DNA of 64,000 nucleotides from Candidatus Zixiibacteriota bacterium (GTDB lineage Bacteria; Zixibacteria; MSB-5A5; GN15; FEB-12): positions 1 through 64,000 of the forward strand of contig JAJRSF010000033.1 in NCBI GenBank assembly GCA_024278935.1, in the 5' to 3' direction. A program made the position numbers and the translations under genes. Positions 1 to 64,000 of the stretch are shown in pieces (position 1 is the stretch's first letter; each line of letters begins with the position of its first letter). Below the pieces are notes generated by a model. That model saw nothing but the letters and a program-made list of their open reading frames with translations, was not told where the DNA came from and searched no databases.

Positions 1-581
1 TCGTTCTCCTGAATAACACTTAGTATTTTGCTTGTATTTTCGTATGAGTTATGCACTTTTTCGGGCAGCTCAATTCTTGCGATGACATTTCTATATGTTT
101 TTGAATCATATTTTAACGATTTAAATCTTGCCACGAATCTAGTCTCCGGTTTATATCGAAGTATCTCATACGGTTCAGTTGCTGACATTTTCAATATAGG
201 TGAAAGGTTCAGTTTTGCATCTATAGGGAATCGACAGACTATCATTTGAGAATCAGATATAACTTTAATGCTTTCAAGTAAACTTAGTTCTTCAATTTCA
301 GTTATAACCTTTTGATAAATCTCCTTATTCATACTTCTAGTATAAAAATGAGAATAACTATTATCGTTTTTCTTTTTTGCCTTGAAACTAATGATACAAC
401 TTTTTTTAGGGCTAAAGCGTATATGAATTATTTTTATATCAGAATATTTTTTCGTATCCGATGAGCAATACAGAGAATTGATCAGTTTTAATAGATTTTC
501 GGTATCAAGAATTTCCCCGAGTGGAATATTCTTATCAACCGGAATCAATTGTTCATTCTCAATGTTAAGTAAAGTACTCAA
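1..581 (-). CDS. Partial protein, possible phosphotransferase (APH-like) N-terminal region
   Basis: An open frame runs off the left edge on the minus strand and covers about 193 codons without a stop. It starts at TTG (581-579) preceded by a good Shine-Dalgarno stretch AAAGGTGATG, 10 bases after the stop of the ABC exporter gene, so it is very likely the last visible gene of the glycan operon. No ATG lies near this start. The protein contains a stretch reading EILRYKPETRFVARFK, which resembles the short motif before the nucleotide-binding loop in some aminoglycoside-phosphotransferase-like kinases. That resemblance is weak and the catalytic part lies outside the window. Function is therefore only a suggestion; the coding call rests on frame length, RBS and operon position. 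Confidence 0.6.
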   Translation of the reverse strand, partial: MSTLLNIENEQLIPVDKNIPLGEILDTENLLKLINSLYCSSDTKKYSDIKIIHIRFSPKKSCIISFKAKKKNDNSYSHFYTRSMNKEIYQKVITEIEELSLLESIKVISDSQMIVCRFPIDAKLNLSPILKMSATEPYEILRYKPETRFVARFKSLKYDSKTYRNVIARIELPEKVHNSYENTSKILSVIQEN

Positions 582-591
582 ATCATCACCT

Positions 592-2433
592 TTAGTTTAG
601 TAGAGAAAAATGATCTTTTAACATTTTTTCATCTATTGCAAAAAACTTTTTAAACTCACCATCTTTTTCAAACAATTCTTGCGGCGTCCCTTGCTCGATC
701 ATTTTACCGTCTTTTACAAAAATCACCCAATCGGCAAGTGACAAAAAGTTTATCCTGTGCGTTATGACAAGCATAGTTCGCTCTTGTTTTAGTCTAAATA
801 GTATTTCTTTTGCTTCTTTTTCAGCATGCACATCAAGACCAGTCGCTGGTTCATGAAAAATCATAATTGGAGATTTCCGCATCGCAGCTCTTGCAAACGA
901 TATTTTCTGTCTCTGTCCACCAGATAAAGTAAGCCCACCTTCACCAACCAATGTTTCGTATCCTTCTGAAAAGTTTTGAATAAACTCATGAGCTCCAGCA
1001 AGCTTAGCTGCTTCTGTAATCTGTTCGATACTAGCTTTGGTTTTGCTGAATGCGATATTTTCAGCAATTGTTGTTCTACACAAAAATGTTTCCTGAGCAA
1101 GTGGTGAGATTCGTTTACGTAAAGACCTAATTTTATAGTCTTCAATTTTTTCGCCATCAACTGTGATCGTTCCGTTTGAGACATTATACAATCTTAAGAT
1201 AAGTTTTGCAATTGTTGACTTACCTGCACCCGTTGGACCGAAAATTATTGTAGTTTTATTTTTTGGAATTTTACAAGAGAAGTCATTTAATATTTTCTGT
1301 TCCTGAATGTATGAAAAATTTACAGATTTAAATTCTATATCACCTTTAATTTCTTTTGCTGAGAGTCCGTCTTCTTTTTCTAAAACTTCAGGTTCCATTT
1401 CTAGAAGCTCAATAGTTTTTTCACCTCGTACAGTTGCCTTGGCAATTTTTGTAGAGAGCTGTGCGACTGTTTTCAATGGTCTGTATATTCCCCGTAAATA
1501 TGCTAAGAATATTAAAAGATCTCCGGGGGAGATTTCATTTACTATTGCTTTTTGCGTTCCAACCCAAAGAACAGCACACATACCCACTGCTGTAATTATA
1601 TCTACTACTCGAGCATAATTTGCTGTTAGCCGTGCAGTTTTTACATTTGCGGTAGTATCTTTTTCAATAGAACGACCAATAAATCGTTCTCTTCTTTTTT
1701 CTTGAGAATATGTTTTCACTTGCGAAATACCTGCAAATGTTTCTTGAACTGACGCAACAATTTTTCCATACATCAATCTTTGTTTACGTGCAGAATCTTT
1801 TATCATGAAGGAAAATTTGACTGCTGCTAAGGCAAAAAACGGAAGTGCCGCTAGAGCAATTACAGCTAATTCCCAGTCGAGCCAAAACATTATCCCAAAC
1901 ATACCGATGATAAGAACAATCTGACTTGCTAGATTTATAACCATCGATACAAGTAAATCCTGTAACAGACTGATATCACTAGTCATGCGAGTCATCAGCT
2001 CGCCTGTTTCACGGTAGTCATGGTATGACAATGGTAAGCGTTGAACGTGTGAGAAAAGTTGCATCCTAATATTAGCGACTAGATTATGACCAATAATTTT
2101 CGAATAGATTCCATAGGTGTATGTAAGAAGTCCTCGTACAACTGCAATCAATAAAATTCCTGCTGCTGCAATGAAAAGAACTTCATTCGTTTTTAAGTCA
2201 TACATAAATGACATTATAGAATCAGTATCAATTTTATTATTCTTAATTAAAATATAATCAAATACAATTTTTAAGGGCCATGGACGAAGCAATGAAAGAA
2301 ACGTCACTCCAAGAAGCGATGCTGAACCGACAACAAGGCGGAATTTATGTTTCTTAAGATGCCCGCCAAAATGCTTAAAGATACGGCGAAGCGATTTAAA
2401 TTTAATTTTAGGCAAATTATATTTTATTCGCAT
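592..2433 (-). CDS. ABC exporter, fused membrane and ATPase domains (altered Walker B)
   Basis: A 613-residue half-transporter of the MsbA/lipid-exporter type. Residues about 30-330 form the six-helix type I exporter membrane domain; residues about 360-600 form the ATPase. Walker A is GPTGAGKST (399-407), the signature is LSGGQ (503-507) and the H-loop histidine is in ITHR (near 559). The Walker B stretch reads IMIFHEP, with His527 where an Asp is expected; the following catalytic Glu528 is kept. Half-transporters work as dimers in the inner membrane. The gene overlaps the upstream glycosyltransferase by 17 bases, so it probably exports a lipid-linked glycan or similar product made by that operon. 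Substrate is inferred from neighbours only. Confidence 0.93.
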   Translation of the reverse strand: MRIKYNLPKIKFKSLRRIFKHFGGHLKKHKFRLVVGSASLLGVTFLSLLRPWPLKIVFDYILIKNNKIDTDSIMSFMYDLKTNEVLFIAAAGILLIAVVRGLLTYTYGIYSKIIGHNLVANIRMQLFSHVQRLPLSYHDYRETGELMTRMTSDISLLQDLLVSMVINLASQIVLIIGMFGIMFWLDWELAVIALAALPFFALAAVKFSFMIKDSARKQRLMYGKIVASVQETFAGISQVKTYSQEKRRERFIGRSIEKDTTANVKTARLTANYARVVDIITAVGMCAVLWVGTQKAIVNEISPGDLLIFLAYLRGIYRPLKTVAQLSTKIAKATVRGEKTIELLEMEPEVLEKEDGLSAKEIKGDIEFKSVNFSYIQEQKILNDFSCKIPKNKTTIIFGPTGAGKSTIAKLILRLYNVSNGTITVDGEKIEDYKIRSLRKRISPLAQETFLCRTTIAENIAFSKTKASIEQITEAAKLAGAHEFIQNFSEGYETLVGEGGLTLSGGQRQKISFARAAMRKSPIMIFHEPATGLDVHAEKEAKEILFRLKQERTMLVITHRINFLSLADWVIFVKDGKMIEQGTPQELFEKDGEFKKFFAIDEKMLKDHFSLLN

Positions 2434-3682
2434 GATCTCTTTTCATCTCATTTGATACTTTGATTTTGGCTATTTGAAAAATCGACTCGACATCATCTAG
2501 TCGAGAATTCCAAGAGTGTTTACTCGTAGCATCTCGTAGAGCTTGCTCACTAATTTTAGTTCGTAAATTTGCATCATTTTTCAATCTAATGATTGCGGCA
2601 CTTAATTCTGATACATTTCCTGCTGGTACTAAAAGAGCATTTTCTTCATGAGTGAGCAAATCAGGTATCTGTCCTATTGATGATGCGACAATTGGCTTTC
2701 CTGCTGCGAGGTATTCAAATATTTTCAGAGGCGAGAAATAGAAATTATCTAACTGTGGATAAGGTGCGGTAACAATATCCAATTTCGCTATATGATATGG
2801 AATAGTATGATGTTCTACAGCACCTACGAAATCGACATCTTCGCAGATATCATATTTTTTACATTGATTTTTTAATTGTTCAATATATTCTTTTTGTCCA
2901 CCACCTACGAGAGAAAGCTTAAACGATTTGTCTATTTTTAAAATTTCGGCAAACGAATCAATTAACAGATCAACACCATGCCAAGGTTTTATAGAACCGA
3001 CAAATCCGATTATAAATTGACCATTTTGCTCGCTTGTATGTGTAGGATTTTCATTGTTTTTATAATTATCTAATGAGACACCGTTGGGTATGGTGGTTAC
3101 ATCTGTATTCGGAGCTATTTCCAAAACGTATTCTTTCAGCTTATCGGAAACTGTGATAACATGGTCTGCCGATGTGAACAGAATTTTTTCTACTGATTTT
3201 GCAAGGGCAAGTTGATTGAGTTGTCGAAATTGTGATGCTTCCAACACTAGTGGTGCGTTTACTTCAAGTACAAAAGGGATTTTATGCTTTTTGGCAAAAA
3301 CCAAACCAGCAGTCGAAAACATTGAATACCGTTCATATAAAAGTTCAAACTCATGTTCCTGAAAAATAGATGCAATTTTTACACCTATAGCTTCGTTACG
3401 GTAATAGTCGGACGCTTCTTTTACAGTATGCTTATCTTCATTTTGTTCTTCATCGTCATTCATAAATTCAATATTAGAAAAGCCAGGAAGTTGATAAACT
3501 GGATAGTCATGATTATTTAAAACAGTAGGAGCAATCCTTGAAGCGGCTATAATTGGATCATATCCTTTTTTCACCAAAGTTCTAAGAAACTCTCGAATAT
3601 GAATAGATGCACCTTTGGTGCCACCATAAGGAATTCCCCTATCAGATGATAGATATAATATCTTTCCCTTAGATTTATTCAT
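2417..3682 (-). CDS. Glycosyltransferase family 4 (GT-B fold)
   Basis: About 421 residues from the ATG at 3682, chosen because it sits four bases after the stop of the upstream gene; a TTG six codons earlier would overlap that gene. The N-terminal half has a glycosyltransferase 4-type acceptor domain (GGTKGASIHIREF near the start), and the C-terminal half has the donor-binding domain with GFVGSIKPWHGVDLLIDSF and the family EX7E region around PLKIFEYLAAGKPIVAS. It should transfer a sugar from a nucleotide-sugar to a growing glycan at the cytoplasmic side of the membrane. It is the third gene of the sigma54-driven operon; sugar specificity cannot be read from sequence. Confidence 0.92.
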   Translation of the reverse strand: MNKSKGKILYLSSDRGIPYGGTKGASIHIREFLRTLVKKGYDPIIAASRIAPTVLNNHDYPVYQLPGFSNIEFMNDDEEQNEDKHTVKEASDYYRNEAIGVKIASIFQEHEFELLYERYSMFSTAGLVFAKKHKIPFVLEVNAPLVLEASQFRQLNQLALAKSVEKILFTSADHVITVSDKLKEYVLEIAPNTDVTTIPNGVSLDNYKNNENPTHTSEQNGQFIIGFVGSIKPWHGVDLLIDSFAEILKIDKSFKLSLVGGGQKEYIEQLKNQCKKYDICEDVDFVGAVEHHTIPYHIAKLDIVTAPYPQLDNFYFSPLKIFEYLAAGKPIVASSIGQIPDLLTHEENALLVPAGNVSELSAAIIRLKNDANLRTKISEQALRDATSKHSWNSRLDDVESIFQIAKIKVSNEMKRDHANKI

Positions 3683-3686
3683 ACTG

Positions 3687-4946
3687 TTAATTTGCCTCAA
3701 CTTGGTTCAAGTTTTCTGATTGTCTTTTACAATGTTGTAAATCATCTTTAAACATTTTAAAAAGTGTGCCCGCATTTGTACGTAAAGAGAATTTTTCTTC
3801 AGCTATCTTTCTTCCTATAAGAGCATATTCATCGCAAAGTTTAGGGGTCAAAAGTAACCGCTCTAACAACTCGGCAAGTTGTTCAGGTTTTTTTTGTTCA
3901 GCTAACAGTCCGTTATGCTCATGCTCAATTATTTCTGGGATACCTGATATAGATGTTGAGATTGATGGTAGTCCAAGTGCCAGTGCTTCAAGCAAAACTG
4001 TTGGGAGTGCATCTATATTGTTATCTTCTGCTATGATACACGGTAGACAGAATACAGTAGCTTCTTTCATAAGTGTGGTAACCTCATCGGAAGTTTTAGA
4101 ACCTAGAAATGTTACATCGTTTTCTAAATTCAGTTCTTGCTTAAGTTGTAGCAGGTTTTCTTCTTCTGGTCCTGTTCCTACGATTACACATTCGAAATCA
4201 ACTTTTTGTTTTTTTAGTATTACTAATGCATTGAGTAAATCGTTAAATCCTTTTTTCTCAACTAATCGACCAACCCCAAGAATGGTTTTACTTTTTCGCG
4301 AAGATTTCGCAACAGGTTGTAAAGTAACAAGGTTTACACCGTTGTACAAAACTTTTATTATATCAGGATTTGTTTCAGGAGCATTTTCTAAAAGATAGTT
4401 TTTATTATAGTTAGTAACAGTGACGACAAACGATGCGTGCTGAAGTTTTTCTCTTAAATAATGTTCTTCCATATCATATACGAAAATATCTTTCGCGTGT
4501 GCTGTAAAACTAAATGGGATACCAGAAATACGATGGGATAAATATGCTACGGTACTTGGAAGTGACGCAAAGTGAGCATGCACTCTTTCGATTCCCAAAC
4601 GAGATGCTTTCGAACAGATCCATGCAGCTCGCCAAATGTTGTCTATACGACTCGTATCTTTTCGTTTTAAGGATTCGTTTACAAGGTTCCAAATATTGTC
4701 GTTATAATCTTGTAGATAATCCCATTCGTTTGAAATCCAACCTGACCATGTTTTTACATCACAATCATCTAAATATAAAATATCTGCTTTGAGTTCATTC
4801 ATCTGCGGATGGAATTTTCCTTCGTTTGGTTTCTTCAATGAAAAAACTGTAACTTCGGCACCTTGTCTTTCCAATTCTAGAATTTCATTTAAAATAAAAG
4901 TCTCTGAAATCCGAGGAAACATTTTTACTATATATCCGATTTTCAT
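3687..4946 (-). CDS. Glycosyltransferase family 4, colanic-acid-type
   Basis: About 419 residues starting at ATG 4946, one base after the TAG of the preceding gene; the product then begins MKIGYIVKMFPRISETFILNEI, typical of WcaL/colanic-acid-like family 4 transferases. An upstream in-frame start would add 12 residues overlapping the previous gene and is less likely. Donor-domain features include LGVGRLVEKKGFNDLLNAL and PTVLLEALALGLPSIST. The gene is tightly packed between two other transferases, so it probably adds one residue of the same surface polysaccharide. The specific sugar is unknown. Confidence 0.92.
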   Translation of the reverse strand: MKIGYIVKMFPRISETFILNEILELERQGAEVTVFSLKKPNEGKFHPQMNELKADILYLDDCDVKTWSGWISNEWDYLQDYNDNIWNLVNESLKRKDTSRIDNIWRAAWICSKASRLGIERVHAHFASLPSTVAYLSHRISGIPFSFTAHAKDIFVYDMEEHYLREKLQHASFVVTVTNYNKNYLLENAPETNPDIIKVLYNGVNLVTLQPVAKSSRKSKTILGVGRLVEKKGFNDLLNALVILKKQKVDFECVIVGTGPEEENLLQLKQELNLENDVTFLGSKTSDEVTTLMKEATVFCLPCIIAEDNNIDALPTVLLEALALGLPSISTSISGIPEIIEHEHNGLLAEQKKPEQLAELLERLLLTPKLCDEYALIGRKIAEEKFSLRTNAGTLFKMFKDDLQHCKRQSENLNQVEAN

Positions 4947-4947
4947 T

Positions 4948-6291
4948 CTACCTGTTTCCTTCTTGTAATAATTGAGAGTCACCAGTTAATTTCAAAAACA
5001 ATTCGCCACAAAATCTCGAAAGATTTATTGTACCATTGAGCTTAATTTTATTGTTATGTCTCGCTATTTGTAAAGGCTTGTCGTTGTTTTGTAATTGAGA
5101 AAATATTTTATCTCTTAACGATTCAGCAGTCACTTCGTTAGGATGTAGCATTTCTACTAATTCCAAGTTATACAAACTTGTCGCTCGAATCAGCTGTTCT
5201 TTTCTGTGCATAACTCTTGGAATTAACAACGCCCTTTTGGCACATCCTAAAAGTTCAGTCACCGTATTATAGCCTGCGGTGCTTACAACCAATTCACTCT
5301 TCTTAAAATATGAATCGGCATTTTTAACAAAGCTTTTAATAGATACTGGAAGCCCCGAAGCTTCTTTCCTAAATCGTTTGATTAAATGTTCCTCCAAGAA
5401 TGAACCAGTAAGGATAACAGAATCAAACGTAACTTTATCTTTATATTTTCGAAGCATTTTCAAATAATTACCAATAATTATTTCACCGGCACCATCACCG
5501 CCACCAATCGTAACTGTCACCAATGGTTTATTGTCACTGTTCTTTGGGGTTATATTTTTTGATTGGTCTCTAACAATATAATTGCAATAAAATGTTTTTG
5601 CTGTAAGACGATTTGAAAATTTATATTCTTCTGATGTTTTGTAAACATCAGGTGAACCATAGATCATAATATTATCATACAGCTCATCTAAGACTTCATA
5701 AATACCTTCTTTGTTCCATAGATCACAGACATTTTCAGATGAGTCGATAATATCACGTAGCCCTAAAAGCTTCACGCATTTTGAACCACTTTTATTCAAC
5801 CAGTCAAGAGATGGTTGCATTTCATTTTTCATTCCGAGTGGAGAATGATCAACTAATAACAAATGTGGATTATAGTCTTGTACCGTTTGCAGTAATATAT
5901 TTGTTCTGATATTTAAAATACGACGGTAGGTGGTTCCAAGAGTCCGGGCTTCATATTTTTCAGGTCCTACTTTGCGAACAGCAGGAAGTTTTACATAATC
6001 TACTCCAGGTGGTAGTTGAAACCTATCGACTACAGGGGAACCTGTTACAAGCAGAATTGATAATTTAGGAAAGTTCGAAACTAAAGAGTTGGCAATTTTT
6101 AAACATCTTTGTAAATGACCTAAACCAAAAGTATCATGTGAGTATATCATTACACGGATTCCATAGCCTGATGTGAGCTGGCGAAGACGTTCCAAATGGT
6201 CACAATTTGAATCAAATGCTGAATCAGTAATTATATTGCCAGATTCGGATGTATTGTCAGTAGCAAAAGCTGTATCAACCAATTTATTCAT
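4948..6291 (-). CDS. Predicted glycosyltransferase, MurG-like/COG4671 type
   Basis: A 447-residue protein whose N-terminus (IRVMIYSHDTFGLGHLQRCLKIANSL, residues about 45-70) and glycine-rich donor-side stretch VTIGGGDGAGE match the COG4671 group of predicted GT-B transferases related to MurG. A C-terminal segment VVSTAGYNTVTELL is like the family 28 nucleotide-sugar site. The first ~40 residues are poorly conserved-looking. It is the first gene after a sigma54 promoter (6338-6353), with about 47 bases between promoter and ATG, and heads the glycosyltransferase/exporter operon. Reaction and sugar are not determinable. Confidence 0.88.
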   Translation of the reverse strand: MNKLVDTAFATDNTSESGNIITDSAFDSNCDHLERLRQLTSGYGIRVMIYSHDTFGLGHLQRCLKIANSLVSNFPKLSILLVTGSPVVDRFQLPPGVDYVKLPAVRKVGPEKYEARTLGTTYRRILNIRTNILLQTVQDYNPHLLLVDHSPLGMKNEMQPSLDWLNKSGSKCVKLLGLRDIIDSSENVCDLWNKEGIYEVLDELYDNIMIYGSPDVYKTSEEYKFSNRLTAKTFYCNYIVRDQSKNITPKNSDNKPLVTVTIGGGDGAGEIIIGNYLKMLRKYKDKVTFDSVILTGSFLEEHLIKRFRKEASGLPVSIKSFVKNADSYFKKSELVVSTAGYNTVTELLGCAKRALLIPRVMHRKEQLIRATSLYNLELVEMLHPNEVTAESLRDKIFSQLQNNDKPLQIARHNNKIKLNGTINLSRFCGELFLKLTGDSQLLQEGNR

Positions 6292-6337
6292 AGTTTCTCT
6301 ATGTTAAAAATTATTTTTTCATATTCAGTTTATGTTA

Positions 6338-6353
6338 AGCAAAAACGACGCCA
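6338..6353 (-). promoter_or_regulatory. Sigma54 (-24/-12) promoter of the glycan operon
   Basis: Reading the minus strand, TGGCGTCGTTTTTGCT matches the RpoN consensus TGGC-N8-TTGC with GG and GC exactly 10 bases apart. It lies in the only sizeable gap of the locus, between the sigma54-dependent response regulator gene and the glycosyltransferase operon, and points toward the latter. The match and spacing are directly visible; use by the adjacent regulator is inference. Confidence 0.85.
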
Positions 6354-6466
6354 TTGAGCATAATTTCTTCTAAACATCACTCTTACAATATTATATGAGG
6401 AATTAGATTGATTTTATAAATTGGGAATGAAGACAAAACTTGGTTCATAAAAACCATTCGGTTGAT

Positions 6467-7873
6467 TTAGTCGACAATGTTGATTACTTTGAATATCTCG
6501 TATTTCTTAATTCTATACCGAAGAGCTTCTCGTCCAAGATATAGCTTTCTTGCTGTAAGGCTTACGTTTCCATCAAATTGACGTAGTGCTTGCAGGATAA
6601 TTTGTTTATCAAGCATTTCGAGATCTAGCCCATTTTCAGGAATATTAAGTTCGATTTCAAACGATGAATATATACGAATTCTCCCTGAGGATTTTTTAGT
6701 AACGGATTGTAAGTTCAAATCAGTGGGAAGAATCTCTTTTTCACTTTTCATAAAAGTAACACGCTCCATCAGTTGACGTAGCTCTCTTACATTACCTGGC
6801 CAATTATATTCAAGCAGAGCTTCTTTGGCAGATTCTGATAAAACTTTTACAATTTTATATTTTTTACTAAAATGATCGAGATAAAATTGGGATAGCTCTA
6901 CAATATCCTCTTTTCGATTTCTTAACGACGGTACATTGATTGTCAAATTATTTAATCGGTAATATAAATCAGACCTAAATTTTTCGGTATCTTGGAGGTC
7001 TCTATTTGAAGCAGCGATGATATGTACATCGACATCGATATCTTTGAGACCGCCGACCCGCCTAATTGTTTTTTGTTCGATTACTTGTAAAAGTTTCACC
7101 TGAGTTTCCATCGAAATGTCACCGATTTCGTTTAAGAAAAGCGTTCCACCATTGGCGGTATCAAATAAGCCAACTTTAAACCGATCAGCACCTGTGAAGG
7201 CTCCCTTTTCATAACCGAAGAGTTCTGCTTCTTCTAATCCTTTGGGAAGGGTAGTGCAGTTCACTTCGATAAAAGGTTTATCAGAAAGTTTCCCTTGATA
7301 ATGAATTAGCCGAGAGAGTAAATCTTTGCCGACACCTGTTTCTCCAACTATTAAGACTGGAGGATACTCCGATGCTGACGGAAGATCCATAGCTGTGACA
7401 CTTCTAACTATTTGCAAAATCTCTTGCATTTTGTTAGAGTTAGCAATCATTTTATCTTCATCAGTTTTTTCTGCTTCTATTTCGTGATAATAAGAAATTT
7501 CCTGTTTTAAGCGAGTATCTTTTAGAGTACGATCTATTGCAAGAACTACTTCATCAATATCCAAAGGTTTACGAAGGAAATCAGAAGCACCAAAACGCAA
7601 CGCCTCGACAACCGATGTCATCGTTGCGTATGCAGATGTTATAATTACAGAAATACCTGGATCATACTTTTTAATCTCTTGCAGTGCTTCGATTCCAGAC
7701 ATCCCCGGTAAGTGAATATCAAGTAAAACGATGTCGATTGGGTTTTTCTTGAGAAACTCAAGACCTTCTTCTAACGAAGTAAAAGTAGCACAATCATGCT
7801 TTCTTTCTTGTAGAGCTCTGCAAATAGATTTGCCGAGTAAAATTTCATCTTCTATAAATAATATCTGTGCCAT
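6467..7873 (-). CDS. Sigma54-dependent response regulator, NtrC family
   Basis: 468 residues with three domains in order: receiver (1-120, phospho-acceptor Asp52 in VLLDIHLPG), AAA+ sigma54-activation domain (about 145-380) with Walker A GETGVGKD (178-185) and the sigma54-contact loop GAFTGA (224-229), and a C-terminal Fis-type helix-turn-helix (about 425-463). It activates transcription by RpoN holoenzyme after phosphorylation. Its gene follows a histidine kinase gene by about 39 bases, making a two-component pair. A sigma54 promoter stands immediately downstream in front of the glycosyltransferase operon and a second one precedes a PEP-CTERM gene at 49012, so both are candidate targets. The architecture resembles PrsR. 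Confidence 0.95.
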   Translation of the reverse strand: MAQILFIEDEILLGKSICRALQERKHDCATFTSLEEGLEFLKKNPIDIVLLDIHLPGMSGIEALQEIKKYDPGISVIITSAYATMTSVVEALRFGASDFLRKPLDIDEVVLAIDRTLKDTRLKQEISYYHEIEAEKTDEDKMIANSNKMQEILQIVRSVTAMDLPSASEYPPVLIVGETGVGKDLLSRLIHYQGKLSDKPFIEVNCTTLPKGLEEAELFGYEKGAFTGADRFKVGLFDTANGGTLFLNEIGDISMETQVKLLQVIEQKTIRRVGGLKDIDVDVHIIAASNRDLQDTEKFRSDLYYRLNNLTINVPSLRNRKEDIVELSQFYLDHFSKKYKIVKVLSESAKEALLEYNWPGNVRELRQLMERVTFMKSEKEILPTDLNLQSVTKKSSGRIRIYSSFEIELNIPENGLDLEMLDKQIILQALRQFDGNVSLTARKLYLGREALRYRIKKYEIFKVINIVD

Positions 7874-7912
7874 AATTCCTTATGTACAAAAATTAATGAT
7901 AAATAGCAATCA

Positions 7913-9352
7913 TCAATTTTGTGACGGTATTTTAATATTTATATTTGTACCAATTTTTTCGGCACTTTCAATAGTTAATTCACCATAATGCAAATCTACA
8001 ATCTTTTTGGCTTGCGCTAAACCTAATCCTGTACCACTCTGTTTGGTAGTTACAAAAGCTTGAAATAATTTCTTCTTGACATCTTCAGCAATTCCATCTC
8101 CGTTATCTGCGATGGTCAGCAAAACACTTTCATAGCCATCTTTATCAGTTTCAGAAATTGTTTTAATTTCAATTTTTGATGAATTTGCCTCAATAGCATT
8201 ATTTATAAAAACAGATAGCAGTTGCTCAAGCAATATCGCGTCCCCATTTATTTCTGGAATATTTCCTGATTCAAAATTTATAGAAACTTTAGAGAACTCT
8301 ATTTTACTTTTCACAGATTTGAGAGCTAGCTCAACTATAGAATTTACGTTTATTGTTTTCTTAACTAAGTCTAGCGGTTTAGCAAAATCGAGAAACCGTT
8401 TAATCCATAAATTGAGTCTGTCTATAGAATCAATAATATCATTATAATATTCTATCTGTTCTTTAGTAGCTTCTTTTTTACTAGTTAAATATTGAACTGC
8501 TGCACGAATACCTGCCAAAGGGTTTTGTAGATTATGAGCGGTGTACGCAGCCACTTCACCAAGAGCTAAGATTCTTTCTTTACTACGATACTGAATTTCA
8601 TATTTTTGTAATGAACGAGCCATGTTATTAATTGATTTGGCAAGGTCACCCCACTCATCATTTTGTACAGAGTCAAACCTAGTAGCAAAGTTTCCGTTGG
8701 AAATTTTCTGTGTTATTTTATTTACTTCATCAATTGGTTTTACCAACCATCTTTGATTCAAGACAAATAGAATAATCAGCAAAATGAGTACAACTGCGAT
8801 GGACAGAAAGATGAGATAGACAGCCTTCTCTCCGGCATGTTTTGAAGATTCTATTGATTCTGTGATTTGATTCCGATATAGTTTATTTAAAATAAAGATA
8901 TCATCAGAAATTTCATCTACAATTTCACTCAGACTTTTCCTCGCATTAGCTTTATTAAACTCTGTGTCATTTTTTTCTTTTTGAACTATTATCCCTTTAA
9001 AAATCCAATCTAACTCTACAGCTGTTTCTTCAAGAGCTTCGAAATGACTTATCTCAACTTCTGTTAATGGTTTATCATGAAATTGCACAAGAGTTGTTTC
9101 TATAAGTGAGCTTAATTCAATGATTCGTTCTGCTGTAATTGAGTTATCATCAATAAAATCTCTTCCGAGATTTATTTGCCTATACATTAGTGATCTAATT
9201 TTATTAACATGCGTTGAATATTCTTGAATACTCTTTAAATTATCCGCTGTTTTGTTCCATCGTTTGATAGCATCAAAAGAAATACTGCTGACAATCATAA
9301 AAATCACCAACAGTATAGAATACGATATAAAAAGTTTTGATTTAATATTCAT
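7913..9352 (-). CDS. Membrane sensor histidine kinase with HAMP domain
   Basis: 479 residues: transmembrane helix at about 5-26, a periplasmic helical sensor region of about 150 residues, second helix at about 178-198, HAMP linker (about 199-252), then HisKA with the phospho-acceptor His273 in TAHNLQNPLAGI and a HATPase_c domain with N-box FINNAIEA, DNGDG and GTGLGLAQAKKI. It senses an envelope signal through the periplasmic part and should phosphorylate the response regulator encoded next. It differs from the classic PrsK layout, which has many membrane helices and a GAF domain, so any PrsK role is functional analogy rather than orthology. Confidence 0.94.
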   Translation of the reverse strand: MNIKSKLFISYSILLVIFMIVSSISFDAIKRWNKTADNLKSIQEYSTHVNKIRSLMYRQINLGRDFIDDNSITAERIIELSSLIETTLVQFHDKPLTEVEISHFEALEETAVELDWIFKGIIVQKEKNDTEFNKANARKSLSEIVDEISDDIFILNKLYRNQITESIESSKHAGEKAVYLIFLSIAVVLILLIILFVLNQRWLVKPIDEVNKITQKISNGNFATRFDSVQNDEWGDLAKSINNMARSLQKYEIQYRSKERILALGEVAAYTAHNLQNPLAGIRAAVQYLTSKKEATKEQIEYYNDIIDSIDRLNLWIKRFLDFAKPLDLVKKTINVNSIVELALKSVKSKIEFSKVSINFESGNIPEINGDAILLEQLLSVFINNAIEANSSKIEIKTISETDKDGYESVLLTIADNGDGIAEDVKKKLFQAFVTTKQSGTGLGLAQAKKIVDLHYGELTIESAEKIGTNINIKIPSQN

Positions 9353-9367
9353 ATAAATAAATTACAA

Positions 9368-10057
9368 CTATCTATATGCTTTTACAAGGATTCTTCTTTC
9401 GGAAAAACCAGGAACTTTTCTGGCAGGTTTTAATTCATGGTCTCGATGAGTCCCAAGAACTTCCACTTTTGAAAAACCAGTTTGTTCTAAAATTTCTAAG
9501 ATAAAATTCTTTGTCGGAAGCATATGCAGATGACCTTTTTTACTCATCTTCCGTACTAAAGCCGAGAGTTCTGGGTGTTCCAACGGGACAGCTTCGACAA
9601 ATTCTAAAAATGCAATATTTTCGGTAAGGTCAAAAACTCTGTCTAAAACCTGCATTGGAAATTTCAAATGATGGAAGACTGCTAAAAATAGCACGTAATC
9701 AAAGCGGCCTAGCTCTTTCTTTTTAAGACTAAGTACATCAGTAGACAAAAAATCAACTTTGGAATTAAAAACTGACTTTACAAATTCAAATTTTTCTTTT
9801 GCTTTTGGGCTTTTATCAACTGCGATAATTTTTGAAGCACCTCGTTTTTCAAATTCAAACGAATAAAACCCTTCGTTGCAGCCAATATCTAATACTGATT
9901 TACCTGTTAAGTCAACAGGTAAATCCATAAGTTTAATTTTATCTGTTTCAGATTCACCAGTCTCCCCGTCGGTTACAACACCATCTCCAAGAGGAATAGA
10001 CTGATACCAATTATATTTCTTTGCTTTTTCTTTTAAATTTTTCATCACCAAGAGCAT
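9368..10057 (-). CDS. Class I SAM-dependent methyltransferase (CmoB/DUF1698-like)
   Basis: 229 residues with a Rossmann SAM site SVLDIGCNEGFYSFEF (about 72-90) followed by acidic IIAVDKS; the N-terminal WYQSIPLGDGVVT segment resembles the DUF1698/CmoB group. It lies 15 bases upstream of the histidine kinase and 10 bases downstream of the epimerase gene, so it is probably co-transcribed with the glycan and regulatory genes and may methylate a sugar or lipid intermediate, although a tRNA substrate cannot be excluded. An alternative ATG four codons in (10045) has similar merit. Confidence 0.85.
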   Translation of the reverse strand: MLLVMKNLKEKAKKYNWYQSIPLGDGVVTDGETGESETDKIKLMDLPVDLTGKSVLDIGCNEGFYSFEFEKRGASKIIAVDKSPKAKEKFEFVKSVFNSKVDFLSTDVLSLKKKELGRFDYVLFLAVFHHLKFPMQVLDRVFDLTENIAFLEFVEAVPLEHPELSALVRKMSKKGHLHMLPTKNFILEILEQTGFSKVEVLGTHRDHELKPARKVPGFSERRILVKAYR

Positions 10058-10067
10058 TTCCTATTAT

Positions 10068-11063
10068 TTAAGAATAATTTTCTTTAAACCATAAAATAGT
10101 TTTTTTCAGTCCCGCTTGAAACGGCTGAAATTTTTGTAATCCTAAAACTCTCTTCACTTTTGTTGGGTCAGCAAGAGTACAGGGATCATCGCCTGCTTTT
10201 TTATCTAAGAACTTCGGTTCTATATTAGTTTTGAGTATTTTCTGAATACCAGCAAGTAAATCATTGACCGATGTTAACTCCCCTGGTCCAACATTAAAAA
10301 CTTCACCAACAGCAGATTTTTTCCTAGATGCTAATCGTAATGCTTTTACAATATCACCTACGTAAACAAAGTCACGTGTCTGTTTGCCATCACCATAAAT
10401 CGTAGGTTGAATATCGCTTAAAAGTTTAGTAGCAAAACTAGGAATGACGTTTGAGTATTGTGAACGAGGATTTTGACGAGGGCCATAGACAGAAAAAAAC
10501 CTCATAGATACTGTTTCAACGCCGTATAGGTTCAAATATAAATCACAAAGTTGCTCACCTATCAATTTCGAAATGGCATACGGTGAAGATCCTTTTACAA
10601 TCATTGATTCTTTAAATGGAACTTTATTAGTAGCTCCATATACAGAAGCCGATGAGACGTACACAACTCTTTTGACTTTGTTGATTCTTGCGGCCTCTAA
10701 CACATTTTGAGTGCCGCCGATATTTACATCGGATGTTTCTATTGGGTTATCAACAGAATATGGTACAGATGATATTGCTGCAAGGTGGTATACTGTCACA
10801 GCACCTCGCATCGCATTTTTTAATCCTTTAAAATTGCGGACATCGTTGTTGACAAATTTTATATTTTTTAAGACAGGTAAAATATTTTTTTTTATACCTG
10901 TTGAAAGATTGTCATACACGACAACATCAAAATTATTTTTCACAAGATTTTCGACAAGATGCGAGCCAATAAAACCAGCACCACCTGTTACCAATACTTT
11001 TTTCTTTATTGATTTTTTGATATTATCGACCTCAAATTTAATTTGGTTGAATTTTATTAACAT
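10068..11063 (-). CDS. NAD-dependent nucleotide-sugar epimerase/dehydratase
   Basis: 331 residues of the extended short-chain dehydrogenase family. A short 20-residue extension precedes the NAD motif VLVTGGAGFIGSHL; the catalytic region has VSSASVYG (Ser) and YAISKLIGE (YxxxK). The FFSVYGPRQNP and GDGKQTRDFVYVGDI stretches are typical of UDP-glucose/UDP-GlcNAc 4-epimerases. It should supply an activated sugar to the glycosyltransferases downstream. Which C4 epimer pair it uses cannot be told. It appears to be the first gene of the locus. Confidence 0.9.
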   Translation of the reverse strand: MLIKFNQIKFEVDNIKKSIKKKVLVTGGAGFIGSHLVENLVKNNFDVVVYDNLSTGIKKNILPVLKNIKFVNNDVRNFKGLKNAMRGAVTVYHLAAISSVPYSVDNPIETSDVNIGGTQNVLEAARINKVKRVVYVSSASVYGATNKVPFKESMIVKGSSPYAISKLIGEQLCDLYLNLYGVETVSMRFFSVYGPRQNPRSQYSNVIPSFATKLLSDIQPTIYGDGKQTRDFVYVGDIVKALRLASRKKSAVGEVFNVGPGELTSVNDLLAGIQKILKTNIEPKFLDKKAGDDPCTLADPTKVKRVLGLQKFQPFQAGLKKTILWFKENYS

Positions 11064-11882
11064 CTTTAAGTATGTTAATATTGTTTTTTTTACAAGACAT
11101 TTTTTTTGAAGGGTAGAATTTGAGAATTTGCACTATATATAGAAAAAAATATTTCTTCTAAATTTTACGTATCAATTTTCTCGAAAATAATCAAAAAATT
11201 GCAATCTTATAAATTTTATTTTTTGCAATAACAGTTATTATAAGATTATATGTATCAAAAAAATATTGTTTTTTCAGGCACCAATGAAATGTTTATGTCG
11301 TTTCTTTCAATATGTATTAATTTTTTTTACAAATAGCGCTTTTCTATACTTATTATTTTTTATTCAGATTCTGCTCTTTTATTCGCTTATGCATAATGAT
11401 AATCCGATTTCAGGTTTATTGACCAGCATGTACATAATCACTTGCACTAAGGAAATTTAAACAATACTACTAAAATTTTCAATGTCATAATTTGTTCATA
11501 CACTGGAGTGACAGTACTAGAAGCACTCTCAGTTGATTTGATGATGCCTTGTTTACAACTGAATTGATCAGTTTATTTCGATTTAGAGATGGTGAATTCT
11601 CGATTTGGTAATGAATAAAACATTAAAGATTATTATTACAACCAATTAAAATTTAATGTATTTTTTGATTGATGACTTCTGCTCATATTTCTCTTTCCAA
11701 TTTATTCCTATTTTATATCTTAGTAAATATCTGTTTGCATATTTCCTTCATAAACATAATATTTTTAAATTTAAATATGATTTTAGTAATACTTATAAAA
11801 AACGTCCCCAATATGTCCCCGAACTATTTTACAATTTAATTTACAAGTGTAACTCTATGAACGTCATTTCCTTCGTAAGTTA
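11064..11882. other. Long AT-rich intergenic region
   Basis: About 820 bases without a convincing gene between the epimerase start and a tRNA. Short open frames on the plus strand (11266-11460, 11656-11901) have low-complexity Phe/Leu/Ile-rich products, no RBS, and one runs into the tRNA, so they are rejected. The promoter of the epimerase operon must lie at its left end, but no clear -35/-10 pair could be chosen. Confidence 0.6.
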
Positions 11883-11956
11883 TAGCGGCGCAGGGACTTG
11901 AACCCCGGACACTCGGATTATGATTCCGATGCTCTAACCAGCTGAGCTACGCCGCC
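11883..11956 (-). tRNA. tRNA-Met (CAT anticodon), probably elongator
   Basis: The minus strand folds as a full cloverleaf: 7-base acceptor arm starting GGCGGCG, D-arm GCTC/GAGC, anticodon stem TCGGA/TCCGA with loop ATCATAA (anticodon CAT), and T-arm with TTCAAGT. The 1-72 pair is G-U, not the C-A mismatch of initiator tRNA, and the body resembles elongator tRNA-Met. A tRNA-Ile with modified CAT is a less likely alternative. The 3' CCA is not encoded. Confidence 0.93.
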
Positions 11957-12332
11957 ATATTGTAAGAATTTTTAATGTAGGAATTATTTCGGTTCTGTCA
12001 AGTAAATAAAACAATTACATCTCCCCAAAAAACCTCCCAAACATAAGTAAAGGAGTTCCTCCTCACAAAGAACTCCTCAACTCCCATCTCTAAAAAAGTC
12101 ACCCTTTACCGCTATAATAATCTTATTAAAACAATAAACTTCAGTCTAATAGATAACAGATATAGTGCCAAAAAAACGAACAAGCTGTACGAATGGCTAT
12201 AACCGACTTATCTATATATGATTACGAGAGATATGACAATATTAGGATTCTGAGAATTATCAGGAGAATCGCATTTCCTGCGAGATTCAAACCCCTTACA
12301 AAACGCCCATATTTTATAACTTGTTGAAAGAC
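11957..12332. other. Intergenic region with hairpin and repeat fragment
   Basis: About 375 bases between the tRNA and the lpd terminator with no supported gene. It holds an inverted repeat AGGAGTTC/GAACTCCT (12052-12059 and 12071-12078) and, at about 12268-12290, a sequence with core TTTCCTGCGAGA that recurs at about 25309-25325 in slightly changed form. These look like remnants of small dispersed repeats. Confidence 0.5.
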
Positions 12333-12369
12333 AAAAAAATAACCGCCCACATTTCCTGCGGACGGTTAA
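12333..12369 (-). terminator. Rho-independent terminator of lpd
   Basis: On the minus strand, TTAACCG and CGGTTA arms close a hairpin that is followed directly by seven T residues, about 20 bases after the lpd stop codon. Confidence 0.85.
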
Positions 12370-12387
12370 TATCTATTAGAGCAATTT

Positions 12388-13782
12388 CTACTTCTTTTTC
12401 GGCTGATGCACCGACATTTTATGTACATCGTGGGCTGCTTCCATCACAGACTCGGAAATAACAGGATGTCCAAAGATAATTGAGCCTAATTGTTTAGCTG
12501 TCAACCCTTGATTCACAGCGACTACAGCAGAATGAATCACTTCGGTTGCGTGAACTCCAACAACATGAACACCGAGAACTTTATCTGTCTTTTTATCAGC
12601 GATAACTTTTACTTCACCGGCGATTTCATTTTCCGCATGAGCTTTTCCTAAAGCACGAAGTGGAAACTTACCGATAGCAAGTGTATGTTTCTCCGATGCT
12701 TGTGCTTCTGTCATTCCAACAGATGCAACTTCGGGATGGGTAAAAATAACCGATGGAACCCCGAGATAATTCTTTTTCACTTTTTCACCCAGAGCGTTAT
12801 CAACGGCAACGGTACCATCATGTGTCGCAGTATAAGCAAGCAAAATCTCGCCACGTACATCACCAATAGCAAAGATGTTTTTGATATTGGTACGCATATC
12901 ATCGGCAGTTTTGATCGAACCGTTTTTATTCATTTTAATACCGACATCTTCAAGCCCGATTTCTTCGGTATTAAACGCTCGCCCAATAGAGACAAGCACC
13001 TGATTCACTTCGATAGTTTTACCACCCGACAAATGAGCAGAGACACCATCAGGACCCGGAATTATTTTTTCTACTTTAGTCTTTGTATGTAATTTAATTT
13101 TCATCTTCTTGAGTTCACGCTCAAAAAGTTTCGATGAGTCGATATCTTCCATCGGCAAAGCATGGTCAAGCATTTCAACCATCGTCACATCAACCTCAAG
13201 CATCGAAAGCATACACGCCCACTCACAACCAATAACACCGGCACCAACAATCAAAATTGATTTCGGGAGGTTCTCAAGTTGAAGCAGATGATCCGATGTT
13301 AATATCCGTTTTCCATCTATTGGAAAACTCGGAATCGATGCTGCCCGTGAGCCGGTCGCAATGATAATATTGTCAGTAGTTAATTTTGTTTCTTTGCCAT
13401 CTTCATCGGTAACAGTTACTTCATTTTTGCCACTTACTTTACCTGAACCAATAATATGATCAACACCATGCGATTTAAAAAGTCCGCCGATTCCACCAAC
13501 AAGCCCGGAGACAATTTTGTCTTTTCTGGCAAGCATAAGGTTCCAGTCATAGACAGGCTTAGAGTCAAGAGATATTCCAAAAGCCGCCGCATGTTTCATT
13601 TTATTATATTGTTCTGCCGATGCAATCAACGCCTTAGATGGGATACATCCTTTGTTCAGACATACACCACCAAGTTTATCCATTTCAACAACCGCTACTT
13701 TGGCACCTTTGAGGGCAGCACGAATACCTGCGGTATAGCCACCGGGTCCGCCACCTATTATAATTATATTATATTGTGCTAT
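12388..13782 (-). CDS. lpd: Dihydrolipoamide dehydrogenase (E3), non-standard start codon
   Basis: About 464 residues if translated from AUA at 13782. The reading frame carries a complete N-terminal FAD motif (IIIIGGGPGGYTAG) upstream of the first ordinary ATG at 13683, followed by the redox disulfide GGVCLNKGCIPSK, the NAD motif VGAGVIGCEWA, the second FAD motif IFAIGDV and the C-terminal active site HPVISE. So the true start is upstream of 13683, but between the in-frame TAA and the FAD motif there is no ATG, GTG or TTG. A strong AAAGGAG stands 7 bases before ATA (and 4 before ATC at 13785); starting at ATA gives M-AQYNIIIIGGG, typical for E3. The enzyme reoxidises dihydrolipoamide in 2-oxoacid dehydrogenase or glycine cleavage complexes. 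Lipoyl synthase lies at 56892-57854. Confidence 0.93.
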   Translation of the reverse strand: MAQYNIIIIGGGPGGYTAGIRAALKGAKVAVVEMDKLGGVCLNKGCIPSKALIASAEQYNKMKHAAAFGISLDSKPVYDWNLMLARKDKIVSGLVGGIGGLFKSHGVDHIIGSGKVSGKNEVTVTDEDGKETKLTTDNIIIATGSRAASIPSFPIDGKRILTSDHLLQLENLPKSILIVGAGVIGCEWACMLSMLEVDVTMVEMLDHALPMEDIDSSKLFERELKKMKIKLHTKTKVEKIIPGPDGVSAHLSGGKTIEVNQVLVSIGRAFNTEEIGLEDVGIKMNKNGSIKTADDMRTNIKNIFAIGDVRGEILLAYTATHDGTVAVDNALGEKVKKNYLGVPSVIFTHPEVASVGMTEAQASEKHTLAIGKFPLRALGKAHAENEIAGEVKVIADKKTDKVLGVHVVGVHATEVIHSAVVAVNQGLTAKQLGSIIFGHPVISESVMEAAHDVHKMSVHQPKKK

Positions 13783-13855
13783 GATAAAACTCCTTTAATT
13801 ACTTTCATTTAACGCCCTAATGTATACCTAAATACGACATATGGCAAGAAAATGA

Positions 13856-13887
13856 TAAAAAACACCGCCCTCTTAAGAAGAACGGTT
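13856..13887 (-). terminator. Probable terminator after the lipoprotein gene
   Basis: On the minus strand an imperfect hairpin (ACCGTTCTT with AAGAGGGCGGT) is followed by a run of T residues, about 25 bases after the stop codon of the lipoprotein gene. Confidence 0.65.
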
Positions 13888-13912
13888 TTAGAAAATCGGT
13901 CTATTATAACTA

Positions 13913-14467
13913 TTACGAATCAGATGCGTTCACTGTAATAATAACTCGTATTGAATCAATAGCTCCACCATTCCCACTTGTACCACCTTCAGCAAAGCCG
14001 TAAAAGTTGAAACTGCCATCAAACATCATCTGCTTCATTTTATCAAGATTTTTGATATAGGTAAAAGACTCGGCATAGCTGACATATTTAGTTGATTGAG
14101 TCGTTGCTGTTGCGGGAAGAACTGTTAAAGTATCAAAAATAAGAAATTTTGTCGTACTTGCTTCGGCACAAGTTACATCCTGACAGCTCATATCATAATC
14201 ATCCATATATGCCCAATAAGACCATTCGGTAGATTCATTATTTGTAATCCACAATTCAAAGCCAACAATTTCAATTTTATCTAATTTATCTCGATGCTCT
14301 TCCCAATCGGCATTATCTGACAAGTTGATTGCTTCAGGATAAAAACCTGATTGGGTAGTGAATTCAAACGTTTCAACAATGACAAATGTACCGGAAACCA
14401 AACAACCTACAGTAAATAATGCGAGCAGGATAATAGTCCCCATCAAAATCATATTTTTCATTTTCAT
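13913..14467 (-). CDS. Putative lipoprotein, unknown function
   Basis: 184 residues with a hydrophobic signal ending in a lipobox-like LFTVGC (Cys22), so it is probably a lipid-anchored envelope protein. The rest is rich in Thr/Ser and beta-type segments and carries no motif I recognise. It lies 14 bases after a beta-barrel gene and probably forms a two-gene operon with it, which suggests an outer-membrane partner role. No function can be given. Confidence 0.75.
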   Translation of the reverse strand: MKMKNMILMGTIILLALFTVGCLVSGTFVIVETFEFTTQSGFYPEAINLSDNADWEEHRDKLDKIEIVGFELWITNNESTEWSYWAYMDDYDMSCQDVTCAEASTTKFLIFDTLTVLPATATTQSTKYVSYAESFTYIKNLDKMKQMMFDGSFNFYGFAEGGTSGNGGAIDSIRVIITVNASDS

Positions 14468-14481
14468 AATTTTTTATCTCC

Positions 14482-15042
14482 TTACTTCGTAAAGTAGTAA
14501 TTTAGTCCGACAGTTGCCGAAGCTGATTTTTTTGAACCGCCACCATCAGATGGAATAACATACAGTTTCCCTCTGACATCAAGAGACATAGCAGATGTAA
14601 TACCAAGCCCTATTCCCACACCACCTGAATAGCCAACATCGGTTTCATCCTGCAAAGCAATATCTCGTTGAACATTATAGTACCCGATACCAAGAATAAG
14701 ATAACTGCGTAATCCGCTCCCACTCCCGCCGCCGATGATTCCGTCAACCCCATACGATGTTACTTTCGACCCTTCAAATCCATCGTATAGACCTACTAAT
14801 TCAGGGTCATCCGTTGTAGGAGTCCCATATTTTTCAAAGGTAATATTTGGCTCTACAATCAGAATTGACCCAAGAGAGTAGATTGCTTTAAAACTAAATG
14901 TAGTGCCGGAACTCTGATCATCTTGTACGATTGGGTATAGTACCCCGGCGTTTACGCCAAGCCCAAATGTCGCCGATCGAGTCTGGGCAACTCCATTGCC
15001 TACAATAAAAAGTAAGCAAATCAAAATAAATATTTTTTTCAT
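14482..15042 (-). CDS. Small outer-membrane beta-barrel protein
   Basis: 186 residues with a signal peptide (cleavage near GVAQ-TRS), alternating hydrophobic/polar beta strands, glycine-rich turns and a C-terminal aromatic ending LNYYFTK (aromatic near the end, typical of barrels inserted by BamA). This is the general pattern of 8-strand OmpA/OmpX-like barrels. It is divergent from the XRE-cupin gene, across a 226-base region that contains that gene's promoter. Role unknown. Confidence 0.75.
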   Translation of the reverse strand: MKKIFILICLLFIVGNGVAQTRSATFGLGVNAGVLYPIVQDDQSSGTTFSFKAIYSLGSILIVEPNITFEKYGTPTTDDPELVGLYDGFEGSKVTSYGVDGIIGGGSGSGLRSYLILGIGYYNVQRDIALQDETDVGYSGGVGIGLGITSAMSLDVRGKLYVIPSDGGGSKKSASATVGLNYYFTK

Positions 15043-15173
15043 ATTTCCTCTATTAAGGTATAAAATTATTCTCGTTTTATCTATTCGTAAGAAATGCTTG
15101 AACTTAATTCAAATCTACTAATTTTATTGGTATTTAAGCAAGTTTTTTCATCGTCAGGACACAAAATAAGCAC

Positions 15174-15201
15174 TTGACATTTAAGCAAAATTTAGTATCA
15201 T
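15174..15201 (+). promoter_or_regulatory. Sigma70-type promoter of the spermidine locus
   Basis: TTGACA (15174-15179) and TATCAT (15196-15201) are separated by 16 bases and point toward the XRE-cupin gene, whose start is about 65 bases farther on. Confidence 0.7.
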
Positions 15202-15211
15202 AGTCCGCTTT

Positions 15212-15243
15212 TACTAAACTTAGAAGAACACTATACTAAACTT
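15212..15243 (+). promoter_or_regulatory. Direct repeat, possible operator of the XRE-cupin regulator
   Basis: TACTAAACTT occurs twice (15212-15221 and 15234-15243), 22 bases apart, that is about two helical turns on the same face. It lies just downstream of the promoter and before the regulator gene, where an autoregulator could block transcription. The repeat is seen; its role is inference. Confidence 0.45.
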
Positions 15244-15268
15244 TCAAACTGAAAATGATTGCGCTAAT

Positions 15269-15817
15269 ATGAATTTTGAACTCGGTAAAAAAATAAAATC
15301 GCTACGGCTAACATCGGAATTGACCCAGGAAGAACTCGCTAATCGAGCCAAACTGACCAAAGGGTTTATTTCGCAAGTGGAAAATGAAAATTTCGAGATT
15401 TCGATTTCTCTTGAATCACTTTCTGATATTTTAGATGCTCTCGGGATTTCTTTATCAGAATTTTTCAAAGAAACCAAAGAACCGCAGATTGTCTTTTCAA
15501 AAAAGGAACGAATCTCGGTTGATAATACCGGGGCAAATAAATTTGAACTTTTAGTCGCTGGTTCTACTCATAATGAGATGGATCCAATAATTGTTGAGTT
15601 ACTTCCAAATGAAAAACTTGATAAAGCCAACCCGCATCAGGGTGAACAGTTTGGATATGTTTTAAAAGGAACCGTGACTCTGGTAAAAGACAAAATTGAA
15701 TATACTATTACAAAAAATAATTGTTTCTATTTTGTATCAGACAAAAAGCATCAATTATTAAATAATAGTGATAAACCAGCCCAATTTATTTGGGTTGTGA
15801 CGCCACCACAAATGTAA
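15269..15817 (+). CDS. XRE-family regulator with C-terminal cupin domain
   Basis: 182 residues: helix-turn-helix of the XRE type at about 7-61 (ELTQEELANRAKLTKGFISQVEN) and a cupin barrel at about 105-178 (HQGEQFGYVLKGTVTLV, then HQLLNNSDKPAQFIWV). This architecture is that of PuuR/SutR-like regulators that bind small ligands in the cupin. Being the first gene before speD, the decarboxylase and speE, it probably controls the spermidine locus in response to a polyamine or related metabolite. A direct repeat in its leader is a candidate operator. Start has no strong RBS. Confidence 0.92.
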   Translation: MNFELGKKIKSLRLTSELTQEELANRAKLTKGFISQVENENFEISISLESLSDILDALGISLSEFFKETKEPQIVFSKKERISVDNTGANKFELLVAGSTHNEMDPIIVELLPNEKLDKANPHQGEQFGYVLKGTVTLVKDKIEYTITKNNCFYFVSDKKHQLLNNSDKPAQFIWVVTPPQM

Positions 15818-15856
15818 TGTAATTTTGATTATATATTTTGAAAGTGAGACCATAGT

Positions 15857-16255
15857 ATGAAAATTTTAGGTAGACATTTAATCGTTGAGTATGCCGAATG
15901 CAACAACAAACTGCTCAATGACCTTACACAGCTCGAACAATTCTTAAACGAATCTGTTAGTAAAGCAGGGGCTACAATCGTCAGTTCAAAGGTCCACAAC
16001 TACAACCCCCAGGGTGTATCGGGCGTAGTTGTCATAGCGGAATCACATCTTTCTATTCACACATGGCCGGAATATAGCTACGCCGCAGTTGACTTTTTCA
16101 CCTGTGGTGATACTGTTGATCCGTACAAAGCGTTTGAATATATGAAAGAGATGCTTGAGTCAAAAACTGCAACAGTAAAAGAACTCAAACGCGGAATTCC
16201 ATCTGACCATGATGAAATTATCGCCCACAAACCACTAACTTCCCAATCTGCGTAG
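15857..16255 (+). CDS. speD: S-adenosylmethionine decarboxylase proenzyme (short prokaryotic type)
   Basis: 132 residues, the size of the short SpeD/SpeH class. The self-cleavage site is visible as AESHLSIHTWPEY with Glu62-Ser63; Ser63 becomes the pyruvoyl group. The catalytic Cys is in FFTCGD. It makes decarboxylated AdoMet, the aminopropyl donor for spermidine synthase two genes downstream. It follows the regulator by 39 bases and is followed after 8 bases by the decarboxylase gene. Confidence 0.97.
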   Translation: MKILGRHLIVEYAECNNKLLNDLTQLEQFLNESVSKAGATIVSSKVHNYNPQGVSGVVVIAESHLSIHTWPEYSYAAVDFFTCGDTVDPYKAFEYMKEMLESKTATVKELKRGIPSDHDEIIAHKPLTSQSA

Positions 16256-16263
16256 GTAATTGT

Positions 16264-17430
16264 ATGACTCATTCAATCACATTCTCAGAAGTTGAAAAAA
16301 AAGCACTCCACAATGGTGTCAACTTTAAAGAGATAAAAGAACTCTTCCATAAAAAAGAAAACACGACTCCTACGCTTATTCTCTCTCGTTCTGAAATTGG
16401 AAAAAATTATGACTCCTTAGTCGCTGCTCTCCCTCGGGTCAATATTCACTACGCCGTAAAACCAAACGCACATGATGCAATACTATCAGAGATTTATAAC
16501 CGTGGTGGAAATTTTGATGTCTGCTCCGCCGGTGAAATTGACAAAGTTTTACAAACCGGTATTGACCCAACGACGCTTATACATTCGCATCCGATAAAAT
16601 CTATCCCGGAGTTTGACTATGCTGTCGAGAAAGGGCTGGAACTTTTTGTCGTTGATAACTTAGAAGAAATTGAAAAATTCAAACGGTACGATAAAAAACT
16701 CAAAGTGCTTATCCGTTTTCGAATCAACACCAACGCAACTGCGGTCGTAAACCTACAGTACAAGTTCGGATGTCAAACCGATGATGTCCTCACCCTCGCT
16801 CGCAAGATCAAAGAAGCAGGCCATGAATTTTACGGACTCTGTTTTCATATCGGTTCGCAATGCACCTATTCAGAGAACTATGTCAAAGCTATCGAATCGG
16901 CTCACGCCCTTATCGCACAACTCGACAACGAAGGCTTCGACACCCGAATGCTAGACATCGGTGGTGGCTTCCCGGTTGAATATACCGAACCAACAATTCC
17001 GATTGATGAATTCTGCCAACCAATAGCAACTGCACTCGACAAACATATCCGCCCGGGCATACAAGTTATCTCAGAACCGGGACGCTATATCTCCGCATCA
17101 CCTGTGACGCTTATCTGCTCTATCATTGGCAAAGCGGAGCGTGATGGCAAAATGTGGTACTACCTCGACGACGGCCTCTACTCGACCTTCTCGGGCATCC
17201 TCTATGACCAATGCCAGTACCCTGTCGTGAGCAACGCCGTAGGTGAGCACAAGCTCTCGGTACTCTCTGGACCAACCTGCGATTCATTTGATGTCATGTA
17301 CGACGGACTGATGATACCCGAACACAATATCGGCGACAAACTGATGTTCACATCGACTGGTGCTTATTGCGAAGTATCAGGTTCAAATTTTAACTCACTC
17401 AGCCGACCGGAATATCTTGTCATAGATTAA
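16264..17430 (+). CDS. PLP-dependent ornithine (or lysine/ornithine) decarboxylase, fold III
   Basis: 388 residues of the alanine-racemase-fold decarboxylases. The PLP lysine is in YAVKPNAH (Lys66), the phosphate-binding loop follows IGGGF, and EPGRY plus GPTCDSFD (the substrate-side Cys from the neighbouring subunit of the dimer) are present. The length and GPTCDS motif fit eukaryote-like ornithine decarboxylase rather than the longer arginine enzyme. It supplies putrescine to speE, encoded 10 bases downstream. Activity on lysine cannot be excluded. Confidence 0.93.
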   Translation: MTHSITFSEVEKKALHNGVNFKEIKELFHKKENTTPTLILSRSEIGKNYDSLVAALPRVNIHYAVKPNAHDAILSEIYNRGGNFDVCSAGEIDKVLQTGIDPTTLIHSHPIKSIPEFDYAVEKGLELFVVDNLEEIEKFKRYDKKLKVLIRFRINTNATAVVNLQYKFGCQTDDVLTLARKIKEAGHEFYGLCFHIGSQCTYSENYVKAIESAHALIAQLDNEGFDTRMLDIGGGFPVEYTEPTIPIDEFCQPIATALDKHIRPGIQVISEPGRYISASPVTLICSIIGKAERDGKMWYYLDDGLYSTFSGILYDQCQYPVVSNAVGEHKLSVLSGPTCDSFDVMYDGLMIPEHNIGDKLMFTSTGAYCEVSGSNFNSLSRPEYLVID

Positions 17431-17440
17431 GGAAAACAAA

Positions 17441-18333
17441 ATGCAAAACGATAAAAAAAATTATATCACCGAAGATGGCATGACCGATCTCTGGAATGTC
17501 TGGTACTCTGAACTTCATGACGGTGCTTCAGGACTAACAGTCAAAATTGAAAAAGTTATAGAATCGACTCAGTCGGAATTTCAGCGTATCGATGTTATCA
17601 ACACTAAAGATTTTGGCAAGATGCTTGTTCTCTACGGTTCTCTTATGGTCTGCGACAACGACAACAATGCCTACAACGAAATGATTTCTCATATCCCACT
17701 TTTTTCTCATCCATCGCCTAAGAAAGTGCTTATCATTGGTGGAGGTGACTGCGGTGCTTTGACCGAAGTGTTAAAACATCCGCAAGTTGAACAATGCACC
17801 ATGTGTGAGATTGATGAAAAAGTTGTCGAGGTTTCCAAAAGACATTTTCCATACCTGACAAAAGGATTAGATGACTCCCGTGCGAATCTTTTATTTGCTG
17901 ACGGGAAAAAGTTTATCGAAGAGTCCGATGAGAAATTTGACATCATTATCTTAGACCTTTCAGACCCGGTCGGACCGGCTGCTGATCTTTTCCAAAAAGA
18001 GTTTCACCAGAAAGTTTATGACTGTCTGGGCGATGACGGCATCTTGGTTGCCCAAACAGAATCACCATTCTATAATAAAAAAACAGTCACATCGCTTTTT
18101 GAAAACTTATCCGATATCTTTCCGATTACAAAAATGTACACTTGTTTTATGCCGATATATCCATCATCATATTGGTCGTTCGGATTCTGTTCTAAAAATA
18201 TGACCCGCTCAAAGATTTCGACCAAGAACGTTACGATGAACTCAAGATAGACACCAAGTATTATAATAACGATATGCATTACGGTGCCTTTGCCCTTCCA
18301 CAATTTGTCAAAGAACTCCTACCAAAGGGTTAA
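17441..18333 (+). CDS. speE: Spermidine synthase, C-terminus displaced by a -1 frameshift
   Basis: The N-terminal 250 residues are a normal spermidine synthase: small beta domain, SAM-binding VLIIGGGDCGALTEVLKH, acidic CEIDEKVVEVSKRHFP and catalytic LDLSDPVGPA. At AAAAA (18194-18198) the frame shifts: the conceptual frame ends at 18250 with an unrelated tail, while the -1 frame continues with KYDPLKDF and ends GAFALPQFVKELLPKG at 18333, the expected family C-terminus. One missing A in the run explains it. It transfers aminopropyl from decarboxylated AdoMet to putrescine. Programmed slippage is less likely because the site is a poor heptamer. Confidence 0.92.
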
Positions 18334-18346
18334 AATTATCTGTACC

Positions 18347-18365
18347 GACAGGGCATTGCCCTGTC
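18347..18365. repeat. Intergenic palindrome, copy 1
   Basis: GACAGGGCATTGCCCTGTC is a hairpin-forming palindrome found identically at 37513-37531. It lies between speE and the amidotransferase gene. Confidence 0.8.
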
Positions 18366-18384
18366 TATAAAGATGTAAGCATTT

Positions 18385-19077
18385 ATGAAACCAATACTTA
18401 TAATTCAAAATTGCCAAATCGAATCGGCAGGAACGATTCTCGATTACTGCAATCAAAACGGTATTCAAAACCAGGTTTTCCATTCATATTACAACCATGA
18501 ATTCCCTGATTTGGAAAATTTTTATGCTGTTATAAATCTTGGCTGTCCAACATCGGTTGTTGAGTATCAACAGCACGATTTTTTGCAAAATTTATATGCC
18601 TACGTTGCAAACATTGTAAAAGTAAACAAGCCGTACCTAGGCATCTGTTTTGGCGGGCAGATTCTCGCTAAAGTCTTGGGAGCCTCGGTAGGTGCTAATA
18701 AGGTAAAAGAAATCGGCACCTATGAAATCTCACTCACTGATAAAGGCATAGAAGATTCATTGTTTAATAATATTTCAACACCGTTTCAAGCATTCCACTG
18801 GCATGGCGATACCTTTCAGATTCCATTTGGAGCAACCCTCTTAGCAACTTCGAAAGATTGCCACAACCAAGCCTTCCGTAAAAACAATGCTGTTGGAATT
18901 CAGTTTCATTTTGAAGCTGCCATCCGTGAGGTTCCTTTGTGGTGTGATGCTTACTCCGACGAACTCCGAGAACTCGGAATGACAAAAGAAAAGATACTGG
19001 AAATATATCAAGATAATTTTGAAACAGTAAAAGCAAATAATTTTCAATTGTTAGAAAACTTCATCTCTACAATATAA
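18385..19077 (+). CDS. Class I glutamine amidotransferase (GMP-synthase-like domain)
   Basis: 230 residues with nucleophile Cys in YLGICFGGQILAK (about residue 88) and a His/Glu pair in GIQFHFEA (about 171-174) forming the usual Cys-His-Glu triad; FHWHGDTF is a further typical stretch. Such stand-alone domains release ammonia from glutamine or hydrolyse gamma-glutamyl compounds. Position at the end of the spermidine locus suggests polyamine or gamma-glutamyl chemistry, but the protein looks like GMPS-type rather than PuuD (C26 peptidase), so the substrate is open. Confidence 0.88.
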   Translation: MKPILIIQNCQIESAGTILDYCNQNGIQNQVFHSYYNHEFPDLENFYAVINLGCPTSVVEYQQHDFLQNLYAYVANIVKVNKPYLGICFGGQILAKVLGASVGANKVKEIGTYEISLTDKGIEDSLFNNISTPFQAFHWHGDTFQIPFGATLLATSKDCHNQAFRKNNAVGIQFHFEAAIREVPLWCDAYSDELRELGMTKEKILEIYQDNFETVKANNFQLLENFISTI

Positions 19078-19086
19078 CCATAGTAG

Positions 19087-19109
19087 GTCAGGTCTTTCCG
19101 AGACCTGAC
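19087..19109. repeat. Intergenic hairpin repeat (AGGTCT family), copy 1
   Basis: GTCAGGTCT and AGACCTGAC flank a 5-base loop. Related hairpins occur at 24347-24372 and 45686-45702. Confidence 0.7.
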
Positions 19110-19117
19110 AAAGCCAT

Positions 19118-19140
19118 ACTTCGACTCCGCTCAGCATGAC
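19118..19140 (+). repeat. Dispersed 23-base repeat, copy 1
   Basis: Contains the core GACTCCGCTCA. A copy in the opposite orientation with four differences lies at 60267-60289. Confidence 0.65.
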
Positions 19141-19163
19141 GTATAAAATCAAATTACATGCAT

Positions 19164-19191
19164 AAAAAAAGCCCGCCAAAAGCGGGCTTTC
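19164..19191 (-). terminator. Rho-independent terminator of the porin-like gene
   Basis: On the minus strand AAAGCCCGC-TTTT-GGCGGGC is followed by seven T residues, about 25 bases after the stop codon. Confidence 0.88.
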
Positions 19192-19214
19192 ATAAATCTA
19201 TATTAAATCAAATC

Positions 19215-20309
19215 TTAAAAATCATAAGTGAAAGACATAGATGCTCCTAAGTCTTCACTAGCACTTGAAATAAAGTCAGGACCTTCAACAAACAAACGTG
19301 GGTTTGCTTCTAAGTCGATATGAGCATGACCGAAGTTAAAACCTAAACCAAAGTAAGTCATATTTTCAGCATATTTCTGAGTGAAGGATTGTGATTCAAA
19401 TTCTTCTTTTTCATTATGCCAATAAGATGTTGCACCAACTCGAACATCTAACCATTTGAAGACTTCACCATCAAAACCCATTTTGAAATATGGGAAAGTA
19501 AAGGTTTTAGTTTCTGTATCTGAAATACCGGTAAATTCATCTGTTATCTTTGTATAGATAAGACCAAAATCAAAAACAGCTAGGACATGGCTTGATGGAG
19601 TAAAGTTTATACCACAACCTACGTCAAGAGAAAGTTCTTTTTCATATGTTACATTATTTGTTGTGCTGTTTTTCCAAGCAAACTTATCAGTCATAATAGC
19701 AGCATGGTAAATAGTAGTATAATTAGGGTTTCTGGTTTTAAAATAACGACCATACACACCAATTCTGTTAATGCCATCTGGTTCAGTAATATCGTTTCCA
19801 TCAGTATCAATGTCTGTAAAAGAACCGGTACCAAAATGTAGCGATACATCCCATTGACCATTAGCTTCAGTTAAACCAACAGTAATGTCGTATTCACTTT
19901 CACCAGCTTCAGAATTAAGACCACCGGTAAATGTAGTATCATTTTCTGATTTCTCACTCCAATGTTTTAGATCCAAATGTACACCAAATCTATTGCCATT
20001 TAAATCTTTACCATAGAATAAATTGATACGATCCCATGAACTTTCTGTTGAGAAATAAGTACCTAAGGCAGAGTTGTCATCTAATTTCCAGTTAATTCCA
20101 ATTTGGTTAAAATCAGAATCAAATTGACCGATTTCAGCAACACCAATATTAGTGTGGTCTAAAATTCTTGATGGATACATCCAAATATTAGCATCATCAA
20201 GTAAAATATTATTGTTATCACCCATTGTCATCACACGGGTTTCAGAAGCAAAAGCAGACATGCTTAGAAGCATGACAAATACAAAAGATATTATTATAAA
20301 ATTTTTCAT
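19215..20309 (-). CDS. Outer-membrane beta-barrel (porin-like) protein
   Basis: 364 residues with a signal peptide (cleavage near AFA-SETRV), many amphipathic beta strands, polar loops and the terminal Phe of ASMSFTYDF, as expected for a barrel of 14 or more strands. N-terminal MTMGDNNNILLDDANIWMYPSRI recalls conserved FCB-group envelope proteins of unknown role. It appears monocistronic with its own terminator. Whether it forms a pore cannot be told. Confidence 0.78.
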   Translation of the reverse strand: MKNFIIISFVFVMLLSMSAFASETRVMTMGDNNNILLDDANIWMYPSRILDHTNIGVAEIGQFDSDFNQIGINWKLDDNSALGTYFSTESSWDRINLFYGKDLNGNRFGVHLDLKHWSEKSENDTTFTGGLNSEAGESEYDITVGLTEANGQWDVSLHFGTGSFTDIDTDGNDITEPDGINRIGVYGRYFKTRNPNYTTIYHAAIMTDKFAWKNSTTNNVTYEKELSLDVGCGINFTPSSHVLAVFDFGLIYTKITDEFTGISDTETKTFTFPYFKMGFDGEVFKWLDVRVGATSYWHNEKEEFESQSFTQKYAENMTYFGLGFNFGHAHIDLEANPRLFVEGPDFISSASEDLGASMSFTYDF

Positions 20310-20629
20310 TTTTTTCTCCGTTAATTTTTTTAAATACTTAATTTCATTAAAACATTTTTGTAAAGACGGTTGGTCCTGTTCATTACTCCTTTCGTTTCAA
20401 GTTTTAAAACATTTTATTCCTTTTAATGTTTAAAACATCTATGTCAATTCCATACATTCCCAAATAGGAAATTGTTCAAAATTTATATCACTTTTAAATA
20501 ATTATAATCTCTACTTTAAAAAATTACTTTTATTCAAAACAAAACACAACATAAAAAAACTAATAAAACAAGGTCTTCTTTACTTGGCTTTGAAGATAGA
20601 ACAACAAAAGTGTATCGCTGTCAATTAAA
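20310..20629. other. Intergenic region upstream of the porin-like gene
   Basis: About 320 AT-rich bases between mazG and the porin-like gene. A TTGACA hexamer (minus strand, 20447-20442) and two A/T palindromes, GTTTTAAAAC (20401-20410) and ATGTTTAAAACAT (20426-20438), lie in a plausible promoter/operator zone; no good -10 was found. No gene seen. Confidence 0.5.
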
Positions 20630-21421
20630 TTATTTTATTTTTTGCCAAATAGTTTCAAGCTGTGCCAGAGAATAATCATCATACGATTTCCCGTCTGAAC
20701 GAATTTCATTCTCAAGTTTCAAAAACCGAGCTTTAAACTTTTCAAGCGCCCTTTTTAATGCCATTTCCGGATCTATCTCGTTTTTGCGAGCAAGCGATGC
20801 CACCGCAAACAGTAAATCACCGATTTCATCTTCGATGCCATCTTTATTATCGGAAATAATTTCCGCTTTTAACTCTTTGAGTTCTTCTTCAATTTTATCA
20901 ATCACATCCGATGACTTTTCCCAATCAAAGCCTACCCCGCCTGCTTTTTCACCAATTCGAAATGCCATGGTAAGAGCCGGCATTGCTTTTGGAAGTCCCG
21001 AGAGAACATCTTTTTTCTCGCCCGATTCAACTTTTATCTTTTCCCACTGGTCGCGAACTTCCTGGGCATCGAGCTGTTTCCCTGTTTCAAATATATGCGG
21101 ATGTCGCCGAATAAGCTTTTCTACAATATGCGTAATTGAGTCGTTAATCTCAAAATCGCCACGTTCTTTGGCAAGTTGAGCGTGAAAAACCGCCTGACAG
21201 ACCAAATCGCCCAATTCTTCCTTTAATTCCACATAATCTTCATTTTCGATAGCCTCGTAGACTTCGTACGCTTCTTCAATCAAATAGGGCAATAAGCTCT
21301 TATGGGTCTGTTTTCTATCCCAGGCACAACCGTTCTCGGAGCGTAAAACCTCAAAAACAGCTATTAAACGATCAAAAGGGGCGATATTTTTATCAAAAAC
21401 TTTTCTATTATTTTCATGCAT
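20630..21421 (-). CDS. mazG: Nucleoside triphosphate pyrophosphohydrolase
   Basis: 263 residues with two MazG domains as in the full-length E. coli type enzyme: N-terminal RSENGCAWDRKQTHKSLLPYLIEEAYEVYEAI followed by EELGDLVCQAVFHAQ, and a second all-helical domain with EEELKELKAEI and EIGDLLFAVASLAR. Acidic residues in EExxE and ExxD bind Mg. It hydrolyses non-canonical and surplus NTPs to NMP and pyrophosphate. Divergent from valS. The start at 21421 keeps the usual N-terminus. Confidence 0.95.
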   Translation of the reverse strand: MHENNRKVFDKNIAPFDRLIAVFEVLRSENGCAWDRKQTHKSLLPYLIEEAYEVYEAIENEDYVELKEELGDLVCQAVFHAQLAKERGDFEINDSITHIVEKLIRRHPHIFETGKQLDAQEVRDQWEKIKVESGEKKDVLSGLPKAMPALTMAFRIGEKAGGVGFDWEKSSDVIDKIEEELKELKAEIISDNKDGIEDEIGDLLFAVASLARKNEIDPEMALKRALEKFKARFLKLENEIRSDGKSYDDYSLAQLETIWQKIK

Positions 21422-21511
21422 AATTGTAGATAGTAACCTTTATATGTTTTGATAGGTATGGAAATGAAATCCATACAGGTTAAGTTGTGTAAGCGGAAAA
21501 AGTAATCAACC

Positions 21512-21540
21512 TTGACAAAAAGGTTAATTCCGCCTACATT
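21512..21540 (+). promoter_or_regulatory. Sigma70-type promoter of valS
   Basis: TTGACA (21512-21517) and TACATT (21535-21540) are 17 bases apart and point to valS. Confidence 0.65.
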
Positions 21541-21558
21541 GGTCGTTAAAATTAACTT

Positions 21559-21584
21559 GCCAAAATCTGCTTTCGGAGATTGGC
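21559..21584 (+). other. Leader hairpin before valS
   Basis: GCCAA and TTGGC with inner TCT/AGA pairs form a hairpin in the predicted 5' leader, about 25 bases before the start codon. No T-box sequence (AGGGTGGNACCGCG type) is seen, so it may only affect translation or mRNA stability. Confidence 0.4.
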
Positions 21585-21608
21585 ACATATATAAGAAATA
21601 ATGAGATA

Positions 21609-24284
21609 ATGAGCAAGCAAAACGAAAATAAAGAAATCAAATCAGGAGCCTATCAGGCATCTGAAATAGAACCAAAGATTTATCAGGAATGGCTCGACAA
21701 AGAATACTTCACCGCCGATAACAAGTCGGACAAATAGCCGTATTCAATAGTTATTCCGCCACCGAATGTGACTTCGGTTTTACATCTCGGACATGCCCTC
21801 AATAACACTATTCAGGATATTCTGATTCGGAAACATCGCATGCAAGGCTTTGAAACAGCATGGATTCCCGGAGCAGATCACGCTGGTATTGCCACCCAGG
21901 TCATTGTTGAGAAACAATTGATACAAGAAGGCTCTACTCGACGTGAGATAGGTCGTGAAAAATTTATTGACCGCACCAAAGATTGGGCTGACCTCAACAA
22001 AGATAAAATTTTACATCAGCTTGAAAAAATGGGTAGTTCCTGCGACTGGAGTCGTACTGCCTATACCCTCGACGACGGGCTTACCTCGGCTGTTGAGCAT
22101 GTGTTCAAGCATCTCTATGACAAAGGCTATATCTATCGTGGGCATCGTATTGTAAACTGGTGTATCTCTTGCCAGACATCGCTGTCTGATGACGAAGTTG
22201 AACATGAAGATTCCAAAAGTCATTTATGGTATATCAAATATAAATTAAAAGGCTCCGATGAATACCTCACCGTTGCCACGACTCGGCCTGAGACAATGCT
22301 TGGTGATACTGCCCTAGCAGTTTCTCCGAAAGATTCACGGTTCAAAAAATATGTCGGCAAAACTGTTATCCTCCCGATTTTAGAACGGGAAATTAGAATT
22401 GTCGCTGATAGTTATGTTGACCCTGAATTTGGTACCGGCGTTGTTAAAGTTACTCCGGCTCATGACCCCAACGATTTTGAAATAGGTAAACGTCATGATT
22501 TGGAAGAAATCAATATTCTCAACATCGATGGTACTATCAACGAAAATGGTGGGAAATTCAAAGGTCTTAAGCGTTACGATTGTCGGAAACAACTTGTAAA
22601 AGAGTTGGAAGAAAAAGGTCATCTTGAAAAAATTGAAGATTACGATCTTTCTGCCGGGACTTGTTACCGTTGCCATAATACTATTGAGCCATATCTTTCT
22701 GACCAATGGTTTGTGAAAATGTCAGAACTTGCCAAACCGGCTATCGATGCCGTTAAAAGTGGCGAGATTAAATTTCATCCTGACTACTGGTCTAAAACAT
22801 ATCTACACTGGATGGAAAATATCCGTGACTGGTGTATCTCCCGTCAGCTTTGGTGGGGGCATCGTATTCCGGTATGGTACGCCGAAGACGGCACTATGTT
22901 TATCTCGGTAAACCGTCCGACTGCCGACCAATGCACCGGCTACGACCCTGAGACATTAGTACAAGATGAAGATGTTCTCGACACATGGTTCTCATCATGG
23001 CTCTGGCCGTTCTCAACATTAGGCTGGCCAAACAATGATGCCGATGTCAAAGCATTCTACCCAACCAAAGTTCTCAGCACAGGTTCAGAAATCATTTTCC
23101 TCTGGGTTGCAAGAATGGTTATGGCAGGCTATGAATTTGTTGGTGGATTACCATTCACCGATGTATATATCCACGGTACAGTTCGTGATGCCAATGGTAT
23201 CAAAATGTCAAAATCACTCGGCAATGGTATCGATCCTCTGGAAATTATTGAAAAATATGGTGCCGACGCCCTTCGGATTTCGATGGTGCTTTCGACTCCC
23301 GACGGTCAAGATCCATGGTTGAGCAAAAACACATTTGAAATTGGTCGTAATTTTATAAATAAAGTACACCAAGTATCACGTTTTGTTATGATGCGTGTTG
23401 GCGATAAAAAACCATGTCTAAATACAGTTAATACAGACGATTTAGTTATTTTTGATCGTTGGATCCTTTCACGATTACAACGAGCTGTTGAATCAGTGAA
23501 TAAATCTATCGACGAATACCGCTTGTCAACTGCTGCCAAAACTGTCTATAACTTTGTATGGAATGATTTCTGCTCTTGGTATATCGAACTTATCAAACCG
23601 GATCAGAAGGATGAAGAGATTCGTGAAGGCTCGCTCAATGTTGCAGTCTACGTGCTGGATCAAATTTTAAGACTGATGCATCCGTTCACACCATTTGTGA
23701 CAGAAAATATCTATAAAGAACTGCACACTATGATTGAAGGTTCTGCAGAATCTATTATGTTTGCCGAATGGACAGAGTCGGATGGTTCTTTCATCGACGA
23801 CGAACTTGAGAAATCACTTGAACAAATTCAGGCTGTTGTAACTGCCGTTCGTATGGTTCGGGCGGAGCTTAATGTTCCACCAAGCAAAAAGTCTGATTTG
23901 TATATCAAAGTTAAAGATGAAGCCTTTGCCAAGCTTTTAGAAAACCATATCGGTTATTTCCGTTCTCTTATAAAAGTTGAGAATTTGATTGTTGGTACTG
24001 ATACCCATAAACCACAACTGGCAGCATCGGCAATTATAAGCGGTGCCGAGATTTATGTGCCGCTTGAAGGACTGATTGATATTGAAGTCGAAAAAACTCG
24101 TCTTCAAAAAGATTTGACCAATTTGAAAAACCAACTTGAAAAAGTTTCTCGCAAACTTGGAAACCCTGATTTTCTTTCAAACGCTCCTGACGATGTTGTC
24201 AAAAAAGAGCAGGCGAAAAAAGAAGACTACCAAGAACGTATCGAGCAGTTGAATAAAAATCTCGAACAAATCATGGGCTGGTAA
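21609..24284 (+). CDS. valS: Valyl-tRNA synthetase interrupted by an in-frame UAG
   Basis: From ATG 21609 the frame gives 42 residues matching the start of ValRS (GAYQASEIEPKIYQEWLDKEYF), meets TAG at 21735-21737 (codon 43), then continues in the same frame with PYSIVIPPPNVTSVLHLGHAL and the complete enzyme: editing domain, KMSKS (IKMSKSLGNG), anticodon domain and C-terminal coiled coil, 891 codons in all. A start after the TAG, for example GTG 21768, would cut the HIGH-motif strand PPPNVT and should inactivate it. It charges tRNA-Val and is essential, so the amber is either a sequence error, a real mutation covered by suppression, or there is another valS elsewhere. A CAG-to-TAG change is the simplest origin. 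Confidence 0.92.
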
Positions 24285-24346
24285 CAGGCTGAAGCCTGAT
24301 CTAGGCTTAAGGCAGCTTTAATATTTATATATAAATTTATTTGTAG

Positions 24347-24372
24347 GGCAGGTCTCGCTTTTGAGACCTGCC
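24347..24372. repeat. Intergenic hairpin repeat (AGGTCT family), copy 2
   Basis: GGCAGGTCTC and GAGACCTGCC flank a 6-base loop, between the convergent valS and TonB-like genes; it could also end transcription. Confidence 0.7.
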
Positions 24373-25271
24373 TATTTCGAATCAGCTTGAAATGCTTTTC
24401 TGTCTCGTACTGTTACCTCTTCAAGCTCAAGAGCGGCACAGTTTGCTACGTTGATACAGAAATTTGATTTAATCCGTAAGAGCGACCCAACCGCTTTGCC
24501 ATCTTCGATTTTTGGCGAGAACCGCCAATCAAACAAAACCTGTAGAAATTTTTCAGCAAAAAACCATCCTTCCGGTTCCTCAATATAGGCATACTGTGCG
24601 ATATGCGATTGACCATTTATAATATACTCGATAGTTTCGACTCCTTCATCTGAAATCCAATCAGGAAAAGTGGAAAGGAATCCTTCGCTGTCAATATAAA
24701 CCAAAGTAGAAATCTCTCCCTCTTTCCTGCCATTTCTAGCGACTAATGGATATTGAGGTTTGATTCGTTTGAGAACCTGCACATTACGATTAAATGGTCC
24801 CGTTAATTTGATCACAGTTTTTTTGTTGTATAAGAATTCTGTTCCATCTGGAATATATATTCCGACATCATCACCTTCATCAATTGAAAATGATAATTGT
24901 GATTCATCGGGGATATCTATTTCCGAATCTGTTTTATAAATCGGCGGAACTATTGTAATTGCTTGAGAAATATCTTTAATAGGATTGAGATTGACAAAAC
25001 CTAAAAAACCGGAAAGTTGTCCGGTGTATTCTTTTATTACGAATGAAAGTTTTGCCGCTATTGGTTCTGACATATTAACATTTTCTGATAGATGTAAATT
25101 TTGAACTGAATGAACTTGCGATATAATACTTTTTGAATCTGAACTAGGTAATGATAGAAAGAGACCTGTTATAACGGCACAAGTCATCAAACAAAATTGT
25201 GCAATCAGCATATTTCGTTGGTACTGTATTTGTAAATCACTCGGACGTCGCATTCGATTTCCTCGTTTCAT
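24372..25271 (-). CDS. TonB-like C-terminal domain protein, inner-membrane anchored
   Basis: 299 residues. One N-terminal membrane helix (about 20-40, after a basic stretch MKRGNRMRRPSDLQ) is followed by a linker and, at about 165-280, a segment with KPQYPLVARNGRKEGEISTLVYIDSEG and a later FDWRFSPKIEDGKAVGSLLRIKSNF, which matches the pattern of TonB C-terminal-like domains. It lacks the usual proline-rich spacer, so it may be a short energy-transducer or a related periplasmic protein. It has no ExbB/ExbD neighbours. Partner is unknown. Confidence 0.72.
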   Translation of the reverse strand: MKRGNRMRRPSDLQIQYQRNMLIAQFCLMTCAVITGLFLSLPSSDSKSIISQVHSVQNLHLSENVNMSEPIAAKLSFVIKEYTGQLSGFLGFVNLNPIKDISQAITIVPPIYKTDSEIDIPDESQLSFSIDEGDDVGIYIPDGTEFLYNKKTVIKLTGPFNRNVQVLKRIKPQYPLVARNGRKEGEISTLVYIDSEGFLSTFPDWISDEGVETIEYIINGQSHIAQYAYIEEPEGWFFAEKFLQVLFDWRFSPKIEDGKAVGSLLRIKSNFCINVANCAALELEEVTVRDRKAFQADSK

Positions 25272-25445
25272 ACAATCTATTTCAAAAAATAATATTTGTC
25301 GTTAGGCAGTTTCCCTGCGAGACTCAATTTCATAATAATTTGTGAAAGAGATAAATATCTGTCTTCACAATATTAAATACCAAGTTCTGTATTATAAACG
25401 AACTGTTGGTCTTGTTTGTCAAATTAAATATTTTTAATTAATTGC

Positions 25446-25473
25446 AAAAGAAAAGCCCGCCGAAGGCGGGCTT
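25446..25473 (-). terminator. Rho-independent terminator of the sigma/Spy operon
   Basis: On the minus strand AAGCCCGCC-TTCG-GGCGGGCTTTTCTTTT: stable hairpin with T-rich tail, about 65 bases after the last Spy-like gene. Confidence 0.85.
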
Positions 25474-25537
25474 GAGGATATATAAGAGAGGCAATCAAAA
25501 TCAATTGCCTCACAATAATAAAAAGGGGAGGTTCTAT

Positions 25538-26083
25538 TTAGTTCTTATTAAAGCCACGATGTTCGCCATCGCCATCACCACCACGACGTCCGCGGTCTTT
25601 ACCAAATCCGTCTTGGTCACAATCGCCACCACGACGACCTTCAAACCGACGATTTTTACGAAGCTCTTTAAGTTTGTCAGTTTGTTCATCTGTTAAAACA
25701 GACTGTACTGCATTTTTGTGCGAGACTTTAAGTTTTTGACTTTCAGCTTTCAATGCTGAGATTTTATCAATCTTGGCAAAAATTTCTTTCTCGGATGCAT
25801 CATCATTACGCTTGAGGGATCTCATAAGAACGTGTTCTTTTTTAATCTCAGCTCTTAATTCAATCTGTTCAAGTTTAAAATCAACAGCCATTGCTTCAAT
25901 CTGTTCAGTTTGTTTCTCGGTGAGTTCCAACTGGTCAGCCATTTGTAAGAGCATTGGCGTACCGTTATGTTTACCATGTCTGTCACCGCGTTTACCATCA
26001 CAACCACCTTTACCGGGTTGTGCGATAGCGAATCCTGCTACTAAGAGAGAGGATAGTAGTGTTAATATAATTATTTTTTTCAT
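25538..26083 (-). CDS. Spy/CpxP-like periplasmic protein (LTxxQ)
   Basis: 181 residues with a signal peptide (cleavage near FAIA-QPG), a central helical region carrying two LTxxQ-type motifs (LELTEKQTEQIEAM and VLTDEQTDKLKEL), and a Gly/Arg/Asp-rich C-terminal tail. The family comprises periplasmic helical-hairpin chaperones and metal sensors (Spy, CpxP, ZraP, CnrX). It is the last gene of an ECF sigma-anti-sigma operon, so it may act as the envelope stress effector or sensor. Confidence 0.85.
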   Translation of the reverse strand: MKKIIILTLLSSLLVAGFAIAQPGKGGCDGKRGDRHGKHNGTPMLLQMADQLELTEKQTEQIEAMAVDFKLEQIELRAEIKKEHVLMRSLKRNDDASEKEIFAKIDKISALKAESQKLKVSHKNAVQSVLTDEQTDKLKELRKNRRFEGRRGGDCDQDGFGKDRGRRGGDGDGEHRGFNKN

Positions 26084-26112
26084 CTTGTACTCCTTGGTAT
26101 TTCCCTTAAAGT

Positions 26113-26706
26113 TTAATTTCCGTTTTCACGTCTGCGACGTTCATCTTGAGCTTTCTTAAAGTCCCGCATTTTTTCAAGGACTTCGCCTCCGAAGCGCGCC
26201 TGAAAGACGTACAATTTCCCCAATTGTTCAGCGGTTAATATCTTACTTGCTTCTATATGAAAATCTCTTATTTTTTCGTGTCGTGCTGTATCGAGTTGAT
26301 CTATTTCTTTTATACGTTCAATAATTTCTTCTTCTGATAAATTATCTTTTCTTAATCCTTTAGCAAGCTGATCAATTTTACTTTGATACTTTCGCATAAT
26401 TTGAAACATCTCTCTATGATGATTTCTAATATGCGGAATCAGTTTTGACTCAACATCGTTATCCAAATCAAGCAGATCTAAAAGTTTCATCATCCGCAGA
26501 CGTTCTAGTTTTTTTAAATCCTGCATTGCTTCGCGTTGATTCATCCCGCCTCGTTCACCTTGGACCTGTCCCGGTCTTCCGCCTTGACGCATCTGTCCAT
26601 CTCGACCACCTTGCCCACCTTGTCGTTACCCTTGCTGGGCGAACAATTGGTTACTGCCAGTGGCAAAAAACAACATCAGTACTATTATAATTATCTGTTT
26701 TTTCAT
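26113..26706 (-). CDS. Second Spy-like periplasmic protein with in-frame UAA after the signal peptide
   Basis: Starting at ATG 26706, which overlaps the anti-sigma stop as TAATG, the frame encodes a good signal peptide (MKKQIIIIVLMLFFATGSNQLFAQ), then hits TAA at 26628-26626 and continues in frame with a Gln/Gly-rich segment and helical LTxxQ-type region (ILTAEQLGKLY). The residue lost lies between QQG and RQGG, so CAA-to-TAA is the simplest cause. Without read-through the mature protein (from ATG 26592) would lack its signal peptide. Otherwise the protein is about 197 residues and should be a periplasmic Spy/CpxP-family protein of the stress operon. Recent pseudogene or sequence error are both possible. 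Confidence 0.75.
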
Positions 26707-27272
26707 TAGAGGATTTCTCCCATATTAAGATTTTCTTCAAGATATTTATATTCTTCTTCAGAAAGATCATCAAGTAAATTTAGTTCATCTTCGTTAGTAT
26801 ATCCTGTTGTGTAGCTGTCTAAAAATTCGGAAAATTCAGTTTCAGTAATTGATTGAGTATCATCATCGGTCAGCATAGCAAACATCAGTTCTGTCTTTTG
26901 GTTGTCAGCAAGTTGTGTCGTATCGTTAAACTGCATCGCAAACTTGGCAATCAGTCCTACACCCAGCACTAAGAAAAGAGCAGCCGCCATCGGAACATAT
27001 GCTTTCCATCTGGCTGTGATATCGACCACTTTGGAAAGTTCTATCTGATCAATTTTATCATTGACCGCTTCGACTCTTTTGGCAACAACTTCATCGGACT
27101 CATAAAACAGATCATCTGTACCAATTGAACCTGAAACTAATTGTAAATTGTCATAGATTTCTTTACAAGCAAGACATGTTTTCAGATGTACTCGCAGTTC
27201 ATCTGATAATGTTTCTGAACCAAACGATTCAAAAAGTTCTAGTTCGAATTTTTTACAACTCATGCTATCCAC
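26706..27272 (-). CDS. Anti-sigma factor with zinc-finger (zf-HC2) domain
   Basis: 188 residues. The N-terminal ZAS-type motif is HLKTCLACKE (His-x3-Cys-x2-Cys, about 29-38), and a single membrane helix lies at about 90-113 (YVPMAAALFLVLGVGLIAKFA), with an acidic periplasmic C-terminus. It overlaps the ECF sigma gene by 13 bases, the common arrangement. It should hold the sigma factor at the membrane until an envelope or redox signal releases it. Confidence 0.88.
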   Translation of the reverse strand: MDSMSCKKFELELFESFGSETLSDELRVHLKTCLACKEIYDNLQLVSGSIGTDDLFYESDEVVAKRVEAVNDKIDQIELSKVVDITARWKAYVPMAAALFLVLGVGLIAKFAMQFNDTTQLADNQKTELMFAMLTDDDTQSITETEFSEFLDSYTTGYTNEDELNLLDDLSEEEYKYLEENLNMGEIL

Positions 27273-27817
27273 CTTTGGTTTGTGGCGACAGAGCGAAGTT
27301 TTATGACAGCTTCGCGATATAATGTTTTTACCGTGCCGAGTGCTTTTCCGGTTGTGTCGGCAATTTCTGTAAAAGTTAAGCCTTTATAAAATTTTAATTC
27401 AAACACTGCCCGTTGTTCTTTTGGAAGTGTTTCTAAAAATGATAATACTTTGGTCCGCAGTTCTTTTTGATACAATTCACGTTCCGGGTCTGAGCTTGAT
27501 GCCTGGGTATCAAAATCAAAATCATTTACATTCCGATCTTCTTTTTTAATCGCATTCAGTGATTTATTATATGCGATTCGATAAAGCCAACTTTCAAATT
27601 TGGCATCAAATTTAAAAGAGTCTAAACTTTGCCAAGCTGCGATAAATGAGTCCTGGGCGACATCAACGGCTAAGTCTTTATCAGAAGTTATTTTATATGT
27701 CAGAGCGGTAATTTTATTCATCAGTAATCTCACTATTTCAGAAAAAGCATTCCTGTCACCCGCTTGGGCTTGTCTAACTAAGTCATCAACTGTTATGTGG
27801 CTTGCTGTTTTCATCAT
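27260..27817 (-). CDS. ECF-type RNA polymerase sigma factor
   Basis: 185 residues with sigma2 (about 25-95: DLAVDVAQDSFIAAWQSLDSFKFDAKFESWLYRIAYNKSLNAIKKE) and sigma4 (about 120-175: LPKEQRAVFELKFYKGLTFTEIADTTGKALGTVKTLYREAVIKL). No sigma3 domain, as expected for ECF. It leads the operon with its anti-sigma and two Spy-like genes, so these are probably part of its own regulon and it is probably autoregulated. Confidence 0.95.
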   Translation of the reverse strand: MMKTASHITVDDLVRQAQAGDRNAFSEIVRLLMNKITALTYKITSDKDLAVDVAQDSFIAAWQSLDSFKFDAKFESWLYRIAYNKSLNAIKKEDRNVNDFDFDTQASSSDPERELYQKELRTKVLSFLETLPKEQRAVFELKFYKGLTFTEIADTTGKALGTVKTLYREAVIKLRSVATNQRWIA

Positions 27818-27879
27818 ATTATTTTCGCTATTAAGACACTAGAATCATCAAAAAAGATTAATAAAACAGGAAAAGATAT

Positions 27880-27906
27880 AAAAAAAGCCGGATATTACTC
27901 CGGCTC
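27880..27906 (-). terminator. Rho-independent terminator of mreB
   Basis: On the minus strand AGCCGGAGTAATATCCGGCT is followed by a T run, about 20 bases after the mreB stop codon; it separates mreB from the sigma operon. Confidence 0.85.
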
Positions 27907-27923
27907 AATAACTTATAAGAATT

Positions 27924-29367
<1,444 letters not shown>

Positions 29368-29766
29368 ATGGCTTTTATGAACTGGGATGAAAAATATGCG
29401 GTTAAAAACCTAGAGATGGATAACCAGCACAAAAAATTGATTGTGTTAGTCAATCAATTGCACGATGCGATGAAACCCGGCAAAGGTAAAGAGGAGATCG
29501 GGAACGTATTAAAATCATTAGCAGAATATACCGTCTCTCATTTTACTGCTGAAGAAAAAATGATGCGGTCGATTCAGTTTGATAACTTTGATGCTCATAA
29601 AGTAGAACATACAAAATTGCTTGAGCAAGTGACCGGGTTAATAAACCGTTTTGAAAATGGTGAAACGTTACCTGTTATGGAAGTTATGAATTTCTTGAAA
29701 AAATGGCTTGTTGATCATATCATGAAAGAAGATATGAAATACTCAACAGTAGCTCAACCTGCTTAG
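29368..29766 (+). CDS. Bacteriohemerythrin
   Basis: 132 residues with the hemerythrin iron-ligand pattern: W-EKYAV near the start, His at MDNQHKKLI, HFTAEEKMM (His and Glu), HKVEHTKLL and the C-terminal HIMKEDMKY (His and Asp). The diiron site reversibly binds oxygen, so it may store, sense or scavenge O2. Single gene with a strong AAAGGAG and its own terminator; no fused signalling domain. Confidence 0.95.
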   Translation: MAFMNWDEKYAVKNLEMDNQHKKLIVLVNQLHDAMKPGKGKEEIGNVLKSLAEYTVSHFTAEEKMMRSIQFDNFDAHKVEHTKLLEQVTGLINRFENGETLPVMEVMNFLKKWLVDHIMKEDMKYSTVAQPA

Positions 29767-29783
29767 AAATTTTCTATTAATAC

Positions 29784-29820
29784 AAAAAAGCCGGAGTTAA
29801 ATAACAACTCCGGCTTTTTT
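29784..29820. terminator. Bidirectional terminator between hemerythrin and malic enzyme genes
   Basis: AGCCGGAGTT and AACTCCGGCT arms with A-run on the left and T-run on the right serve both convergent genes. Confidence 0.9.
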
Positions 29821-29836
29821 TATTTTTTTAAAAATA

Positions 29837-32077
29837 TTATTGTGCTTCAACGGTAGCAATAGTAGCCATATCAACAATTTCATCAACAGTATGAATAGAA
29901 TGCAGCACATGTACCGGTTTTGAACATCCCATCAGGATAGGACCAATCGATTCCAAACCGCCACGTCTTTGTGACAATTTATAAGCAATATTACCCGCAC
30001 TTAGATCAGGGAATATAAGTACATTGGCATCTTTCTTCAGTTGTGAGAATGGGAACCATCTCTGTCTATACTCAGAAACTAAAGCAGTGTCGGCTTGCAT
30101 TTCACCTTCGACAATAAGGTGTGGTGCTTTCTCTTTTACAAGAGCTGTTGCTCTGGCAACTTTTTTAGATTCAGGATAGACCGCTGAACCAAAGTTTGAG
30201 AATGAAAGCATTGCGATCCGAGGTTCAATATTAAAACGTCTGGCGACTTTTGCTGACTCGATAGCAATTTCAGCAAGTTCTTCAGCAGTTGGATTAATAT
30301 TTACAGTCGTATCAGCAAAGAGATATACTTTACCTTTGGCAATCATTGCGTACATACCGGAAACTTTTGAGACACCTTCAGCTAAGTCGATAATTTCTAA
30401 AGCAGGACGCATTGTAGTTGGATAACCAGATGTAGCCCCGGAAAGGACAGCATCACAGTCACCACTTTCAAGCATCAGAAGTCCAAAGTAAGTTGGGTTC
30501 TTAACTTTCATAGCAGCTTTTTCAGGGGTCATACCTTTGCGGAACCGTTTATCAAACAGTAATTTTGCGTATGCTTCTTTTTTATCAGACTTTGACGGGT
30601 TAATAATTTCAACACCGGTCAAATCAATTTCATGCTGGGCGGCAAGTTCCTTGATATGACTTTCTTTACCTAAGACAATTGGTTTTGCAAGACCTTGGGC
30701 AACGAGAATATGTGCTGCTCTCAAAATACGAGATGAAACACCTTCTGGGAAAACAATCCGTTTTGGATTGTTTTTCGCTTTATCGTGCATGACACGCATG
30801 ATAGTACGACCCTTACCAATTCTATTTTCGAGCTCTTCTTTATATGCTTCAATATCAATAGTTGTTCTTGCAACGCCTGAGTCCATTGCTGCTTGTGCAA
30901 CAGCGGCAGATTCCCAGATCAAAATTCTTGGATCAAATGGTTTTGGAATAAGATATTCTCTACCGAATTTGAAATATTCAACACCGTACGCCTGGGCGAC
31001 TTCTTCCGGGACATCTTCTTTTGCCAAAGCTGCCAGAGCGTTCACCGCAGCAATTTTCATCTCTTCATTTATAGCTTTAGCACCAACGTCTAAGGCTCCG
31101 CGGAAAATATATGGGAAACCTAAAACATTGTTGACTTGGTTTGGAAAATCAGAGCGTCCGGTAGCAACGATAGCATCAGGTCGGGCAGCCATCGCATCAG
31201 GATACATAATTTCAGGATCAGGATTTGCCATAGCAAAGATAATAGGGTCTTTCGCCATAGATTTTACCATGTCGGCATTTACGAGATCTTTGACAGATAC
31301 GCCAACAAATACATCGGCGTCAACCATTGCTTCTGCTAGGGTATGCTTGTCTGTCTTGCGAACGCACTCTTGTTTATATTTATTAAATTTATCGCCACGA
31401 CCTTCATACATAACACCTTTAGAATCTATCATAAGCATATTTTCAGGTGAGACACCTAAAGAGATATAAAGTTTCGCACAAGCGATACCGGCAGCACCGG
31501 CACCTGAATAGACGACTTTGATTTTCTTAATATCTTTTTTGACAATTTCCAAAGCGTTTACTAAGGCAGCAGCAGAAATAATAGCGGTACCATGTTGGTC
31601 ATCATGAAACACCGGGATGTTCATTGTCTTTTTTAATTCTTCTTCAATGTAAAAACATTCCGGTCCTTTGATATCTTCTAAGTTGATTCCCCCAAAAGTT
31701 GGTTCCATCAACTGACACGCTTTAATAACTTCATCAGGGTCTTCTGTATTAAGTTCAATATCAAATACATCAATATCAGCAAAACGTTTAAATAGAACTC
31801 CCTTACCTTCCATCACCGGTTTACCGGCTGCGGCTCCAATATTTCCGAGTCCTAAAACAGCAGTCCCGTTTGAAACCACTGCCACCAGATTTCCCTTGGC
31901 AGTATATTTATAGACATCTTCAGGATTGTTATGAATTTCCATACATGGATCAGCAACACCCGGCGTATATGCGAGTGACAGATCTGTCTGAGTGGAACAT
32001 GGTTTAGTTGGGGTGACTTCTATCTTACCTCGTCGCCCTCTACTATGATAATCTAGAGCTTGTTGTTTGGTTATCAT
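29837..32077 (-). CDS. maeB: NADP-dependent malic enzyme with C-terminal phosphotransacetylase-like domain
   Basis: 746 residues in the usual MaeB two-part layout: malic enzyme domain (about 1-385; [12 protein letters not shown], substrate Tyr/Lys region, NAD-binding [15 protein letters not shown]) and a phosphate-acetyltransferase-like domain (about 420-740; [31 protein letters not shown]). The first oxidatively decarboxylates malate to pyruvate; the second is usually catalytically inactive and mediates oligomerisation and acetyl-CoA response. NADP preference is the family norm, not proven here. Confidence 0.96.
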
Positions 32078-32273
32078 CTGTAATAACTCCTACAATATAT
32101 TTCAAACAATTTTCTGTTCTGACATATTAGAAATCTTGACCACAGAACATCATTGTTATTTTTTTCACAAAGGGTATATATACGATAATTTTATTTAGTC
32201 AAGTCATTTAAAAGACAATCTATAAATTTTCACTGGTAAAAAGCAACCAATTTTGTATTCTTTTGTGAAAAAG

Positions 32274-32309
32274 AAAAAAAATAGGAGCCCTTTTTGAGGA
32301 CTCCTATTT
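32274..32309 (-). terminator. Rho-independent terminator of the PpiD-like gene
   Basis: On the minus strand AATAGGAGTCC-TCAAAAAG-GGCTCCTATT followed by T residues, about 20 bases after the stop codon. Confidence 0.85.
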
Positions 32310-32330
32310 AAAATCAGTATCTGATATTTA

Positions 32331-34163
32331 TTAATTATTTTGATTACCTGAACGAATTGCTGAAATATTATTTACAATTTCAGAATTCTTTACAAGATTC
32401 TCAAACCAGCGACCAAACAATTCCTGCTGTTTATTTGTTAGAAGGATTGTCGACAGTGAATCTTTTTGAGCAGTAAAAACAGTTAAATCAAGTGGAGTTT
32501 TCTCAAGTAATTTGAAAATAACAGTACCTTGAGGATAATCAACAGGATTTGATACATCGCCAACATTTTCTAAAGCGAAGGCGGCACCAAGAGCTGCCGG
32601 GAAATTTGAAAGTCCTTTTACATACCCACCACGAGCGAAAGACTCAGATTCCAGATATTCAAAGCCATGGTTTTTAGCAGCTTTGCTCATTTTCGTACCA
32701 TTCTGAATGTCTGTCCAAACAGCAGAAGCAGAATCGGCACACATTGTTTGAATTTTGGCTACTCTCACATCTTGTTTTACTTGTGTTTTACTTTTTTCAA
32801 AAGGAGCAATTCCAGCCGGAATTTTATCTAATGCCTGTATAACAAATTGAAGTGAGGCATTTTCCATTACCGGAGAAATGAGACCTGATTCGCTATTAAA
32901 AGCAAAGTCAGATGCTGCAAGTTCTCTACCTAAGTACTGCATATTGGAACCTTTGAAAAACGGATTGATTGTATTAGCTGTCAAATTATTTTTTTCGGCA
33001 GCTTCATCAAATCCTAACTCTAAAGCATCTGCTCGGAATTGTTGTAATTGATTATTGGCAATATCCATTGTCTCTTGAGATGTATATACTTTAATCAGAA
33101 TATGCGATGCTTGTACTTTTTTGACTGTTTTGTCGCCCTGTTTTTCATCTTTAAAACCGAAATTTTTAATAATATGCCAACCGAATCGAGTTTTCACAGG
33201 AGGCGACACATCGCCACTTTTCATAGAGAAAACCATTTCGTCAAATGCTGGTACCATCTGACCTTGAGGGAAGAGACCTAAGTCACCTCCATTGGCGGCG
33301 GAACCATCTTCTGAATACACTTTAGCAAGTTCACCAAAATCAGCACCGGCAGCAATCGAATCTGCTATAAACTGAATTTGAATTTTGCCTTCTTCCCAAT
33401 CGAGATCGGAAGGTTTCTTTTCGATAGAGACTACTTTGAGAGAACCTTGTTCTTCAACATTATATTCTTCTTTGTTACTCTCGTAGTACGATTCCAATTC
33501 TTCGTCAGTAATACCGAGGTCCATACGAGAAAAGGCACCATACTTAACGTTAATATTACCAACTTTAATCTTTTCGTTTAAAGAGACAAAATAGTCATGC
33601 ACTTCATTATCAGAAATATGAGCAGCCTGTATTATCATTTCCTGAAGTTTCAATTTCTGAATTTCAGATCTGAAATAAGGATCATAGCTTGCCCATACCG
33701 AAGCAAAACTTGGGTCTGCCAAAGCGTTGATATATTTTTGATAATCAAATTGACCGTTTGTCTGGAAAGTAGCTGACTGAATAAAATCTTGAGGAGGAGA
33801 ATATTTTAAGAACTCATACAATTCATTATCAGTAACAATAATGTTATGTTTGTTTACTTCCTGCATAATGAGTTTATCATATTGAAGTTGTGACCATGCA
33901 GTCGCATGGATCTCATTACGCTTTGCATCGGTGATTTCGTTTTGTGTTTCTGTACGTTCGGCAGAAATCAAATTTTCATACACTTGGTTGTACTGTGTCC
34001 ATGAAATTTCTTCTCCATTTATAACAGCAGCTAAGTTACTGTTTCGCCCACCTGGACTATTTTGACCGACTCCTGCTCCCCATGAAAATATTATAGTTGC
34101 TAAAAAACCAAACAAGGCAATCATCATAATTGGTTTTGTTGACCTTCTTAAAAAATCAAACAT
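32331..34163 (-). CDS. Membrane-anchored peptidyl-prolyl isomerase/chaperone, PpiD/SurA-like
   Basis: 610 residues. An N-terminal membrane anchor (about 11-31, FDFLRRSTKPIMMIALFGF) is followed by a SurA_N-like helical chaperone part (about 40-200) and a parvulin-type PPIC region (about 235-370; DGSAANGGDLGLFPQGQMVPAFDEMVFSM is typical, then VQASHILIKV starts a second related segment) and a C-terminal SurA-like region. The layout is that of PpiD: it helps fold outer-membrane proteins on the periplasmic side. It fits with several barrel proteins in this window. It seems monocistronic. Confidence 0.9.
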   Translation of the reverse strand: MFDFLRRSTKPIMMIALFGFLATIIFSWGAGVGQNSPGGRNSNLAAVINGEEISWTQYNQVYENLISAERTETQNEITDAKRNEIHATAWSQLQYDKLIMQEVNKHNIIVTDNELYEFLKYSPPQDFIQSATFQTNGQFDYQKYINALADPSFASVWASYDPYFRSEIQKLKLQEMIIQAAHISDNEVHDYFVSLNEKIKVGNINVKYGAFSRMDLGITDEELESYYESNKEEYNVEEQGSLKVVSIEKKPSDLDWEEGKIQIQFIADSIAAGADFGELAKVYSEDGSAANGGDLGLFPQGQMVPAFDEMVFSMKSGDVSPPVKTRFGWHIIKNFGFKDEKQGDKTVKKVQASHILIKVYTSQETMDIANNQLQQFRADALELGFDEAAEKNNLTANTINPFFKGSNMQYLGRELAASDFAFNSESGLISPVMENASLQFVIQALDKIPAGIAPFEKSKTQVKQDVRVAKIQTMCADSASAVWTDIQNGTKMSKAAKNHGFEYLESESFARGGYVKGLSNFPAALGAAFALENVGDVSNPVDYPQGTVIFKLLEKTPLDLTVFTAQKDSLSTILLTNKQQELFGRWFENLVKNSEIVNNISAIRSGNQNN

Positions 34164-34412
34164 CAGGTAATTCTCCTTAAATATATATTATTATTTTCTA
34201 TCAAATTTATTCTTAGGTTATATACAATATAAACCGAAGTCTTTTAATATAATTTAATATTGTAATTTGGCAACATAACTTTTCAGAAATAGTGCTAAAA
34301 TCTACAGTTTTTGCCGAAGAGTTCAACAATAGAAATTATATTTATTAGTTTTATTTCATGCATCAATTTAGTACTTTCATTGTTTAAAGATGAAAATAAG
34401 GAAAACGACAAT

Positions 34413-36722
34413 ATGTTCAGACTATCGGCTAAACAAATAAAAACGTTAACTACTATCCTGCTTATACTTAGCTTTCAAACTTTACTTGCCTCAGATTGGC
34501 CGGTACAGACCAAGATTGACCTTTCCAGCGGATTTGGCGATTTTCGGGCTAATCGGTTCCACACCGGAATTGATATTCGAACCGGTGGACGAGTCGGAAT
34601 CAAGGTTGTAGCCCCTGTTTCAGGGCATATTCATCGTATTCGTACTGCTTACACCGGTTATGGTAAAGGTTTATATCTTAAAGGCGACGATGGAAACATA
34701 TACGTTTTTGGACATCTTATGGATTTTGAGCCAAGAATTGACTCTTTGGTGAAAACTGCTCAACGTGAAACCAGACGATATTTCTTAGATACTACTCTTG
34801 CAAAAAATAAAATTAAAGTTAAAAAAGGGGATTTACTTGGTTTCAGCGGTCAAACCGGAGCCGGGGCTCCTCATTTGCATTTTGAAAAACGCACATCAAA
34901 CAACCTGCCACTGAATCCGCTTACCAATGGGTTTACTCTCGATGAAAAAGAAAAACCGATTTTTACGAAAATTGGTTTTAATATGCTCGACGACTATTCT
35001 CTTTTTGACAATGGACAGCGTACTTTAGAGTTCATTCCAAAATTTGATTCTTCGACACAAAATTATTATTTGGACACATTGGTTTATTTTAATCGTCCTT
35101 TTGGAATCTTTGCCGGAGTTTTCGACCAAATGAAAAACAATGGGATGCAGCAGTCGGTATATAAATTGACATACAATATCGACGGTAAAGAATTTTATCA
35201 AGTGATATTTGAAAAACTCGATTTTGATAATCAAAGAGCTGTCAATTTTAGATACGAATATTTAAAAGCTGTTAACAAAGATAAAAGAGTACAGCGATTA
35301 TACAATGCCCAAGGTCACGACTTTGACGGAAGCAGATCAAAAAATAAAAGTCAGGGTATTATCAACACTAAATCTATGACATACGGACATCACAAAGCTG
35401 AAATTATCGCTGAAGATTCTTTTGGGAATAAACGAAAGCTCCTATTTGATTTTATCTATGGACCGGAAGAAGAGTTATATAAACTTGATTCACACATCGT
35501 TGAGAAACTAACCGACCATTATTTTTATTTTACACCAACAATAGATTTAGTCCCTATGCAAATCGACTCTATAGTTCCAAATCTAAACCGAGGTAAATTA
35601 TGGGGCAAAGTAAAAAATTCGAAAGTTGAAAAACTGGAGAACGGACAAATTAGGTGTCAGTTCATTAGTCAAAAAGTATCAACAACAACTATCAGACTTT
35701 TTCTCTATTCAAAAAAAGCTCTTATAAGAGACAATATTTTTACCGGAGTAGTTAAAAAAGGAAAACTAGCCGTTGAACTCAATTATGAAATAATGGAAGA
35801 CGGTATCTTGGTTAACCTTAATGTACGTGCGAAACAATCGGCCGAAGCACGAATAGAACTTTACTACAAAGAAAAATTGATTGATGTCTTGTATCCTCAG
35901 CTTTTTAATATGACAAATTACGCCTGTTTTATTCCTCCCTTAAAAAAATATGAACATATTGACCAAATCGGGTTTGCTATGTCAAAAGACACAACCTATC
36001 GCCTTCGATATAAAGACTCATTAAATATTCAGCTGGTAGGTCATAAAAATAATCAGAAAATAGAAGTTGAAAATTTAATATTTACTTTTGAAAAAGATAA
36101 TTTTTACAAACCTCGCTTTATTGAAATCGCAAAACGATTTTATTTAAAAGACAGCGGAGTTCGGTTAGTCTCCGAAATCGTTGAGATAAAGCCGAGTGCA
36201 TTTTTATGTAAATCTAATTTTAAAATCCAATACACTATAAGAAATACTAACCCATTTTACGAACGAACAGGTTTCGGATGGTTTAATGAAGAGAAAAAAG
36301 AATGGGTCTGGCTTGAAAACGAACGTGACGAATATGAACTCACATCAGAATCTACCGGCGGTGGCACATTTGCTGTTCTGTATGATTTAATAGCACCTAC
36401 TATAAGTAAGCTCAATCTTATTGACCAAAAGACATATTATATCAATCGATTTAAAGTAACATTTAAAATCGAAGATGACCTCTCCGGTATTGCCGATGAT
36501 CTTTCGTTTAATGTGAAAATTGACAAAGAATGGCTTATCCCGGAGTACGACCCGGAAACTAATAAATTTATTGCAACACCTGCTCAACCATTGTCAGCTG
36601 GCAAACATCATTTTGGCTTAGAAGTTGTTGATAAGGTTGGTAATAAAACTGAACAATATTTGAATTTTATCGTTAAAGAAAATAAACGTTCAACAATTAA
36701 CACAAGACGTAAACGAAATTAA
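34413..36722 (+). CDS. M23-family peptidoglycan endopeptidase with large C-terminal region
   Basis: 769 residues from ATG 34413 (AAGGA upstream; an in-frame TTG 34 codons earlier would hide the signal peptide). Signal peptide at residues 1-27 (LLILSFQTLLA-SDWP). The LytM/M23 domain at about 35-160 has the Zn ligands HTGIDI (His, Asp) and HLHFE (HxH). The rest, some 550 residues, is beta-rich with no domain I recognise, perhaps Ig-like. M23 enzymes cut cross-linking peptides in peptidoglycan or act as scaffold. It is followed by the rhomboid gene after 19 bases, a possible operon. Confidence 0.9.
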   Translation: MFRLSAKQIKTLTTILLILSFQTLLASDWPVQTKIDLSSGFGDFRANRFHTGIDIRTGGRVGIKVVAPVSGHIHRIRTAYTGYGKGLYLKGDDGNIYVFGHLMDFEPRIDSLVKTAQRETRRYFLDTTLAKNKIKVKKGDLLGFSGQTGAGAPHLHFEKRTSNNLPLNPLTNGFTLDEKEKPIFTKIGFNMLDDYSLFDNGQRTLEFIPKFDSSTQNYYLDTLVYFNRPFGIFAGVFDQMKNNGMQQSVYKLTYNIDGKEFYQVIFEKLDFDNQRAVNFRYEYLKAVNKDKRVQRLYNAQGHDFDGSRSKNKSQGIINTKSMTYGHHKAEIIAEDSFGNKRKLLFDFIYGPEEELYKLDSHIVEKLTDHYFYFTPTIDLVPMQIDSIVPNLNRGKLWGKVKNSKVEKLENGQIRCQFISQKVSTTTIRLFLYSKKALIRDNIFTGVVKKGKLAVELNYEIMEDGILVNLNVRAKQSAEARIELYYKEKLIDVLYPQLFNMTNYACFIPPLKKYEHIDQIGFAMSKDTTYRLRYKDSLNIQLVGHKNNQKIEVENLIFTFEKDNFYKPRFIEIAKRFYLKDSGVRLVSEIVEIKPSAFLCKSNFKIQYTIRNTNPFYERTGFGWFNEEKKEWVWLENERDEYELTSESTGGGTFAVLYDLIAPTISKLNLIDQKTYYINRFKVTFKIEDDLSGIADDLSFNVKIDKEWLIPEYDPETNKFIATPAQPLSAGKHHFGLEVVDKVGNKTEQYLNFIVKENKRSTINTRRKRN

Positions 36723-36741
36723 TTTTTAAAGGAATTGAAAT

Positions 36742-37461
36742 TTGTTTATACCAATCCGTGATGATGCCCCGACTGTCTGCACTCCCTATGTGACAATTGG
36801 CATAATAGCTACCAACTGCATATTATTTCTGATGTCATATATGAGTGGAGTCGAGTCTTTTTCTCTGTTCACTATGCAGTACGGATTTATCCCGATTGAG
36901 TTGACTCAAGCGGTTGAGATGACTCCACGAATGCCTGCGTCACCATACCTTACTATGTTTACCTCAATGTTTATGCATGGCGGATGGATGCACTTAATCG
37001 GCAATATGTTATTCTTGTGGATCTATGGAAATAATATTGAAGATTACTTTGGACCGGTTAAGTTGCTGCTATTTTATCTTGTCGCCGGTTTAGCCGCAAT
37101 CGGTTTGTTCACGCTCTTTGGACCTGACTCACAGATTCCACTTGTGGGTGCCTCGGGAGCAATCGCCGGACTGATGGGAGCCTATCTGATTTTACATCCA
37201 AGAGCAAAAATTACGGTGCTGATAATATTTTTCTTCATCCAGCTCGTCCATCTCCCAGCAAAAACAGTAATCGGTATCTGGTTTGCGATTCAATTATTCA
37301 TGTCATTTACCGGTAATGCATCGGGTGGTGGCGTAGCATATCTCGCTCATGTTGGTGGTTTTATTTTCGGATGGCTACTTCTCAAACTGATAGTCAAAAT
37401 AACCGGAAAAGGTGGTGGCTCCTCCCGTAATGGGCAACGAGTCTACCGCATGAACTGGTAG
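36742..37461 (+). CDS. Rhomboid-family intramembrane serine protease
   Basis: 239 residues from a TTG start that gives MFIPIRDD, the typical N-terminus of these rhomboids, with AAAGGA upstream. About six membrane helices; the catalytic dyad is the Ser in GASGAIAGLMGAYL (Ser136) and the His in AHVGGFIFGW; HGGWMHLIGNMLFLWIYG is another family stretch. It cleaves single-pass membrane proteins within the bilayer; substrate unknown. Confidence 0.94.
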   Translation: MFIPIRDDAPTVCTPYVTIGIIATNCILFLMSYMSGVESFSLFTMQYGFIPIELTQAVEMTPRMPASPYLTMFTSMFMHGGWMHLIGNMLFLWIYGNNIEDYFGPVKLLLFYLVAGLAAIGLFTLFGPDSQIPLVGASGAIAGLMGAYLILHPRAKITVLIIFFFIQLVHLPAKTVIGIWFAIQLFMSFTGNASGGGVAYLAHVGGFIFGWLLLKLIVKITGKGGGSSRNGQRVYRMNW

Positions 37462-37512
37462 AAGTTTATGTACAGGAGGGCCCCTTCCCCTTGTCACAAT
37501 AAACCTTGTAGC

Positions 37513-37531
37513 GACAGGGCATTGCCCTGTC
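37513..37531. repeat. Intergenic palindrome, copy 2
   Basis: Same 19-base palindrome as 18347-18365, between the convergent rhomboid and dockerin/propeller genes. Confidence 0.8.
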
Positions 37532-37573
37532 TGAGCGGATTAGACAAGCGGTTTCCCTACAAATTATTCTCTG

Positions 37574-39031
37574 CTAAAAAACATTCCCATCTGAGTCGGT
37601 CTTAATCAGATAAACATTATAATCACCTGCTCCAAAAGATTCTGAATGACCGGTTATTATATAACCAGAATCAGACGTTTCGCATACGGAAAAAGCATAA
37701 TCATTATTTGATCCTCCAAAGGTTTTTTCCCAAACAGAAGTTCCGCTACTATCGGTCTTAATAAGGTAAACATCAGAAGATAATGTTACAATAGAAGAAG
37801 TCATGCCGGTTATTATATAGTCACCATCAAATGTTTCGCATACTGAAAAGCCAAGATCCACTTCAGTCCCACCAAAAGTTTTCTCCCATAGTAGAGTCCC
37901 GTTGTTATCTATCTTAATAAGGTAAACATCAGAAGATAATGTTACAATAGAAGAAGTCATGCCGGTTATTATATAGTCACCATCTGATGTCTCGCAGCCG
38001 GACTCACCCCAATTATCATAAATCCCACCAAAGGTTTTCTCCCAAACGAGAGTTCCCATGCTATCCGTCTTAATCAGATAAACATCATAATCACCTGCTC
38101 CAAAAGATTCTGTAGCACCGGTAATTATATAGCCCGAATCAGACGTTTCGCATACGGAATTACCATAATCATTATTTGCTCCTCCGAAAACTTTCTCCCA
38201 TAATAAAGTCCCGTTGTTATCTATCTTAATAAGGTAAACATCGGCATCAGCTGCTCCAAAAGAACGAGTAAAACCGGTTATTATATAACCACCATCGGAT
38301 GTCTCACATACAGACTGACCTTTCTCATCATGTGTCCCACCGAATGTTTTCTCCCAAATAAGAGTTCCCAAGCTATCCGTCTTAATCACATAAACATCAG
38401 ATAAAACAGCACCAAAAGCATATGTATAACCGACTATTATATAGCCGCCATCTGATGTTTCACATACGGAATTTCCATTATCGCCTTGTGCCCCACCAAA
38501 AGTTTTCTCCCAAACAAGAGTACCATTCTTATCTGACTTGACAAGGTAAACATCACCACGATCAGCTCCAAAAGATAGTGTAGAGCCGGTTATTATATAA
38601 CCACCATCAGATGTCTCACATGCAGACTGACCTCCCTCATCATGTGTCCCACCGAATGTTTTCTCCCAAGTTATAATAGGATCATTGTTAGGACAATTGT
38701 TTGGAGTAACTCCACTATTGAAAATGAAGTCTACAAGAAATACTAAATCTGAGATGTCAATTTTCTCTTCAATATCCGCATCAATATTTGCTTCTTCTAA
38801 ACAAATTGGGATTGTTCCAGAAGAGAAAATAAAGTCTACAAGAAATACTAAATCTGAAATATCAATTTGTTCAAGAACATCATTATCAACATTTCCTCTA
38901 ATACCTATACAACAAGAAGAAAGTAAGGATTTGTCATTAATTTTTTCGCCTGATACTCTAGATAACAGAAACAGATTTGTTATTAAAAAAGTGAGAATAA
39001 GCGTTAAGAAGATATTTTGGATTGTTTTCAT
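37574..39031 (-). CDS. Secreted dockerin-like protein with seven propeller repeats
   Basis: 485 residues with a signal peptide (to about 28), two dockerin-like EF-hand segments near residues 45-115 (IDISDLVFLVDFIFSSG and IDISDLVFLVDFIFNSG with preceding acidic calcium loops), then seven repeats of about 52 residues starting WEKTFGG and containing CETSDGGYIITG and DVYLIKTD. Seven blades suggests a beta-propeller. Two repeats share an exact 73-base stretch (37756-37828 and 37912-37984), a sign of recent duplication or gene conversion. Extracellular adhesion or complex assembly via dockerin-cohesin is inference; no C-terminal sorting tag is seen. Confidence 0.85.
   Translation of the reverse strand: MKTIQNIFLTLILTFLITNLFLLSRVSGEKINDKSLLSSCCIGIRGNVDNDVLEQIDISDLVFLVDFIFSSGTIPICLEEANIDADIEEKIDISDLVFLVDFIFNSGVTPNNCPNNDPIITWEKTFGGTHDEGGQSACETSDGGYIITGSTLSFGADRGDVYLVKSDKNGTLVWEKTFGGAQGDNGNSVCETSDGGYIIVGYTYAFGAVLSDVYVIKTDSLGTLIWEKTFGGTHDEKGQSVCETSDGGYIITGFTRSFGAADADVYLIKIDNNGTLLWEKVFGGANNDYGNSVCETSDSGYIITGATESFGAGDYDVYLIKTDSMGTLVWEKTFGGIYDNWGESGCETSDGDYIITGMTSSIVTLSSDVYLIKIDNNGTLLWEKTFGGTEVDLGFSVCETFDGDYIITGMTSSIVTLSSDVYLIKTDSSGTSVWEKTFGGSNNDYAFSVCETSDSGYIITGHSESFGAGDYNVYLIKTDSDGNVF
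37756..37984. repeat. Exact 73-base direct repeat within the propeller gene
   Basis: 37756-37828 and 37912-37984 are identical; period 156 bases (52 codons), one repeat unit. Confidence 0.85.
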
Positions 39032-39268
39032 TCAGTTTATTCCTCCAATTATGATTATACTAACATAATATTAAAATATACTAAAATCTGTTATTTGCAA
39101 GAACTAAAGAATTTAACTGAATAGCTCACTCGACACTTAAACAGATTTTATGGCTGTATTCACCTCACAAATTTAATCTGTTCCTCCTGAAACTATTGCC
39201 TTTGATATATCGTTACACTATATTAACTGCTTATATATTTAAAATAATTTCAATGGAGATATAGAAAA

Positions 39269-41086
39269 ATGACGACCTCAACAAAAACAAAACCTGCCCC
39301 AAAATGGGACTTAGATTCAATTTTTGAAGGCGGCTCTGCTTCAGAAGCGTATAAGAAACATCGCCAAGATGTCAAGGTACGTTTAGAAAAAGCTGAAAAA
39401 GATTTAAACCAACTGCAAACAGGACTTGACGATTCATCTCTTTCTGTCTGGGCAGATTTTATCTTAGATTGGCAAACACTGGGCGAAGATATCGAACTAA
39501 TTCTTTCATTCTCAGGTTGCCTCACATCGCAAGACACAACCGACTCCGCTGCCGATGCTATCGAAAGCGAAGGCATGGTCTATTACTCTCGTTGGCAAAA
39601 AATTAAAGCAACTCTTGAATCACTCGCCCTCCAGCAAACCGACGAAAACTGGAACAAACTTTTAGCTGATGACCGTATCAAAGAAATCGAATTTTATTTA
39701 AACGAAATGCGTGACCTCGCAAAAAGTAAAATGCCCGTTGAAATGGAATCCTTAGCTTTAGAACTTGAAGTAAACGGTTACCATGCCTGGGATCAGATTT
39801 ATAGCAAAATGTCAGGTGGCATGAAAGTTGATTTTGAAGAAAACGGCAAAACCACAACAATGTCTCTCGGTCAGCTTGCAACAAAAATGTCCGATGCCAA
39901 CCGTGACGTTCGCAAACAATCATTTGACAAAATGGTCGGAGCATGGGAAGAAAAAGCAGACCTAGCCGGCATGATGTTAAACTCGATGGCAGGCTTCAGA
40001 CTTTCAATTTATGAACGTCGTGGATGGGAATCAGCTTCATACGAACCACTCAAGCAATCACGTATGCAACAGAAGACGCTTGACACAATGTGGAAAGTTA
40101 TCAAAGATAATCTGCACCGCCTCAAACCATATATCGATGCTAATAAAAAACTTTTAAACATTGATAAATTTTCATGGTACGACCAGTTTGCTCCTTGTGG
40201 TAATGCTGAAAAGATATACCCATACGACGAAGCAGCTGAATTTATCTATGAAAATGTCAAAACTTTTTCACCGGACATGGCTGCATTTTGTAAAATGGCT
40301 ATTGACAAAAATTGGATTGAAGCTGAAGATCGTCCGAACAAGCGTGGCGGTGGTTTCTGTACCGGCATGGGCAAAAATAATCAATCTCGGATTTTCATGA
40401 CTTATGCAAACACATATGAAAACCTTCTGACTCTCGCCCATGAACTTGGTCATGCCTATCATAGCTGGGTCTTAAATGACAAAGCTCCGTTTGCCCAACA
40501 CTACCCAATGAACCTTGCCGAGACCGCATCAACATTTGCCGAAGCAGTTGTCACCGACGCTGCCCTGGCTCAAACTGAAGATGCCCGGGAAAAGCTGATG
40601 CTTATCGAGCAGAAGTTACAAGGTGCCTACACTATGATGTGTGACATTCATTCAAGGTATATCTTTGATACCAAGTTTTATAAAAAACGTAAAGATGGTG
40701 TCCTTTCTACCCAAGAACTAAAAGACTTAATGGTCGAAGCACAAAAAGAAGCCTTTGGCGATTTGCTTGATGACTCAGGTTATCATCCTCTGTTCTGGTG
40801 TTCGAAATTACATTTCTACTTTACCGGTGCTCCATTTTATAACTTCCCGTACACCTTCGGATATATGTATTCCGGTGGTTTATATGCCAGAGCAAAATCA
40901 GAAGGCGCAACATTTGCCGCCAAGTATGATTCGCTCTTAGCAGATACCGGTATCATGACAACTGAAGCACTCACCGAAAAACATCTTGGTGTTGACCTTA
41001 CCGATGAATCTTTCTGGAAAGGTGCTGTTGATACTGCTCTTGCCGATGTAGATGAGTTTGTAAAATTAGTGGATGAGCTATCCTAA
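39269..41086 (+). CDS. pepF: M3-family oligoendopeptidase F
   Basis: 605 residues with the M3 zinc motif HELGHAYHSW (about residue 390) and downstream Glu in NLAETASTFAE. N-terminal helical oligopeptidase_F region. It hydrolyses short peptides (roughly 7-20 residues) in the cytoplasm; no signal peptide. AAATGG-AGA before the start is a fair RBS. It ends four bases before the AlkD-like gene, suggesting co-transcription. Confidence 0.95.
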   Translation: MTTSTKTKPAPKWDLDSIFEGGSASEAYKKHRQDVKVRLEKAEKDLNQLQTGLDDSSLSVWADFILDWQTLGEDIELILSFSGCLTSQDTTDSAADAIESEGMVYYSRWQKIKATLESLALQQTDENWNKLLADDRIKEIEFYLNEMRDLAKSKMPVEMESLALELEVNGYHAWDQIYSKMSGGMKVDFEENGKTTTMSLGQLATKMSDANRDVRKQSFDKMVGAWEEKADLAGMMLNSMAGFRLSIYERRGWESASYEPLKQSRMQQKTLDTMWKVIKDNLHRLKPYIDANKKLLNIDKFSWYDQFAPCGNAEKIYPYDEAAEFIYENVKTFSPDMAAFCKMAIDKNWIEAEDRPNKRGGGFCTGMGKNNQSRIFMTYANTYENLLTLAHELGHAYHSWVLNDKAPFAQHYPMNLAETASTFAEAVVTDAALAQTEDAREKLMLIEQKLQGAYTMMCDIHSRYIFDTKFYKKRKDGVLSTQELKDLMVEAQKEAFGDLLDDSGYHPLFWCSKLHFYFTGAPFYNFPYTFGYMYSGGLYARAKSEGATFAAKYDSLLADTGIMTTEALTEKHLGVDLTDESFWKGAVDTALADVDEFVKLVDELS

Positions 41087-41089
41087 ATT

Positions 41090-42202
41090 ATGGCTCCTGA
41101 TATTGAAATTAGACCGGAGTCTGGTCTCTGGAAAGATTCAATAAATTCAGAAACGGTTAAAACCCTAGCTGCACAACTTGGTCGAGCTTCCAAAAAGTTC
41201 GACCAATGCGGCTTTACCGATTTTATACTGACGGAAGATTTTTTTAAACGTGAGTTGAAAGAACGCATCAACACCATAGCCGAAGCACTCAAAGAATTCC
41301 TTCCGAAAAATTACCATCAAGCTATCAAGATACTCATCAAAACTGCACCTCTTGCTGGAACTTTTGAAAACTGGGCAATGCTTACCTATGTAGAAAAGTT
41401 CGGACTTGATTATTTTGACGAATCAATACAGGCGATGGAAATCCTCACAAGATACAGTACGGCAGAGTTTGCCATCCGCCCCTATATGATTCAGCATACT
41501 GAAAAGATGATTCCGATTTTACACAAGTGGGCAGTTGATAATAACGAGCATGTCCGCAGACTTGCTGCCGAAGGGACTCGTCCTCGCGGTGTATGGATGC
41601 CTCATGTTGAACAGTTCAAAAAAGACCCAACCGAAGTTTTGCGAATTCTTGAAATTTTGAAAGCAGATTCATCGTTGTATGTTCGCAAAGCAGTCGCAAA
41701 TAATCTTAATGATATTTCAAAAGATCATCCTCTTCTCGTTATCAAAACTGGAAAAAAATGGCTCAAACAAAATTGCCCCGAAACAAATTGGATTGTCAAA
41801 CATGCCTGTCGTACACTTCTAAAAAAAGGCCAACCCGAAGTGTTCCCTCTCTTTGGATTCACTGAAAAGCCAAAGCTTAAAATTTCAAACTTCAAAATGG
41901 ATAAAAAGAAAATTACGATTGGTGATTCAGCTATAATTTCATTTGATCTTTTATCGAAAACTTCAAAGAACCAAAAACTGGCGATAGATTATAAATTGTA
42001 TTACATGAAAAAAAACGGTAAACAATCCCCAAAAGTTTTTAAACTTTCAGAAAAAAAAATGGACGGCAACCAGCATATCCCCCTTTCTACAAAACATTCC
42101 TTCAAAGAGATGTCTACCCGTAAACATTATGCGGGCAAACACAGCCTTGAACTTATTATCAATGGCAATATCGTAGCTTCACTCGACTTTTCTTTATCTT
42201 GA
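41090..42202 (+). CDS. DNA alkylation repair protein, AlkD-like
   Basis: 370 residues. Residues about 30-250 form HEAT-like helical repeats of the AlkC/AlkD fold (RLAAEGTRPRGVWMPH and SLYVRKAVANNLNDISKDHP are characteristic of the longer AlkC-type). The C-terminal 100 residues look like an Ig-type beta domain (AIISFDLLSKTSKNQKLAIDYKLYYMKKNGKQ), also seen in AlkC/AlkX subfamilies. It should excise N3/N7-alkylated bases. Four bases after pepF. Confidence 0.88.
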   Translation: MAPDIEIRPESGLWKDSINSETVKTLAAQLGRASKKFDQCGFTDFILTEDFFKRELKERINTIAEALKEFLPKNYHQAIKILIKTAPLAGTFENWAMLTYVEKFGLDYFDESIQAMEILTRYSTAEFAIRPYMIQHTEKMIPILHKWAVDNNEHVRRLAAEGTRPRGVWMPHVEQFKKDPTEVLRILEILKADSSLYVRKAVANNLNDISKDHPLLVIKTGKKWLKQNCPETNWIVKHACRTLLKKGQPEVFPLFGFTEKPKLKISNFKMDKKKITIGDSAIISFDLLSKTSKNQKLAIDYKLYYMKKNGKQSPKVFKLSEKKMDGNQHIPLSTKHSFKEMSTRKHYAGKHSLELIINGNIVASLDFSLS

Positions 42203-42274
42203 TTTTCTCAGGAACATTTTTATCTTTCTAACTGTTTATTGGTTATAAACTCTCGATAACAAAAAGGAATAATT

Positions 42275-43192
42275 ATGTTCGCAAAAAAATCATTGATGAT
42301 TTTCTGCTTTGTCGCTTTCGCAACAGCATCTGTTTTTGCACAAAGACCTGAACCAAAGAAAACAGAAGTGCTCGGTCATACTATGTATACCTTGCTCAAG
42401 CCGGGTGATATCCCCGCAATTTTTGACCCACAGTTTATTTCTATTGCCGATGCCGAATCGTTGTACTACGATAATGAACCGGTTATCGTTGTTACCGATG
42501 GGAACAAAGCCAAAGCATATTCTATATGGCATCTTGACCAGCACGAAATTGTAAATGATTATATAAATGGCAAAGCAATCACGGTCACATGGTGACCACT
42601 TTGCTATACCGGTATCGTGTATACCGCAAATGTAGATTCTATCCGTCATACTTTCCAAGCATCTGGTTCCCTCTGGCAGGATGCCTTAGTCATGCAGGAT
42701 TTAGAAAACAAAACTCTTTGGGCGCAAATAACAGGTGAAGCAATTCAGGGAGATCTCAAAGGAAAAAAACTTGAGATGTTTAACAGTTTTTTCCATTCCA
42801 CTTTTGCTGAATTCAAAAAACAATACCCTAACGGAGTTCTTCTGAAAAAAGAAATCATTGGTGAAGCTAGTTCGCATTATAAAAAATATATGGATGACAG
42901 CACCAAGTTCGGAATTTTTGAACGTGCCGATACATTTAATAAACTCGGTGGCAAAGAATTAGTATTTGGGATTCGTCATGACGATAAAATTGTCGCAGTT
43001 TCAAAAGACTATTTAATAAAAAATAAAAGTTATTCATTTAAATCAGGTGAGCTGACAGTTGTTATAGATTTTGATAATGAATCAAATACAGTTATAGCTT
43101 ATGAAAAGAAAGATAATAAACCTGTTGGTGTGGTAACATCGTATTGGTTTGCCTGGATTTCTTTCTTCTCTGAAACGGAGTTAATCCATTAA
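42275..43192 (+). CDS. DUF3179-family protein with in-frame UGA, candidate selenoprotein
   Basis: A signal peptide (to about 22) and DUF3179 sequence PVIVVTDGNKAKAYSIWHLDQHEIVND run into TGA at 42593-42595 (codon 107) in the phrase TVTW-UGA-PLC. Family members read VTYCPLC here, so UGA stands for the first Cys of CPLC, giving a UxxC redox motif. The frame continues with the rest of the family (FQASGSLWQDALVMQD, LWAQITGEAIQG) for a total of 305 residues. A hairpin that fits the bacterial SECIS pattern follows directly (separate entry). Secreted or periplasmic. Family function is not established. Next are an FAD oxidoreductase and a membrane Fe-S protein. A single TGC-to-TGA change is the alternative. 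Confidence 0.88.
42596..42630 (+). promoter_or_regulatory. Candidate bacterial SECIS element
   Basis: Directly after the UGA: TTTG (42600-42603) pairs with CAAA (42627-42630), a 6-base 5' bulge CTATAC, then CGGTAT (42610-42615) pairs with ATACCG (42621-42626) around the loop CGTGT. The apical loop is 20 bases from the UGA and has G as its second base; the known bacterial consensus asks for about 16-37 bases and a G in the first two loop positions. Confidence 0.65.
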
Positions 43193-43267
43193 AAGTTTAA
43201 ACTTTACATACAAAGATATTAACAGCACCTTTTTAGAACTTACTGAAAGAACTCAAAGGAGCAATGT

Positions 43268-44524
43268 ATGCACTATGTCATAATTGGAAATGGTGTCGCC
43301 GGAATCAATGCCGCCAATTCACTGCGAAATTACGATAACGATGCCGAGATTTCAATTATCTCCTATGAAACCGAGCATCATTTTAGTCGCACAGCTCTTA
43401 TGTATGTTTTCTGCGGTCAGCTCAGCGAACAATGCGTTGAACCATTTGAACGAGACCACTATGAAAAAATGGGCTTCAAACGTATCAACGATAAAGTCAG
43501 CACACTTGACCCCGACGCCAACAAGCTCATGCTTGAAAGTGGCAAGACCGTATCGTATGACAAATTACTTATCGCATGTGGCTCTGTACCCGCAATGTTT
43601 GGATGGCCCGGTTCGGAATTAGATGGTGTTGGTAATTTTGTCACATGGCAAGATTTACAATGGCTCAAGGAAAAAGCTAAAACTTCAAAAAAAGCTGTCG
43701 TTGTTGGTGGAGGACTTATCGGAATCGAAACAGTTGAAATTCTTTTACTTGCTGGTATCGATGTAACATTTTTAATTCGTGAAGATTTCTATTGGCCAAT
43801 AGCACTTGACCAAAATGAAGGTGACATTATCGCCGACCATATGCGACATCATAAAGTTGATTTGCGATTGAAAACCGAATTTGCCGAGATACTTGGTAAA
43901 GATGGAAAAGTTGTCGGAGTCAAAACAGGCGACGGTGAAATTGTCGATTGCGATTTAGTCGTCATCGCCGTTGGTGTTCGTCCACAAACCGATTGGCTCA
44001 AAGAGTCATCTCTTGCTCTGGATGAACGTGGCGGAATTATCGCCGATGAAAATCTGAAAACAAATTATGATAATATATACACCGCCGGCGATTGTGCAGC
44101 AGTCATGTGGTTCAACAATGTTCGTCGCCCTGAACAACTTTGGTACACTGGTCGTGACCAAGGTAAGATAGCAGCATCGAATTTGATAGGCATGAACAAA
44201 ATTTACAAACGGGGTACGTTTTATAACTCGGCAAAGTTTTTTGATATTAAGTATACTACCGCAGGACTTGTCAATTTTAATCTCGATGGTGAGAAAAATT
44301 ATTTTTCTCAAGAAGATGACACCAACTATACCATTCGCATAACATACCTACCAGACAATTCTGTTGCAGGGTTTAATATGCTTGGACGAAGATGGGACCA
44401 TCGGGTGCTTGTCAACTGGGTTGATGAAAAACGGCAACTTGACTGGGTACTGAAGCATCTACATGAAGCACTCTTTGATGAAGAGTTCATGCCAACCTTT
44501 AAACTCAACCAAAAAGTTTCCTAG
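43268..44524 (+). CDS. FAD/NAD-dependent pyridine nucleotide-disulfide-type oxidoreductase
   Basis: 418 residues with N-terminal FAD motif YVIIGNGVAGINAA, NAD motif VVVGGGLIGIETVE (about 143-156) and second FAD motif NIYTAGDCA (about 275). It has no CxxxxC redox disulfide; the pattern resembles rubredoxin/ferredoxin or nitrite-reductase-type reductases. It could deliver electrons to the membrane Fe-S protein encoded seven bases on or to the DUF3179 protein. AAAGGAG upstream confirms the start. Confidence 0.88.
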   Translation: MHYVIIGNGVAGINAANSLRNYDNDAEISIISYETEHHFSRTALMYVFCGQLSEQCVEPFERDHYEKMGFKRINDKVSTLDPDANKLMLESGKTVSYDKLLIACGSVPAMFGWPGSELDGVGNFVTWQDLQWLKEKAKTSKKAVVVGGGLIGIETVEILLLAGIDVTFLIREDFYWPIALDQNEGDIIADHMRHHKVDLRLKTEFAEILGKDGKVVGVKTGDGEIVDCDLVVIAVGVRPQTDWLKESSLALDERGGIIADENLKTNYDNIYTAGDCAAVMWFNNVRRPEQLWYTGRDQGKIAASNLIGMNKIYKRGTFYNSAKFFDIKYTTAGLVNFNLDGEKNYFSQEDDTNYTIRITYLPDNSVAGFNMLGRRWDHRVLVNWVDEKRQLDWVLKHLHEALFDEEFMPTFKLNQKVS

Positions 44525-44536
44525 GATGGATTGATT

Positions 44537-45634
44537 ATGCAAGCAAGTTTGATGTCAACTTATAAATCTCCTTTGAAATCTAAAGGGATGATAGCCTGGG
44601 TACTTTCATTTTTACTTTTTGCTTTTTATCTGCTCATTTATTTTACAAACATACCTGACAGTTGGGCGCATCTTGTTGGGCTTGAAAGTAAATGGAATCT
44701 CTATGGCGTTCTCTATACAATTTCAATCGTCGCAGGTGGTTTGTTTTTTATCAATACCCATGGCAATAGTCGTTACCAAAAGTTCAGAACTTTCACACTC
44801 ATATTTTTCCAAATCGTTTTTGCTTTTTCTATCCCAGAAATCATGGGAATGTTTGAATCAAAAGGATTCAACTTCGCTAAGTTCTGGCCATTAGGTATAG
44901 AACAGTTTAGTCCAGAATATATTTTTGAATATCCGCTTCTCATAATTGTCTACGCCTTTGTTGGTTCTTTAATCGTCGCACCAATCCTGACTCTTCTCTA
45001 TGGGAAACGATGGTACTGTTCATGGGTCTGCGGATGCGGTGGTCTTGCTGAAACAGCCGGCGATCCATTCCGTCAGCTATCGAGTAAATCTGTCAAGGCA
45101 TGGAAGTTTGAACAGATTTCTATCCATACTGTTTTACTGCTTGCGATTCTTTCAACATCGCTTGTCATTATCAACTGGGGTCTGCACTTCGAAAACGCAG
45201 CAGGTGAGTGGGTAACAAATCATGCAACTTTTGATTAGGTCGCCTCAAAGATTCAAGGCACCTACCAGTTCTTAGTTGTTGCTATGCTCTCGGGAGTGCT
45301 TGGCGTGGGACTCTACCCGTTGATGGGTTCAAGAGTCTGGTGTCGGTTCTTCTGTCCAATGGCTGCCTTGCTTGGCTTGATTCAGAAATTCGGAAGGTTC
45401 CGCATAACCGTCAAAGATGAGATGTGTATCTCCTGCGGGAACTGTTCGACATATTGTGAGATGGGTATCGATGTTCGCTCCTACGCTCAGACCAATCAAT
45501 CATTCAAACGAGCTTCTTGTGTTGGTTGTGGGATGTGCGCTCATGTCTGCCCTCGTGGAGTACTTCGACTTGAAAACAAATGGGACTTCCGCAACACTGC
45601 CGACAAAAACAAACGCAAAGTTTTCGATTTATAG
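44537..45634 (+). CDS. NapH/NosR-like membrane Fe-S protein with in-frame UAG
   Basis: From ATG 44537 (GGATGGA upstream) the frame encodes four to five membrane helices and WYCSWVCGCGGLAETAGD, the NapH/CcoG-type Cys motif, then reaches TAG at 45236-45238 and continues in frame with QGTYQFLVVAMLSGVLGVGLYPL (a helix), VWCRFFCPM and two [4Fe-4S] motifs CISCGNCSTYCEMG and CVGCGMCAHVCPRG. About 364 residues read through. Such proteins pass electrons from quinol or a flavoprotein through the membrane. The stop splits a conserved core, and a CAG-to-TAG change is simplest. Confidence 0.87.
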
Positions 45635-45685
45635 GAATCATCGCTTCTTTTATTTTAATTCGTAAATCAGACTTATATTATAGGT

Positions 45686-45702
45686 AGGTCTTTTCAAGAC
45701 CT
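45686..45702. repeat. Intergenic hairpin repeat (AGGTCT family), copy 3
   Basis: AGGTCTT-TTC-AAGACCT, followed by a T-rich tail on the plus strand; it may serve as terminator of the NapH-like gene. Confidence 0.65.
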
Positions 45703-45734
45703 GACTTTTCTTTTAATAAAACTTCAAAAAACAG

Positions 45735-47288
45735 TTACCAGCTTTGGCAGATAATTGTTTTTTTGTCTTTCACATAGTAAATACAATCATTTACTTCATC
45801 AACTGCATATATTGGAGTTTTTGTATTTAAACAAAGTTCAGAAACAAGTTCACCGGTTAAAAAGTTAATCTTCGCAATACCATCACATTTTGAGCCCTCT
45901 TGCAGAATATTTTTCTTGAGCATATAAAGATAGGAACTACTTTCATCAGAACTTTTGTATTCCGGTACTTCTAAATTGAAAAACATATCAGAGTATATTG
46001 AAAAACCGAGAGCTGCTACAAACAATAATGTTTTCCCTAAACTCATATCAGGTGGCTGCACTTCGGTATGGAAAACTATATTTCCCAATGTGTCAATTTG
46101 CATAAGATTTTGAGATGATTGTATATAATAACTATCACCAACTAAATAAATTTTTTGAGGTTTATCACCATGTTTAAATTTAATTTTATTCGGCAACCGA
46201 ACTGATTCATTTTTTTCATGATCAAATGTATAAATATAATTATCTACATAGATTACAAGTTTGTCACCCTGCCATAACAGATGAGAGTCGTTTTTGTTCA
46301 GAAATAAATCATCAGTAATATACACAATTTTTCCATCAGCTTTATCAATCTTGCCCAGATACATGAATCTTCTTTCCTTTTTCAACCCAGCCAACTTTAA
46401 AATAATGTCCGATTCATTCTGCGTAATTTGTTTAATTCTTTTGTTTATCTTATCTGTTTGCCAAACGACTGAACCATCACTCACATCGATAGCACAAAGA
46501 GATTTCATAACTACCATATACAAAACAGTGCTATCAGAATTTAGCTGTGCAAAAGCAAAATTATCTTTTTTGACAATATGATGTCTCTGCTTAAATTCTT
46601 TTTCCCATAGTATTTCCCCGGTATGAAAGTTCCATTTACGAACATACTTTTTATCATCAAGAATTATCATAGTACTATCAGTATCAAAAACCGGAGGTTG
46701 ATTTCCGATGATTGTTTTAACAGAAATATTTTCTGATTTTTTCTCTTTTAATATCTTTGGCTTTTCTTTTTTATATGCTAACGAATCGACCCAGATACTG
46801 TTTCCGGATTGCAAATCAATAACTCGCAGAGAAATATTTTTTTTCGTATCATACGAATAAAAAAATAAATTTCCATTAGGCAGTCTATAGCCACCAAGAC
46901 TATGATAAATATCCATTGATACATGGTCAGCGATAATTTCTCCAGATGGAACATCCAGAAGGTATGGATACATTTTGTTTCTTATAGGGTCTTTCTTATC
47001 GGGGAAATTTTGTTTATATTGAATAATAATTGCTTTATCTGTCCCACTCAGATGAGTTAATACTGTTTTATCTACATTGTTAAAATCATTAATTTCCCAA
47101 ACAATCTCACCCGTTATACTATTATAAGCTGTAATTGTATTTTTTGAGCCTGCTATTAATAAGCTATCATTGTATGTTTCCAACCAATGAAATTTTTTCT
47201 CACTTTCAACTTCCCAATTGATATCTTGTGCAATAAGGTTTGATGATATAATTAAACCCAAAAGTAAAACCATGAGAATCTTTTTCAA
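45735..47288 (-). CDS. Secreted PQQ-like beta-propeller protein
   Basis: 517 residues with signal peptide (LIISSNLIA-QDINW) and repeated PQQ/WD-type blades: NTITAYNSITGEIVWEIN, HTGEILWEKEF, DVSDGSVVWQTDK, DKADGKIVYI. The propeller is typical of periplasmic or outer-membrane scaffold proteins such as BamB-like and quinoprotein-like proteins, without the catalytic residues of PQQ dehydrogenases. A hydrophobic segment near 420-440 (LGKTLLFVAALGFSIYS) is unusual. Function unknown. Confidence 0.8.
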   Translation of the reverse strand: MKKILMVLLLGLIISSNLIAQDINWEVESEKKFHWLETYNDSLLIAGSKNTITAYNSITGEIVWEINDFNNVDKTVLTHLSGTDKAIIIQYKQNFPDKKDPIRNKMYPYLLDVPSGEIIADHVSMDIYHSLGGYRLPNGNLFFYSYDTKKNISLRVIDLQSGNSIWVDSLAYKKEKPKILKEKKSENISVKTIIGNQPPVFDTDSTMIILDDKKYVRKWNFHTGEILWEKEFKQRHHIVKKDNFAFAQLNSDSTVLYMVVMKSLCAIDVSDGSVVWQTDKINKRIKQITQNESDIILKLAGLKKERRFMYLGKIDKADGKIVYITDDLFLNKNDSHLLWQGDKLVIYVDNYIYTFDHEKNESVRLPNKIKFKHGDKPQKIYLVGDSYYIQSSQNLMQIDTLGNIVFHTEVQPPDMSLGKTLLFVAALGFSIYSDMFFNLEVPEYKSSDESSSYLYMLKKNILQEGSKCDGIAKINFLTGELVSELCLNTKTPIYAVDEVNDCIYYVKDKKTIICQSW

Positions 47289-47491
47289 CGATGTGCCTCC
47301 CGTTATGATACAAAATTTGAATAATCAAATTCATATGATAATTTATTTTTCATTATATTTATATAGCACTTTAAAGAGCATTTATCAATTATCTTTTAAA
47401 TAACCTTTCACAGCTCCCTTACAAACTCTCTTAGATAATATTTGCTGTATTATGAGAATAGTAGAGTGAAATCCTTTTTTGGTTCCGCCAT

Positions 47492-48259
47492 TTATTTAGC
47501 TACAACAATTATTTTTTCTGTCTCGCCGTATGCAACATCAAGTTTATAGTCTCCATAAAAATCAAATTTATTAAATTGAGCATTTTCGAGATTATATTTT
47601 AACTCATCAGTAGTCCAGCATTGCATTATAAACGCATACTCATCAATATCATCTATATTATTGTTTTTTAAGATATGAGTTTCTTTTATTAATAGTTGTT
47701 TTAATGCTATATTAAATTTTGTCTCTGACTTAAATGATAATTGCCCTTTTTCCAAAGAAATAATTTTTTCCGTAATCCGGTTCTTACTTTTTGCTTTATA
47801 AGAATTCTCCCAATCTCTCACATCAAAAACTAAAACGCCATTCTTATGAAGCAATGATTTAAATATCTGAAATATTTTTAACCGTAATTTATTATTAATA
47901 ATATCATTTAAGACCCCACGACAAAGAACTAAATCAAATTTTTGCTTAAACTTTAAATCAAACATATCTGCTTTAAGAAACTCAATATCTAATTTTTCAT
48001 TTACAAGTTTAGTATTAGCTACTGCTATTTGCTCTTTAGAAATATCTATACCTGTAACTTGAAATCCCCGCTGTGCAAGTTCAAGAGCGTAGGTTCCTGT
48101 CCCGCAACCAACATCTAAAATTGATAATTGGTCATGAGAGCTTTTTAAACGGAAAATCTTTTCTATAAAATCGCAATCTTTTTTATATGGTCGTTTTATA
48201 ATATCATCATATGCCCATGCATACTTGGTATAAAACGGTCGATTTATAATATATTCCAT
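47492..48259 (-). CDS. Class I SAM-dependent methyltransferase
   Basis: 255 residues with the SAM motif SILDVGCGTGTYALELAQRGFQVTGIDIS (about 45-75) and post-motif GVLVFDVRDW. The whole protein is one methyltransferase-11/25-like domain; substrate unknown. Monocistronic; no close neighbour gives a clue. Confidence 0.87.
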   Translation of the reverse strand: MEYIINRPFYTKYAWAYDDIIKRPYKKDCDFIEKIFRLKSSHDQLSILDVGCGTGTYALELAQRGFQVTGIDISKEQIAVANTKLVNEKLDIEFLKADMFDLKFKQKFDLVLCRGVLNDIINNKLRLKIFQIFKSLLHKNGVLVFDVRDWENSYKAKSKNRITEKIISLEKGQLSFKSETKFNIALKQLLIKETHILKNNNIDDIDEYAFIMQCWTTDELKYNLENAQFNKFDFYGDYKLDVAYGETEKIIVVAK

Positions 48260-48338
48260 AACTCTAATCTATTATAAAGATTTTGTTATTACAATAAATA
48301 ATCTCTCACACTTCCCCGAAACTCGCGTATATTGTGTT

Positions 48339-48758
48339 ATGCCATGTAAAGATATTACAGATTCGCTCAAAATTTTAGTCGACCAAAATGATAATTTTGT
48401 CCGCTACAAGCTTACCAAAAAAACCTGCGGTGGCGATGTTGGCCGTCGTGCAATGCTAACCAAATGGCTCAAAGACAAACCGATCAGCGAAATATTAAAA
48501 CTGACCCCCGAAGAACTGTTTGTTGAATTCCCGACCGAAAGCAAAACCTGGGAGTATCTCTACCTCAAACATTTCATTGCTATCAAATCCGGCTTAGGCA
48601 TAATCATCGGTGAACACTCGGGCGGGGTCAAAGATTTCTGTACTGTCGATTCAATTGAGTACACCCCCGACGGTATCACTCTTCTCGCCGAATTGTCAGC
48701 AGGAGGAATGAACGACGAAATCAAATCCTGCTCAGGCTGTGGCACTTGCGGAACATAA
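48339..48758 (+). CDS. Small NifU/IscU-like protein with Cys-rich C-terminus
   Basis: 139 residues. The first 70 (KTCGGDVGRRAMLTKWLKDKPISEILKLTPEEL) follow the pattern of the NifU/IscU scaffold (a Cys in a Gly context, then an L-W-L-K-D-K-P-I-S helix), but the set of three scaffold cysteines is not complete. The last residues SCSGCGTCGT form CxxCxxC, a possible metal site. A role in Fe-S or metal handling is inferred. No RBS is obvious before ATG 48339. Confidence 0.6.
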   Translation: MPCKDITDSLKILVDQNDNFVRYKLTKKTCGGDVGRRAMLTKWLKDKPISEILKLTPEELFVEFPTESKTWEYLYLKHFIAIKSGLGIIIGEHSGGVKDFCTVDSIEYTPDGITLLAELSAGGMNDEIKSCSGCGTCGT

Positions 48759-48950
48759 ACGGACTTAACAACTTGCACTAACTTGCATGGTTACTTTCTG
48801 ATTAGTTGCTACTCTTTGCATACTTTCAATTAATTCTACACATTTTTTAATCCAACCCTCATAGACTACTTATATCTACTTTTATCTGTATCTTATTGTC
48901 TGACAACACGATAAATTTTCAGCTCATGTTTTATATTTATAGCCATTTCT

Positions 48951-48966
48951 TGGCTCGTAAGTTGCT
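48951..48966 (+). promoter_or_regulatory. Sigma54 (-24/-12) promoter of the PEP-CTERM gene
   Basis: TGGCTCGTAAGTTGCT matches TGGC-N8-TTGC with GG/GC ten bases apart. The PEP-CTERM gene starts 46 bases later, almost the same spacing as at the glycan operon promoter. Confidence 0.85.
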
Positions 48967-49011
48967 TAGTACTATGTAGATAAAAGAATAAACAGTTATT
49001 TAGGGATTAAC

Positions 49012-49617
49012 ATGAAAAAAACAGTTATCGCATTATTACTTTTGCTTTTTGCCTTTGGCTCTGCTTCAGCAGGGGTACATCATTTCTCCCCAACACCAGC
49101 CGATATGTTTGATTTAGATCACGGCTATTATTACGGATGGGGAATCGATCATGATTTTGGAGATGAAAAAATTTCAAATGTCTTTTTGACCGTTAAAAAT
49201 GTAAACAACTGGTGGCCTGAACCTAATATGTTATTTATCAATATGATGGACCAGATGGATGCCGGCTTGTATGTTGGTGATGATAACGCATCTGTTGGTC
49301 TTCCTGATGATATTCAAAATTTCTATGAAGGTCAGGGCGTTGTTGTTGATGCCTGGACTGACACAGATGGCGGTCCGAATGGTGACTGGGTAGATTTGAA
49401 TTACGATTTTGCATCAATGGGACTTCTCGATGATTTCATTTCGTTCTCTGCCGATGGTAATTTTGGATTTGGTTTTGACCCTGATCGTCATTTCTTTAAT
49501 GATAAGATTCAGCTTACTGTTGTAACTGATACTCCTGAACCGGCAACGATGCTTCTTTTTGCTTTAGGTTTAGCAGGCGGAGTTGTTCGGAAAAGATTTA
49601 AAAGGTTAAATAAATAG
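49012..49617 (+). CDS. PEP-CTERM sorting-domain protein
   Basis: 201 residues: signal peptide (to about 20, FGSASA-GVHHF), an acidic Asp/Gly-rich body, and a C-terminal PEP-CTERM tag with TPEPATMLLFALGLAGGVV then RKRFKRLNK (PEP motif, helix, basic tail). Exosortase recognises such tags and moves the protein to the exterior, often with exopolysaccharide. No exosortase gene is in the window. A sigma54 promoter lies upstream. Confidence 0.88.
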   Translation: MKKTVIALLLLLFAFGSASAGVHHFSPTPADMFDLDHGYYYGWGIDHDFGDEKISNVFLTVKNVNNWWPEPNMLFINMMDQMDAGLYVGDDNASVGLPDDIQNFYEGQGVVVDAWTDTDGGPNGDWVDLNYDFASMGLLDDFISFSADGNFGFGFDPDRHFFNDKIQLTVVTDTPEPATMLLFALGLAGGVVRKRFKRLNK

Positions 49618-49650
49618 TTCATACTAAAAAACAGATAATAAGATTTTTGA

Positions 49651-49679
49651 AAGCTCGCTTTGATAGCGGGCTTTTTTTA
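49651..49679 (+). terminator. Terminator of the PEP-CTERM gene
   Basis: AAGCTCGCTTTGATAGCGGGCTT followed by T residues, 35 bases after the stop codon; overlaps the end of the next convergent gene by a few bases. Confidence 0.85.
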
Positions 49680-49922
49680 TGCATCAACTTTTACTTTGCT
49701 GTTGTTCATCAACCTGACAAATGCAACCAACGCCCAAACAATTTCTAAAACAATAAAAGGATAGACTCCCCCAACGTAGGCGTACCAAGCTGCCATCAAA
49801 GAACCTACAATATTCATTAGAAGATATTCCTTAGAATTTTCAGATAATTTATGGCTGATGTTTAATCCAAATGCTATAAGTAATAATGTTACCCCAAGTG
49901 TTCCTATTATCATTGCGGTCAT
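49677..49922 (-). CDS. Small membrane protein, CBU_0592-like
   Basis: 81 residues from ATG 49922 with GGAGAG upstream; an earlier in-frame start would lie inside the terminator of the upstream gene. Three membrane helices; MNIVGSLMAAWYAYVGGVYPFIVLEIVWALVAFVRL resembles the CBU_0592 family of small membrane proteins of unknown role. Downstream of the ETF-QO gene but past its terminator, so it probably has its own promoter. Confidence 0.65.
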   Translation of the reverse strand: MTAMIIGTLGVTLLLIAFGLNISHKLSENSKEYLLMNIVGSLMAAWYAYVGGVYPFIVLEIVWALVAFVRLMNNSKVKVDA

Positions 49923-49952
49923 AGTACACTCTCCATCTTTGGTATCTTTGTC

Positions 49953-49984
49953 AAAAAAAAACGGGACTATCATCTGTCCCGTTT
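49953..49984 (-). terminator. Terminator of the ETF-QO gene
   Basis: On the minus strand AAACGGGAC-AGATGATA-GTCCCGTTT followed by T residues, about 20 bases after the stop codon. Confidence 0.9.
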
Positions 49985-50004
49985 AGATATCTGTTTATTT
50001 CAAA

Positions 50005-51669
50005 CTAACAATTAGTATAGTTAGGACCTTCGCCACCCTGAGGTGTCACCCATCTGATTACCTGATACGGATCTGCAATATCGCATGTTTTACAATGGAC
50101 ACAATTAGATGGTGTCAGTTGTAATTTTGTATCGGCACCATCTTCAACCATTTCATACACTTGTGCCGGACAGAAATGCTGACACGGATTGCCGTATTCT
50201 TCTTTACATTTTGTATTACAAATATCAAAGTCGGTAATTTGTAAATGCGATGGTTGTTCTTCCTCGTGCATCGTTCCTGATTTATACACGTTGGTCAATT
50301 TATCAAATAAATATTCGTTATCAAATTTAAGTGATGCCTTGGATGGTTCCACGCCAAATTCCTGCATGTATTCATCTTTAGTCAGCATATATTCATGGTC
50401 ACGTTTTGATTCTTTGCGATCAAAGAGTCCACCGCCACCGGTTAGCATTTGAATCGATGCGTGTATCATGCCCGGAATAAGCCCGCTCTTGAAACCAGCG
50501 TGGAAATTTCGTGATTGATACATCTCAGTCTTCGCCCAGCTATTATCAAATTTTGTTTTATAACCAGCTAATGTTTTTTGAGAGAAGTCATCTGCTTGTA
50601 ATGCTTCAACAGCTGTTTCGGCAGCCATGATTCCCGATTTGATTGCCAGATGAACACCCTTGAGTTTGGCAGGGTTTAAAAAGCCTGCCGAATCACCACA
50701 GAGCATCAAACCATCATGGTACAGTTTTGGCATCGAGTAATAACCGTTATCCGGCATTGTTTTGGCACCATAGTGAAGCATCGAGCCACCTTCTAAAATC
50801 TTTTTGACAACAGGATGCATTTTATACTGTTGGAATTTCATATGCGGATCATTCATAGGGTTCGGTGAATTAAGCCCAACGGCAAACCCGACCGAAACTT
50901 TGTTCTCACCCATACCATAAATCCACCCACCGCCATATTCATTGAGCGGTTGCGGATATCCGATAGTATGGATAACATCGCCGGCATTGATACGCCCTTC
51001 AGGAACTTCCCATACTTCTTTTACTCCGGTCAAATATGTTTGTGGAATAGAATTCTCTAGAAGTTCAGTAATTTTCTCAAAGGCATGTCTTGTCAAAGAA
51101 CCATGCACACCTTCGCATAGAATTGTCACTTTTGCTTGTATAATAGAACCGGGTTCAAAGTTTGAACGTTTTTCGCCCTCTTTATCAAGACCCATATCAA
51201 CAGTTTGAATACCGGTAACTTTGCCATCTGCAATTATTAATTCATAGCCTGCAAGCCCGGCATATACATCTATGCCTAAAGCTTCAACTTGTTCAGCAAG
51301 CCATGTAGTAAATTTATTGAGAGAAATAACATAGTTGCCATGGTTATGTAACGATGGTGGCATGAATGGAAATTTTAGCGAACTATTTTTAAAAAGATAG
51401 TGCATAGAATCGGCGGTAACTTCCGCCTCAAGCGGTGCACCCAATTCTTTAAAATCAGGAATAAGTTCGGCAATGCCTCTCGGATTCATCACTGCACCGG
51501 ATAGCGAATGTGCACCGGCGTATGCTGCTTTATCTATCAGTAGAATTTCCGGCATTTCTAAAGATTGCGCTTCAACTAATTTTGCAATCTTATACGCCGT
51601 TGCAAGTCCTGCCGGACCAGCACCTACTATTAATATATCTGTTTCAAGAATTTCTCGTTCGATATCCAT
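50005..51669 (-). CDS. Electron transfer flavoprotein-ubiquinone oxidoreductase
   Basis: 554 residues. FAD motif ILIVGAGPAGLATAY at the start, GYPQPLNEYGGGWIYGM and LHYGAKTMPDNGYYSMPKLYHDGLMLCGDSAGFLNP in the middle, and a C-terminal [4Fe-4S] region with Cys in CQHFCPAQVYE and NCVHCKTCDI. It moves electrons from ETF to quinone, linking fatty-acid or amino-acid oxidation to the respiratory chain. No etfAB gene is adjacent. Confidence 0.95.
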   Translation of the reverse strand: MDIEREILETDILIVGAGPAGLATAYKIAKLVEAQSLEMPEILLIDKAAYAGAHSLSGAVMNPRGIAELIPDFKELGAPLEAEVTADSMHYLFKNSSLKFPFMPPSLHNHGNYVISLNKFTTWLAEQVEALGIDVYAGLAGYELIIADGKVTGIQTVDMGLDKEGEKRSNFEPGSIIQAKVTILCEGVHGSLTRHAFEKITELLENSIPQTYLTGVKEVWEVPEGRINAGDVIHTIGYPQPLNEYGGGWIYGMGENKVSVGFAVGLNSPNPMNDPHMKFQQYKMHPVVKKILEGGSMLHYGAKTMPDNGYYSMPKLYHDGLMLCGDSAGFLNPAKLKGVHLAIKSGIMAAETAVEALQADDFSQKTLAGYKTKFDNSWAKTEMYQSRNFHAGFKSGLIPGMIHASIQMLTGGGGLFDRKESKRDHEYMLTKDEYMQEFGVEPSKASLKFDNEYLFDKLTNVYKSGTMHEEEQPSHLQITDFDICNTKCKEEYGNPCQHFCPAQVYEMVEDGADTKLQLTPSNCVHCKTCDIADPYQVIRWVTPQGGEGPNYTNC

Positions 51670-51747
51670 ACCATATACCTCTTATTTACATTAACTTACC
51701 TAAGAAAAGATAGAATGAAGTATGAAAAAATGCAAGAAATATTCAGA

Positions 51748-52230
51748 TTACTTTGATGCCCGAGCAGATGATGTCGATGGTTTAGAATCAGAACTTTTAG
51801 AAATAGTTCTTCGAGTCACATACTTGCTGTTTTTCAGATTACCTTTAGGTTCTTCATGATGAATGTTACCTTGAGAAATCTGAAGCATTTCCGCAAGTCT
51901 CTTTTTATCACACCCGATAGTGATTAGACGTATCGTTGTAATAATAGGGCGACGTAACAATGAGTTATTATCTGCTATGAGTTGAAAAAGTGCTTTTCTG
52001 TCATGTAATATCTCAGCGATATTTAATTTAGTATACTCCGGTGCAGCAGTGTTTAAAAAATGCTTCACGTCGATATGACCGATTAAATTTTTCAATTCAA
52101 AAACAGTAAGTGGGTTTTCATCCAGTTTGCGGACAGTAAGCAAAACTCCTGAATCTTCGATAAATTGTTTTGCATCATGACAAATAGTGTCATTAGCAAA
52201 AGTATAAAATGTTGCTCGTTTAGGAGCCAT
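51748..52230 (-). CDS. ArsC/Spx-like thioredoxin-fold protein
   Basis: 160 residues with GGAGG before ATG. The first 110 follow the ArsC/Spx fold (FYTFANDTICHDAKQFIEDSG, then VFELKNLIGHIDVKHFLN, LLRRPIITT). The active site has a single Cys (Cys17); the Spx CxxC second Cys is absent. The C-terminal 45 residues are Ser/Lys-rich and look disordered. True arsenate reduction is not supported; a regulatory or redox role is possible. Confidence 0.7.
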   Translation of the reverse strand: MAPKRATFYTFANDTICHDAKQFIEDSGVLLTVRKLDENPLTVFELKNLIGHIDVKHFLNTAAPEYTKLNIAEILHDRKALFQLIADNNSLLRRPIITTIRLITIGCDKKRLAEMLQISQGNIHHEEPKGNLKNSKYVTRRTISKSSDSKPSTSSARASK

Positions 52231-52575
52231 AATTCCTCCAAAAAAATGTTAAATCAATTTTTTTGTTCTTCGTTAAATTTTAATTGTTAATGAAATTCCA
52301 AAAATAAGTTTGGATTTATCTTACATAGTGAACATATACATAATTGTCAATATAAATATTGACGAGATTTCTGAATTTATTTTTCCTTGAATTCTTAGAA
52401 CTTCAAAAAGTTAAATACCGACTAAAAATGTGCAGAGAGTCATTTGAGATTCTAAAGTTATTATCGGAAATATTGAGTTTGAGTTTAAATTCCAACCTCT
52501 AATAGTTAAACGAATGTAAAGTTGAATAGTTTCAAAATCAATAAAAAAGATTATCTAAAGTTCTATTTTCTTCTC
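52231..52575. other. Intergenic region
   Basis: About 345 AT-rich bases between the O-methyltransferase stop and the ArsC-like start. No gene, no strong hairpin; it should hold the promoter of the ArsC-like gene. Confidence 0.5.
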
Positions 52576-53193
52576 CTATAACCGAACCGAAATAGCTATA
52601 CCATCGCGAATAGGCATAATAGTTGTAAAAAAGCGACTATCTTTATACAAATCATCAGTAAATTCTACAATAGCTTTCGTATCAGCATCCTGCTTTTTAT
52701 CACAAACTTTGCCGGACCAGATAAGATTATCGGTAATGAAAAGACCACCTTTTTTAAGCCGAGAAGCAGCTAAATCAATAGTTTTGGGGTAGTCGATTTT
52801 ATTGATATCATTTAAGATTATATCAAACGGACCGTCGATTTTTTTTATAGACTTCAGTGCATCACCAACTTTAAAATCAAATTGCGTCTGCAAACCGGCT
52901 CGTTTAAAAAAGTCAAAAGCAGTACGTTTGTTGGCTACAGATGAATCAGTCATAGTGATATGACCTTTTCCTTTGATAGCTAGTGAAAACCAAAAAGCCG
53001 AATAGCCGAAGCCCGAACCAAGTTCGAGTATTTTTCGTGCTTTCATCATATGAGCAGTCTGAAATAAATAACGACCTACTAAAGGACCAATAATCGGAAA
53101 ATCATTTTCAGCAGCATGGTCTTCCATTTGGCGTAAAATTGCAGGACGTTCAGGAATCTTTTTTTCTAAATATTTATGAACCTTTTGAAACAT
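52576..53193 (-). CDS. O-methyltransferase, catechol-type SAM-dependent
   Basis: 205 residues with the O-methyltransferase_3 pattern: KILELGSGFGYSAFWFSLA (SAM), TMTDSS (acidic), and metal-side DIILNDINKIDYP and ITDNLIWSGKV. Such enzymes methylate phenolic or catechol oxygens with Mg. Last gene of the pdxT-lipA-ispH-ccmF-Rieske group; substrate unknown. Confidence 0.88.
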   Translation of the reverse strand: MFQKVHKYLEKKIPERPAILRQMEDHAAENDFPIIGPLVGRYLFQTAHMMKARKILELGSGFGYSAFWFSLAIKGKGHITMTDSSVANKRTAFDFFKRAGLQTQFDFKVGDALKSIKKIDGPFDIILNDINKIDYPKTIDLAASRLKKGGLFITDNLIWSGKVCDKKQDADTKAIVEFTDDLYKDSRFFTTIMPIRDGIAISVRL

Positions 53194-53211
53194 AAAAACC
53201 TTTCAAGATAA

Positions 53212-53520
53212 TTAAAAATCAAAGATGATATAAATCCAACCATCGGATATTTCAATTTCGAATTTTTTTAAATCCATATTTTCATGAGTGAGACATTTTC
53301 CACTCTTTAAGTCGTATTTCCAGTCATGCCAGTTACATGTAACCACGCCTTCGATAGCCTCAGCCATATTAAGCGGTGCTTTCATATGTTTGCATTCAGA
53401 TTCCATAGCAGAAATCTTACCATTATCATTATAAACTGCGATTTTACGAGCAAGTATCTTTTTGTCTATTGACTTCCCAGCCGGAAGTTCTTCGACTTTA
53501 CAAAATTTAATTTTTTGCAC
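53212..53520 (-). CDS. Rieske [2Fe-2S] ferredoxin
   Basis: 103 residues from GTG 53520, chosen because AAGG stands 5 bases before it and it starts the conserved domain (QKIKFCKVEELPAG); an upstream ATG at 53577 would add 19 residues with no RBS. Cluster ligands are CKHMKAPL and CNWHDWKYDL (CxH, CxxH). A soluble electron carrier; its position between ccmF and an O-methyltransferase does not identify a partner. Confidence 0.85.
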   Translation of the reverse strand: MQKIKFCKVEELPAGKSIDKKILARKIAVYNDNGKISAMESECKHMKAPLNMAEAIEGVVTCNWHDWKYDLKSGKCLTHENMDLKKFEIEISDGWIYIIFDF

Positions 53521-53703
53521 TACAACCTTATCGTATGAAATAAATCTACGTATTAAATCTCTCTGATAATTTACCATTCTGACAAACTGAGATGTAATCC
53601 TTACTAACTGTTAAAAAAGTAAGGAGCAACAAAAGCTTTTCCCATAAAAAGTTTTATTGCTATGGGAATGTAAGATATTTTTCTAAAAAAGCAATCTGAA
53701 ACT

Positions 53704-55944
53704 TTAGGAAACCAGTTCTTTTTTGCTACTTACTACAGTTGTAGGATCAGATGGGCTGTTTTTTGAACGACGTTTCCGCTTCCGCAATGAAAGCCCGCCG
53801 GATAAGAAACAAAGCATTGTCCCGAACCAAAAGAGATTGATCAACGGTTTTTTAGATAGTTCAATAACCAGGCTTGCCTGAGCTAATTCACCTTGCGGAA
53901 TAAAGTCACCCATGATCTTTAGAATAATCGATCCGTTTTCAGGTGAAATACCGGAGATAAAAACTCGTCCTTTGTTGTAATCGAAAACAGCTTCTTTGGT
54001 TGAAACTTCATCACCCAAGACCTGAATCATTGGCGAGATTTTTTCTGTTTTACCGTCATAGACAATCGTTAAATTTGCCCCGGCAGTTGTTGCCCCATTT
54101 TCACCATGAGATGAAAGTTCATAATCATGAAAAGTTATCTCATATTTATCGATTGTTTTTGTCTCTTCTTTGGCAAATTCAAATATCGATGGGTCATTTG
54201 AGGTCTGCTGTTCCATCCCAATTGGAGCTACATATATATCATGGGTAAGATATTTTTCTACATGCGGTTTCCGCATAACACCCTCTTGATTTTTTGGAAA
54301 TTCATGAGGTAAAATTGCGACAAAATTGTCATCGTCTGATGAAATTTCAACATAACAGTTAAAGCCTTTTGCATTATCAACTATCTGTGTGAATTTCATT
54401 TCATATCCCATTGCCGTGACTACTTCATTTTGTGGTAACACAATTGTTTTCTTTGTTTCAAAACCTGCCGAAAGTCCTGCACCTATCATTGCGACTGCAA
54501 TACCGATATGAGCAAGATAACCGGGAACGAATTTTTTATCTTTAAAAGAAATATATAAAACTATGCTATTTGAAACAATTGCCATAACAGCAGTCCCAAA
54601 GAATAAGAGATACATCAGTTCATAAGTAAAACCGGTCACAAGCAGACCAATAATAGTAAGCAACCCTGCAGAAACACCCGACATCAGAATTTTTGGTTTT
54701 GAAAGTCCTTTGTTCCATTTAAAGGCCGGGAATAATCCAAGAAGCAACATAAGACCGATTGCAATCGGAGTCATTGTGACAAAATAATAATGCAGTCCGA
54801 CCGCTGAAGGGTCTTCGTTAAATCGTGTGAGTAGCGGTGCAGATGTACCAAGCAGAGTCAATACTCCACCGATAAACAGAACCAAAACGCCTAGCGTTAC
54901 CATATACGATCTGGAAGCAACTTCAGAAAAAGCCGGGTTCGGGGTGATGTCTCTCCATCTGAAAGCTATCAAACCTAAACCAATTATAACAAAAAGCAGA
55001 AGTCCGCTTACCAAATAATTATTTAATCCAAGGTCGACAAAAGAGTGCACCGAGAAGTCAGCAAGAACGCCTGAGCGAGTTAGGAAAGTACCATAAAGAA
55101 CCGACCAAAACGAAAGACAAACCATAAAGAGTGAAAACCGCATGAGCCCTTTGCGTAGTCGATTGATAAATAGAACATGAATTTGTGCTGCTAAAAATAT
55201 CCACGGAATAAACGATGAGTTTTCAACCGGGGCCCATGCCCAGAATCCACCCCATCCGAGAGTGATATATGCCCAGTATCCACCCATCACGAGTGAGACA
55301 CCGAGAGTAAGCCACGCAAAGACTGTCCATTTGCGAGCTGATTCAGCCCATTGGGTATACTTTCTTTCTACTAAACCGGTCATTGCAAATGCAAATGGAA
55401 ATACTGCACCGGAGAAACCGACAAACATTATCGGCGGATGAATCTGCATCCAGAAATTTTGTAGTAACGGATTTAAACCGGCACCTTCGGTTCGAAAGAC
55501 AGGAAGCAATTCAAATGGTGATTTTTTTATAAGAATAATTATAATCGATATAATAAAAAGATTCACAAAAACCATATTTCCTTTTTCAAAATCACCGGCA
55601 GTCCGAAGCATGACAACTCCAAGAATCGATGTAAAGAAAATCCAAAGCAGGAACGTTCCCTCTTGCCCGCCCCATAAGGTCGATATGAGATACCCAAGCG
55701 GTAAATCAGTCGAGGAATATGAATATACATAGGCAACAGTAAAGTCATGAGTGAGAATCAGATAGAATAAGACAGCAATTGTAACGACAATAAGCCCTGT
55801 AGAGGCGTAGTAAAAATTGCGAGCAAGGTTTAGATATTCATCTTTGCCTCTCCATGCCATAGAATAAAAGACCAGAGACAAGACCAGCGAAACCGCTGTT
55901 GCAAATATAACCAAATCTCCAAAATATGCTAAACTTAGACCCAT
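53704..55944 (-). CDS. ccmF: Cytochrome c maturation haem lyase, CcmF-like
   Basis: 746 residues with about 12-15 membrane helices and the tryptophan-rich WWD-like haem-binding motif WGGFWAWAPVENSSFIPWIF (about 235-255), plus a periplasmic beta region before the last helix. CcmF/NrfE ligate haem to apocytochrome c. Other ccm genes are not in the window. It follows ispH by 36 bases, so it probably shares the operon. Confidence 0.93.
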   Translation of the reverse strand: MGLSLAYFGDLVIFATAVSLVLSLVFYSMAWRGKDEYLNLARNFYYASTGLIVVTIAVLFYLILTHDFTVAYVYSYSSTDLPLGYLISTLWGGQEGTFLLWIFFTSILGVVMLRTAGDFEKGNMVFVNLFIISIIIILIKKSPFELLPVFRTEGAGLNPLLQNFWMQIHPPIMFVGFSGAVFPFAFAMTGLVERKYTQWAESARKWTVFAWLTLGVSLVMGGYWAYITLGWGGFWAWAPVENSSFIPWIFLAAQIHVLFINRLRKGLMRFSLFMVCLSFWSVLYGTFLTRSGVLADFSVHSFVDLGLNNYLVSGLLLFVIIGLGLIAFRWRDITPNPAFSEVASRSYMVTLGVLVLFIGGVLTLLGTSAPLLTRFNEDPSAVGLHYYFVTMTPIAIGLMLLLGLFPAFKWNKGLSKPKILMSGVSAGLLTIIGLLVTGFTYELMYLLFFGTAVMAIVSNSIVLYISFKDKKFVPGYLAHIGIAVAMIGAGLSAGFETKKTIVLPQNEVVTAMGYEMKFTQIVDNAKGFNCYVEISSDDDNFVAILPHEFPKNQEGVMRKPHVEKYLTHDIYVAPIGMEQQTSNDPSIFEFAKEETKTIDKYEITFHDYELSSHGENGATTAGANLTIVYDGKTEKISPMIQVLGDEVSTKEAVFDYNKGRVFISGISPENGSIILKIMGDFIPQGELAQASLVIELSKKPLINLFWFGTMLCFLSGGLSLRKRKRRSKNSPSDPTTVVSSKKELVS

Positions 55945-55980
55945 TATGTATACCTTTATGTAAAAAAATTTACGAGTTAA

Positions 55981-56898
55981 TTATCCGATAGTTCGGGAAA
56001 CTTTTTTTCGATCAGTTTCTGATTGCAGAACTTCAGCAGTTCCACCTGAAATTTCAACCAACTTTTTAATGACATCTTCCACAAGAAAATCAGGAGTTGA
56101 GGCACCTGCCGAGATTCCGACAGATTCTATAGTGGCATCATCAAACCAGCTGGCATCGACATCTTTGGCTGAACCAATCAGTATGCCATTGCCACAAATA
56201 TCATTTGAAATTGCTGCTAAACGATGTGAATTCGCTGATGAATTTGAACCAACAACTAAGACCATATCAACTTTTGGAGCAAGCTCTAAAATAGCGGACT
56301 GACGTTTTGTCGTTGCATTACAAATAGTGTTAAATATTTTTAAGTGTGGCCATTTTTTTAGAGCCTTTTTTTCTACTATAGCAAAATCTTCAATATGAGC
56401 AGTTGTCTGTACTGTCAGACCAAGTTTTCTATCACTCCAATCAGGAAGGGCAAGCAGCTCTTCTTCGTTGGCAGCACATGTAATATGGTCAGGAGCATAT
56501 CCGACAATTCCCATAGTTTCTTCATGATGCGGATTGCCGTAATGAATAATATTATAGCCATCTTTGACAGCATCGGTAATAATATCATAAATATTTGTCA
56601 CAAGCGGACAGGTAGCGTCGATAACATTAAGACCTTTGCTCTCCGCTTTTCTAATAATATCAGGAGCGATACCATGGGCGGAAATTATAAGGGTTCCTTC
56701 TGATACATCATCAACAGATTTTGCCTGACCAACACCACGTTTCTTAAATTTTTCTACGACATGTTCGTTATGCACAATTTCATTCAAAATTGTCACAGTA
56801 CCGGTTGCATTTTCAGATGTTTCCTCGGCAAATTTAATGGCTCGTTTTACACCCATGCAAAAACCATGATGCGACGCTATATGAATTTTCTTTAACAT
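55981..56898 (-). CDS. ispH: 4-hydroxy-3-methylbut-2-enyl diphosphate reductase
   Basis: 305 residues with the three [4Fe-4S] cysteines in HGFCMGVKRA, IDATCPLV and FNTICNATTKRQ. It carries out the last step of the MEP pathway, making IPP and DMAPP. The start overlaps the lipA stop by 7 bases, suggesting translational coupling. Normal length. Confidence 0.96.
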   Translation of the reverse strand: MLKKIHIASHHGFCMGVKRAIKFAEETSENATGTVTILNEIVHNEHVVEKFKKRGVGQAKSVDDVSEGTLIISAHGIAPDIIRKAESKGLNVIDATCPLVTNIYDIITDAVKDGYNIIHYGNPHHEETMGIVGYAPDHITCAANEEELLALPDWSDRKLGLTVQTTAHIEDFAIVEKKALKKWPHLKIFNTICNATTKRQSAILELAPKVDMVLVVGSNSSANSHRLAAISNDICGNGILIGSAKDVDASWFDDATIESVGISAGASTPDFLVEDVIKKLVEISGGTAEVLQSETDRKKVSRTIG

Positions 56899-57854
56899 GC
56901 TTTATCCAAAAGTTGTTGCGTTTGATTAAATGCTTTATACGACGAACGTACCATCGGACCTGCCTCGACATGTCCGATACCAATCTCTTTGCCAATTTTT
57001 GCAAGTTCAGCAAACTCGTTCGGATGGTAATATTTCTCAACCGGAAGATGCTGCGCTGAAGGTCGTAAGTACTGACCTATAGTGACAAGATCACAACCGG
57101 TGGCATGAATCTGTTGAAGCAGTTCGACAACCTCGTCGACTGTTTCACCAAGTCCAACCATGATACCTGTTTTTACGATAGGACGAGTAGGATATTCGTG
57201 CATCCACCTGAGCATTTGCAATGAACGATCTAATTTGGCAGCACCACGAACCCGTTTGTGCAGTCTGCCAACCGTTTCTACATTATGCGCTAATACATCC
57301 ATACCTGAATCAAGTACAATTTTAAGTGAATCATAATTTCCACCTAAGTCAGAAATCAAAAATTCCACTTGTACATTTTTATCCTGCCTTCGGAGGAGCT
57401 CTATAGTCCGGGCAAAAATAGTCGCTCCCCCATCGGGCAGATCATCTCGTGTAACCGAAGTTATCACTACTTGTTTTAATTTTAATAATGCAACCACATC
57501 GGCCAACCGACGAGGTTCATCTTCATCAAGTCCTTTTGGGAATCCTTTAAGAACATCGCAAAAGTTACAAGTTCTCGTACAATATTTCCCTAAAATCATA
57601 AAAGTCGCCGTGCCTTCATCCCAACATTCTCGGATATTCGGACAAGCAGCTTCTTGGCAAACAGAGTGCAGACCATGTTCGTTTAAGATATCTTTCACTC
57701 TTTTAAAATTCGGTCCATTGGCGGCCGTGGTTTTCATCCATTTCGGAAGCTTGGAATGAGGCACCATAGCACGTTCACTTTTTGTTGGGGCTTTAGGTTT
57801 TGCCCCATGAGCCGAATGCTCACCTATTGATTGTGTAAATAAGACTTTATACAT
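56892..57854 (-). CDS. lipA: Lipoyl synthase
   Basis: 320 residues with both clusters: auxiliary CQEAACPNIREC and radical-SAM CTRTCNFC. It inserts sulfur at C6 and C8 of octanoyl chains on lipoyl domains, feeding 2-oxoacid dehydrogenases; lpd (E3) lies at 12388. It starts 15 bases after pdxT. Confidence 0.97.
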   Translation of the reverse strand: MYKVLFTQSIGEHSAHGAKPKAPTKSERAMVPHSKLPKWMKTTAANGPNFKRVKDILNEHGLHSVCQEAACPNIRECWDEGTATFMILGKYCTRTCNFCDVLKGFPKGLDEDEPRRLADVVALLKLKQVVITSVTRDDLPDGGATIFARTIELLRRQDKNVQVEFLISDLGGNYDSLKIVLDSGMDVLAHNVETVGRLHKRVRGAAKLDRSLQMLRWMHEYPTRPIVKTGIMVGLGETVDEVVELLQQIHATGCDLVTIGQYLRPSAQHLPVEKYYHPNEFAELAKIGKEIGIGHVEAGPMVRSSYKAFNQTQQLLDKAC

Positions 57855-57869
57855 CCATCTAACATACGT

Positions 57870-58478
57870 TTATTTGTTTAAAATATCCACTAAATAATTT
57901 TCTAAAAAAAACTTTAATAAAGTGGTGTCATTTTCAAGCTCGGTATGAAACGAACTTGCCATAATATTATCTTTCTCTACCAATACGGCTTCATTTTCAT
58001 AAGTTGCAAGAATATTTACACCCTTGCTAATTCTTTTAATCCGAGGAGCCCGAATAAACGATGCCTCGCTTTTGACCTCTTTACCGTTTAAGTTCAAAAT
58101 CAGTTCGGTTTCAAACGAAAAAACCTGCCGTCCAAAAGCAGTTCGGGCAATATCAATATCAAGAAGTTGTAACGGTTTGACATTTGCCTGATTTGCTTCT
58201 ATCTCATTTGATAACAGAATCATCCCGGCACAAGTTCCCCAAATTGGTTTAGACTCTCCAAAATCGACCAGTGGCTCCCGTAATCCAAAGCGGTCTATAA
58301 GCTTACTTATCGTCGTTGATTCGCCACCAGGAATAATAAGAGCATCGATATTGGCAAGATGTTTCGGTAGCCGTACATAACTACTCTTCGCACCAAGCAG
58401 ATCGAGCTGATTTTTGTGGCATTCATAGTCCCCTTGAAGGGCTAAAATACCGATGGTTAAATTCTTAAAGTCAGACAT
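57870..58478 (-). CDS. pdxT: Pyridoxal 5'-phosphate synthase glutaminase subunit
   Basis: 202 residues from ATG 58478 (MSDFKNLTIGILALQGDYECH); the longer frame upstream is AT-rich non-homologous sequence. GGESTTISKLIDR, nucleophile Cys in WGTCAGMILLS and His in SSFHTELEND form the triad. It makes ammonia for PdxS (60305-61189). The two genes are about 1.8 kb apart rather than adjacent as usual. Confidence 0.96.
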   Translation of the reverse strand: MSDFKNLTIGILALQGDYECHKNQLDLLGAKSSYVRLPKHLANIDALIIPGGESTTISKLIDRFGLREPLVDFGESKPIWGTCAGMILLSNEIEANQANVKPLQLLDIDIARTAFGRQVFSFETELILNLNGKEVKSEASFIRAPRIKRISKGVNILATYENEAVLVEKDNIMASSFHTELENDTTLLKFFLENYLVDILNK

Positions 58479-58671
58479 ATTTCTCTTACACTTACAGTTA
58501 ATTTTGTGTCCAAGTATATGCCATATATTTTCAGAATCAAGCTGGTTTTTATTGATAATATGCGTCAATATTTTTAAAGAGTTCTTTTTTTGAAATAATT
58601 GTAATAAAAGCACTAATCGAAAATAGAATAATACCGATTATATCAATAGAATTACTTAATTTGATAAGGGT

Positions 58672-59217
58672 TTGGGATTGCATACGAATAACATAAAAAC
58701 AAGACAGCTTGTTTCAGAATTTGATATCAAAAAAGGTATTGTACATTTTACTTCAAGCAGCAAACTAAAGATTAATTCGATAAGAAAATTAGTATATCTC
58801 TATAAAAAAATGGATTTTCTATTAAAAAAACATAGTCATAACAGACGTCTTTTTATGATCATTGATTTTAATAGTATTATTATTGAACTTGACTTTAATA
58901 AACAGATTGCTCCGTTTTTTAAAAAATTAACCAAAAAACATCTATTTCCAAAAGGTGCTATTGCCTATGGAACCAGCATGAGCAGGTTGACTTTTAAAAT
59001 GACTCTTAACGAAATAAACGATAATGAAGAAAGATTCTTTAAAACTAAAACTGCCGCCTTTGAATATATGGATTCACTCATCAAAGAAATGAATTTAAAA
59101 GTACCTGTCAGTAGAGGATTAAAATGTCTTAATGATACTTTAGAAACTATCCCTATTCAATTAGACAAAATTGAAAAAATCCCTACAAACAACATACCAG
59201 AACTCAAAAACAATTAA
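58672..59217 (+). CDS. Unknown protein, possibly SpoIIAA/STAS-like fold
   Basis: 181 residues from TTG with AAGGG upstream. No motif gives a function. FMIIDFNSIIIELDFNKQIAPFF, then FPKGAIAYGTS and FFKTKTAAFEYMDSLIKE, have the strand/helix order of SpoIIAA-like domains that end in an F-x-x-x-x-x-A-x-x-[YW] helix, so that fold is possible. Lysine-rich, probably cytoplasmic. It lies divergent from pdxT and has no partner. Confidence 0.6.
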   Translation: MGLHTNNIKTRQLVSEFDIKKGIVHFTSSSKLKINSIRKLVYLYKKMDFLLKKHSHNRRLFMIIDFNSIIIELDFNKQIAPFFKKLTKKHLFPKGAIAYGTSMSRLTFKMTLNEINDNEERFFKTKTAAFEYMDSLIKEMNLKVPVSRGLKCLNDTLETIPIQLDKIEKIPTNNIPELKNN

Positions 59218-59233
59218 ACAATTAACAACTCCT

Positions 59234-59252
59234 TTCCGTGCTTGACACGGAA
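59234..59252. repeat. Intergenic hairpin TTCCGTG/CACGGAA
   Basis: TTCCGTG-CTTGA-CACGGAA, 7-base stem and 5-base loop between the convergent genes. It resembles short hairpin repeats of many bacterial genomes; only this copy was found here. Confidence 0.55.
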
Positions 59253-59280
59253 TCCAGCACAGAACCAAATTGAGCAACTG

Positions 59281-59838
59281 TTAATTACTCATATCATTTA
59301 TCTGGAGTAGTAGTTGAATTTTATGGTCTATACTATCAACTATAGGTAATTTTGAAATTTTGATTAATTCACTCAGTAAGAATTGTATTTGATATTTGTT
59401 GCTCTCCCTAAATTCAACCTTTCCTATTTCTTTTATAAGATTACTATCAGTCGTATTTAAAATGAAAGTAGCTTTGAAATAAATCTTATCCCCACCAAAA
59501 GAGATCTGGCTATTTCCAAACATCATAATTGGATTAAAAACAACTGGTGCAAATACAAGCTTATTCATATCATTATAATCTTCTGAGTATAATGAATCAT
59601 CTTCAGTAGGAATATCATTGAAAGTAGCAGGAAGCAACTTTTCAGGTTCATAATAGTAGAGGTAAGTTTTATATACGAAACTATCAACTTTTTGTATCCT
59701 GTGTGTATGTTCAGGTTTTGTATTTTCAGATAATTCCACGGATACAACATGAATGCTATTAGGAGAAAAACAAGATACCTGTAAGAATAACAGTATTATT
59801 GTAAATAAAAGCACAGATATATATTTATCATTCTTCAT
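59281..59838 (-). CDS. Putative lipoprotein, unknown function
   Basis: 185 residues with a signal ending LFLQVSC (Cys23), a lipobox-like site. The mature part is polar with no known motif, moderately acidic. Probably lipid-anchored in the envelope. Confidence 0.68.
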   Translation of the reverse strand: MKNDKYISVLLFTIILLFLQVSCFSPNSIHVVSVELSENTKPEHTHRIQKVDSFVYKTYLYYYEPEKLLPATFNDIPTEDDSLYSEDYNDMNKLVFAPVVFNPIMMFGNSQISFGGDKIYFKATFILNTTDSNLIKEIGKVEFRESNKYQIQFLLSELIKISKLPIVDSIDHKIQLLLQINDMSN

Positions 59839-60183
59839 ACTTGATTTAACTCCAATTCCGTTTATGATTTATTCCTCAATCCATTATAATTATCTTATCC
59901 ATTTCCTCTACAATACCATTACAATTTCAAAATCTTCCCTCTCTTATATGAAACTAATTATTTTATCAGTAGATACAAACTTTGTCTGAAATAACGCTAT
60001 TTCAAAAAACGAACCCATTTTGCTGTAAGCCAAAGAGGACGTTTTAATTACAAGGAAAAAGTTGTTTCACATTGTGGATAACTCATGCTTTGTAGGGAAC
60101 TGGCCTGCCTGTTCCTAATCGCAGGTCGGTGTTCAAAGCAACTTGTTCACAAGTTGCAGAACCCGACAATAAAATATTGGTAT
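59839..60183. other. Intergenic region with long imperfect hairpin
   Basis: About 345 bases. At 60125-60166 GTCGG-T-GTTC with GAACCCGAC surrounds an inner GCAACTTG/CAAGTTGC stem, an extended imperfect hairpin. No gene. Confidence 0.55.
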
Positions 60184-60216
60184 AAAAAAAGGCGGAACCA
60201 CTAAAGGGTTCCGCCC
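60184..60216 (-). terminator. Terminator of pdxS
   Basis: On the minus strand GGCGGAACCC-TTTAGT-GGTTCCGCC followed by seven T residues, about 90 bases after the stop. Confidence 0.85.
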
Positions 60217-60266
60217 TACAAATAAATTTTCTAGATTTTTGAAAAAGTCAGAAATGATATTAGCAT

Positions 60267-60289
60267 GTCATTTTGAGCGGAGTCAAAAT
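60267..60289 (-). repeat. Dispersed 23-base repeat, copy 2
   Basis: Reverse orientation of 19118-19140, 4 differences out of 23, core GAGCGGAGTC. Confidence 0.65.
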
Positions 60290-60304
60290 ATAACTAGTAT
60301 ATAT

Positions 60305-61189
60305 CTACCGAGTTTGCAGTAGTTCCTCATCCGGGATATCCGATGCTTGGATACCTTTCATCGCTACACCAAGTCCACGGGAGGCATCGGTGACGATTTT
60401 ATAATCTTGCCAATGAGTAGTCGCAGCGACAATCGCTTTAGCACGTTTGGATGGGTTGTCTGCTTTGAAAATCCCTGACCCGACAAACACAGCTTCGGCA
60501 CCAAGTTCCATACATAAGGCAGCATCGGCAGGAGTAGCTACTCCACCGGCGGCAAAATTTGGTACAGGAAGTTTACCTGTTTTAGCAACAATATGAACCA
60601 AATCAATTGAGACCTGATAATTTTTGGCTATACCATACAGTTCTTCATCGGACATAATTGTGAGAGATTTCATAATCGAGTTGATTTCACGCAAATGTTT
60701 AACGGCATGAGAAACATCACCAGTCCCCGCTTCACCTTTGGTACGAATCATAGCGGCACCCTCAGCGATTCTTCGGAGAGCCTCGCCCAAGTTACGACAT
60801 CCGCATACAAACGGAACTTTGTAATTCCACTTGTTGATATGGTAGACATTATCGGCAGGAGTCAAAACTTCGGACTCGTCGATAAAGTCAACTTCCAAAG
60901 ACTCAAGAATCCGAGCCTCGGAAATATGACCAATCCGACATTTTGCCATCCCTGGAATTGTTACAATTTTTTTGATCCCTTCAATCATATCAGGATCAGA
61001 CATACGGGCAACACCACCATCGGCACGGATATCAGATGGTACCCGTTCAAGTGCCATGACAGCAGATGCCCCGGCATCTTCGGCAATTTTGGCTTGCTCA
61101 GGATTGATGACATCCATGATGACGCCACCTTTGAGCATTTCTGCCAAGCCTACTTTAACTTTGTATTCTTTATTAGTATAATCTATCAT
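60305..61189 (-). CDS. pdxS: Pyridoxal 5'-phosphate synthase lyase subunit
   Basis: 294 residues, (beta/alpha)8 barrel with [21 protein letters not shown], Schiff-base region [33 protein letters not shown] and [13 protein letters not shown]. It condenses ribose 5-phosphate, glyceraldehyde 3-phosphate and ammonia to PLP with PdxT. PLP is required by the ornithine-type decarboxylase at 16264. Confidence 0.97.
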
Positions 61190-61264
61190 TTTGTGAAACT
61201 CCTTCTACACAAGAAAACCAAAATAAATATTAAATTTATTTACTTATTATTATCAAAAGAATAT

Positions 61265-61296
61265 AACAAAAAAAGGGGCTTGAACACAAGCCCCAA
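61265..61296 (-). terminator. Terminator of the Rrf2 gene
   Basis: On the minus strand GGGGCTTG-TGTT-CAAGCCCC followed by seven T residues, about 35 bases after the stop codon. Confidence 0.88.
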
Positions 61297-61325
61297 TACA
61301 ATTTGGTCAGATATTTGGCAGAATA

Positions 61326-61736
61326 TTATTTCTTAATTTTCTTATATTTGCCAAAATGTTCGCGCTGCAGTGATTTTTTGAAAGCAACTTCCTGAACTTG
61401 CCAGAAACCTTTCATTTGACAGTTATCAAACTTCTCACAGGCACAGTTAGTAGTCTCAGTACAAAGGTTCAAATGTACCGGACCATCGATAGCTTCGATA
61501 ACATTTAAGAAAGTAACTTCTTTAGGGAGATGATTTAAACGGTATCCACCGGTAACTCCCTGGAATGAAACCAAAATACCAGAACGAGTTAAATCTTTTA
61601 AAATTTTTGCTAAAAATTCTCTAGGAATTTCTTCAGCTTCGCTCACGGAGTTGATTGACCCCAATTTGCCTTTTGGTAATGTTGATAAATGACGAACCGC
61701 CCGTAGTGCGTAGTCGGATTTACGAGAAAGTCTCAT
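61326..61736 (-). CDS. Rrf2-family transcriptional regulator
   Basis: 136 residues, winged helix with MRLSRKSDYALRAVRHLSTLPKG at the start and three cysteines in CTETTNCACEKFDNC, the Fe-S ligand region of IscR-like members. It lies divergent, about 300 bases away, from an A-type Fe-S carrier gene, so it probably controls Fe-S assembly according to cluster status. IscR orthology is not certain. Confidence 0.9.
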   Translation of the reverse strand: MRLSRKSDYALRAVRHLSTLPKGKLGSINSVSEAEEIPREFLAKILKDLTRSGILVSFQGVTGGYRLNHLPKEVTFLNVIEAIDGPVHLNLCTETTNCACEKFDNCQMKGFWQVQEVAFKKSLQREHFGKYKKIKK

Positions 61737-62035
61737 GTATTTTAGTTCCTGTATTTAGATATTATATTTTACAATTATCTTTTTAACTGCTTCTTATTTG
61801 TCTATTATACGATAAAAGATAGTATTAGTCCATAAAAAAGTTTACAAATCGCAAAATTTATATATATTAAGTCGAAATTCAGCAAGAGCTGTTCAAAAAA
61901 GTGACCGAAAAGCTTTATAAAGGTCTTTATTTAGCAGTATTTGATTAAAATCGACTTATGGAACTTTTTACTCAACGAATACGTTATAATATTTCGTATG
62001 AGGTTTTATAATAGTTAATGAAAGGATTAAAATAA

Positions 62036-62395
62036 ATGAACGATACTAAACAAACAGAAAATGACAAAGTTGTGACAATAACAGACTCTGCGATAGACGA
62101 AATAAAACGTCTTGCCTCAAAAGAAAAAGATGAAAAACTCTTTCTTCGCTTAGGTGTTGCAGCCGGTGGTTGTTCAGGAATGTCTTATAGTATGGGATTT
62201 GATACTGAAGCGACTGACAGTGACAAAATTATTAATTACACCACGGAACTCACAGTTATTATAGACAATAAAGCTGTTTCTTATTTAGAAGGAACTGTGC
62301 TTGATTATAAAGGTGGCATGCTCGGCGGCGGCTTTGCTTTTGAAAATCCAAACGCAAAACGTTCCTGCGGTTGCGGAACATCGTTTAGTTGTTAA
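62036..62395 (+). CDS. A-type Fe-S carrier protein (IscA/ErpA/SufA family)
   Basis: 119 residues with LGVAAGGCSGMSYSMGFD and the C-terminal CGCGTSFSC (family CxC signature and first Cys). It binds or carries Fe-S clusters for targets. Two bases before the DUF2480-like gene, opposite the Rrf2 regulator. Confidence 0.95.
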   Translation: MNDTKQTENDKVVTITDSAIDEIKRLASKEKDEKLFLRLGVAAGGCSGMSYSMGFDTEATDSDKIINYTTELTVIIDNKAVSYLEGTVLDYKGGMLGGGFAFENPNAKRSCGCGTSFSC

Positions 62396-62396
62396 T

Positions 62397-62651
62397 ATGA
62401 GTTTTGCAATTTTAAACCCCGATGATCTGCTTGATGATTCAGTTTTTAAAGAGGATGCTTTTTTAGAATCTGTAGAAAAATTTGATTTCTCCCAATACAA
62501 AGACAAGTTAGTACTTATTAGGGGATGTACATCGTCCATTATACCTCCTTGGGCGTATATGCTTTTAACCGGAAAACTCACAACAGTAGCAAAGACAATT
62601 CGGTTTGGTAATGAGCATGATAATATTGTCGTGTATAGAAATAAAAAATAG
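62397..62651 (+). CDS. Short DUF2480-like protein
   Basis: 84 residues from ATG 62397 just after the IscA-type stop (TAATATG arrangement). VFKEDAFLESVEKFDFSQYKDKLVLIRGCTSSIIPPWAYMLLTGKL follows the DUF2480 pattern of Bacteroidetes, but only its central part, so it is about half the usual length. Its coupling to the carrier gene and following ferredoxin gene suggests an Fe-S link. Confidence 0.7.
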   Translation: MSFAILNPDDLLDDSVFKEDAFLESVEKFDFSQYKDKLVLIRGCTSSIIPPWAYMLLTGKLTTVAKTIRFGNEHDNIVVYRNKK

Positions 62652-62721
62652 TTGGAATTCCATTTTAAAATCACTATAATTTTAATATAACATAGAATAA
62701 ATTTATAAAAGGAAATAAGAA

Positions 62722-63039
62722 ATGCCTAAAGTAAAATTTTTACCGTCCGGAACAGAAATTGAAGTTGATGAAGGTTACAACCTTTTAGATGCCGCCTTGG
62801 ACAATGATGTCCAAATTGACCATAACTGTGGTGGTAATTGTGCCTGTTCTACATGTCATGTAATTATCGAAGAAGGTATCGATTCTTTAGAAGAAAAATC
62901 TGAAGATGAAATCGATATGCTCGACGAAGCCGAAGGTCTTACCAAAAACTCTCGCTTAGCCTGTCAATGTGAAATCACAAAAGATATGGTTGTGAAAGTA
63001 CCTTCTCAAGAATCTGATTTTCAAGATGACACTTTTTAA
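62722..63039 (+). CDS. [2Fe-2S] ferredoxin, Isc type
   Basis: 105 residues with DHNCGGNCACSTCHVII (Cys-x5-Cys-x2-Cys) and LACQCEI as fourth ligand; acidic, cytoplasmic. Likely supplies electrons for Fe-S cluster assembly. Third gene of the Fe-S group, AAAGGAA upstream. Confidence 0.95.
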   Translation: MPKVKFLPSGTEIEVDEGYNLLDAALDNDVQIDHNCGGNCACSTCHVIIEEGIDSLEEKSEDEIDMLDEAEGLTKNSRLACQCEITKDMVVKVPSQESDFQDDTF

Positions 63040-63062
63040 GCAACAACTACATAAATAGTTTG

Positions 63063-63090
63063 AAAACCCGCTTCTATAGCGGGTTTTTTT
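63063..63090 (+). terminator. Terminator of the ferredoxin gene
   Basis: AAACCCGCTTCTATAGCGGGTTTTTTT, hairpin with T run 23 bases after the stop codon. Confidence 0.9.
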
Positions 63091-63155
63091 CTGCCTTACT
63101 CTCTCCCAGACTCTCATAAATAGTTCATTTCTGCCGATATATGCAATGAACACTT

Positions 63156-64000
63156 ATGGATAAAAATATGAGATTACAGAGACTAAAAAGCCAAAACGGA
63201 TATTCACTTTTTGAGTTAATCATGGTGATGATTGTTATATCAGTTTTAACAGCAACATCATTGCGATACATGGAAAGTTCTGTTGACAATTCCAGAGTCG
63301 AAGAGACAAAAGTGGAACTGAATCAATTCGCTGATGGAATTATCGGTGATGAACAGCTCATTTCAGGCAACCATCGAATCGACTATGGCTATGTTGGTGA
63401 TGTAGGTTCCTTGCCGATAAGCCTGTCTGACTTGGTCACCAACCCGGGCTTGGCAACATGGGATGGTCCGTATTTACATGATGATTTTTATGCATCTTCG
63501 GGAGCATCTGAATCTGAATACCTTATTGACGGTTGGGGGAAAACATATTCTTATGCGAGTAGTTTAAATATCAGCTCAACAGGTGGTTCAACGACAATTA
63601 CAAAAGCACTGGCAAATTCAACCGATGCTATTTTAAACAATACTCTTTCTTTTAATATCGTTGATATAGATTACTGTCCGCCCGGTACGACAAATATAGA
63701 TTCTGTAATATTTAATCTGACTTACCCAAACGGGTCAGGTGGCTATCAAACTGACAGCAAGTTTCCATCGGCAGGTGGCTTTGTTGAATTCATATCAATT
63801 CCTATCGGTCAGCAAACTCTTGAAGTAATAGAACTCAAAAATAATGACACTCTTACTCGCAAAGTTCATGTGAATCTTAATAGTTCTATACATGCCAATA
63901 TTCAAATACCTAACTCTCTTTGGTGTGATACATCTTCGTCGGGAGGCGGAGGTGGTTCTGGTTTTGAAACTCTGAGACCGAATGCAAGTGGAGCAGTTAC
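63156..64000 (+). CDS. Type IV pilin-like (pseudopilin) protein, partial
   Basis: Open to the right edge, about 281 codons visible. A short basic leader is followed by the prepilin cleavage site QNG-YSLFELIMVMIVISVLTATSL: Gly at -1, Tyr (not Phe) at +1, Glu at +5 and a hydrophobic helix. Later parts have beta-type segments and Gly-Gly-Ser stretches. A role in type IV pilus, secretion or competence is inferred. Start could be ATG 63156 or 63168; neither has a strong RBS. Confidence 0.82.
   Translation, partial: MDKNMRLQRLKSQNGYSLFELIMVMIVISVLTATSLRYMESSVDNSRVEETKVELNQFADGIIGDEQLISGNHRIDYGYVGDVGSLPISLSDLVTNPGLATWDGPYLHDDFYASSGASESEYLIDGWGKTYSYASSLNISSTGGSTTITKALANSTDAILNNTLSFNIVDIDYCPPGTTNIDSVIFNLTYPNGSGGYQTDSKFPSAGGFVEFISIPIGQQTLEVIELKNNDTLTRKVHVNLNSSIHANIQIPNSLWCDTSSSGGGGGSGFETLRPNASGAV

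Follow-up and report, generated by a model that had tools for sequence, protein, structure and literature searches.

A predicted DUF3179 selenoprotein gene with a conserved SECIS-like hairpin in Candidatus Zixiibacteriota

The DNA analyzed here, a 64,000-nucleotide stretch of a Candidatus Zixiibacteriota metagenome-assembled genome (MAG) referred to as the window, contains two open frames of the same phase that are split by a TGA, and it raises the question of whether this codon breaks a gene or specifies selenocysteine (Sec). The original prediction favored Sec, and frame reading confirmed that the TGA at 42593-42595 is the sole stop between the ATG at 42275 and the TAA at 43192 on the forward strand. 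The read-through product, 305 residues with U107, corresponds to DUF3179 along its entire length (PF11376, E 9.5e-57; 193.1 bits against a curated cut-off of 27 bits, covering positions 3-277 of the 292 in the profile). A hydrophobic N-terminal leader encoded at 42275-42340, modeled as a helix at residues 2-20, is likely a signal peptide (MFAKKSLMIFCFVAFATASVFA followed by Q), suggesting export. Based on the evidence below, we estimate a probability of roughly 95% that 42275-43192 is the gene of a DUF3179 selenoprotein, located in the periplasm or exported, in which Sec107 is inserted via SelB and a downstream hairpin.

Conservation of the in-frame TGA

The local reading around codon 107 is VTW-UGA-PLCYTG, with Cys110 of the UxxC motif encoded by the TGC at 42602-42604. 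To place this codon in context, DUF3179 homologues were aligned from a set of 98 genomes, the window's own included, 29 of which carry the family. The nearest named relatives are other Candidatus Zixiibacteriota MAGs (79% best-segment identity). Approximately 30 DUF3179 matches with exactly one TGA were found in the 98 genomes, two further species of the genus contributing one apiece, and same-genus orthologues with the identical TGA are 83 and 80% identical to the window protein. When all loci were pooled, 45 distinct genes had TGA at column 107 (45/45 Sec-form genes) and 17 others had Cys, bearing out the proposal that UGA replaces a cysteine, although the family phrase originally given as VTYCPLC is in fact VTWCPLC or VTYCPLT. 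The TGA forms span Zixiibacteriota, Neomarinimicrobiota/Fidelibacterota, Acidobacteriota, Eisenbacteria and Planctomycetota. We also observed that the window protein is about 12-40 residues shorter before the C-terminal WFAW (42965-43150) than its relatives, including those of the same genus.

A sequencing error or recent nonsense mutation in a broken gene would also place a TGA in this frame, and the MAG does have private stops at two further codons that are conserved as Leu. The first is an in-frame TGA in selA (FAI-TGA-EKLL; G000 C64, L001:1109-1111), at a site that is Leu in 10 of the 11 relatives compared and Thr in L051, with no stop there in same-genus relatives. The second is an in-frame TAG at 45236-45238 in a NapH-like gene, where L058, L059 and L063 have a Leu codon; pyrrolysine was considered at this TAG and rejected, as PylS is absent from the genome and the relatives have Leu. 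Because neither stop is shared with relatives and a single base separates each from the codon in a same-genus relative, both are likely base errors or recent mutations. Were the selA TGA real, SelA would be cut off and the strain would be unable to make Sec, although the surrounding species can. The DUF3179 TGA differs from both: two further species of the genus share it, as do more than 40 genes drawn from five phyla, and the protein is conserved beyond it. The relatives thus refute error or recent mutation as its origin, leaving this explanation with next to no probability, and their alignment indicates that the TGA is a genuine feature of the gene.

The downstream hairpin and the selenocysteine machinery

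The original prediction also described a SECIS-like hairpin with the loop CGTGT, G as its second base, 20 nt after the UGA. This hairpin is present at 42610-42626 on the forward strand (C-GGUAU-CGUGU-AUACC-G; -5.3 kcal/mol), with 6 bp (GGUAU/AUACC plus one C-G pair), a 5-nt loop at 42616-42620 with G second, and a UGA-to-loop spacing of 20 nt. In the general bacterial SECIS model, the upper stem has 4-16 bp, the loop has 3-9 nt with a G within its first two places, and the element lies 16-37 nt from the UGA (PMC13188914); the window hairpin falls within all of these bounds for stem, loop, G and distance. Relative to this general model, the DUF3179 hairpins alternate between two loop types, C-GUG-U and A-GUU-U or A-GUC-U.

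The suggested folding of 42590-42640 gave a divided answer. The minimum-energy fold of these 51 nt was no better than that of shuffled sequences (z -0.25) and did not contain the SECIS stem, but the stem became dominant, with pair probabilities of 0.87-0.99, once the first 11 nt, which the ribosome is expected to occupy, were omitted. Folding by itself is therefore weak evidence, because the 51-nt region does not exceed shuffles and the stem needs those 11 nt left out.

The strong evidence for the putative SECIS element is comparative. Standard pairs occupy 220/225 stem cells (97.8%) in TGA-form DUF3179 genes, compared to at most 54% when one arm of the stem was slid by 1-3 bases and to 37/85 in Cys-form genes. 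In a synonymous control, in which codons at five positions were redrawn, gene by gene, according to the codon usage of these genes, full stems averaged 7.2 and reached a maximum of 17 over 2000 draws, against 41 of 44 genes observed; these stem counts are not independent events, as the sequences are related, and the control leaves shared ancestry in. Compensation is visible at individual positions as well. Within the window's genus, the pair 20-30 changes from C-G to U-A, and in L042 and L043 three stem pairs are altered together while the encoded peptide differs (AVVYS instead of GIVYA). The third bases of the Val codon and the codon preceding it are likewise coupled, with C accompanying GTG (29), A accompanying GTT or GTC (15) and G accompanying GTC (1).

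The selenocysteine genes proposed as a check were found in the 3.4-Mb, 68-contig genome: SelB (314 bits), tRNA-Sec (64.5 bits, anticodon TCA), SelD (372 bits), which has its own UGA in CAG-U-ASK, and SelA, which adjoins SelB and carries the private TGA described above. SelB was of no use for contrasting Sec with Cys forms, since it is present in 27/27 named genomes tested and separates nothing.

These data also bear on whether an altered code or leaky read-through places Trp or some other ordinary residue at the UGA. The frame does stay open, and a Trp codon immediately precedes the UGA. Against such a reading, however, members lacking the TGA align Cys and never Trp, the downstream stem is conserved only in TGA forms, and the genome has tRNA-Sec and SelB, making an ordinary residue very improbable. 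Selenocysteine decoding of 42593-42595, as judged from these comparisons, is almost certain, and we infer that it takes place in the cell. SelB loaded with Sec-tRNA-Sec would bind the hairpin immediately 3' of the UGA at 42593 and would then insert selenocysteine as residue 107, which corresponds to the single invariant cysteine of the family. Pipelines that halt at UGA would truncate Sec-DUF3179 genes.

Sec and Cys forms, motif and modeled fold

Sec forms cluster in the tree, with 3 Sec/Cys changes compared to a mean of 16 after shuffling. One acidobacterial Cys form, L103, groups with the Sec clade and retains 4/5 stem pairs, and on these grounds looks like a Sec-to-Cys change. A second, TGA-free DUF3179 paralogue occurs in nine genomes, the window's among them (C38:175703-176611, VTYCPLTGS). 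This paralogue has the same domain over its length with Cys at the Sec position, but differs from the window gene in lacking both the TGA and the hairpin, in having Thr for the second Cys, and in its lipoprotein-like leader.

The retention of a Cys paralogue in some genomes, including this one, would suit a scheme in which the UGA acts mainly as a regulated stop, with a 106-residue product dominating and Sec insertion serving as a selenium sensor. Some termination is generally permitted at Sec codons, which would also fit. Many invariant residues follow the UGA, however, implying that selection maintains the full-length protein, and the 106-residue product would lack the conserved Cys/Sec position; we consider a regulated stop highly unlikely as the main role of this codon, and full-length Sec-containing DUF3179 the preferred reading.

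Among 47 sequences, U107, P108 and L109 are invariant, as are W106, E91, Y82, D142 and W149, while Cys110 is variable. The 44 Sec-form motifs comprise UPLC (37), UPLA (4), UPLL (1), UPLK (1) and UPLQ (1), such that Ala, Leu, Lys or Gln stands at +3 in 7/44, and the Cys paralogues have CPLT. Three Sec forms (L086, L091 and L099) have no cysteine besides Sec within the aligned stretch. The DUF3179 motif is thus U-P-L-x and not strictly UxxC, and the original proposal of UxxC as a typical redox motif does not extend to the family: given these variants, some of them without any other cysteine in the aligned stretch, the family can do without a UxxC redox pair.

An AlphaFold2 model with Cys in place of Sec was confident (pLDDT 93.8, pTM 0.88) and mostly beta. 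Searching the PDB by fold with this model returned no match with E <0.04, and TM-scores were no higher than ~0.2 among the matches listed; the PDB sequence search gave only chance haemoglobin matches. A thioredoxin or other known redox fold is accordingly not supported, as the confident model has no PDB counterpart. Because Cys110 is variable and no PDB chain matches the model, a thioredoxin-like UxxC mechanism is unsupported family-wide. The invariance of position 107 suggests that this residue most likely confers a selenol-based, probably redox, activity outside the cytoplasm. More tentatively, with the balance somewhat against it, DUF3179 may be an exported selenoenzyme with a fold absent from solved structures, a selenol that works without a motif partner Cys, and a Sec form that is old and multi-phylum. 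With no solved counterpart to the modeled fold, DUF3179 would repay structural and biochemical study.

Relation to listed selenoproteins and genomic surroundings

The original prediction did not regard DUF3179 as a recognized selenoprotein family, but it is already listed as a predicted one, with the motif UxxC/T, in reviews from 2022 and 2026 (PMC9312934, PMC13188914). According to these reviews, the entry is credited to Zhang and Gladyshev 2007 (Olavius algarvensis symbiont). The listed protein shares Pfam PF11376 and Sec in U-x-x-C with the window protein and is a prediction without experiment (PMC9312934, PMC13188914). Because both published lists include DUF3179, the window protein adds a member to a predicted family that was already known. 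What the present set adds to these lists is taxonomic spread, with Zixiibacteriota, Marinimicrobia, Acidobacteria and Planctomycetes not named in the 2026 review (PMC13188914), and the predicted UxxA, UxxL, UxxK and UxxQ forms beyond the listed UxxC/T. With the present evidence, an entry in a catalogue becomes a selenoprotein family that is firmly established, broadly distributed and strongly supported at the RNA level.

Downstream on the forward strand lie a FAD/NAD(P) pyridine nucleotide-disulphide oxidoreductase gene (43268-44524; PF07992, E 1.8e-57), which is also the neighbor in the genus and in L063, and, two genes downstream of DUF3179, the gene for the NapH-like membrane 4Fe-4S protein (44537-45634; Fer4_5 and other domains). 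M3 peptidase, HEAT-repeat, oxidoreductase and 4Fe-4S neighbors are common only to part of Zixiibacteriota. Operon context was rejected as a functional clue, no neighboring gene being common to all. Farther along the window, 49012-49617 encodes a small exported protein with a PEP-CTERM-like tail at its C-terminus (TPEPATMLLFALGLAGGVVRKRFKRLNK).

In Marinimicrobia L085, L088 and L090, a selD-like gene lies a few genes away from Sec-DUF3179, upstream on the opposite strand. In L042 (712-2085) and L043 (688-1995), DUF3179 with its own UGA (YUPLK and YUPLQ) is fused to C-type lectin and dockerin domains, as assigned by Pfam on L042 and by sequence similarity for L043; L042 has a fully compensated SECIS stem and a further in-frame stop (TAA) downstream.
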